In this document: one piece after another, positions 1 through 33,030 of the stretch
How positions within the stretch are numbered: the stretch's first letter is position 1
Layout: each line of letters opens with the position of its first letter
IMG/VR virus record: IMGVR_UViG_3300044846_001082
Location: 1 to 33,030 of that record
Length of the DNA: 33,030 bases
Source: a virus
Direction: 5' to 3' (one strand)
Notes under the pieces: model-generated
The model's database searches: none
Seen by the model: the letters and a program-made list of their open reading frames with translations, nothing else
What the model was told of the DNA's origin: nothing
Position numbers and translations under genes: made by a program

Positions 1-951
1 GTAAGCCTAAATAATAGGCTAGCTAATTTTTTAGATAGCGATAATTTTACTATAGAGGGCTATAACAAGTTAATAGCTGAGGCTAAAGATCTGGCTATAG
101 ATCTAGATAAAAAAGAGCCTAGTAACGTAGAAACTATTTTTAATATAATAGATAAGCATAGCAAAGCGAAAAGGGGCGAAATAACGGGCCTAGCTTTAGG
201 ATACGCCCAGCTAAACGGCGTAGTACTTTTAGAGCCTTGCGACGTAATGCTAGTAGGCGGGCGTCCCGCTATGGGTAAAACGGCCTACGGGGTAAGTACG
301 GCGGTACGTTTAGCGCTATCTGGTAAAAAGGTACTATACTTTAGCTTAGAAATGAGTAAAGAACAAATTTTAAGGCGCGTAATATCTAATATAACGGGTA
401 TAGATAGCAATAAGATAAAATACGGCCTTTGTAGCGATCGCGAAATAAATACGATCTATAGCGCGCAAGCCTTAGCCGAGCTAAATAATCTAATAGTAAT
501 AGAGGGTAGTAAGACTATTAACGAAATTAGTACGCTGGTATCTAAATATAAAAGCGAGGTAGGTATAGACGTCTATATAATAGACTATATACAGAAAATA
601 CAGGCTACTACTAACCGAGGTAGATACGAGGCGGTAACCGAAATAAGTAACGGCGTAAAACTTATTACTATGGGTAGCGCCGTACCCTGTATAGCTTTAG
701 CCCAGTTAAGTAGAGATAGTAGCCGTACTGGTAAACGCCCCAGCCTACCAGATCTAAAAGAAAGTGGCGAGCTAGAACAAGACGCCAGTATAGTAGCCTT
801 TATACATAGGCCAGAGTATTACGGCGAAACCGAAACCTATAACGGCTTACCCTCTACTAACGCTTGCGAGTTTATTATAGGTAAAAACCGCGAGGGCGAA
901 ATAGGTATATACGATTTTAACGTTAACCTAAGTACTAGTAAATTTACGTAA
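1..951 (+). CDS. dnaB: DnaB-type replicative DNA helicase, C-terminal part (5' end outside window)
   Basis: The open frame runs in from base 1, so an ATG at 247 is internal and not the start. Helicase motifs are clear: a Walker A GRPAMGKT (nt 259-282; GRPGMGKT is usual), a Walker B-like YIIDY (Asp at 583) and the QLSRDSS...LKESGELEQDA block typical of DnaB C-terminal RecA domains. About 80 residues precede the Walker A motif here, so most of the N-terminal DnaG-interaction domain is missing. The protein should unwind phage DNA at the fork as a hexamer. Its stop codon TAA overlaps the next ATG (TAATG), so it is translationally coupled to ninG. Identification is secure; the full length is unknown. 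Confidence 0.93.
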   Translation, partial: VSLNNRLANFLDSDNFTIEGYNKLIAEAKDLAIDLDKKEPSNVETIFNIIDKHSKAKRGEITGLALGYAQLNGVVLLEPCDVMLVGGRPAMGKTAYGVSTAVRLALSGKKVLYFSLEMSKEQILRRVISNITGIDSNKIKYGLCSDREINTIYSAQALAELNNLIVIEGSKTINEISTLVSKYKSEVGIDVYIIDYIQKIQATTNRGRYEAVTEISNGVKLITMGSAVPCIALAQLSRDSSRTGKRPSLPDLKESGELEQDASIVAFIHRPEYYGETETYNGLPSTNACEFIIGKNREGEIGIYDFNVNLSTSKFT

Positions 952-1508
952 TGAAAAAACTAAAAACCTGTAAAAACTGCGGGGACAAATTTACCCCGCG
1001 CTTTAATAGTTTAGAGCGCTTTTGCTGGGCTTACGACTGCAAAGTAAAAGAGGCCCTACAAAACCTAGAAAAGCAAAAAAAAGCCGAGGCTAAAAAGGAC
1101 CGCCAGCGCTTACTACAAAAAAAACAGGATCTAAAAACGTTACCAAAATTACAGGCCGAGCTACAGAAATTAGTTAACTTATACGTAAGAAACCGCGACG
1201 AGGGCCTACCCTGTATATCCTGTAACGCTAAACTAAATAAGGATAACGTAAACGCTGGCCACTATTTACCCGCTGGATACTACCCAGCTATTAGGTACGA
1301 TCTAGAAAATATAAATAATCAATGTATAGAATGTAACCACCATAGAGGCGGTAATAGGACCGAGTACCGCGAGGGTTTAATAAAAAAAATAGGCCTAGAA
1401 AAGGTAGAGGCCCTAGAGCAACGTAGGCACAAAAGCCAAAAGTATACGAGGATCGAAATACTAGAGCTAATAGATCTATATAAGGCTAAAACAAAAAAAA
1501 ATAGGTAG
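951..1508 (+). CDS. ninG: NinG/Rap-like recombination protein
   Basis: This 185-residue protein matches the lambda NinG family (Rap, a Holliday-junction/D-loop nuclease). It has an N-terminal zinc-finger-like CKNCG...C...C (residues 7-30), a long Lys/Arg/Gln-rich helix, then CISC...AGHY...CIECNHHRGGN, which supplies the paired cysteines and histidines of the C-terminal nuclease-like domain. The order after DnaB and before an ERF/exonuclease set is typical of phage replication-recombination modules. The start ATG overlaps the helicase stop. The role in resolving recombination intermediates is inferred from the family. Confidence 0.88.
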   Translation: MKKLKTCKNCGDKFTPRFNSLERFCWAYDCKVKEALQNLEKQKKAEAKKDRQRLLQKKQDLKTLPKLQAELQKLVNLYVRNRDEGLPCISCNAKLNKDNVNAGHYLPAGYYPAIRYDLENINNQCIECNHHRGGNRTEYREGLIKKIGLEKVEALEQRRHKSQKYTRIEILELIDLYKAKTKKNR

Positions 1509-1511
1509 TTA

Positions 1512-1569
1512 TTGTTATATTAAATTAAATTTCTATATTTGCTACGTGAAACAATTAAAAAATAACGTA
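1512..1569 (+). promoter_or_regulatory. Repeated promoter-leader module, copy 1
   Basis: It has a -33 TTG at 1512-1514, a 19-nt AT-rich spacer, a -7 box TATATTTG at 1534-1541, four bases, then the 27-nt element beginning GTGAAACAAT at 1546 and ending in the ATG at 1570-1572. The box and spacing fit the Bacteroidota sigma-ABfr promoter consensus. The expected transcription start is at or next to the GTG, so the element is most likely the whole 5' UTR. Copies 2-5 are at 3527, 5086, 17199 and 31459. Confidence 0.82.
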
Positions 1570-2388
1570 ATGAGTACACAAATTAAACCCTATCTATACG
1601 TAAGCCAAGGGGCGGGCGTAAAAATGTTTACACTATGGCGCGATACCCAAGGGGGTAGCCAGTACGTAAAGCCTAGGTACATTAAAAATTTAAGTACCGA
1701 TAAAGAAAAGGCTATGCAAATGGCGCAAGCCTACGCGGATAAATGCGGGCTAGACTTATACGACGACGCCGTAGAAACCCTACGAGAAATTAAGCGCGTA
1801 CATACTTGGACGCCTACTAAAGTACGTTTCGGTAAAAACTATGGTATAGAGCTAGCCGAGTGCGAGCCTAAATTTATAGTCTGGGTAGCTAAAGGTTGCC
1901 CCTTATTAGACGAGTACCAAACCCAAAAAGAGGGCGTAGACGTATGGACTAATAACTATTACGGGGGCGAGGACTTTTGCGAGGTAGCTAAAGACGTAGC
2001 AGTAGAGCTAGGCCTAGGCGTAACCGAGGACTATAACGGGTATAGACGTTTTTATACTAACGACCAGTACGCTAAGATCCTAGCCAAAAGAGCCGAAAAG
2101 GAAAAAGAAACTAACGGCCATTTTTACGAAAACGGCCAGCGCTTAGAGCTAGAGCTAACACTATTAAAGCGCTTTTCTTTTAGTACTGAGTACGGCGAAA
2201 TGAATATACTAACCTTTAAAGATAGCGATAGCCGTATATTTAAGTACAAGGGTAGCAAAAGTTACTATCTACTAGACGAGGGTAAAACTATAAAGCTAAA
2301 GGCTACTATTAAACAAGGCGCGTACCAAGGGCGACTAGAAACGTACCTACAAAGATTAGATATAATTAGTAAATATATAAACCTGTAA
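1570..2388 (+). CDS. Early phage protein of unknown function
   Basis: This 272-residue protein is not confidently assigned. The N-terminal half is mixed alpha/beta with many aromatics. The region after about residue 185 (NGHFYENGQRLELELTLLKR onward) looks like a small beta-barrel seen in Bacteroidota phage and plasmid proteins, in which a short metabolite- or nucleotide-like module reads F-E-YG-MNILTFKD; this is a resemblance, not a family call. The start was set at ATG 1570 and not at the in-frame GTG 1546, because 1546-1569 belongs to the repeated leader and its bases vary without regard to codons. It lies between ninG and the ERF gene, suggesting a replication or recombination accessory role. 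Confidence 0.7.
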   Translation: MSTQIKPYLYVSQGAGVKMFTLWRDTQGGSQYVKPRYIKNLSTDKEKAMQMAQAYADKCGLDLYDDAVETLREIKRVHTWTPTKVRFGKNYGIELAECEPKFIVWVAKGCPLLDEYQTQKEGVDVWTNNYYGGEDFCEVAKDVAVELGLGVTEDYNGYRRFYTNDQYAKILAKRAEKEKETNGHFYENGQRLELELTLLKRFSFSTEYGEMNILTFKDSDSRIFKYKGSKSYYLLDEGKTIKLKATIKQGAYQGRLETYLQRLDIISKYINL

Positions 2389-2389
2389 T

Positions 2390-2962
2390 ATGAAAACAAG
2401 TAAAAAAACGCGGGCCAAGTACCGCCAGTACCTAAAAGAGCTAGACGTAGTAATACGATCCAGCGACGTAGACGTAAGCCCGTATAATCTGGCTAGAGAA
2501 ATGGGCGTAAGTAACTTTTTACCTACGGCCCTTAAAAAGCTAAATTTTATAGTAAAGCGATCCACTACGGCGGGGGTACGTTACGTATGGAATTTAAAAG
2601 GCGTAAACCACGAGCAAATTATAGACGCGGTACTAGAGGCCCGCGCTAGATACGCTAAGGAACGTAAAGAAAAGACTATAGACGAAATTAATAATACGCC
2701 TTTAAAAGATCTTACTAAACAGGATCTAGACGCTTGGCGTAAACGATACCAAAGCCAGACGCCAGACGTAAGCGACCTACCTATACGTAAAGAGGTATAC
2801 GACGTTAGTACGGCTGGCGAAATAAACTATAACCCAGACGAAATTTATAACGTACCGCCTAAAAAAGATAGGGCGCTAAACAGGGCTATACTAAGTAAGA
2901 TACTAAGCGTAGGGCTAGATCTATTAAAGAATTTAATAACCAGAAAAATAACTAAAAAATGA
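2390..2962 (+). CDS. Small basic protein, possible HTH DNA-binding protein
   Basis: 190 residues, starting one base after the previous stop. Residues 30-70 (SPYNLAREMGVSNFLPTALKKLNFI) read like a helix-turn-helix followed by a beta-wing. The middle is a charged helix, and the C-terminus (LLKNLITRKITKK) is strongly basic. No family is recognised. It overlaps the ERF start by 4 nt (ATGA), so it belongs to the same recombination operon under promoter copy 1. DNA binding is inferred from charge and the HTH-like pattern only. Confidence 0.65.
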   Translation: MKTSKKTRAKYRQYLKELDVVIRSSDVDVSPYNLAREMGVSNFLPTALKKLNFIVKRSTTAGVRYVWNLKGVNHEQIIDAVLEARARYAKERKEKTIDEINNTPLKDLTKQDLDAWRKRYQSQTPDVSDLPIRKEVYDVSTAGEINYNPDEIYNVPPKKDRALNRAILSKILSVGLDLLKNLITRKITKK

Positions 2963-3513
2963 GCGAGGACAAAAAAGACCTTTATAAGGCGCTGGCTAAT
3001 TTTCAATACGAAACGCCAACGATACCAAAGGGTAAAAAAGGATACGGCTATAACTACGCCGAGCTATCTAAGACTATAGAAATTATTAAGCCTTACCTAC
3101 AGAAATACGAGCTAGGCTTTACCCAGTTATTAAGGGACGAAAATATACTAACTACTATACTTTTTCACTACCCTACGGGCCAGTCTTTAGACTGCGATAC
3201 TATACTACCAAAAGGCTACGAGTTAAAAGGTATGAATTTATACCAGACCGACGGGGCTAGAAATACCTACTATAAGCGTTACGTATTATTAGGCCTTTTA
3301 GGCGTCTTTTGCGAGGACGAGGATACAGACGCTAAGGGTAAGGTAGAAAAGGCTAAAGATCCTAGCGAAACCCCTAAAAAAGATAGTCTAAGCGAAAACC
3401 AATTTATACAACTTATAGGCTATATAAAAGCGGGTAAAATTACTAAGGACCAAGCTATACAGAAATATAATTTAACCCCTACGCAAAAATTAAGCCTAGC
3501 AAATGTAGAATAA
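2959..3513 (+). CDS. erf: ERF-family single-strand annealing recombinase
   Basis: The 184-residue protein shows the ERF pattern: LYKALANFQYETPTIPKGKK, then YGYNYAELSKTIEIIKPYLQKYELGFTQLL, then a DGARNTYYKRYVLLGLLGVFCEDEDTD segment. ERF proteins anneal complementary single strands during phage DNA recombination and circularisation. The C-terminal tail (KDSLSENQFIQLIGYIKAG...) is a small helical domain often attached to ERF. The gene is followed directly by an exonuclease with its own promoter copy, the usual annealase-nuclease pairing. The ATG overlaps the upstream stop. Confidence 0.87.
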   Translation: MSEDKKDLYKALANFQYETPTIPKGKKGYGYNYAELSKTIEIIKPYLQKYELGFTQLLRDENILTTILFHYPTGQSLDCDTILPKGYELKGMNLYQTDGARNTYYKRYVLLGLLGVFCEDEDTDAKGKVEKAKDPSETPKKDSLSENQFIQLIGYIKAGKITKDQAIQKYNLTPTQKLSLANVE

Positions 3514-3526
3514 ATTAAATTTTTTA

Positions 3527-3562
3527 TATATTTGCAAAGTGAAACAATTAAAAACTAACGTA
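3527..3562 (+). promoter_or_regulatory. Repeated promoter-leader module, copy 2
   Basis: The -7 box TATATTTG is at 3527-3534, followed by CAAA, then the leader from 3539 to the ATG at 3563. The AT-rich spacer (AAATTAAATT) is conserved with the other copies, but the -33 TTG is not present at the expected place (3505-3507). This leader copy differs from the consensus at one base (C at leader position 17) and is the best match to the antisense sequence at 7250-7271 (20 of 22). Confidence 0.75.
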
Positions 3563-4285
3563 ATGAAAAGACACGAATTTTTAGTAAGAGCTAGTAGATT
3601 AGGGGACTTAATGGCTAGCGATCGTAGCGGTAAAGGGTTAGGCCTTACGGCTAAAAAGGTAATTTTAGAGGCCGTACTATTTAATAAGTATGGTATAGAG
3701 CCTAAAGAAATTACTAATAAGTACCTAGAGAAAGGCCTAGCTAACGAGGTAGAGGGTATTAAATTAGCGAGTAAAGTATTAGGCTGGCTAGATATAGATA
3801 CCGATAAGCCAAAGGTAAGGCTAAGTAACGACTACGTAGTAGGCGAGCCAGACGTAAACGAGGCCGATCTAGTAGCCGATATAAAAAATAGCTGGGACGC
3901 CTTTACGTTTCCGTATGGATCTAAAGAAATACCTACAAAAGGGTACGAGTACCAACTATTAGCCTATTTATGGCTTACAGGTAAGAAAAAAGCGAGCCTA
4001 GTATATACCCTAACAGATAGCCCAGAGCATACTATTTTAGACGAAACTAACCGCCTAGTATGGAAAAATACGGCTAACCCTAAATACGCCCATTTAACGC
4101 AAAGCGAAATAGAGCAAGCTATAGAGGATAAAGTACGCCAGTCTTTAACTTTTAGCGATAAGATACCAGCCGAAAAGCGAGTAAAAGAGTACGTAGTAGA
4201 GTATAACGACGAGGCTATAGAAAAGATTAAAGAGCGTATAGATCTAGCGAGGCTAGAGTACGATAAGTTATATAACGAAATTTAA
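3563..4285 (+). CDS. YqaJ/RecB-type PD-(D/E)XK exonuclease
   Basis: 240 residues from ATG 3563. Nuclease residues are visible: GEPD with Asp97, then D106-I-K108 (the DxK of the PD-(D/E)XK fold) and Gln131-x-x-x-Tyr135 (QLLAY), a motif shared by RecB-family and YqaJ exonucleases. It should digest one strand of a duplex end so that the ERF protein can anneal the exposed strand. The start follows the repeated leader; the GTG at 3539 would add eight residues of leader sequence. The next gene begins 5 nt downstream. Confidence 0.85.
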   Translation: MKRHEFLVRASRLGDLMASDRSGKGLGLTAKKVILEAVLFNKYGIEPKEITNKYLEKGLANEVEGIKLASKVLGWLDIDTDKPKVRLSNDYVVGEPDVNEADLVADIKNSWDAFTFPYGSKEIPTKGYEYQLLAYLWLTGKKKASLVYTLTDSPEHTILDETNRLVWKNTANPKYAHLTQSEIEQAIEDKVRQSLTFSDKIPAEKRVKEYVVEYNDEAIEKIKERIDLARLEYDKLYNEI

Positions 4286-4290
4286 ACGTA

Positions 4291-4740
4291 ATGAAAGAGA
4301 ACATAGTAAAAATTACGGGTAAGGCCTTAGAGGTAGGGCCTACCCAAACCTTTAGCGAGCGCTTTAGTAAGCGTACTTTAGTACTGGATATAACAGATAA
4401 CCCAAAGTACCCTAACTACCTTAGCGTAGAGTTTAGTAATGATAAAACAGACCTACTAAATAACATAAAGATAGGCGACGAGGTAAAGGCTACTATAGCT
4501 TTACGGGGTAGGGCTTGGGTAGACAAAAATACAGGCGTAACTAAGTACTTTAATAGCCTAGAGGCGATAGGTCTAGAGTACGCCCCTGTAAACGATTTTA
4601 CACCTATTAGGCCAGCCGAGGCTATAAACCTATTAGATCCTAGTAGCCAGCGGGTAGAAAATAATCTACAAACTAAAGAAAGTAATAACGCGGGTAATAA
4701 TCTGGCGCTAGATCTAGGCGAGGACGACCTACCCTTTTAA
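4291..4740 (+). CDS. SSB-like OB-fold protein, DUF3127 family
   Basis: 149 residues. The N-terminal 95 residues match the DUF3127 pattern of Bacteroidota: ITGKALEVGPTQTFSERFSK, LVLDITDNPKYPNYL, a short loop with DLLNNIKIGDEVKATIALRGR, then a Tyr/Phe strand. The extreme C-terminus is EDDLPF (residues 144-149), the acidic tip by which bacterial SSBs recruit partners, joined by a Gln/Asn-rich linker. Together these point to a phage single-strand DNA-binding protein working with ERF and the exonuclease. The upstream bases AAACGTA-ATG match the initiation pattern of other genes here. Confidence 0.85.
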   Translation: MKENIVKITGKALEVGPTQTFSERFSKRTLVLDITDNPKYPNYLSVEFSNDKTDLLNNIKIGDEVKATIALRGRAWVDKNTGVTKYFNSLEAIGLEYAPVNDFTPIRPAEAINLLDPSSQRVENNLQTKESNNAGNNLALDLGEDDLPF

Positions 4741-4752
4741 TAAATTAACAAA

Positions 4753-4959
4753 ATGAAAGCTAAAGAACTGGCTAACCTTAATACCTCAGCTAGGGAACTA
4801 ATAAAGGGGTATATAGAAAAGAAAAAACTAACCCTAAACGCCTTTAGTAAAAAGGCTGGGGTACACCAAAGCCAGCTATACCTATACTTAGAGGCTGGTA
4901 AAGGTTTACATAGTAGTACGCTAGAAAAAATAGGTAACTATATAGCTGAAAATAAGTAA
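4753..4959 (+). CDS. Small XRE-type helix-turn-helix protein
   Basis: 68 residues. LTLNAFSKKAGVHQSQLYLYLEAGKGLHSSTLEKIGNYI is a clear HTH of the XRE/Cro type, with the recognition helix near QSQLYLYL. It is the last gene before a strong terminator and lies about 40 bases upstream of four 11-bp-spaced TTTAGAC repeats, which are plausible binding sites. It is the only candidate phage repressor or Cro-like regulator in the window. Target and direction of control are inferred from position. Confidence 0.78.
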   Translation: MKAKELANLNTSARELIKGYIEKKKLTLNAFSKKAGVHQSQLYLYLEAGKGLHSSTLEKIGNYIAENK

Positions 4960-4965
4960 AAATAT

Positions 4966-4990
4966 AAGGGGTTTATAGCCCCTTTTTTTT
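4966..4990 (+). terminator. Rho-independent terminator after the recombination operon
   Basis: The stem AAGGGG (4966-4971) pairs with CCCCTT (4979-4984) around a 7-nt loop and is followed by a run of eight T. It closes the ninG-to-HTH operon. Confidence 0.88.
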
Positions 4991-4995
4991 ATCTA

Positions 4996-5040
4996 TTTAG
5001 ACCTAATTTAGACCTAGTTTAGACTTTATTTAGACTTTAT
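4996..5040. repeat. Four TTTAGAC iterons at exact 11-bp period
   Basis: Perfect TTTAGAC units start at 4996, 5007, 5018 and 5029. The first two extend to TTTAGACCTA and the last two to TTTAGACTTTA, and a degenerate TTTATAT begins at 5040. The 11-bp period places each unit on the same DNA face. A T-rich stretch (5041-5058) and promoter copy 3 follow. The array could be a multi-site operator or activator array, or replication-origin iterons next to an AT-rich melting region. Confidence 0.88.
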
Positions 5041-5085
5041 TTATATTTTTTTTTCTTTAGATCTATGCTAAATTAAATTTATTAC

Positions 5086-5121
5086 TATATTTGTCTAGTG
5101 AAACAATTAAAAAATAACGCT
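5086..5121 (+). promoter_or_regulatory. Repeated promoter-leader module, copy 3
   Basis: The -7 box TATATTTG is at 5086-5093, then TCTA, then the leader from 5098 to ATG 5122. The AAATTAAATT spacer is conserved; no TTG is seen at the -33 place (5064-5066). The iteron array upstream (4996-5035) may replace the -33 contact through an activator, or may hold a repressor. Confidence 0.75.
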
Positions 5122-5706
5122 ATGAAAAAAGAAACTTTAAGAGAATTTACCCTAATTACTAAAAAAGGACGCTACTATAACGACGTAGTAGCTAAGGATC
5201 GCGACGAGGCTACGGCTATTATAGATAGTTACCTAGAGCGTAACGACTGGGTAGCTAAAGTATGGACCAACCCTATAAGCGGTAAAGAGCTACTACAACC
5301 TACTAAGACGTTAAAAGAGTACAAACTAAACGAGCTACTACGTAACGACCTTAAAGAGGGTAAGCTAAAACTATCTAGCGCTTATAGCGAAAATAAGTAT
5401 AGCGAGGGTACGGCTGAGTACGAAAATAACGGCGAGTATATTTGCGTTAATTTTGAGTACGACTTTAGCTATACGCGTAGCGGTTACGATATTATACCAG
5501 AGTTTACTATAGACGTAATTAGTATATACGACTACGAGGGCGACGAGTATAATAATCTAGACCACGACGTAACGCGATTACTGGCTAACCAGATAGCCGA
5601 GGATATTAATAACGACTACGACGTAGAGCGCTGGGCTAACTGGGGCGTAGACGAGGATAGGCTATATTTTGAGGACGATACCCCAGCGTACCCTATAACC
5701 CTGTAA
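5122..5706 (+). CDS. Very acidic early protein, unknown function
   Basis: 194 residues from ATG 5122. The first 100 residues are mixed in charge. In the last about 97 residues (from TAEYENNGEYICVNFEYDFS) I count 25 Asp/Glu against 4 Arg and no Lys. The tail runs VERWANWGVDEDRLYFEDDT. No family is recognised; it is not an obvious ArdA. It is the first gene after the iterons and has its own copy of the shared promoter. A protein this acidic, made early, could be a DNA mimic blocking a host DNA-binding defence protein, but that is inference only. Confidence 0.75.
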   Translation: MKKETLREFTLITKKGRYYNDVVAKDRDEATAIIDSYLERNDWVAKVWTNPISGKELLQPTKTLKEYKLNELLRNDLKEGKLKLSSAYSENKYSEGTAEYENNGEYICVNFEYDFSYTRSGYDIIPEFTIDVISIYDYEGDEYNNLDHDVTRLLANQIAEDINNDYDVERWANWGVDEDRLYFEDDTPAYPITL

Positions 5707-5716
5707 CTTTAGAGCT

Positions 5717-6160
5717 ATGCGATATATTAAGCTAATAGATATTAACACTAAGGTAGGTACGAAAACGTACCTACTTTTTATTTCCGACGATCCTAGGGCG
5801 ATCTTTTTATACTTTAATAAAAGCGACTTTAACGGGCTTAATTTAGTAGCTTGCGAAAAGCGACTAAAACAGGGCGGGACGTATATAGACGGCTGGGCTA
5901 ACGAAAGCCCTACAGACGATAAAACGCCTTACCTCTTTTTAAACCTAAAGAGCCTAAACGAGCTACCACTAGTAAAGGTAGCTACGCTAATAAACCACGA
6001 GGCTAGCCACTTGGCTATAATGTTTTACGGCCAGCTAAACGACGATAACGAAGAGGATATAATAACCCTAGCCGAAAAGATTACGCTAGATATTATAGAC
6101 CTTTTAAACTACCCTAAAATTTACTTTAAACTTGAGCTATGCGATATAAACGACTACTAA
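5717..6160 (+). CDS. Putative zinc metallopeptidase-like phage protein (HExxH)
   Basis: 147 residues. A single HExxH motif, His94-Glu95-Ala-Ser-His98, sits in a predicted helix (LINHEASHLAIMFYGQ), followed 13-17 residues later by an acidic stretch (NDDNEEDIITLAEKI) that could give the third zinc ligand or catalytic base. This layout resembles small phage proteins with a 'HE.xH...DNDE' core. There is no signal peptide, so it would act in the cytoplasm. Substrate unknown. Its initiation region is repeated base for base before the next small ORF. Confidence 0.75.
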   Translation: MRYIKLIDINTKVGTKTYLLFISDDPRAIFLYFNKSDFNGLNLVACEKRLKQGGTYIDGWANESPTDDKTPYLFLNLKSLNELPLVKVATLINHEASHLAIMFYGQLNDDNEEDIITLAEKITLDIIDLLNYPKIYFKLELCDINDY

Positions 6161-6252
6161 AGGCGGTAAAGGATCTACTAGCCTTTTTAAACTATCTAGA
6201 AAGCAAAAAAATAGAGGCCAGTATTTACGCGGGCCGTCCCTTATCTTTTTAA
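6139..6252 (+). CDS. Small basic ORF (37 residues)
   Basis: The ORF begins MRYKRLLKAVKDLLAFLNYL and ends ASIYAGRPLSF. Its start overlaps the end of the HExxH gene, and its stop lies 2 nt before the next ATG at 6255, filling what would otherwise be a 94-nt gap. The 15 bases GAGCTATGCGATATA around its ATG are identical to those around the ATG at 5717. Codon choice follows the same CTA/ATA-rich style as its neighbours. An amphipathic basic helix is predicted. Function unknown. Confidence 0.55.
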   Translation: MRYKRLLKAVKDLLAFLNYLESKKIEASIYAGRPLSF

Positions 6253-6254
6253 CT

Positions 6255-6506
6255 ATGGAAAATACTAACTATTTAGAACTTTACGACCTCAAAGTAGGCG
6301 ACTGGGTACAAGCCCCTAACGACGAAAGTATAGGCGAGAATTTAAGCCCCGCTAATATCTACCAAGTAATAGAAATAAGCGAGGGGGCGCTATGTACGTT
6401 TTATATTAGCGACGATAACGGCGAGGCGATCGCTTGCGTAGTAGGATACCCAGACGCGCACCTAAACGGCCTTACTTGGCAAAAAGTACCAATTTTAAAA
6501 TTTTAG
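6255..6506 (+). CDS. Small protein of unknown function
   Basis: 83 residues. The pattern KVGDWVQAPNDESIGENLSPANIYQVIEIS with later beta strands suggests a small beta-barrel, as in many phage accessory proteins, but no family is recognised. It starts 2 nt after the preceding small ORF, and the next gene starts 2 nt after its stop. Confidence 0.62.
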   Translation: MENTNYLELYDLKVGDWVQAPNDESIGENLSPANIYQVIEISEGALCTFYISDDNGEAIACVVGYPDAHLNGLTWQKVPILKF

Positions 6507-6508
6507 AT

Positions 6509-7015
6509 ATGAAACCTAGCGTACAAACTTGGATAGATCAAGTAGAAAGCGGTAACGTAAAGCACAATACCGCCAAAGTATTAAAATACGTAAAAGAAAA
6601 AACGGCTAACTATTTTACCCGCGACTTATTTAACGAGGGCCAGATAGTAGGGGTAACTATAACCGAAATAAAAAGCGACCTTAGACTATTACACCCTACC
6701 GCTACGTCTTGTATTACTAACCTTACAGACGCGGGCCTAATTAAAGAAATAGGCCAAGCTAGAGAAACCTATACGCGTAACGATAAAGAGCGTACTACTA
6801 CTTATACGCTTTATACGTACGTATACGATCGTAACGAGCGTAACCGACTGGCTAAGAAAAGGGCCTTTAATAAATTTAGCGACTGGATAGACCGAGGTAT
6901 AAAAGAATTTAGCGACTATCTTACAGACGAGGACCTAGAAACTATAAAAGATATACGTAACGCCTGTAGCGAAATAAAAGAACAGGGTAAAAAATGGGGC
7001 TATAATGACAACTAA
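6509..7015 (+). CDS. Winged-helix-like phage protein
   Basis: 168 residues from ATG 6509. An open frame further upstream (from 6434) lies inside the previous gene, so the ATG 2 nt after that gene's stop is preferred. Residues 17-95 (HNTAKVLKYVKEKT... LRLLHPTATSCITNLTDAGLIKEIG... RTTTYTLYTYV) fit a winged-helix fold: helices, a recognition helix at TATSCITNLTDAG, then a beta hairpin. The C-terminal half is helical and charged. It may be a transcription factor or replication accessory protein; the target is unknown. Confidence 0.7.
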   Translation: MKPSVQTWIDQVESGNVKHNTAKVLKYVKEKTANYFTRDLFNEGQIVGVTITEIKSDLRLLHPTATSCITNLTDAGLIKEIGQARETYTRNDKERTTTYTLYTYVYDRNERNRLAKKRAFNKFSDWIDRGIKEFSDYLTDEDLETIKDIRNACSEIKEQGKKWGYNDN

Positions 7016-7202
7016 AAGCTATAATAGGCGTTACTATTTACATAAACGCGCTAAGCTAATTACTGAGGCTAAACTAGACGTAAGAAATAAAACTATATAC
7101 GTAAGTTACTCTATAGATCCTAGCGGTATAATATCGAATAAGTATATAAAAGAGCTAACGGCCTTATATGGCTATAGCCTACAGATAACTATAGATAGGT
7201 AA
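7005..7202 (+). CDS. Small basic protein, unknown function
   Basis: 65 residues, overlapping the previous gene by 11 nt. The N-terminus is rich in Arg, Lys and Tyr (SYNRRYYLHKRAKLI), followed by two short beta strands. No family is recognised. It is the last gene before the structured non-coding interval at 7203-7318. Confidence 0.58.
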   Translation: MTTKSYNRRYYLHKRAKLITEAKLDVRNKTIYVSYSIDPSGIISNKYIKELTALYGYSLQITIDR

Positions 7203-7210
7203 AAATTATT

Positions 7211-7218
7211 TACCTTTG
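7211..7218 (+). promoter_or_regulatory. -7 box TACCTTTG, candidate promoter of the small RNA
   Basis: It is an exact TAnnTTTG match 20 nt upstream of the GC-rich hairpin stem at 7238. No TTG is visible at the -33 distance, so the promoter is weaker than module copies 1, 4 and 5. Transcription would start near 7223. Confidence 0.45.
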
Positions 7219-7222
7219 CTAA

Positions 7223-7307
7223 TTAGCTAGAAATTTCGGGCGGGGCTAGCGTTAGTTATTTATTGTTTCACACCTGTAAAAGTTACCAAAGCCCCGCCCT
7301 TATTTTT
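7223..7307 (+). ncRNA. Candidate trans-acting antisense small RNA against the shared leader
   Basis: A perfect 10-bp stem, GGGCGGGGCT (7238-7247) with AGCCCCGCCC (7290-7299), encloses a 42-nt loop and is followed by TTATTTTT, giving a terminator-like end. The first half of the loop (7250-7271) is the reverse complement of the leader shared by five genes: 20 of 22 positions match copy 2. Counted over the 25 positions 7247-7271, 22 match copy 3 and 21 match copy 5. The second half has a 4-bp mini-hairpin (GTAA-AAG-TTAC). The complementary stretch is otherwise unpaired and would cover leader bases up to the start codon. The alternative is an inverted copy of a DNA operator. Ends are approximate. 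Confidence 0.5.
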
Positions 7308-7318
7308 AAATTTAAACT

Positions 7319-7567
7319 ATGAAAAAAGAAAACGTACAAAAATTAGTAAAAGAGGTAGGCTATATACTGGCTACGCTGGTAGTATTTCCAGTTATGTTAG
7401 GGCTATACCTACTAGATCGCTTACTATGTGTTATTTTGATCCACTTAGAAAGTAAACCGCTGGGCGTCTGGCAAAAAAACATAAGTAACGTTATAGGTAG
7501 CGTATACAGGGTTATAGGCGCGGGTTTAATTTACGGCCTTGTTAAATTGTTTCAATGGATCTTTTAG
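7319..7567 (+). CDS. Small two-helix membrane protein
   Basis: 82 residues with two hydrophobic segments, about residues 13-41 (VGYILATLVVFPVMLGLYLL...) and 57-82 (NVIGSVYRVIGAGLIYGLVKLFQWIF), and a short loop between them. There is no signal peptide. It could be an inner-membrane protein involved in superinfection exclusion or host takeover, but no family is recognised. The ATG follows the candidate small RNA's T-run, and the 3' end overlaps the next gene by 13 nt. Confidence 0.65.
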   Translation: MKKENVQKLVKEVGYILATLVVFPVMLGLYLLDRLLCVILIHLESKPLGVWQKNISNVIGSVYRVIGAGLIYGLVKLFQWIF

Positions 7568-7782
7568 AGTTATTCGATAACCACCTAGACGCCTTAGACT
7601 ATTTAAGCGACTGCGAAATAGGCCAAAGCCTAGACGGCGAGCCTATACTATCTTTTAAAAAGATCGCTAAGAAACTTAAAGCCGAGGGTTACGATCCTTA
7701 CGACGCTATAGACCGCCTTAATATAATACTAGCGCCCTTACAGAAAAGTAGGGGCGTAATTATTTTATACGATATAGACTAA
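7555..7782 (+). CDS. Small acidic protein, unknown function
   Basis: 75 residues, acidic at the N-terminus (MDLLELFDNHLDALDYLSDCE) with a LSFKKIAKKLKAEGYDPYDAIDRL stretch that could form two helices. It overlaps the membrane protein gene by 13 nt and is probably co-translated. No family is recognised. Confidence 0.58.
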   Translation: MDLLELFDNHLDALDYLSDCEIGQSLDGEPILSFKKIAKKLKAEGYDPYDAIDRLNIILAPLQKSRGVIILYDID

Positions 7783-7795
7783 AAGCCCTTTAATA

Positions 7796-8116
7796 ATGGA
7801 TATAGTAAATAGACTTAAAGAGGTATACCCAGATAATAGCTTTATATACTTAGTAGGGCTAAACGACGCTATAATAGGCGTAAGTATGGGACTAAGCGAA
7901 AGCGACGATAAGCTAGTATATCTAGCGAGTAAAATAATAGCTAACTTTGTTAGTAATGGTATGGCCTACGACGAGGCTATAGAGTTTTACTATTTTAACG
8001 TAGAGGGTAGCTATTACGGCGAAAATACCCCTATAATAGTAAACGACCTAGAGCTAGATCTTTGTAGAGTACCAGCCAGCGCTAAGGATATACTAATAAC
8101 CTTTAGAGCTAACTAA
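7796..8116 (+). CDS. Protein of unknown function
   Basis: 106 residues with an alternating alpha/beta pattern (IYLVGLNDAIIGVSMGLSESDDKLVYLASKII...EAIEFYYFNVEGSYYGENTPIIVNDL). It resembles small phage proteins found just upstream of terminase genes, but no named family is recognised. The gene is 13 nt after its neighbour and is the last one before the terminase genes. Confidence 0.6.
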   Translation: MDIVNRLKEVYPDNSFIYLVGLNDAIIGVSMGLSESDDKLVYLASKIIANFVSNGMAYDEAIEFYYFNVEGSYYGENTPIIVNDLELDLCRVPASAKDILITFRAN

Positions 8117-8119
8117 ATT

Positions 8120-8138
8120 ACACCGAATAAACACCGAA
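8120..8138. repeat. Direct repeat ACACCGAA x2 upstream of terS
   Basis: ACACCGAA occurs at 8120-8127 and 8131-8138 (11-bp period), directly upstream of the small terminase gene. It could be part of a packaging recognition site or an operator, or be chance; only two copies are present. Confidence 0.5.
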
Positions 8139-8149
8139 ATAAAAACGCT

Positions 8150-8533
8150 ATGGGTAAAGCAAACGATAAAAGCCTAGAGAACTTACGGCCCGCTTGGACT
8201 AAGGGCGAAAGCGGTAACCCCAGCGGGCGACCTAAAGGCGCGCTAGGACGCGCTACTATAGCCCGTTACTGGCTAGAGGCTAAGACTAACGAAACTAACG
8301 ACCTTACGGGTAACGACGAGCTACTAAGCCAAGAGGACCTAATAACCTTAGCCGTAATTAAAAAGGCCAAGGCTGGCGACGTACAAGCGTACCGCGAGCT
8401 ACTTAATAGCGCTTACGGCCAAGCTACCCAGCCTATAGCTATAGATAACGACTTTATAGATCTAAGCGACCTTACTACAGACGAAATACGTAACCTACTT
8501 AGTGGCGATAATGATACCAACGGCGACGATTAA
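8150..8533 (+). CDS. terS: Terminase small subunit-like protein (DUF5681 motif)
   Basis: 127 residues. WTKGESGNPSGRPKG (residues 16-30) is the hallmark KGxSGNPxGRPKG motif of DUF5681-type proteins, found beside large terminase genes. A helical middle (EDLITLAVIKKAKAGDVQAYRELLN) and an acidic C-terminus follow. It should recognise the phage packaging site and feed DNA to TerL. The 3' end overlaps the terL start. The upstream bases ATAAAAACGCT-ATG resemble the end of the repeated leader. Confidence 0.8.
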   Translation: MGKANDKSLENLRPAWTKGESGNPSGRPKGALGRATIARYWLEAKTNETNDLTGNDELLSQEDLITLAVIKKAKAGDVQAYRELLNSAYGQATQPIAIDNDFIDLSDLTTDEIRNLLSGDNDTNGDD

Positions 8534-9899
8534 AAAGACCGCTATACGCGAGCTATTAAAGCTAGAGCTAGCTAGGCGCGACTTTTGGGCCTTTTGCGAG
8601 CTATACGATAGCGAATTTTTTACCGAGCGTATCTTTTTAAAAGAAATAGCCGAGGCCCTACAGGATATAGAAAACGGCGTAATAAAAAGCCTATCTATTA
8701 GCCTACCCCCTAGGGCTGGCAAAAGCTATATAACTACTCTTTTTTGCGCTTGGACCTTGGGCCGTAACCCTACGCGCTCAGTAATGCGTAATACCTGTAC
8801 GGCTACCCTTTACTTAAAGTTTAGTTACGACGTACGGGCCGTAGTTAAAAGCGATCTATTTAAAAAGGTATTTACTGGTATAGCTATAAGCGACGATAAG
8901 GCTAACCTACAGGGCTGGAACTTAAACCATAGTAAACAGGTAGGGTACTTTGGCGCTGGGGTAGGCGGTACTATTATAGGTTTCGGGGCTAATAACTTGG
9001 CTATAACAGACGACCTGTATAGAGGTATAGAGGACGCGCTAAGCGATACTATTAACGAGCGCGTAATACAATGGAAAGAGGCTACCCACGATAGTAGGCT
9101 AGAGGCTGGCGCTAAGGTTATAGATATAGGTACGCGCTGGTCTACTAACGATATTATAGGCCGTAATATAAATAACAAACGATACGAGCGTAGTATAATT
9201 ATACCAGCGCTAGACGATAAAGGCCGTAGCTTTTGCGACGCCGTAGCTACTACAGACGAGTACGAGCGTAAGCGAAAGTATACCGCCCCCGAAATATGGC
9301 AAGCCGAATATATGCAAAGCCCCGTAGATATTAAGGGCCGTTTATTTAACGATCTAAAGTATATAGATCCTAAAGAGCTAGACGATCTAATAGAGGCTAA
9401 TAAAAGCGATAGTAACCCTAGAGGTATAGAGGGCGCTATAGCGTACGTAGACGTAGCCGACGCTGGTAACGACTATACCGCGCTGGCCGTAGCGATCCTT
9501 ATAAACCGATCTTTATATATAGCCGATTACGTCTTTACTAAAGATAATACCGATATAACCCTACCCCTAGTAGCTGGTAAGCTAAATTACTGGGGCGTTT
9601 CGTATTGTAGGGTAGAAAGTAATAATATGGGCGCTATGTTTGGTAGGCAACTGCAAAGGCTAGTAGATAAGACTAAGGTACTACTAGTAGCTAATACCAC
9701 TAACAAGGATACCCGTATAATAATGGCCAGCGCCGAAATACAGGCTAAGTTTACCTTTAATAAAAAAGAGGACCAACAAAGTACGCTTTTTTTAAGTAAT
9801 TTACTCAGCTATAGTAAAGAGGGTAAGAATAAAAACGACGACGCGCCAGACTGCCTAGCTGGCCTTTCTATACTTTGTAGTAGTATACTAAAAATTTAA
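8511..9899 (+). CDS. terL: Terminase large subunit
   Basis: 462 residues from ATG 8511; an in-frame GTG at 8502 would add only three residues. The ATPase motifs are clear: Walker A PPRAGKS (Lys71, Ser72) and Walker B LAITDD (Asp167-Asp168). The RNase H-like nuclease domain follows with YVDVADAGNDYTALAV near residue 315 and DDAPDCLAG near residue 443 supplying acidic metal ligands. It is the packaging motor and headful or site-specific nuclease. It overlaps terS by 23 nt, and a TAnnTTTG box follows its stop. Confidence 0.93.
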   Translation: MIPTATIKKTAIRELLKLELARRDFWAFCELYDSEFFTERIFLKEIAEALQDIENGVIKSLSISLPPRAGKSYITTLFCAWTLGRNPTRSVMRNTCTATLYLKFSYDVRAVVKSDLFKKVFTGIAISDDKANLQGWNLNHSKQVGYFGAGVGGTIIGFGANNLAITDDLYRGIEDALSDTINERVIQWKEATHDSRLEAGAKVIDIGTRWSTNDIIGRNINNKRYERSIIIPALDDKGRSFCDAVATTDEYERKRKYTAPEIWQAEYMQSPVDIKGRLFNDLKYIDPKELDDLIEANKSDSNPRGIEGAIAYVDVADAGNDYTALAVAILINRSLYIADYVFTKDNTDITLPLVAGKLNYWGVSYCRVESNNMGAMFGRQLQRLVDKTKVLLVANTTNKDTRIIMASAEIQAKFTFNKKEDQQSTLFLSNLLSYSKEGKNKNDDAPDCLAGLSILCSSILKI

Positions 9900-9900
9900 C

Positions 9901-9908
9901 TAACTTTG
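9901..9908 (+). promoter_or_regulatory. -7 box TAACTTTG upstream of the portal gene
   Basis: It is an exact TAnnTTTG match, 18 nt before the portal ATG. A TTG at 9875-9877 is 23 nt upstream, longer than the 19 nt of the module promoters but within the usual range. It is a candidate start point for head-gene transcription. Confidence 0.5.
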
Positions 9909-9926
9909 TAAATACTTAATAAAAAT

Positions 9927-11132
9927 ATGGCTTTAAACTTAAACTTTCTAGAGGCGTTTTTTGGGGTAACTATAGACGATAAAAGCCGTTATATAGATAA
10001 CATACGCCGAGTTTTCCCAGACGTACAAGTATGGGGGCAAAAAACGGCGATCTGGGTAGATACTAACGAGGCTTATAAACTATTTATAGAAATACCAGAA
10101 CTAAGGGCCGTAATAGATAAGCGCGCTACTATGCAAGCCAGCGCTAGGCCTTGTTTATACGATAAACAGGGTAACGAGGTTAGTAGCCATTGGTTACTAG
10201 ATCTTATAGCCCAGCCTAACCCTACCCAAACTTGGGCCGATTTTATCTATAGTATAAGCGTACAAGACGCGCTTTATAGTAACGTATTTATATACGCGCC
10301 TAAGCGATCCTTTAATATAGTTAACCTAGCCGTACCACTACCAGCCAGTAAGATACAGGTAAACCTAAGCGGGCGCAAGCTAAAACAAATGGACCAAAAG
10401 GGCCTAATAGATAGCTACGTATTTACCTACGATAACGGCGATAGCGAGAAACTAGACCTAAAAGACGTTATTTATATTAACACCAGCGACGGCGTTAACC
10501 TTATTAACCCGTCTAGTAGGATCGCTAGCCTTAGATACCCGCTAAGTAATATAAAAGCGACGTATAACAAGCGTAACGTATTACTAGAAAATATAGGGGC
10601 GATAGGTATACTTAGCGCTAATAATAGCGATATAGGGGGTAGCTTACCACTAACGCCCGAAGAAAAGGAACAAATTAGAAAAGACTGGTTTAGACGATCT
10701 AAAGACGAAATAATTATAACAGAAAGCGCCGTAAACTGGCAACCTATGAGCTACCCGACTAAGGACCTCTTACTATTTGAAGAGCTAACCGCGGATAAAA
10801 TGGCTATAATAGATATATACGGGCTAAACGCTAACCTGTTTAGTAGTGAAAAGGGTAGTACGTTTAGTAACGTACGCGATAGTATACGTATGGTATACCA
10901 AGATACTATAATACCAGAAACGCAAAGTATCTATAATAGTATAATGGATAAGCTAGGACTAACCGCCGAGGGGTATACACTACAGGCCGAATTTAACCAT
11001 TTACCTATAATGCAACCAGACGAGGAAAAAAGCGCCCAGACTGCTAAGCTAAGAGCCGAGGCCCTAGAGAAACTACAGGCGCTAGGCGTAATAACAACAC
11101 CAGAAGAGGCCCGCCTCTTTATGGGTATTTAA
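9927..11132 (+). CDS. Portal protein (HK97 type)
   Basis: 401 residues matching phage HK97-like portals. Features are an N-terminal region with YKLFIEIPELRAVIDKRATMQASA, then LLDLIAQPNPTQTWADFIYSISVQDALYSNVFIYAP, and the typical GLNANLFSSEKGSTFSNVRDSIRMVYQDTIIPETQSIYNSI near the C-terminus. The C-terminal tail is a charged helix ending EEARLFMGI. The protein forms the dodecameric DNA channel at the capsid vertex. It sits between TerL and the head protease as expected. Confidence 0.9.
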   Translation: MALNLNFLEAFFGVTIDDKSRYIDNIRRVFPDVQVWGQKTAIWVDTNEAYKLFIEIPELRAVIDKRATMQASARPCLYDKQGNEVSSHWLLDLIAQPNPTQTWADFIYSISVQDALYSNVFIYAPKRSFNIVNLAVPLPASKIQVNLSGRKLKQMDQKGLIDSYVFTYDNGDSEKLDLKDVIYINTSDGVNLINPSSRIASLRYPLSNIKATYNKRNVLLENIGAIGILSANNSDIGGSLPLTPEEKEQIRKDWFRRSKDEIIITESAVNWQPMSYPTKDLLLFEELTADKMAIIDIYGLNANLFSSEKGSTFSNVRDSIRMVYQDTIIPETQSIYNSIMDKLGLTAEGYTLQAEFNHLPIMQPDEEKSAQTAKLRAEALEKLQALGVITTPEEARLFMGI

Positions 11133-11140
11133 AAAATTAA

Positions 11141-11148
11141 TAACTTTG
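11141..11148 (+). promoter_or_regulatory. -7 box TAACTTTG abutting the protease start
   Basis: TAACTTTG lies only 4 nt before the ATG at 11153. If used, its transcript would start at or inside the start codon (leaderless or nearly so). No TTG is visible at the -33 distance. The same sequence and close spacing recur at 17866. Confidence 0.4.
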
Positions 11149-11152
11149 TAAT

Positions 11153-11914
11153 ATGCGAAACGAGCTATACAACTTTAAACAAGGCCTAGAAATAAAAGAT
11201 ATAGATAGCGCCAGCCGTAAAGTAGCGCTTTACTTATCTACTTTCGACGTAATAGACGCCGATAACGACGTAATACGTAAGGGGGCTTTTAAGAAAAGTA
11301 TACAGGAACGAGGCCCGCTATCTACCTCTAATAGAAAAATAGCGTATCTAAGGTTTCACGACTGGACCAAACCTATAGGCAAATTTATAGAACTGAGCGA
11401 GGACGATAAAGGACTATACGCCGTAGCTGAGCTAGGCCGTAGTACCCTAGGCGAGGACGCGCTAAAAGACTATGAAGATAATATAATTAAAGAGCATAGT
11501 ATAGGCTTTAAGTATATTAAGGATAAAGTACGTTTCGTAGAAGATCCTACCCAGCCTTTAGGCGGTTACTACGATATAACCGAGGTACAACTATACGAGG
11601 GTAGCGCGGTTACCTTTGGGGCTAACGAGTATACCAACGTAGTAGAGGTAGGCCTAAAAGGCGAGGATAAAAAGAGCCTAATAGATCGCGTAAGCGAGGA
11701 CCTAAGCGCCGTAATTAAAGCCCTAGCTAACGGCGGGGGTAGCGACGAGCGCCTATATAGTTTAGAAATGCAAGCCAAACAACTAGGCGCTAAATTAGCC
11801 CTACTAGCAAGCGTAGAGCCAGCTACTAAAAGCTACTTTACAGAAAGCGAGCCAGCGGTAATAGAGCCTAATAGTTTCGACTGGCAAAAGGTATATAATA
11901 ATATAGTACTTTAA
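11153..11914 (+). CDS. Prohead protease (HK97/S78 family)
   Basis: 253 residues. The protease core is recognisable: ALYLSTFDVIDADNDVIRKGAFKKSI at the N-terminus, the catalytic His69 in LRFHDWTKPIGK, Ser116 in KEHSIGFKYI, then the ITEVQLYEGSAVTFGANEYT strand block. It should cleave the capsid N-terminal delta domain during head maturation. It ends by sharing one base with the next ATG. Confidence 0.9.
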   Translation: MRNELYNFKQGLEIKDIDSASRKVALYLSTFDVIDADNDVIRKGAFKKSIQERGPLSTSNRKIAYLRFHDWTKPIGKFIELSEDDKGLYAVAELGRSTLGEDALKDYEDNIIKEHSIGFKYIKDKVRFVEDPTQPLGGYYDITEVQLYEGSAVTFGANEYTNVVEVGLKGEDKKSLIDRVSEDLSAVIKALANGGGSDERLYSLEMQAKQLGAKLALLASVEPATKSYFTESEPAVIEPNSFDWQKVYNNIVL

Positions 11915-12147
11915 TGGCCATAGTACTAGTAGATATTTATACCCAAATAGTAGTAAGGTACGATAGGGTAGACTTTAGAAAGCTAACGTACGAGCCAGCG
12001 GGTAAAGAGTATATAAATACCGCGCTAGTAGATACGATAGCTATAGTAGAGGACCAAGTAACCGCTACAGATTACTACGAGGTAGCTATATCTGGTAAAA
12101 CAATTTATACCAATAGCGAGGGCGTAGAGAAATTAGTAAAAATGTAA
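11914..12147 (+). CDS. Small protein between protease and capsid, unknown function
   Basis: 77 residues, mostly predicted beta strand (MAIVLVDIYTQIVVRYDRVDF... YYEVAISGKTIYTNSEGVEKL). It may be a head decoration or assembly protein from its position, but no family is recognised. The start overlaps the protease stop by one base. Confidence 0.6.
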   Translation: MAIVLVDIYTQIVVRYDRVDFRKLTYEPAGKEYINTALVDTIAIVEDQVTATDYYEVAISGKTIYTNSEGVEKLVKM

Positions 12148-12166
12148 TAATTTAAAACGTAAACAA

Positions 12167-13369
12167 GTGGAAAACAATTTAACACCAGAGGACGTAGTAG
12201 CTAAGATTAGCCAAGACGTTACAGACAAATTAAAAAGCGTAGCTACCTTAGACGAGGTAAACGCTATTAAAGGCGACCTAGAGGCGCTTAAAGGACTAGA
12301 GGCTAAAAGCCTAAACGTAGAAAAGTCTATTTCTAAATTAGAGGGTAAGCTAGAGGCTTTAACTGAAAAGGCGCAAAACGAGCCACAAGCTAAAGCTAAT
12401 ACCTTGGGCGATATTATTATTAAAGGTATGGCTAACGATATAGACGCTATTAAAGCGGGCCAAAGTTTTACCCTAGATACTAAAGCCGATACTACTATTA
12501 CGGGCGACTATACGGGTACGATCGCGCTAAGCGTACTAGATCCAGAAGTTAACCATATCGCTAGGCAAAAGATTTTAATTCAAAACGAAGTAAGCCGAGG
12601 CACTACCTCTAGTAAATTCGTTACGTATATCCAGCAAACGCTAGCGCCTACGTCTACCTTTATTTTAGAGGCTGGCGAGAAAAACGAGGGCGAGGCTAAG
12701 TATACCGAGGTATCTAAAGAGGTTAAAAAGGTAGCGGGCCTTATTAAAATTTCTAAAGAAATGCTAGAGGATCTACCATTTATGCGCTCAGAAATTAATA
12801 GCGAGCTAGTAAGCGACGTAACCGAAAAGATCGAAAACGGAATTTTGAACGGGACGGGCGTAGGCGTACAACTAGACGGAATGTATACCAACGCTACGGC
12901 TTTTGTAGCTGGCGGTTTCGCTTTACAAGTAATAGACGCTAACCTAAGCGACGTTATCCGCGTAGCTTGCGCTCAAGTAGAGGCTAATAAATTCGTACCT
13001 ACGCACGTAATTTTACACCCGCGCGACGTTGCTAGAATGCACTTAACTAAAGCTACAGACGGAACGTATACCTATCCAGTTTTCTATATGAACCCTTTAA
13101 CAGGTCAACAAATGGTATTTAATTTAAAAATTATTTCTACTACATTTATGACTGAGGGTAACTTTTTGGTAGGCGATCTTAAACGCGACTTTATGAAAAT
13201 GCGCGAGGGGGTTAATATCCAAGTAGGCTACGTAAACGACGACTTTAAGCGTAATATGGTTAGTATCTTAGCTGAGGCTAGACTAGTTAACTATATTAAG
13301 GCTAACGATACGGGGGCTTTTGTTAAAGGGGTTATCGCTACGGCTATTACGGCTATAGATAAACCATAA
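12167..13369 (+). CDS. Major capsid protein (HK97 fold)
   Basis: 400 residues starting at GTG 12167, because no ATG occurs in frame until residue 88 and the A-rich bases before the GTG resemble other starts here. Residues 1-75 form a charged coiled coil, the delta/scaffolding domain probably removed by the protease. The capsid domain then begins around NTLGDIIIKGMANDI, with YIQQTLAPTSTFILEAGEKNEGE, KKVAGLIKISKEMLEDLPFMRSEI and THVILHPRDVARMHL typical of HK97 capsids. Its codons look less extreme than those of its neighbours (more ATT, GTT, TTC), as expected for a highly expressed gene. Confidence 0.92.
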   Translation: MENNLTPEDVVAKISQDVTDKLKSVATLDEVNAIKGDLEALKGLEAKSLNVEKSISKLEGKLEALTEKAQNEPQAKANTLGDIIIKGMANDIDAIKAGQSFTLDTKADTTITGDYTGTIALSVLDPEVNHIARQKILIQNEVSRGTTSSKFVTYIQQTLAPTSTFILEAGEKNEGEAKYTEVSKEVKKVAGLIKISKEMLEDLPFMRSEINSELVSDVTEKIENGILNGTGVGVQLDGMYTNATAFVAGGFALQVIDANLSDVIRVACAQVEANKFVPTHVILHPRDVARMHLTKATDGTYTYPVFYMNPLTGQQMVFNLKIISTTFMTEGNFLVGDLKRDFMKMREGVNIQVGYVNDDFKRNMVSILAEARLVNYIKANDTGAFVKGVIATAITAIDKP

Positions 13370-13395
13370 ACTAAAAACTAAGTAATACTAGTAGT

Positions 13396-13713
13396 ATGGA
13401 AAATAATAAACGCGGGCGCAAGCCAAAAGCTAAAAAGCCTTTAGATATTAAGGTAGATACCGAAAAGGTAGATATTAACATAACTAGGGACGAGGCGGGT
13501 AACGTTAAGGCTGGTATAGATCTACCTAAAGTAGACCTTTTAATAACCAAAGATAGCGAGGGCGTAGAGGTAGAGGTAACACTAGAGGACGGCCGTAGTT
13601 ATACTTTTGAAAGTAACGGGCGCGCTAGATCTTTACCGCGCGGGCTATGGCAAGTAACGGGCGCTATGGCTAAGCTATTTATAGCGCAAGGTTTCGGAAA
13701 AGTAAGAAAGTAA
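13396..13713 (+). CDS. Small capsid-adjacent protein with basic N-terminus
   Basis: 105 residues. The N-terminus KRGRKPKAKK (residues 5-14) is strongly basic and contains an AT-hook-like RGRKP core. The rest is acidic with beta strands (KVDTEKVDINITRDEAGNV... VEVEVTLEDGRSYTF) and a LPRGLWQVTGAMAKLFIAQGFG ending. From its position it may be a minor head, decoration or connector protein. No family is recognised. Confidence 0.65.
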   Translation: MENNKRGRKPKAKKPLDIKVDTEKVDINITRDEAGNVKAGIDLPKVDLLITKDSEGVEVEVTLEDGRSYTFESNGRARSLPRGLWQVTGAMAKLFIAQGFGKVRK

Positions 13714-13725
13714 ATAATTTAAAGT

Positions 13726-14994
13726 ATGTTTTTAAGCCCTATAGATTTTACAGGAAAGTACGAAATAAGTACGGGTATGTACGATACTAATAAGTTACAA
13801 GACTATATAGATCGTTACGAGCCTAGCTATTTACGGCAACTTTTCGGCGTAACTATGTATAACGAGTTTATAGCCGATCTAGACGTAAATAACTTACCGC
13901 AAAGCCCTAACTATTTAAAGCTATACTATCCTTTTGCCGAGGACGTAACGCCGTATAATCTTTTAGAAAGTAGAGGGCTTTTAGATATGCTTAAAGGCTT
14001 TATTTATTTTGAGTACTATAAAGATCTGGTAAACCTAGCTACGCCTTACGGCGGGGTAAAGCCAAACGCTGAAAATTCGACTATAGTAGGTACTACGTCT
14101 AGTACTATGTATACGCGATATAACGACGCGGTAAAAACGTACAAAGCTATACGCCACTATATACACCTTAATACGCCAGTAGAAACGGGCCAGCTAGTAG
14201 CGGTTAGTATTGCTAACGCTGGGACTGGCTACGTAACTGGTACTAATATCTTAGTACCTTACTCTACTACCCCTATTTATGTAGGGGGCGTAGATACCTT
14301 TACACCTACGGCCCTAGGTACTGGTTATACCAGCGCTACAGGGGTAGTAGTTAACGGGGGTACTGGTACGGGGTTAATAGTGGATATAGTAGACGACGGC
14401 GCGGGCGGTATAGCGACTATTACAATAGTAGACGCTGGTACTGGTTACACTATGGGCGATAGCCTTATTATTTCTGGCGGTAATAACGACGCTACTATTA
14501 ACGTAGATAGCGTTACGTATACCAGCCAGATAACGACGCCACCAGCTAACGGGGTAGACGCTACTATAGATATAGAGGCGACGCCTATAGGCGGTATAGA
14601 AAGTACGGCCCTATTAACGGCGGGTACTGGCTATACGGCTGGTATCTATCCAGTAACAGGCGGTACGGGCGCGGGGGCTATGGTAGAAATAAGCGACGAC
14701 GGCCTAGGCGGGGTTTCTAGCGTAACGATCTTAGAGGCTGGCGCTGGTTACACTATTTTAGACGTACTAACTATAGACGGCGGTAACCAAGACGCTACTA
14801 TAGAGGTTAGTAATATCTTAATAGGCGAAATAACTAGCGTAACTATTAATACTGGCGGGCTATACTATGCGATTAACGACCTTTTAGACGTAAGCGCTGG
14901 TAATAACGACGCCCAGCTATTAGTAACGTACGTAGGTATAGGGGACTATAAGAACTTTAACGGGGTAGAAAAGCTATATACGTACTGGATATGA
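13726..14994 (+). CDS. Head-tail connector protein with inserted GTGY beta-repeat domain
   Basis: 422 residues. Residues 1-155 (FTGKYEISTGMYDTNKLQDY... YNDAVKTYKAIRHYIHL) and the last about 15 (YKNFNGVEKLYTYWI) look like the two ends of a single Bacteroidota phage adaptor protein. Between them, residues about 156-405 hold about six Gly/Thr-rich repeats with a GTGY-type core (AGTGYVTG, LGTGYTSA, AGTGYTMGD, AGTGYTAG, AGAGYTILD and a degenerate last one), often followed by GGNNDAT. Such repeats occur in surface-exposed virion proteins. The domain is probably an insertion displayed on the particle. Confidence 0.75.
   Translation: MFLSPIDFTGKYEISTGMYDTNKLQDYIDRYEPSYLRQLFGVTMYNEFIADLDVNNLPQSPNYLKLYYPFAEDVTPYNLLESRGLLDMLKGFIYFEYYKDLVNLATPYGGVKPNAENSTIVGTTSSTMYTRYNDAVKTYKAIRHYIHLNTPVETGQLVAVSIANAGTGYVTGTNILVPYSTTPIYVGGVDTFTPTALGTGYTSATGVVVNGGTGTGLIVDIVDDGAGGIATITIVDAGTGYTMGDSLIISGGNNDATINVDSVTYTSQITTPPANGVDATIDIEATPIGGIESTALLTAGTGYTAGIYPVTGGTGAGAMVEISDDGLGGVSSVTILEAGAGYTILDVLTIDGGNQDATIEVSNILIGEITSVTINTGGLYYAINDLLDVSAGNNDAQLLVTYVGIGDYKNFNGVEKLYTYWI
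14191..14940 (+). repeat. GTGY-type protein repeats within the connector gene
   Basis: The coding region of about six degenerate repeats alternates a GTGY turn with GG(N)NDAT or GGTGTG/GGTGAG blocks. The DNA is repetitive only in short words (such as GGTACTGG), showing old protein-level duplication and not a recent tandem expansion. Confidence 0.7.
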
Positions 14995-15683
14995 GCCAAG
15001 AAATAGAAATAACGCAAATTATAGAGGGCCTAGTAGAGGCTATACCGCTAACTATTACAGGGGTATACGATCCTATTAACCTTTATACAAGCGTTTGTAG
15101 TACGGCTTGGCTTAGGGTAGGTAAAAAGATATACGACGCGACGGGTAACGAGTTTACTATTACAGAAATAGAAACCGATACGTATATAAAAGCGGTTAAT
15201 ACAGACGGGTTAACCTTGGACGGCGTTATAACTATTTACGAGCCTTTATTTATATCTGGTACTAAAATGGCTACTAGCTTAGAATTTACTAAAATTAGTA
15301 AAGACGTAATAGCTAAGACGCCCCTAATATGGTTAGTAGAGTTTATACGCCTACAGAAATACGGCCGAGAAAGCGCGCTAGACTTTAGTACTGAGTTACG
15401 TATATTTTTCTTAGATGAAACTAATATACTAAACTATAAGACTAAGGACCATAGGCTAAACGTAGTTAACCCTATGGGTAAATTATTAGACGCCTTTATT
15501 AATGTACTTAGAAACGATAGGCGCTTTAAACGGGTAGACGAGTACGAGGTACTTACTTTTAGCCGTTTCGGAACTGAAACAGACGCGGGGGCTTTTCAAA
15601 ACATACTAGACGCTAACCTAAGCGGGTTAGAGCTACGTATTACTTTAGAAATGTATAAAGAAAATTGTAAAAATTGTAATTAA
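14991..15683 (+). CDS. Neck or tail-completion protein, unknown family
   Basis: 230 residues. The N-terminal third is beta-rich (ITQIIEGLVEAIPLTITGVYD... GNEFTITEIETDTYIKAV), followed by a mixed region with IWLVEFIRLQKYGRESALDF and a C-terminal ELRITLEMYKENCKNCN. Position between the connector and the likely major tail protein suggests a neck or tail terminator role. The 4-nt ATGA overlap with the connector stop indicates coupling. Confidence 0.6.
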   Translation: MSQEIEITQIIEGLVEAIPLTITGVYDPINLYTSVCSTAWLRVGKKIYDATGNEFTITEIETDTYIKAVNTDGLTLDGVITIYEPLFISGTKMATSLEFTKISKDVIAKTPLIWLVEFIRLQKYGRESALDFSTELRIFFLDETNILNYKTKDHRLNVVNPMGKLLDAFINVLRNDRRFKRVDEYEVLTFSRFGTETDAGAFQNILDANLSGLELRITLEMYKENCKNCN

Positions 15684-15710
15684 TTAAAAACTTAAAAAAA
15701 AATAGAAATT

Positions 15711-16619
15711 ATGGCACTAGGTTGTAATTGTAACGCGGGACTATCCAATACAGGACGCCCGAACTGCTTACCGATCCAATCGGTAACGAGTAAACTAATT
15801 TTAGTACCCATTAAACAAACAGACGGCACGCTAAACGGCGTAGATCTTACCCTACCTGTACCAGTATGGGACAACTTAATTAACGAGGTAGACGCTAGCG
15901 CGCGCTGGTTTCCTTTACCAACGTTTGAAAATGTAGAACTAGCTAAGGCCGAAAGTCAATTTGAAGAGGCTAATAGCGGGCGTATGGTATTTTTACGCCA
16001 AGGTAAAAGATCCTTTAGCGGGGAACTTTGGGCCGAGGACTCTAGCCCTCAGCTATTAGGAAAACTACAAAATAATCGTTGTGTAGATTTCGGCGTATAT
16101 ATCGTAGACGTTAACGGGAATTTAGTAGGTAGTAAAGTAGGTAACTTTTTGTACCCTATCCCTGTAGATAACCCTAGTTTCGATCCTAAATATATGTTCG
16201 CTACAGATAGTACTATTTCTAAAATTATGGTAGCTTTTGATTTCGATAGACTTTTTGACGAGGGTACTATGTATATGATTACGCCAGACGAGGCGGGGGT
16301 AAACTTTAACGATCTTACAGGTTTAGTAGACGTTAACTTTTTAAACCTAACGCAACTAGCTAACACTAGCGTAGATTTCGATAATAGCCTAGACTATGGT
16401 ACGGCTTATAACCCTATTAAGTTTAAAGGGGCTACGTTATCCGATTACCAGCTATATAATAATACTACGGCTACGATCGAAACGGGCTGGACTATTACGG
16501 AAAACTTACCAGTAGAGGCTAACTATACTTTAGCTTTTCCTTTCGTAACTGGCGAAAGCTATACTATTAGTATCGTTCGTTTAGGATACGACGGCGAAAT
16601 TACCTTTATCGCGTCTTAA
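15711..16619 (+). CDS. Likely major tail (tube) protein
   Basis: 302 residues, beginning with a Cys-rich MALGCNCNAGLSNTGRP. It is beta-rich with ASARWFPLPTFENVELAKAES and a FLRQGKRSFSGELWAEDSSP stretch, followed after residue about 200 by what looks like an added Ig-like domain (GWTITENLPVEANYTLAFPF... ITFIAS). The size, single copy before the tape measure region, a very A-rich initiation region (nine A before the ATG) and capsid-like milder codon use support a highly expressed tube protein. The family was not confirmed. Confidence 0.65.
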   Translation: MALGCNCNAGLSNTGRPNCLPIQSVTSKLILVPIKQTDGTLNGVDLTLPVPVWDNLINEVDASARWFPLPTFENVELAKAESQFEEANSGRMVFLRQGKRSFSGELWAEDSSPQLLGKLQNNRCVDFGVYIVDVNGNLVGSKVGNFLYPIPVDNPSFDPKYMFATDSTISKIMVAFDFDRLFDEGTMYMITPDEAGVNFNDLTGLVDVNFLNLTQLANTSVDFDNSLDYGTAYNPIKFKGATLSDYQLYNNTTATIETGWTITENLPVEANYTLAFPFVTGESYTISIVRLGYDGEITFIAS

Positions 16620-16620
16620 T

Positions 16621-17064
16621 ATGGATAAGGTAAAAAAAATAGAGTTTAACGAGGTTTCTATGCGCGAAATACGCGACGTAAAAGAGGCTTTAGAGATCTT
16701 TCTAGAGCAAGGCTACGGCTATAAGCAAATAGTAAAAGCGTACTTTGAGGCTTACGAAATTAGCGACGGGCGCGGTAATACGTTTAGCGTAGCGCCTTAC
16801 GCTGGTAAGGACCTTAACGAGGTATACGATAACTTACCTAACAACTTTAAGCAAGCCCTACCTTTACAGGTAGTAAAAAAACAGGCTATGTTATTTACTG
16901 AGTTAGTTAAAGAAAGCGAAAAGCAAGGTAAGCCTTTAAAAGAGGTAGCTAAAGAGTACTTTAGACCTAGACCAGATAGCGACGTACGCCCGCCTTTCGA
17001 CGGCGACGTACGCCCGCCTTTTGATCGCGAAATAAATACACCTTTAGAAGAGGCGCAAGCGTAA
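16621..17064 (+). CDS. Possible tail assembly protein with DVRPPFD repeat tail
   Basis: 147 residues starting one base after the tail protein stop. The N-terminal 110 residues are helical (MREIRDVKEALEIFLEQGYGYKQIVKAYFEAYEI... PLQVVKKQAMLFTELVKE). The C-terminus holds two copies of DVRPPFD(G/R) from a 24-bp tandem repeat. Location between tube and tape measure is where tail assembly chaperones are encoded, but I see no slippery sequence that would give a programmed frameshift. A strong terminator follows. Confidence 0.55.
   Translation: MDKVKKIEFNEVSMREIRDVKEALEIFLEQGYGYKQIVKAYFEAYEISDGRGNTFSVAPYAGKDLNEVYDNLPNNFKQALPLQVVKKQAMLFTELVKESEKQGKPLKEVAKEYFRPRPDSDVRPPFDGDVRPPFDREINTPLEEAQA
16981..17028 (+). 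repeat. 24-bp tandem repeat, two units
   Basis: Units 16981-17004 and 17005-17028 share 20 of 24 bases, including an identical first 17 bases (GACGTACGCCCGCCTTT), and encode DVRPPFDG and DVRPPFDR. Copy number may vary between relatives. Confidence 0.85.
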
Positions 17065-17090
17065 AAAAACGCAAACCAATAAACGAAAAG

Positions 17091-17124
17091 GGGGGCTATC
17101 TAGTAGGTAGCCCTCTTTTTTTTT
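17091..17124 (+). terminator. Rho-independent terminator after the head/tail-tube genes
   Basis: The left arm 17091-17100 (GGGGGCTATC) pairs with 17106-17115 (GGTAGCCCTC), with two G-U wobbles and a 5-nt loop, followed by nine T. It should stop or reduce transcription before the tape measure region. Confidence 0.88.
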
Positions 17125-17155
17125 GATCCTGTAGGCCCTGTAAATACTGGCTTTT

Positions 17156-17188
17156 AAAAAAAACTTTAAAAAAAAACTACTTTTTTTT
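17156..17188 (+). promoter_or_regulatory. Phased A/T tracts upstream of promoter copy 4
   Basis: There is an A8 run (17156-17163), an A9 run (17168-17176) and a T8 run (17181-17188), with centres about 12-13 bp apart, just upstream of the -33 box. They could form an UP-like element or curved DNA that strengthens the promoter. Confidence 0.45.
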
Positions 17189-17198
17189 GCTTTAGTAC

Positions 17199-17256
17199 TT
17201 GTTATATTAAATTAAATTTCTACATTTGTAAGGTGAAACAATTAAAAAATAACAAA
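17199..17256 (+). promoter_or_regulatory. Repeated promoter-leader module, copy 4
   Basis: TTG is at 17199-17201, with a 19-nt spacer, -7 box TACATTTG at 17221-17228, TAAG, then the leader from 17233 to ATG 17257. The last bases before the ATG are AACAAA in place of AACGTA or AACGCT. The spacer is nearly identical to that of copy 1. Confidence 0.82.
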
Positions 17257-17790
17257 ATGAAAACGCAAAATTTTAAACAAACGTACAAAGTAGGTCAAGC
17301 GGGTAGCTTTATTAACCAACTAATGAGTAATAACGAAAGCGCGCCAGTAGTAGGCGACTGGGCTACTATTTGCTTTTATAGCGATCGCGACGTATGTAAA
17401 GTAGTAGAGGTTACTAACGGCGGGGCGCGCGCGGTTGTAGAAATGTATAGTACTAGCGCTACAGAAGAGGGCCGTAAAATTGGTATGGGCCACCAAGACT
17501 GGCAACACGAGCCTACAGGCGCTTACGAAACTTACGTATATCGTCGCGGGGCTTGGTATACTGAGGGTTACGAGGTAGTATTTACTAAAGAATTTATCGC
17601 TAAGGCCGAGGCTGAGGGTAACGCTTGGGCTTTATGGCGTAGCCTTACCGAGGACCAGTATACGGCGATCTACGGCGACGACTGCCGACCTCAAAACGTA
17701 GTAGAGGGTATTACTAAAATGAAAAAAACATACTCTAAGGTACGCGTAATGTTTGGCGTATGTAACTACCACTACGACTGGTCCTTTTAA
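17257..17790 (+). CDS. Moron-like protein with its own promoter and terminator, unknown function
   Basis: 177 residues, about 20 kDa, soluble, rich in Trp, Tyr and Gly (VGDWATICFYSDRDVCKVVEV... RGAWYTEGYEVVFTKEF... NYHYDWSF). No family is recognised. It is flanked by terminators at 17091 and 17813 and driven by the same promoter-leader module as early genes, yet lies inside the late structural operon. That is the layout of a moron: a gene expressed independently, often in lysogens or early infection, for host fitness or defence. The start is ATG 17257; GTG 17233 belongs to the leader. Confidence 0.75.
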   Translation: MKTQNFKQTYKVGQAGSFINQLMSNNESAPVVGDWATICFYSDRDVCKVVEVTNGGARAVVEMYSTSATEEGRKIGMGHQDWQHEPTGAYETYVYRRGAWYTEGYEVVFTKEFIAKAEAEGNAWALWRSLTEDQYTAIYGDDCRPQNVVEGITKMKKTYSKVRVMFGVCNYHYDWSF

Positions 17791-17812
17791 GGGCTAGTTT
17801 TATATAACGAAT

Positions 17813-17837
17813 AAGGGGGCGCTAAGCCCCTTTTTTT
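17813..17837 (+). terminator. Rho-independent terminator after the moron-like gene
   Basis: GGGGC (17816-17820) pairs with GCCCC (17826-17830), extended outward by A-T pairs into the T-run; the loop is GCTAA. Seven T follow. Confidence 0.88.
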
Positions 17838-17865
17838 ATGCTATTAAACTTTTAGTATTTTTATG

Positions 17866-17873
17866 TAACTTTG
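17866..17873 (+). promoter_or_regulatory. -7 box TAACTTTG restarting tail-gene transcription
   Basis: It follows a terminator, so a new promoter is expected here. The box ends 3 nt before the ATG at 17877, implying a leaderless or near-leaderless mRNA. No TTG is seen at the usual -33 spacing. Confidence 0.5.
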
Positions 17874-17876
17874 TGT

Positions 17877-18365
17877 ATGGCAACTATGCGAGAAACGCCC
17901 CTAGGGTTACACTTAAAACGGGTACGATCCTTTACTAACGAGGATCTATTTAAAATAGTGTTTACTAGGCCAGACGTAACGCGCGTAGTAATAGAGCTAA
18001 ATAGGCTTAGGTTACAAAAGGGGTTAACTACTAAAGGTAATAAGATTAAAAACCTTAAAACAGGTACTAGTAGTTATACAAAAGCGACCGAGGCGATATA
18101 TAGACAAATAGGTAGGCGGGTAGTAGCTGGTAGTAATTATACTATGAAATACCGAGGCGATTTTTACGATAGTATACGCGTAAATAATGTAACGGGGTTT
18201 AATTTCGACGTACTAGCCGATCCTATTAAAGACGACGGGACTAACCTATACGAGGTTTACGGCCAGTTTTTAATAGGCGCAAGCGAGGCCGATCTAAACG
18301 TACTTAGATCTTACGTAATACCTATAATGCAAAATATAACGCTAAGTAGATACCTTACCCTTTAA
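17877..18365 (+). CDS. Tail-completion-like protein, unknown family
   Basis: 162 residues from ATG 17877; a second in-frame ATG is at 17886. The open frame upstream to a TTG at 17871 lies in the promoter box and is rejected. Basic and mostly helical, with an EAIYRQIGRRVVAGSNYTMKYRGDFYDSIRVNNVTG segment that resembles virion morphogenesis/minor tail proteins. The next gene starts one base after its stop. Confidence 0.6.
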   Translation: MATMRETPLGLHLKRVRSFTNEDLFKIVFTRPDVTRVVIELNRLRLQKGLTTKGNKIKNLKTGTSSYTKATEAIYRQIGRRVVAGSNYTMKYRGDFYDSIRVNNVTGFNFDVLADPIKDDGTNLYEVYGQFLIGASEADLNVLRSYVIPIMQNITLSRYLTL

Positions 18366-18366
18366 A

Positions 18367-18927
18367 ATGAATATAGGCCAGAAAATAGTAATTTTATTTA
18401 AGCACGTACTAAAGAGTAAAAAGCCCAGACTAAAAGCTAGGGCCAAATTATACTATTTAGATCTGGCTAGTTTACCCTTAAAGAACTGGGTAGAAATACA
18501 AAAAAATAACCTTACTAAAACTAGGCGAGGTAGGCGAGGTAGCGAAATAGAGGACCAGCTAGCCTACGAGGATCTAAACGACGAGTATATAAACAGGTAC
18601 GGCCTAGATAAGTACTATTTAAAGCTACTTAAATTACTCAAAGTAAAAGCTATGGCCGAGCTAGACTATATACTAACAGGCGACCGCCGTAAGCTAACAG
18701 AAATAGAAATAAAAGAGGCCGATCTTAAAGTAATGCTTACTACCAAAGGTACGGGCCTTACTATAGAGGCCAGCCTTATACATATTAGTAAATTTCTGGG
18801 CGTTTGGGTTAACGTAAATACTATTACTACCCTAGAGTATTACGATCTATTAGGCGAGCTAGAGCGATATACAAAAGCGACAAGCGAAAAAATAAACCAA
18901 ACTAAACGAAATGGCAAAAATAAGTAG
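18367..18927 (+). CDS. Helical protein preceding the tape measure, unknown function
   Basis: 186 residues, Lys/Leu-rich and predicted almost entirely helical (NLTKTRRGRRGSEIEDQ... YYLKLLKLLKVKAMAELDYI... LIHISKFLGVWVNV). It overlaps the tape measure start by 17 nt. Size, composition and position suit a tail assembly chaperone that coats the tape measure protein, but no family is recognised and no frameshift signal is seen. Confidence 0.55.
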   Translation: MNIGQKIVILFKHVLKSKKPRLKARAKLYYLDLASLPLKNWVEIQKNNLTKTRRGRRGSEIEDQLAYEDLNDEYINRYGLDKYYLKLLKLLKVKAMAELDYILTGDRRKLTEIEIKEADLKVMLTTKGTGLTIEASLIHISKFLGVWVNVNTITTLEYYDLLGELERYTKATSEKINQTKRNGKNK

Positions 18928-21900
18928 TAAAGATATATTTACTAACCCAGATATATACGCGGGGGTACGCAAAAGCGCCCAGCAAACGCTAAAGCTATTA
19001 GACGCTATAGATAAGAAATTTAAGGCCCAAGCTACTACCCTTAAAAAAACTTTAGGCGGGGTTAAATTTGATAATACGAAAAGTATAAACGAGTTTTTAA
19101 AAGCCATAAACGAGGTTAATAAGATCCAGCAACAAGCCCTAAAAGTTAACCAAGCGCGCCAGCGATCGCAAGACGCCTTAAATAAGACTTTAGCCAGCGC
19201 TACGAAATTAGAGCGCGAGCGATCTAAGACGCAAGAGCAAAGCAATAAAACGCAAATAAGCGCCGAGCGTCTAGAACAAACTAGAATAAATACAAAGCGT
19301 AAACTAATACAAGAGCAAGAGCGCGAGGCTAAGGCCCAAGCTAAGGCCCAAAAGGCCCAGCAAGACGCTAATAGCGCCTATAAGCAACTAGAAATAAATA
19401 CTAGAAACCTTAAAAACCAAAGTAAAGAGCTAGGCGCTCAGCTACTTAAATTAGAGCAAGAGGGTAAAAAAGGTAGTAAAGTCTGGCTAGATACTAAAAT
19501 TAAGTACGACCAAGTAACCGCCAGCGCCTCTAAAATGGACGCCCAGCTAAAAAAACTGGATAAAGCCGTAGGCGATAACTTTAGAAACGTAGGTAACTAC
19601 CAAAGCGCGCTAAGCGGGCTTAACGGGGTTATGGCTACTTTCGGGGCTAGTTTCGGCTTAGCTCAAATTTTCGATAAGGCTAGTAGCTCAGTTATGAATT
19701 TTGAACAAGCTAACGCTACTTTAAGCGCGGTACTAGGTAAGACGCGCGCCGAAACTGGCGACCTACAGAAAATACAAAGGGAACTAGGTAAAACGTCTGG
19801 CTATACGGCCAGCCAAGTAGGCGAGCTACAGATAGAGCTAGCCCGTTTAGGGTTTACCGAGGACGATATAAAGAGCGCTACTAATAGCGTTTTAATGTTA
19901 GCTAAAGCGTCTGGTAGCGAGCTAGGTAGAGCCTCAGAGGTAGCGGGTGCAACTTTACGAGGGTTTGGCCTTAGTACGTCCGAAACCCAGCGCGTAGTAG
20001 ATACTATGGCTAAAAGTTTCGATATATCGGCGCTAGGTATGGAAAATTTCGCCGAGGCTATGAAATACGTAGCCCCTGTAGCAAAAGCGGCTGGTGTATC
20101 TTTAGAAGAAACTACGGCTATGTTAGGCGTACTTAGTAACGTAGGTATATCTGGTAGTATGGCTGGTACGTCTTTACGCCAGATCTTTAGCCAGTTATCG
20201 GGCGAGGGTAAAACGCTTACGCAAGCGCTAGAGGATCTTAGTAAAAAAGGCCTAGATCTAGCGGGCGCTGAGGACGAGGTAGGACGTAACGCGAAAACGG
20301 CCCTACTAGCTTTAACAGATAATACCGAGGGTATTAAGTCTATGAGCGCCGAGCTAGTTAACGCCGAGGGTAGCGCCTATAAAACTGCTACGACTATGAG
20401 CGATACTTTAGGGGGTAGTTTAGCTAAATTAGGCGGGGCTTTTGAGGGTTATATATTAGACGTTAACGAAAGTAGCGGGGCTAGTAGCTCGTTACGCGAG
20501 GCTATAGACTGGCTTACTAAAAACCTTACCACTATATTAGATACGATCCTATTACTAGCCGAGTTATTCGTAAAATATAAGGCCGTAGTAATTACCACTA
20601 CCCTAGCTAATAAATTAATGGCTAGTAGCTTTATTACCGCTAGTAGAGGCGCTGGCCTTTTACCTACGGCTATGAATACCGCAAAGGGGGCTTTTCAAGC
20701 CTTTAATACTGCTATAAAAAGTAATATAATAGGTATAGTAGTAGTATTATTATACGAGCTATATAACGCGCTAACCTCAGTACAAAGCGCCAGCGATCTA
20801 GCCAGCGACTTTAACGACCGCGTAGCCGAAAGTATGGCTAATATACAGGTAGAGGCCGTAAAAGAGCGCCAAAACTTAGATATGTTAGTAAACGCTATTA
20901 AAAAGACTAACTACGGGACGGCCGAGCGTACTAAATTAATAGATAGCCTAAACGCGAAATATAAGACTAACCTAAAAGATACTAAAGACGACGTAAAATT
21001 TCAAGCCTTACTAGCTGGCGCGTATAAAACGGCTAACGACCAGATAACTAAGAAAATAGCTTTAATGGAACTACAGGCCAAGTTTCAACTATACACCCAA
21101 GAAATAGTAAAGCTAGAGGCCGAAAACTTAAAGCTAGCCCAAAAGTCTAGGGACGCTTGGGGGCAAAACGCCTTTACTGAGTTTATACAGGGTTTCGGCT
21201 GGTACGACGAAACTAGGGGCTACTTAGACGCGCAAAGGGGCGAAAATACTAAATTTCTACAAACGCTAACCGCTGAGCAAGCTAAACTAAAAAAGCAACT
21301 AGAGAAAACCCTAGCCGAAACGCAAGACGAAAGCGTAATAAATAGTATACTAGGGCAAATAGACGACGTAGATAAAGCGACTACAGACTACGGCGGTACT
21401 CTAGATAAGACTACGCCGAAAACTAGAGAATTTAACTACGAGTTAAAAAAAGAAAACGAGTATCTAAGTAAGCAAAGGGACTTATTACAAGAGCTAAACG
21501 TGCTTTTACAGGATCGCGGTATACTACAGGCTACAGATAAACTAGATACTATGCTAGGCGACGCCCTAGAGCGAGTTAAAAAAACTGGCGAAACTTTTAC
21601 CTACGTTATAGATCCAGAAAGTAACCTACAAATAGATCCTATTATAGAGCAAATAGAAACTATTACCACTATAACAAAAGAGGCCGAGGCCCAGCGTACT
21701 AAATTCGCTATAGAGGGTATAGAGCTAAAATATAAAGCCGAGTACGAGGCTAAGAAAAAACTAGCCGAGGATAACTATAAGGATACGCTAAAAGATATAA
21801 ACGACGAAATAAAAGCCGTTAAAGAGGGTATAGCCGAGGGTACAGAAACTACCCAGACGCTAACCAATTTAACTAAAGAAAAAAAGCGTATAGAGGCCGA

Positions 21901-22918
21901 GTATACCGCCTACGTAAAAGAGCTAGATCTAGAACAGGTAGAAATGGAAAAGGATAAAAATACCGAAATAGAAATAGAAAACGCTAAGCTAGTAGATCGT
22001 AACGCCGAGCTAGATAAAGAAGAGCTAGAGCGTAAAACAACATATAACGAGGCCCAGCTAGACGGCTACCAAGAATTTCTAGACGCTAAAAACGAAAAGG
22101 ACGAGAAAGATAAACAAGACAAGGCCGACCTAGATAATAAAGAAATAGAGGCCTATAAGGCAAAATGGGACGAAATAAACAATATAGTAAAGGCTAGCGC
22201 CGATTTCTTTATACAACAAAGCGAGCGTAAAATAGACCAGCTAGATAAAGAAATAGAGCAAGCCCAGAAAACCTACGACCTATTAAAAGGCCTAGCCGAA
22301 AGCGGTAATATAGACGCTAAAGAAAGTTTAGCCGAGCAACAAAGAATAATAGAAGAGGCTAACAGAAAAAAGGCCCTAGAAGAGCGACGCCAGCAAATAG
22401 CCAAGCTAGCCGAAACGGCCTTTAATACCTATAACCAAAAAATACAAGACGGCAAAAAAGGCACGCAAGCGCTAACCGAAACGATACGCGATATAACCCT
22501 ATTAACCCAGCTAGTAGGTAGTTTAATGCCAGCCTACGAAAAGGGTACAGAGGATACGGGTAATACTAACGGGCGCGGGGTAGACGGGCGCGGGGGCTTT
22601 AATGCGATCCTACACCCTAACGAGCGAGTACTAACAAAGGGCCAAAACAAACTAATAGGCGACCTAAGTAACGAGCAACTAGCGCAACTAGCTTTTAACT
22701 ATAGGACTAATAAATTAAACGTAGATAGCGCCGAAACTATGAGCGCTTTAGACTTTAGCCTATTACTTAATAAGGTAGACAAATTAACCAAAGTAATACA
22801 GGATAAGCCAGATACCGAGCTAAACGTAGGCCAGATTACCCAGACTACCCTAGAACTGGTAGAGCAAAAAAGAAAAGGTAATACTACTACTTATAACAGG
22901 TTTAAAATTAAAAGATGA
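18911..22918 (+). CDS. Tail tape measure protein
   Basis: 1335 residues. The N-terminus (1-230) is a long coiled coil rich in Lys, Gln and Ala. Residues about 235-540 form the conserved phage tail tape measure domain (SSSVMNFEQANATLSAVLGKTRAETG... VAKAAGVSLEETTAMLGVLSNVGISGSMAGTSLRQIF). Hydrophobic stretches lie at about 538-555 and 606-620. More coiled coil follows, and then a glycine-rich GRGGFNAILHPNERVLTKGQN near the C-terminus, also common in this family. It sets tail length and probably helps DNA cross the envelope. At roughly 0.15 nm per residue the tail would be about 200 nm (estimate). Confidence 0.93.
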   Translation: MAKISSKDIFTNPDIYAGVRKSAQQTLKLLDAIDKKFKAQATTLKKTLGGVKFDNTKSINEFLKAINEVNKIQQQALKVNQARQRSQDALNKTLASATKLERERSKTQEQSNKTQISAERLEQTRINTKRKLIQEQEREAKAQAKAQKAQQDANSAYKQLEINTRNLKNQSKELGAQLLKLEQEGKKGSKVWLDTKIKYDQVTASASKMDAQLKKLDKAVGDNFRNVGNYQSALSGLNGVMATFGASFGLAQIFDKASSSVMNFEQANATLSAVLGKTRAETGDLQKIQRELGKTSGYTASQVGELQIELARLGFTEDDIKSATNSVLMLAKASGSELGRASEVAGATLRGFGLSTSETQRVVDTMAKSFDISALGMENFAEAMKYVAPVAKAAGVSLEETTAMLGVLSNVGISGSMAGTSLRQIFSQLSGEGKTLTQALEDLSKKGLDLAGAEDEVGRNAKTALLALTDNTEGIKSMSAELVNAEGSAYKTATTMSDTLGGSLAKLGGAFEGYILDVNESSGASSSLREAIDWLTKNLTTILDTILLLAELFVKYKAVVITTTLANKLMASSFITASRGAGLLPTAMNTAKGAFQAFNTAIKSNIIGIVVVLLYELYNALTSVQSASDLASDFNDRVAESMANIQVEAVKERQNLDMLVNAIKKTNYGTAERTKLIDSLNAKYKTNLKDTKDDVKFQALLAGAYKTANDQITKKIALMELQAKFQLYTQEIVKLEAENLKLAQKSRDAWGQNAFTEFIQGFGWYDETRGYLDAQRGENTKFLQTLTAEQAKLKKQLEKTLAETQDESVINSILGQIDDVDKATTDYGGTLDKTTPKTREFNYELKKENEYLSKQRDLLQELNVLLQDRGILQATDKLDTMLGDALERVKKTGETFTYVIDPESNLQIDPIIEQIETITTITKEAEAQRTKFAIEGIELKYKAEYEAKKKLAEDNYKDTLKDINDEIKAVKEGIAEGTETTQTLTNLTKEKKRIEAEYTAYVKELDLEQVEMEKDKNTEIEIENAKLVDRNAELDKEELERKTTYNEAQLDGYQEFLDAKNEKDEKDKQDKADLDNKEIEAYKAKWDEINNIVKASADFFIQQSERKIDQLDKEIEQAQKTYDLLKGLAESGNIDAKESLAEQQRIIEEANRKKALEERRQQIAKLAETAFNTYNQKIQDGKKGTQALTETIRDITLLTQLVGSLMPAYEKGTEDTGNTNGRGVDGRGGFNAILHPNERVLTKGQNKLIGDLSNEQLAQLAFNYRTNKLNVDSAETMSALDFSLLLNKVDKLTKVIQDKPDTELNVGQITQTTLELVEQKRKGNTTTYNRFKIKR

Positions 22919-24633
22919 AACACTACCTAAACGATATAGAAATTACCCCGCGTAATAGGACTAGTATAGGTATTACGTCTAATTTTACAGATAACCCTAA
23001 TATATTAGAGTTAACTACAGATAGTATAATACTACCCCGCGAGGCGTTTAATATGGTAAAGGACCATATAACTAATTTAGGCCTATTTGAGGGTATACCT
23101 TACCGAATAGAGCTAGAGGGGGGCGTAAACTTAGAGTATTACGTAGATCTTACAGACGAAATAAAAGTAAAAGACTACGAGGCCGAGGTAACTATAAAAA
23201 AACGTAAAGGCCTAGATAATTTTAGAGAAAGGGCCGAGGCGGTTACTTTTACATTAATGAAAAGTAAAGGGGTTAGTTTTGATTTATTTAACGTACCTTA
23301 TTTAGTAATACCAGAAAACCAGATAGAGCTAGCTATTACGCTGGGTATTTCTACCTACGTAATGACTGAAAGCCTTATAAAAGCGGGCCAAGAGGCCTAT
23401 AATAGTATAAGCGAGTTAATACAGGCCGTAACGCCTAGCGTAGGGGCTGGTATTGTTATGGATACGGGCGATATTATAGTACTAGTATTAAAAGTAGTAG
23501 CGAGGGTTATAATTTTCGCGCTTATACTGGTAGCGGTTATAGATCTGGCTACTAAATTATTTACTCTAATTTTTCCACCTAAGCGAAATTTAAAGGCCTG
23601 TAAAGTACAGGAACTTTTAAAAAAAGGTTGCCAGTATTTAGGCTATACTTTCGTAAGCGATCTACTTACTACCTACCCTAACTATACTATACTACCAGTA
23701 CCACTAGTACCAGATAGGCGTAGTATATTCGACTTTAGGCCCGAAGAGTGGATAACCCCGTATAATAATGGCGTACCAGCTAGTAGCGATAGCGTACCTA
23801 CTTTAGGCTTACTTTTCGACGCCGTAGAAACTATGTTTAATGCCCGTACTAGAGTATTTAACGGCGTAGTAAGATTAGAGCGACGCGATTACTGGGCTAC
23901 GCAAGCTAGCGCCCAGATCCTACCAGCGCTTACAGACCAAAACGACCGCCTAGACGAATTTAGCTATAATACTGAGGACGTCTGGAAAAGGTACTATATT
24001 AAATATAACCTAGACTATAGCGATATTTATACGCTAGACGGGAACGTATACGATATACACGACGCCGAATATAGTACCGAGCCTACTAGTATAGTTAACG
24101 CTGATCTGGTAAGTATAAAAGGGCTAAACGAGGTAAATATACCTTTTAGTCTAGGTAAGAGAAAAGAAACGCTAAACTGGCTAGAAAAAATAGCTAAAAC
24201 TTTTTTCGAGCTAGTAGATAGCGTTACGGGTATTTTCGGGGGCGGTACTAATTTCGGGGCGACTATACAGGATAGGACTAACTTACTGGTAGTTTCTCAA
24301 ATGTACTTTAGTACTACTAAAATACTATGGACTATAGGGGGACGCCAGCCAGCCAGCTACGCTAATTATATAAGCGCTACTAACCTCTGGAATAAATACC
24401 ACTATATAAATAAAATAGATCTAAACGCTTGGACTATAAAAGAAAACGCGCGCCTAAGACTTAAAGCTACAGATTTCGTAACTTTGCTAAATAATAATTT
24501 CGCACAAATAGACGGCGAAATATGCGAAATAACAGAAATAACGTATATAGACGAGGCTAGTAACTGCGAGGTAAGCTATAAGACGCCAAGTAATTACGCT
24601 ACGGGTAAGGTTAATACGATTAAAATAAATTAG
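22915..24633 (+). CDS. Tail-tip/distal tail protein with a hydrophobic segment
   Basis: 572 residues. The N-terminus (HYLNDIEITPRNRTSIGITSNFTDNPN) is beta-rich, as in distal tail proteins. Residues about 187-220 (DIIVLVLKVVARVIIFALIL onward) form a strongly hydrophobic stretch, unusual in a virion tail component. The C-terminal third resembles a baseplate-hub-like fold (GEICEITEITYIDEASNCEVSY). It follows the tape measure with a 4-nt ATGA overlap. It is a structural tail-tip protein by position; the exact role is uncertain. Confidence 0.68.
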   Translation: MKHYLNDIEITPRNRTSIGITSNFTDNPNILELTTDSIILPREAFNMVKDHITNLGLFEGIPYRIELEGGVNLEYYVDLTDEIKVKDYEAEVTIKKRKGLDNFRERAEAVTFTLMKSKGVSFDLFNVPYLVIPENQIELAITLGISTYVMTESLIKAGQEAYNSISELIQAVTPSVGAGIVMDTGDIIVLVLKVVARVIIFALILVAVIDLATKLFTLIFPPKRNLKACKVQELLKKGCQYLGYTFVSDLLTTYPNYTILPVPLVPDRRSIFDFRPEEWITPYNNGVPASSDSVPTLGLLFDAVETMFNARTRVFNGVVRLERRDYWATQASAQILPALTDQNDRLDEFSYNTEDVWKRYYIKYNLDYSDIYTLDGNVYDIHDAEYSTEPTSIVNADLVSIKGLNEVNIPFSLGKRKETLNWLEKIAKTFFELVDSVTGIFGGGTNFGATIQDRTNLLVVSQMYFSTTKILWTIGGRQPASYANYISATNLWNKYHYINKIDLNAWTIKENARLRLKATDFVTLLNNNFAQIDGEICEITEITYIDEASNCEVSYKTPSNYATGKVNTIKIN

Positions 24634-24637
24634 AAAA

Positions 24638-24862
24638 ATGGAACTAGACGAAATAAAAAAAATGGTTATAGAGGCTAAAACTAATTTAGATAATATAGAA
24701 AAGATTAACGCCAGCCTTTTAAACAAGTTACCCGCTGAGTACGACCAGCAAAAAACAGAAATTATAGAGGATATTAGCCGTATTAATAATATGGTACAAA
24801 AAAGCGATTTAAGCGGTTTAAACGATTTACTAAAAAAATATGCCGATAACAATACTAAATAA
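24638..24862 (+). CDS. Small coiled-coil protein
   Basis: 74 residues, entirely heptad-like (MELDEIKKMVIEAKTNLDNIEKINASLLNKL... IEDISRINNMVQKSDLSGLNDLLKKY). It starts 4 nt after the tail-tip gene and overlaps the next gene by 23 nt. It may be an assembly factor or fibre trimerisation helper; no family is recognised. Confidence 0.62.
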   Translation: MELDEIKKMVIEAKTNLDNIEKINASLLNKLPAEYDQQKTEIIEDISRINNMVQKSDLSGLNDLLKKYADNNTK

Positions 24863-27170
24863 AGAGTATACCGATATATACGGCAATACTAAAACGTACT
24901 ACGAAAGTAACGCGGGCGATATAACCGAGGTAGAAATACTGGTTATGGAACAGATACTAGTAATTAGTAACGCTACCAACTATTTACAATTTAACGAGCT
25001 ACAGGATACTATAGTAAGTAGTAGTATAGACTGGTTAAAAGAGGGCTTTAGGGTAGGTAACCCAGTAGGTACGGCGAGGTTTACCAGCGGGGGCGCGTTA
25101 ATAGGTTTATATGGCGCTAACGTAGTTAATATATATGGTACTAATAATAATACTATACAATTAAGCGCCCTAAACGCGGGGGCTGTACCAGACGTAACCG
25201 CGGGCCAGTATTTCGCGATCTGGGACACTAATACAGGTAACCGATTTGAAGAAATAGTACTAAATGTAAACCAAGTACAAACGGGTACGGCTGGTAGCCA
25301 GTATAGCCCTATAGACGGCGAGGCTACTAGGTTTATTTTTGATATTAAAAACGCGCCTAATTTTCCTTTTTTCCCAGCTAACCAAGTTATACAAAGTACG
25401 GCTATAAATAACAAATCGGGCCAGTATACGGCTATAGCTGAGCTAATAACTACTACAGATAGCCCACTACTATACGGCGGTACTATAGCCGTAGGGTACG
25501 TAAATAAGATAAGAATAAAACTAATAAATAGCGGTATATTAACGCCTAGCCTTTTCTTTGTGGATAAATGCCTAAAGCCTTACTTTAAATTAGAGTACGC
25601 TAGGTATTTAGGCGAGCCGTTTAATAGATCTACCTATATAATAACAGACGACGCTAATACTGGCTTTTTTAACGAGGCTTATAATATAGGTAATATAGAC
25701 GCTACCCTAATACAGGGTATAACTAATTTAGCTTACGACGCCCCTACGACGGGCCAAATTATAGTAGAAAGCGCGACGCCTACCAGCGACGTAGCCCTAG
25801 GCCTTAGTTACGTACCGATTAACGACGCCTACTATAGAAATAGACCATATACCCAAAGCGAGCTAGGCTTTACTATACCTAGTACGCCTACCTTTGTACT
25901 GGGTACGCCTACTACCAGCCCTACAAACGAGTACGGGGCTAATTATACTATAGAGGTTACTAATACTACTATAGTAGGTACTACGATTACTATAGATTTT
26001 ACCTTTACCCCTAATAGTTTTTTTGATAATTTCTTTAGCAACGTAGACGAGGGCGACCGCCTTTTTTACGTATGGGTAAAAGTAGGTAGCGTAAACCTAT
26101 TAGCCTTTTCGGGCCAGCTAGAAAGTAACCCGCCTATAGGGGGGCTTATAGATATGGTACAAAATGTATTTATAGACCATAGCCAAAACTATACAGATAG
26201 CAACGTAACGGCTACAGGATACGAGGCTAATATAGAGGACGATCTAGCCTTTATAGGTAAGTTTCGACTACCTTACGACGAAATAGTAGAAAGTTTTACG
26301 GCTAGACTAGAGGCGTATAATACCGCTACAGATGATAGCTTTACTTTATCTAGTACGTTCTTTAGCTTTTCTAGTATACCAATGGTAGGCGGTAAGTACA
26401 TACTAAACGAAAATACTAACGTAATTAATACGCTACCTACCACTAGCGAAAAAAGAAACGCTACGCTATATTTAGAGCCTAGTATAGATACCGCTGGCGA
26501 GTACGGCGTAAAGATCTACTACCCGTTTTTATTTCGCTGGGAATACTGGCTACCTCAGCTAAACGCTAGCGCCGATTTCTACCCTAACCAACAAACTAAA
26601 GACTATTTTCCTTACGATACTACGGGCGACTGGACTATACGCCTACACCTAGAGAAAGTAGTAGATAATTTAGCCTATACTTTCGACGACGACCTAACTA
26701 TAAAGTATTACGATAGCGCTAAAGAAATTTACCAGTATATAGACGTTTATAGGGTAAGTACTGGCCAGCTAGTTAACGTACTGGTAACTGGCGAAATGCA
26801 CCGCGTAGATACTTACCACGAACTACTAAACGGCCAAGTATGGGACGGGAACGTATGGGGGCAAATTACTATAGAGCCTACAGAAAGCGCCCCGCGCTGG
26901 TTAATTAGTACTATAGTACCCCACGACTTTAACCCAGCTAACCCCTTTACGCCTATTTCTGGTAACTACGCCGAGCTAACCTTTTTAAGCCCTACGCTTA
27001 TTAAAATTAGCGCCTATTTTAACGCTAATAATATAGACCTAACTAACGGGGCTAAGTTTACTACAAAAATTAAAGGTTGTAGCGTAATTAAAGAAATAGT
27101 AGGTAAGATTACTACCTACGGCGATATAAAAGAAACGACTAACGACGATATAAAAATAATAAGTATATAA
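24840..27170 (+). CDS. Large tail protein, beta-rich (tail-tip or fibre)
   Basis: 776 residues, almost entirely beta strand and rich in Thr, Asn, Tyr and Ile, with no signal peptide or membrane segment. Repeated aromatic-rich strands (YYPFLFRWEYWLPQLNASADFYP, NQVWDGNVWGQITIEP-like motifs) suggest several sandwich domains. It lies between the distal tail protein and the fibre-like genes, so a central tail spike or baseplate role is likely. The family is not recognised. Confidence 0.66.
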   Translation: MPITILNKEYTDIYGNTKTYYESNAGDITEVEILVMEQILVISNATNYLQFNELQDTIVSSSIDWLKEGFRVGNPVGTARFTSGGALIGLYGANVVNIYGTNNNTIQLSALNAGAVPDVTAGQYFAIWDTNTGNRFEEIVLNVNQVQTGTAGSQYSPIDGEATRFIFDIKNAPNFPFFPANQVIQSTAINNKSGQYTAIAELITTTDSPLLYGGTIAVGYVNKIRIKLINSGILTPSLFFVDKCLKPYFKLEYARYLGEPFNRSTYIITDDANTGFFNEAYNIGNIDATLIQGITNLAYDAPTTGQIIVESATPTSDVALGLSYVPINDAYYRNRPYTQSELGFTIPSTPTFVLGTPTTSPTNEYGANYTIEVTNTTIVGTTITIDFTFTPNSFFDNFFSNVDEGDRLFYVWVKVGSVNLLAFSGQLESNPPIGGLIDMVQNVFIDHSQNYTDSNVTATGYEANIEDDLAFIGKFRLPYDEIVESFTARLEAYNTATDDSFTLSSTFFSFSSIPMVGGKYILNENTNVINTLPTTSEKRNATLYLEPSIDTAGEYGVKIYYPFLFRWEYWLPQLNASADFYPNQQTKDYFPYDTTGDWTIRLHLEKVVDNLAYTFDDDLTIKYYDSAKEIYQYIDVYRVSTGQLVNVLVTGEMHRVDTYHELLNGQVWDGNVWGQITIEPTESAPRWLISTIVPHDFNPANPFTPISGNYAELTFLSPTLIKISAYFNANNIDLTNGAKFTTKIKGCSVIKEIVGKITTYGDIKETTNDDIKIISI

Positions 27171-27179
27171 ATAAATACT

Positions 27180-27809
27180 ATGGCTAATTTAAAGATCCAC
27201 GAGTACCCAATAGAGCGCCTAACGTTTGGCGATAACGACTATTACGACGTAGACTATTACGACGGGGTAAATTATTTAACCGCTAAAATAAAAGGTAGCG
27301 TAATACGCCAAGGGGTTATAAATACCTTACCAACTATTTACCAGCCCCCTACTATAGACCTCAGTACGGCGCACCTAAGCGGGGGCGTAAACCATAACCC
27401 TAACGCTGGCGCTGGTTATCACTTACATATAAACGGGACGGGTAGCCCAGCTAGGCTAGATTTTAACATACCACTACAAAACCTAGGTATAGGATACGAC
27501 GGCGGTACTTTAGATATTAAGCTAGCCTACCAGATCTATAACACTAATAGCGGGGGTAACGTATCTTTTACTATTTATTATAAATTCGTAAAAAGCGACG
27601 GGACTAGTAACGCCGAAACTGGCGCTAGTACTTTAAATACTTTAGTACCTGTAGCGGGTAGATCTGTAAATACTCTTTACGAGGATCTTATAGCTAGCGT
27701 TTCTGGCCCAGTAAATAGCGACTATTTAGTACTTACTATTATACGAAATACAGGTAACCCTAACAATACAGACCTAATAGACGCTATAGGTATTAAATTA
27801 GAAAAATAA
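27180..27809 (+). CDS. Probable minor tail/fibre protein
   Basis: 209 residues. The N-terminus (MANLKIHEYPIERLTFGDNDYYDVDYYDG) is a short adaptor-like segment. The rest is a Gly/Asn/Thr-rich beta domain (HLSGGVNHNPNAGAGYHLHINGTG... GGNVSFTIYYKFVKSDGTSN) reminiscent of a lectin-like or jelly-roll domain. A receptor- or glycan-binding role is inferred from position and composition. Confidence 0.6.
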   Translation: MANLKIHEYPIERLTFGDNDYYDVDYYDGVNYLTAKIKGSVIRQGVINTLPTIYQPPTIDLSTAHLSGGVNHNPNAGAGYHLHINGTGSPARLDFNIPLQNLGIGYDGGTLDIKLAYQIYNTNSGGNVSFTIYYKFVKSDGTSNAETGASTLNTLVPVAGRSVNTLYEDLIASVSGPVNSDYLVLTIIRNTGNPNNTDLIDAIGIKLEK

Positions 27810-27822
27810 GTAACTTTACGCT

Positions 27823-30102
27823 ATGGCTTGCGACTGCATAACAATAGACTACAAACTAAATTTATATAGGGTTACTTTTAAAGAGGTAGCCTATCCTAGC
27901 GCCCCGCCAGTTACTCTAGATCTAGTACCTAGAGGCGACTATAACGGGCGTACTTGGTATAGAGGCTATACTACAAATAGGCCAGAATTTACTAACCAGA
28001 TAGTACCTTTCTGTATATTTTTCGATAGCGCTAATACTAGGTACGAGGTTAGGCAAAGTATAAACCCTTTAACGGCTGGTACGGCCCTAGCGTATTTTTA
28101 TATAACGATCTGGGACGGGACGCCTACCAGTACCGCGCCAGTAGCGCCAGTAAACCCGCTAGGTAGCGGGGGCTGGGAAAGTAGCCATTTTAGCCAGCTA
28201 GATACGGCCTTTATAGGTAACCTATTAGTAGAAACTATAGAGGTAGATAAAGAGCTAACGCTTTATAATGGTAAAAACTGGTATAAATGGACCGCGCAAG
28301 CTAACCCTAATTTAATTATAGATAGCGTAGGGCCTGTATATACTGAGCTAGAGCAAACGTACTACGTATATTTTGATACTGGCGGTACGGGCCAATGGGA
28401 AATAGGTAACGTACTAGGGGGTAATAACGTACCGCCTTTAGGTAGTGTTATGGCTTTTGTAAAACAAGCTAGCGACTGCCCGCCTTTTGTTTATAATCCT
28501 GTATGGATCGTAAACGAAAACTTTACTACTTTCGGGCTTAAACCTTGCCAGCCAGACGTATATAAGTGTTTAGCTATAAAATATAGCTTACCAGATAGTT
28601 ACGAGGCCCAGCTAGCCGAGGTAAACGTATACGACGTTTTAGGGGGCGTACCTAGTTACGTATTTACCCTACCAGAGTACCCAGATCTTACCTTTAAGAT
28701 CCTCAACGCCGATTACGGCGCGCCTTTTTTCGCTGGCTGGTATTTAATTACTTTAGGGCCGTCTGGCGATATAATTAGTTACCTAGAAAACGACGGGACT
28801 ATATTAGAATATCCTTTTATGGATAACCCAAGCGCTTACGGCTGGTCTATAAATAGTTACTTTAATATATTCGATACTAATAGCGGTAACTGCCCCGTAT
28901 CGCGTTTAGATTGTGGTTGCGGGCTTACTTTTAATTTCTTTATACCCGAAAGGGGTAACGTAGATATATTAGTAACAGACGTAGCGGGCGAGTACGGCGG
29001 GCGAAATTACTACGAATTTACGGCCGAGTTTACTATAGGTTTACCTGTAAATTTATTTTGCTTTTGGAACGGCTGGGCTTGGGATATATCCGAAACTTTA
29101 GGCGGTATACCTATAGCTAGACTATACCTAAATAGTAACTGCCCTGTAGGGGACGCTATAACTGGCGAGCCAGATAGTTTTCTAGGCCTTTGGTTTATTA
29201 TAGGCGACGGGGTTACTCTTTATAGTACTGGTATATCCTGTACTACTTGCGGGCTAGAGGATCGTATATATAAAAAATACGAGGCGGTTAAATTACCCGA
29301 CAACTTTACAGAAACCCCTAGAGGGCCTAAAGGTTGTTGCGACTGCGAGCAACTAGTACTAGGGGCGTCTGGCGGTAATAGCTGGGAAAACGATATAACT
29401 AGTAGCTGGATAAAGGTAAGCCAAGGGGGTAGCGCTACGTTTAAACTTACTAAAAACGGCCAGATAACTAACTACGTTTTAGAGCAAAACGTACTAGTAA
29501 ACGATATTAATACTATATACGTTACTATAGACTGGGGCGAGGTACTGGCTAGCGACGGCGTAGGGTGCTATAAATTAGAGGTAACCTACGATATAGGCGG
29601 TATAGTGGATACTATTACAAAAGGTATTTTTAAATTAATGGTATTTAGTACCGCTAACGCTTTACATACCGCTAGAGTAAAAGCCGTATTTAACCTATAC
29701 CACGAAAGCGAGGGTATAGACTTTACAGGTAGTAACGTAGTTAGTACCCATAGATTTTACGGCTATATTGGTAACCGCCAGCCTAATACCGAAATAGATA
29801 ATATAATATACTCTAATAGAGAAATGAAAAGCGTAATACGTGAAAACCTAAATACGTACGAAATTATTACCGATCCTCTAGAAGAATGTATACTAAGCCC
29901 TTTAATAGATACGTACCTACTGAGCGAAAACGAGCTATATATTAGCGATTATAACTTTCATAACCATAGCTACAGGTATAACGATCTACCAGTAATTTTA
30001 GAAGAAAGCCCAGAGGTAGAGTATTACGACTTTAGCCGTAAGGCCAAGGTAACGGCAAGCGTAAGCGATAAGTATAAAAATAAACGTACATATTTTAAAT
30101 AA
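27823..30102 (+). CDS. Cysteine-rich multidomain fibre-like protein
   Basis: 759 residues with clustered cysteines: CDC at residues 3-5, later CPPF, CLAIKY, LDCGCGL, SCTTCG and KGCCDCEQ. The N-terminal 480 residues appear to hold about four divergent beta-domain repeats, each with a (Y)NGR/NGK-(N/T)WY-like core and a later W-I/LGG segment (YNGRTWYRGY; YNGKNWYKWT; YGGRNYYEFT). The final about 280 residues are a different domain (NGQITNYVLEQNVLV... AKVTASVSDKYKNKRTYFK), which looks like a conserved tail domain of Bacteroidota phages. Probable receptor-binding protein; last tail gene before lysis. Confidence 0.7.
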   Translation: MACDCITIDYKLNLYRVTFKEVAYPSAPPVTLDLVPRGDYNGRTWYRGYTTNRPEFTNQIVPFCIFFDSANTRYEVRQSINPLTAGTALAYFYITIWDGTPTSTAPVAPVNPLGSGGWESSHFSQLDTAFIGNLLVETIEVDKELTLYNGKNWYKWTAQANPNLIIDSVGPVYTELEQTYYVYFDTGGTGQWEIGNVLGGNNVPPLGSVMAFVKQASDCPPFVYNPVWIVNENFTTFGLKPCQPDVYKCLAIKYSLPDSYEAQLAEVNVYDVLGGVPSYVFTLPEYPDLTFKILNADYGAPFFAGWYLITLGPSGDIISYLENDGTILEYPFMDNPSAYGWSINSYFNIFDTNSGNCPVSRLDCGCGLTFNFFIPERGNVDILVTDVAGEYGGRNYYEFTAEFTIGLPVNLFCFWNGWAWDISETLGGIPIARLYLNSNCPVGDAITGEPDSFLGLWFIIGDGVTLYSTGISCTTCGLEDRIYKKYEAVKLPDNFTETPRGPKGCCDCEQLVLGASGGNSWENDITSSWIKVSQGGSATFKLTKNGQITNYVLEQNVLVNDINTIYVTIDWGEVLASDGVGCYKLEVTYDIGGIVDTITKGIFKLMVFSTANALHTARVKAVFNLYHESEGIDFTGSNVVSTHRFYGYIGNRQPNTEIDNIIYSNREMKSVIRENLNTYEIITDPLEECILSPLIDTYLLSENELYISDYNFHNHSYRYNDLPVILEESPEVEYYDFSRKAKVTASVSDKYKNKRTYFK

Positions 30103-30103
30103 A

Positions 30104-30454
30104 ATGAAAAGTAACCTAACCGATTTTACCGATTTTTTAAGTATGCTAGTAGGCGTAGTAGGGGCTTTATTAAAAGGCCTAAAGCAACGGCTAAGCGCTA
30201 CTACTATTATTTTATCTTGTCTGGTAGCTGGTATTTTAAGTTACGCTAGTATGGGGTTAATAGAAGTTTTTTATAGCGATCTTAGCCCTAGGCTTGTTAT
30301 TTTTATTAGCTTTTGCGTAGGCTGGATAGCTAACGAAATTACCGCGAAACTGGACCTATTAGTAAACGATTTTTACGATATATTTATAGGCTGGGTAAGA
30401 TCCTTTTTTAAATTTAAAAGCCGTAATAATGAAAACGAAAATAATAAGCCTTAG
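30104..30454 (+). CDS. Holin-like membrane protein
   Basis: 116 residues with two strong membrane segments, about 33-57 (TTIILSCLVAGILSYASMGL...) and 63-80 (RLVIFISFCVGWIANEI), plus a weaker N-terminal hydrophobic helix (LSMLVGVVGALLKGL), and a charged C-terminal tail. The length, topology and position directly before a spanin-like and an endolysin gene fit a phage holin that opens the inner membrane at lysis. It starts one base after the fibre gene stop. Confidence 0.78.
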   Translation: MKSNLTDFTDFLSMLVGVVGALLKGLKQRLSATTIILSCLVAGILSYASMGLIEVFYSDLSPRLVIFISFCVGWIANEITAKLDLLVNDFYDIFIGWVRSFFKFKSRNNENENNKP

Positions 30455-30767
30455 TATCTTTGTTTTATTAGGTATAAAGGCCTTTTCTAAGGACCTAGTA
30501 ATTAAAGTAGATAGTACTAATACTATGAGTACTACGACGTATAACGGCGATACTACTAGCGTACATAAAGTAATTAACGTAGGCGACCACTTAGTAATTA
30601 TAGATACTATTAAGATCGAAAAGGTAAAGCCTGTAGTAAAAGAGGTAGTAAAAACCGCGCCAGATCCTTTAAAAAAATACGTAGGCTTTATGGCTTTACT
30701 ATTTGCGGTACTGGCCATTTTAAACGCTAAAAGATCTAAAAATAAAGATAATGGGACTAAAGACTAA
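30429..30767 (+). CDS. Signal-peptide protein with C-terminal membrane helix, possible spanin-like lysis protein
   Basis: 112 residues. Residues 1-20 (MKTKIISLSIFVLLGIKAFS) form a signal peptide ending in AFS before Lys-Asp; there is no lipobox cysteine. The middle is periplasmic and beta-like, followed by a Lys/Val-rich stretch (KIEKVKPVVKEVVKTAP). Residues 84-100 (YVGFMALLFAVLAILNA) are a membrane helix followed by a basic tail. The gene overlaps the holin gene by 26 nt and the endolysin gene by 17 nt. A spanin-type role is inferred from location and topology. Confidence 0.65.
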   Translation: MKTKIISLSIFVLLGIKAFSKDLVIKVDSTNTMSTTTYNGDTTSVHKVINVGDHLVIIDTIKIEKVKPVVKEVVKTAPDPLKKYVGFMALLFAVLAILNAKRSKNKDNGTKD

Positions 30768-31371
30768 CGTAAGAGGTTACAACGATAAAGAAATACTAAA
30801 TAAGATAGCCAGCCTTACCAGTTTTAAGGGCTACCCTAAAGGGTATTATATCGTAGGTATACAAAGCGTAGAGGACGCCTTTAATAAATTCGACGATAAA
30901 TTTTATTTATACCGAAACGACGGGCCAGAATTTACTAGGGACGCCAGCCTACAGAAATTTATACTAGTTACTAGCGGTACTACTAACGCTGGCGCTAACG
31001 GCCTTTTAAAATACGATAGCTACGATAAGCAAGGTTACGCGGTATTAAAGACTAACGAGGTATACTATAACGTCTGGCGCTATGGTTTACACCGCGGTAA
31101 AATGCGAGCGCTTAGACAAGTAAGGCCGTTTTTAATTTCTAGGGACGGCGATAAAGATACCAAGGTAGAAGAGGGTAACGCTTTACCAGCTATAGTAGGT
31201 ATAAATTTCCACTTTAATAGCTATAACCTAAGTACCCCAGAAATTAAAGAAATTATAGGGGGCTGGTCTTTAGGTTGCCAAGTATGTAATATAGCTACAG
31301 ACTATACCAAAATTATAGATCTTTGCCAGCCTCAAAAGGACGTAAGCTATATACTGCTAAAAGAATTTTAA
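30751..31371 (+). CDS. Endolysin-like protein, L,D-transpeptidase/YkuD-like
   Basis: 206 residues. The C-terminal half matches a Bacteroidota phage lysin pattern: VYYNVWRYGLHRGKMRALRQ, then GINFHFNS with His154, then GGWSLGCQVCN with Cys176. His followed by S-x-G-C is the catalytic layout of YkuD-type enzymes, which cut or form peptidoglycan cross-links. There is no signal peptide, so export would need the holin. It is the last gene of the late operon; a terminator follows at 31430. Confidence 0.75.
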   Translation: MGLKTNVRGYNDKEILNKIASLTSFKGYPKGYYIVGIQSVEDAFNKFDDKFYLYRNDGPEFTRDASLQKFILVTSGTTNAGANGLLKYDSYDKQGYAVLKTNEVYYNVWRYGLHRGKMRALRQVRPFLISRDGDKDTKVEEGNALPAIVGINFHFNSYNLSTPEIKEIIGGWSLGCQVCNIATDYTKIIDLCQPQKDVSYILLKEF

Positions 31372-31379
31372 AAAAAAAT

Positions 31380-31400
31380 ATACGAGCGTATCGCTTGTAT
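31380..31400. repeat. Near-perfect inverted repeat (9-bp arms)
   Basis: ATACGAGCG and CGCTTGTAT flank a 3-nt TAT centre; all nine pairs form if one G-T pair is allowed. It has no T-run, so it is more likely a protein-binding site or a 3' RNA hairpin than a terminator. Confidence 0.6.
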
Positions 31401-31413
31401 TTACTGGTATTTC

Positions 31414-31431
31414 ACGTATAGAACGTATAGA
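31414..31431. repeat. Tandem 9-bp direct repeat ACGTATAGA x2
   Basis: Two exact adjacent copies, 31414-31422 and 31423-31431, lie between the inverted repeat and the terminator. Purpose unknown. Confidence 0.7.
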
Positions 31432-31457
31432 GGGGTAAAAAAATTTACCTCTTTTTT
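31430..31457 (+). terminator. Rho-independent terminator of the late operon
   Basis: GAGGGGTAAA (31430-31439) pairs with TTTACCTC (31444-31451), leaving a 2-nt bulge in the G run, followed by six T. It sits just before promoter copy 5 and separates the lysis genes from the next operon. Confidence 0.72.
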
Positions 31458-31458
31458 C

Positions 31459-31516
31459 TTGTTATATTAAATTTAATTTCTACTTTTGAAATGTGAAACA
31501 ATTAAAATATAACGCT
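31459..31516 (+). promoter_or_regulatory. Repeated promoter-leader module, copy 5
   Basis: TTG is at 31459-31461, with a 19-nt spacer, -7 box TACTTTTG at 31481-31488, AAAT, then the leader from 31493 to ATG 31517. The leader ends AACGCT before the ATG like copy 3. It drives the operon leading to the replication genes. Confidence 0.82.
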
Positions 31517-31717
31517 ATGAGTAAGCCAGTTTACCAGATCCTAAGAAACGTAGTAATAGTAAAAACTACAGATAAAGCCTATTTAATCAACTTTAAGAGC
31601 CGTAATTTATGGCTACCTATTAGCCTAGTTAGTAGCCTTTTCCCAGATTACGGGCGCGGTACTATAGATATGGTAGTACCAGTATGGTACGCGGAAAAAA
31701 ACGGGCTTATTTACTAG
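31517..31717 (+). CDS. Small early protein, unknown function
   Basis: 66 residues from ATG 31517, which follows the repeated leader. It is mainly beta strand (YQILRNVVIVKTTDKAYLIN... RNLWLPISLVSSLFP), compact and near neutral. First gene of the operon leading into the replication genes. No family is recognised. Confidence 0.65.
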   Translation: MSKPVYQILRNVVIVKTTDKAYLINFKSRNLWLPISLVSSLFPDYGRGTIDMVVPVWYAEKNGLIY

Positions 31718-31758
31718 GCCCTCTTTATTAATTTGTAACCCCTTTAAATTTATATAAA

Positions 31759-32100
31759 ATGAAAAATTCAACTTTTTTAAACTTGCGTAACGCCTCTACT
31801 TTAGAGGCCGTAGTAACCCTAAACTTTTACGCCCATAAAGAGCGTAAAACTGAAGAGCGTACCCAAAAGGCGCTAACTAAGCTAAGCGAAACTAAAGCGA
31901 TCCTAGAGCTATTAGGCCTATATACTGGCTACGCGCTACAGACTGCTATAGATCTTTATAAGGCGCTAAGCGACGACGAAAAAACAGAGTTTAGAGCTAA
32001 TTACGGCTATAGCTTTAGTATAGACTTTTACTATATAGAGGACCTAATTAGACGCCTAGAGGATAATACTATTAACTATACAGACGTAATACTAAACTAA
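31759..32100 (+). CDS. Helical early protein, unknown function
   Basis: 113 residues, helical and charged (TLEAVVTLNFYAHKERKTEERTQKALTKLSETKAILELLGLY... LSDDEKTEFRANYGYSFS). The 41 bases before it hold an A-rich leader but no clear TAnnTTTG box. No family is recognised. Confidence 0.62.
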   Translation: MKNSTFLNLRNASTLEAVVTLNFYAHKERKTEERTQKALTKLSETKAILELLGLYTGYALQTAIDLYKALSDDEKTEFRANYGYSFSIDFYYIEDLIRRLEDNTINYTDVILN

Positions 32101-32106
32101 TAATAC

Positions 32107-32122
32107 GGCGGGGTAACCCGCC
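32107..32122 (+). terminator. GC-rich hairpin, possible weak terminator
   Basis: GGCGGG and CCCGCC flank a GTAA loop (a perfect 6-bp stem), but the following bases, TTAACTTTTTAA, are not a clean T-run. It may be an attenuator or an mRNA-stabilising hairpin between two early genes. Confidence 0.4.
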
Positions 32123-32145
32123 TTAACTTTTTAATACTTTTAGCT

Positions 32146-32340
32146 ATGAGAATTTTAAAAGCAAAAATAGAAAAGGTAAAAGAGGTAGAAAATACCTATA
32201 TACCTCTTACGCCGAGCCTAGCGGTATATCGTAAATTTTGGGCTAATAAAAGCCTACGGGGCGATATTCAAGAGGTACGTACTACTTTTAACGTAACGCT
32301 ATACCTAGCTTATCTAGACGCTATAAATACGATCGAATGA
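32146..32340 (+). CDS. Small basic protein, unknown function
   Basis: 64 residues, with a basic N-terminus (MRILKAKIEKVKEVENTYIPL) and a central FWANKSLRGDIQEVRTTFNVTLYLAYLD. The stop is TGA in an ATGA overlap with the next gene, indicating coupling. No family is recognised. Confidence 0.6.
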   Translation: MRILKAKIEKVKEVENTYIPLTPSLAVYRKFWANKSLRGDIQEVRTTFNVTLYLAYLDAINTIE

Positions 32341-32600
32341 AAACAGGAATAAAAGCACCTTACAAAAATAAGCGCCTAACGATAAGCCTAGACGTTAAAA
32401 ACCCCCTAGATATAAAGGGGGCTTTATTACATATAGTAAGCCAGATATACGACGGCCAGCCTATAGGTACTGGTAACTACGAAACTGGTAGCTACTTTTA
32501 CGAGCTAGAATTTACCGAGCTAAGCGACTTTACAGAAAAAGAAATAGAGGGCGTTTGGTATAGGATCTATACCAGCCAGATAACTAAAGAAAATTTTTAA
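32337..32600 (+). CDS. Small protein of unknown function
   Basis: 87 residues, with alpha/beta character (NKRLTISLDVKNPLDIKGALLHIVSQIYDGQPIGTGNYETG... YFYELEFTELSDF). It starts with ATGA overlapping the previous gene and ends 2 nt before the replication initiator. No family is recognised. Confidence 0.62.
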   Translation: MKTGIKAPYKNKRLTISLDVKNPLDIKGALLHIVSQIYDGQPIGTGNYETGSYFYELEFTELSDFTEKEIEGVWYRIYTSQITKENF

Positions 32601-32602
32601 CT

Positions 32603-33030
32603 ATGAATAAAAAAGCCTTTTTAATTTATAAGGATAGTTTAGCCGTACTAGACGAGCTAACAGACGAGCAAGCGGGCCAGCTATTTAAAGCGATTAAAGC
32701 CTACCACGAGGGTAGCGAGCTAGCCCTAGATTTCGGCCTACGTATGGCCTTTATACCTTTTAAAAGCCAGTTTATACGCGACGAGGATAAGTATAAAGCG
32801 ATAAGCGAAAAGAATAAAGAGAACGTACTAAAGCGCTGGAAAAATACGAGCGTATACGATCCTATACAAACGGATACGAGTAATACCGATAAAGATAAAG
32901 ATAAGGATAAGGATAAGGATATAAAAGAAAAGCGTAAACGCGATTTTATTACTTTCTGGGACTTATATAATAAAAAGGTAGATAGGACTAGAGCCGAGGC
33001 CGTTTTTAATAAGCTAAAAGATAGCGAGGT
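32603..33030 (+). CDS. Phage replisome organizer-like protein (DUF6291-type), 3' end cut by window
   Basis: The first 142 residues are present. MNKKAFLIYKDSLAVLDELT... LALDFGLRMAFIPFKSQFIRD matches the N-terminal domain of DUF6291-type replication proteins of Bacteroidota phages. A low-complexity KDKDKDKDKD linker follows, then a DnaD-like start (RKRDFITFWDLYNKKVDRTRAEAVFNKL). Proteins of this kind bind origins and load DnaB, whose gene is usually next; the helicase fragment at position 1 fits this. The frame is still open at the window end. Confidence 0.75.
   Translation, partial: MNKKAFLIYKDSLAVLDELTDEQAGQLFKAIKAYHEGSELALDFGLRMAFIPFKSQFIRDEDKYKAISEKNKENVLKRWKNTSVYDPIQTDTSNTDKDKDKDKDKDIKEKRKRDFITFWDLYNKKVDRTRAEAVFNKLKDSE
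32888..32917 (+). repeat. Hexanucleotide microsatellite GATAA(A/G) x5
   Basis: Five units, two GATAAA and three GATAAG, encode the (DK)n linker of the replication protein. Such repeats can change length by slippage without shifting the frame. Confidence 0.8.

Follow-up and report, generated by a model that had tools for sequence, protein, structure and literature searches.

A putative phage small RNA carries the antisense of a leader common to several genes of its own phage and co-varies with it among relatives

The locus at 7203-7318 of a phage genome raises the question of whether a single small RNA may be directed at several genes of the very phage that encodes it. The window, by which we mean the whole stretch of DNA analysed, is a virus record of 33,030 bases from IMG/VR (IMGVR_UViG_3300044846_001082, positions 1-33,030), and encodes terminase, tape measure, exonuclease, NinG, Erf-like annealing, single-strand binding and DnaB-like proteins. 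TAnnTTTG promoters, which follow the consensus recognised by the main sigma factor of Bacteroidota (PMC6847099), occur in the window and point, as far as sequence can tell, to a Bacteroidota host. The candidate small-RNA element fills a 116-nt gap between ORFs and has no ORF of its own; its parts and the gene behind it are as follows.

7211..7218, + strand: −7 promoter box TACCTTTG of the predicted small RNA, read from the sequence; a TAnnTTTG box stands at the corresponding place in many relatives.
7223..7308, + strand: predicted small RNA of ~85 nt, its start inferred from the box and its end from the T-run, without transcript data.
7238..7247, + strand: 5′ arm GGGCGGGGCT of a 10-bp GC-rich stem, pairing perfectly with the 3′ arm.
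7247..7272, + strand: antisense stretch complementary to five leaders, supported by match statistics and by co-variation with the own leaders in relatives.
7290..7299, + strand: 3′ arm AGCCCCGCCC of the 10-bp GC-rich stem, pairing perfectly with the 5′ arm.
7300..7307, + strand: T-rich run TTATTTTT, a putative intrinsic terminator tail; comparable tails occur in L190/L447, L413, L407 and L411.
7307..7314, + strand: TAAATTTA, which may be a degenerate −7 box of the gene that follows; in L190/L447 this place reads TAAATTTG.
7319..7567, + strand: DRL gene for a small membrane protein of 82 aa, the anchor of the locus, traced by iterated HMM search.

By direct reading, the stem, the box and the T-run were each located where the initial annotation had placed them, as was the 22-base antisense at 7250-7271 in the hairpin loop (42 nt), the reverse complement of which is GTGAAACAATAAATAACTAACG. 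The true complementary block proved to be longer, spanning 7247-7272, and its end touches the final base of the 5′ stem arm. The RNA from 7223 to 7310 folds better than shuffled versions (z-score −3.27), and a free-standing unit, with its own promoter and terminator and without an ORF, is present in the window as well as in relatives, judged on sequence only.

The antisense stretch is complementary to the leaders of five genes, each of which begins 4 bases after a TAnnTTTG box and ends at an ATG. In the list, the matches are to the element and the duplex energies are in kcal/mol.

1546..1569, + strand: leader 1 (box 1534-1541), match 19/22, duplex −19.3, predicted target.
1570-2388, + strand: gene behind leader 1, phrog_3628, unknown.
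3539..3562, + strand: leader 2 (box 3527-3534), match 20/22, duplex −24.5, predicted target.
3563-4285, + strand: exonuclease gene behind leader 2, phrog_5715 exonuclease.
5098..5121, + strand: leader 3 (box 5086-5093), match 22/25, duplex −23.4, predicted target.
5122-5706, + strand: gene behind leader 3, no assigned function.
17233..17256, + strand: leader 4 (box 17221-17228), match 18/22, duplex −16.3, predicted target.
17257-17790, + strand: gene behind leader 4, no assigned function.
31493..31516, + strand: leader 5 (box 31481-31488), match 21/25, duplex −24.1, predicted target.
31517-31717, + strand: gene behind leader 5, no assigned function.

The operon of leader 1 includes the Erf-like annealing protein, and that of leader 2 the exonuclease together with the single-strand binding protein. 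All five leaders are A-rich, are predicted to be nearly unstructured and carry A at −6, −12 and −13, inside the paired block. In copies 1 and 2 the predicted duplex takes up bases 4 to 28 of the 28 leader bases; in copies 3 and 5 it continues into the start codon. Each of the 24-nt leaders also starts with a GTG in frame with the ATG, so that automatic gene calls lengthen the five genes to a probably false GTG start. A leader of another kind was seen as well (window 9901-9926 and the portal gene start in relatives): in relatives, the gene after the terminase has its own conserved, late-looking leader, box TAACTTTG followed by CTTAAAATCTAATCA, which differs from the early cassette.

Over 22 bases, the element matches leaders 1 to 5 at 19, 20, 19, 18 and 18 positions, and over 25 bases it matches copy 3 at 22 and copy 5 at 21, which reproduces the counts given earlier (19, 20, 19 and 18 of 22; 22 and 21 of 25). 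The accompanying claim that such a match is not chance was upheld: when the five leaders were masked and the window was shuffled 400 times with dinucleotides preserved, the best shuffle matches were 19/22 (4 shuffles) and 21/25 (2 shuffles), and none of the 400 reached the 20/22 or the 22/25 of the real sequence. The shuffles by themselves merely place the chance probability below about 1 in 400, and relatives therefore had to decide. The first 15 bases of the match were not significant by themselves. In the duplex prediction that had been suggested as a check, the five leaders gave −16.3 to −24.5 kcal/mol, but in an RNAduplex ranking of all window sequences the leaders were not singled out by energy alone. 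In simple co-folding, folding of the full RNA competes with leader pairing, and two of the mismatches in the window lie within a block that does not vary among the five leaders. The next-best antisense match to the leaders, 19/25, falls at the 3′ end of the DRL gene (7541-7555) and is at chance level.

DNA comparison of the window with the phage collection gave no match. A terminase search recovered many metagenomic phages with 61-70% identity to the terminase of the window, and searches with the proteins at 5098-5706 and 6434-7015 returned zero relatives. Because the window has no close relatives, the downstream DRL gene (7319-7567), named after a conserved Asp-Arg-Leu, was traced into metagenomic phages, where 117 homologs were found in phage loci (duplicates included). 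The 82-aa membrane protein is conserved throughout the phage group; it had no match in Pfam or PHROG, and no relative was found in cultured phages. Exact leader DNA patterns searched in the viral collection hit mostly coding sequence by chance, though they still yielded L190, and L447 was recovered by a narrower leader DNA pattern. No host genome for the window phage was found by terminase scans of genome contigs: the first scan gave zero matches, and the second gave a single closely related phage contig (from a bin labelled Rhodobacteraceae), which has the DRL gene and lacks the element.

In many lineages, the same locus has a box and a GC-rich hairpin, often with a T-run behind it, ahead of the DRL gene, and where the space upstream of DRL is roomy it mostly holds a GC-rich, long-loop hairpin, often with a T-run after it. 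Examples are GGGACCGGG/CCCGGTCCC with CTTTTT in L190, GGGGAGGC/GCCTCCCC with TTTTTT in L387 and L405, and CGCACAA/TTGTGCG with TATTTTT in L407; the stem sequence varies freely among lineages while the hairpin itself is kept. The promoter-hairpin-T-run architecture proposed from the window alone thus recurs at the same locus in many lineages, but the location of the antisense in the loop is not conserved: the window, L190/L447 and L345 have it in the loop, L412 and L361 have it both there and in the 5′ segment, and in L002, L407, L413 and L398 it precedes the hairpin, in the 5′ segment.

Compensatory changes were found in the stem. In the group of L387, L405 and L411, which have almost the same flanks, L405 and L411 differ by the exchange of two neighbouring stem pairs on both sides (A-U to G-C and G-C to A-U), and between L378 and L382 on the one side and L393 on the other one pair has changed from C-G to A-U. 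The shuffle controls are weak with three sequences each (66/500 and 163/500); a sliding control favours the stem.

Two relatives with 93% identity to each other, L190 and L447, are most instructive on the unit itself; the terminase of L190 is 68% identical to that of the window. Here, box TAACTTTG, hairpin and T-run are followed by another box, TAAATTTG, five bases ahead of the start codon of DRL; the downstream gene thus has its own promoter after the T-run, which makes the RNA unit free-standing in these phages. Their hairpin loop reads AGCGTTAA(A/T)TTTTTAATTGTTTCACACC, the same antisense as in the window. L447 has two GTGAAACAATTAAA leaders, TACATTTG-CAAT-GTGAAACAATTAAAAAATTAAATT-ATG before an exonuclease-like start (MKHNWLIRAS) and TACATTTG-TTGA-GTGAAACAATTAAACATT-ATG, so that a further phage, well separated from the window, has the same complementary pair, and its RNA unit stands clearly apart from the next gene.

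The element is absent from many relatives that have the DRL gene. Lineages with a AAACAATTAAAAAC A-rich leader and no element had no convincing antisense copy, their best genome-wide scores being 9-12. In L009 the best antisense match falls in the DRL coding sequence; antisense sites in that coding sequence, taken up from secondary matches, were rejected after a negative result in the own-versus-foreign test described below. Other hairpins with long loops, upstream of the terminase in less closely related phages, were likewise discarded as tRNA-like clusters, coding sequence or an unrelated structured element. Two further noncoding regions were seen. One, at L013:9424-9540 and also in L004 and L023, is a conserved structured element of another kind, ATTGCGGG...CCCGCAAT, which encloses hairpins. 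It comes directly after a box (TATCTTTG or TATATTTG) and ahead of an HNH-like gene, ~0.5 kb upstream of the terminase; no antisense match to leaders was seen in it. At L029:5280-5450 (same region in L022, L037, L040 and L048), in more distant relatives, a noncoding cluster of GGCTCTGGTAAGCC / GAGGTTCGGC repeats, CCCCCT hairpins and tRNA-like sequence lies ~1.4 kb upstream of the terminase.

To evaluate whether element and leaders diverge independently, which had been named as a refutation, the element of each lineage (from the box to the DRL start codon) was scored with the leaders of that lineage and, for comparison, with those of all the others. Across eight lineages, the mean antisense score was 11.75 for own and 7.5 for foreign leaders, and the true element-leader assignment was the best of all 40,320 pairings. 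The rank was 1/40,320 without the window, 3/40,320 without two hand-added leaders and 3/40,320 with every automatically found leader, late ones included. The sense-orientation control was null in the same test (10,788 to 32,816 of 40,320), and random windows of the same phages gave z = 0.05 ± 0.74, compared with 5.3 for the element. L412 and L345 (86% terminase identity) are both in the set, which raises the foreign scores and makes the test conservative. The element boundaries and the early-leader set were chosen after some of the sequences had been seen, and the lineages are not fully independent. With these caveats, element and leaders diverge together, and complementarity to distant targets is kept by co-variation (1/40,320; sense control null).

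The matches in relatives are short (8-13 nt, some bulged) and A/T-rich. Leader and element, respectively, read ..ACAGAAACAAAAA.. and ..GAAACAAAAACA.. versus TGTTTTTGTTTCTGT in L002, TTAAACATAAAC versus GTTTATGTTTAA in L413, AAAACAGAAAA versus TTTTCTGTTTT in L345, AACATCAAACAT versus ATGTTTGATGTT in L361, and TCAAAACATC versus GATGTTTTGA in L398. The closest comparison is offered by L407 and L410 (95% terminase identity), which have most of the element in common. The 5′ end of the element is GACTAGTGTTTAGG in L407 and GACTGATGTTTAGG in L410, and the leader of an orthologous gene (MSTEEKLSFE / MSKEEKLSFE) is ..ACAAAACTAAAACAAGTCAA in L407 and ..AAATAAACATCAGTCAA in L410. In L410, element GACTGATGTTTA and leader TAAACATCAGTC form a 12-base perfect match, and both are different in L407. 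The own pairs reach −18.1 and −19.9 kcal/mol and the swapped pairs −15.7 and −16.2 kcal/mol. On comparison of the two genomes, the element and the leader of one orthologous gene have thus changed together.

Other readings of the element were weighed as well. One, that it derives from a sixth promoter-leader module, inverted onto the minus strand and decayed, can be regarded as refuted in practice. On that strand, GTGAAACAATAAATAACTAACG does follow a weak box TAACTTTT, but the six-base spacing, noted by the initial annotation as an argument against a sixth promoter, and the upstream region both misfit: a module copy would have TAnnTTTG 4 nt before GTG with TTATATTAAATT upstream, whereas the minus strand has its box at 6 nt and is without the TTATATTAAATT stretch that precedes most of the five modules. 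In relatives, moreover, the antisense follows a good + strand promoter and tracks the diverging leaders, which decay would not give. We also consider it very unlikely that the leaders and the element are binding sites of one DNA-binding regulator, with the inversion incidental. The leaders do overlap the transcription start region, a frequent location of operators, and co-evolution of sites with their regulator would likewise make the sites within a phage alike; the element, however, resembles the opposite strand only, with sense matching at background in all versions of the test, although an operator shared downstream of promoters should at least sometimes have the same orientation, and the hairpin with its compensatory changes would be left unexplained.

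A third reading takes the element as the 5′ leader through which the DRL gene is regulated: leaders of early mRNAs would pair with it and alter DRL termination or translation, and the gene would thereby sense early transcription. We consider this unlikely too, if somewhat less so. The evidence for pairing is symmetrical between element and leaders, the element-free lineages L375 and L009 have the same promoter directly before the DRL start codon, and several element-bearing lineages have no second promoter before the gene; as some of these also lack a strong T-run (L361, L398), the element may there be the 5′ leader of DRL as well. In nearly every lineage examined, however, the antisense stretch lies outside the hairpin stem, so that pairing would not obviously open a terminator; L190/L447 have a separate DRL promoter after the T-run; and a single short element facing several mRNAs with the same leader is a better fit to one regulator with many targets.

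Taken together, we regard it as probable that the phage encodes in this element a small RNA of ~85 nt, with a promoter and terminator of its own, that pairs in trans with a leader common to several mRNAs of the same phage. The sequence comparison shows that the antisense match to the own leaders is kept while both partners diverge, and that the hairpin is kept; selection on leader-RNA pairing is well supported by the same comparison, and transcription, timing and sign of regulation are inferred, without RNA data. The small RNA would be transcribed from the Bacteroidota-type promoter and ended by the hairpin/T-run terminator, and its exposed antisense stretch would base-pair in trans with the shared 5′ leaders. 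The predicted targets are mainly DNA replication and recombination genes, the exonuclease being the most consistent: its leader is matched in the window, L447, L002, L345, L398 and L367, and that of L412 has no match to its element.

By pairing, the RNA would occupy the leader, which is A-rich and has no Shine-Dalgarno sequence, as far as the start codon and block ribosome loading, and the duplex might also be marked for RNase cleavage, which is an inference. Initiation in Flavobacterium depends on adenines at −3, −6, −12 and −13, and structure impairs it (PMC6847099). Given this reliance, the location of A at −6, −12 and −13 of the leaders within the paired block suggests that pairing should block initiation. 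It could be argued that the RNA pairs with the leaders and activates or stabilises the early mRNAs without any repression, a reading to which we give very little weight; the sign of regulation cannot be read from sequence, and pairing at the 5′ end can protect mRNAs in other systems. The leaders, however, are nearly unstructured by prediction and offer no inhibitory structure to open, and the pairing reaches the start codon, where structure lowers initiation in Flavobacterium (PMC6847099).

For the favored blocking of ribosome loading, timing after the early phase is inferred from the element lacking the TATATTAA-type stretch (TTATATTAA) carried upstream by many early modules; one RNA, made at that time, would then shut off the whole early-gene set. 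Whether this amounts to a lineage-wide post-transcriptional early-gene shut-off, in which a single small RNA at a fixed locus and its cassette co-evolve as a private code, each RNA acting on the genes of its own phage and sparing those of a rival in the same cell, seems to us evenly balanced.

At the Rfam gathering score, the window had no match, only sub-threshold chance matches being found, and the c4 family (RF01695) was absent among the matches with E ≤ 5 in 7180-7340. No Rfam family, cultured-phage relative or published description of the element was found. The initial annotation knew of no described phage RNA of this kind in Bacteroidota, and our literature search found none either, which is weak evidence as it covered open-licence papers only; one review of the field mentions no Bacteroidota or Flavobacterium case (PMC12197685).

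Among known systems, the c4 antisense RNA of phage P1 and relatives (RF01695) is likewise a small antisense RNA of a phage controlling phage genes (P1 ant; PMC8201110), and is listed for Proteobacteria and phages (PMC2864571). The window RNA is unrelated to c4 in locus, structure and sequence, and while c4 controls an antirepressor gene in an immunity region, the window RNA matches a leader common to several replication and recombination genes at scattered positions. Lambda OOP RNA and other cis-antisense phage RNAs are also small antisense RNAs that lower phage-gene expression (PMC12197685). OOP, however, is transcribed opposite its target, whereas all five targets here are encoded elsewhere, so that the RNA would be trans-encoded, with partial complementarity to several targets. 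Closer in this respect are VpdS of VP882 and PreS, which are phage-encoded and act in trans on phage and/or host mRNAs (PMC12197685). Both are Hfq-associated and from gammaproteobacteria, and VpdS also affects host RNAs, whereas the predicted targets of the window RNA share one leader cassette and its putative hosts are Bacteroidota. Hfq is generally absent in Bacteroidota. The Kozak-like leaders of that phylum are not known to form a shared cassette or to have a matching small RNA. As initiation regions, the leaders of the predicted targets agree with the A-rich, 'Kozak-like', Shine-Dalgarno-free ones behind TAnnTTTG promoters in this phylum (PMC6847099). The comparison across lineages provides a built-in record of RNA-RNA co-evolution and, if the interpretation is true, the system would be a compact, testable example of gene expression timed solely by RNA, and would supply Bacteroidota with a naturally occurring set of orthogonal RNA-leader pairs. 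As a rule, phage antisense RNAs switch a single target, in well-studied hosts. In the present case, a regulon appears to be reached by one RNA by way of the leader that its genes have in common, in phages of a phylum whose ribosomes do without Shine-Dalgarno pairing.
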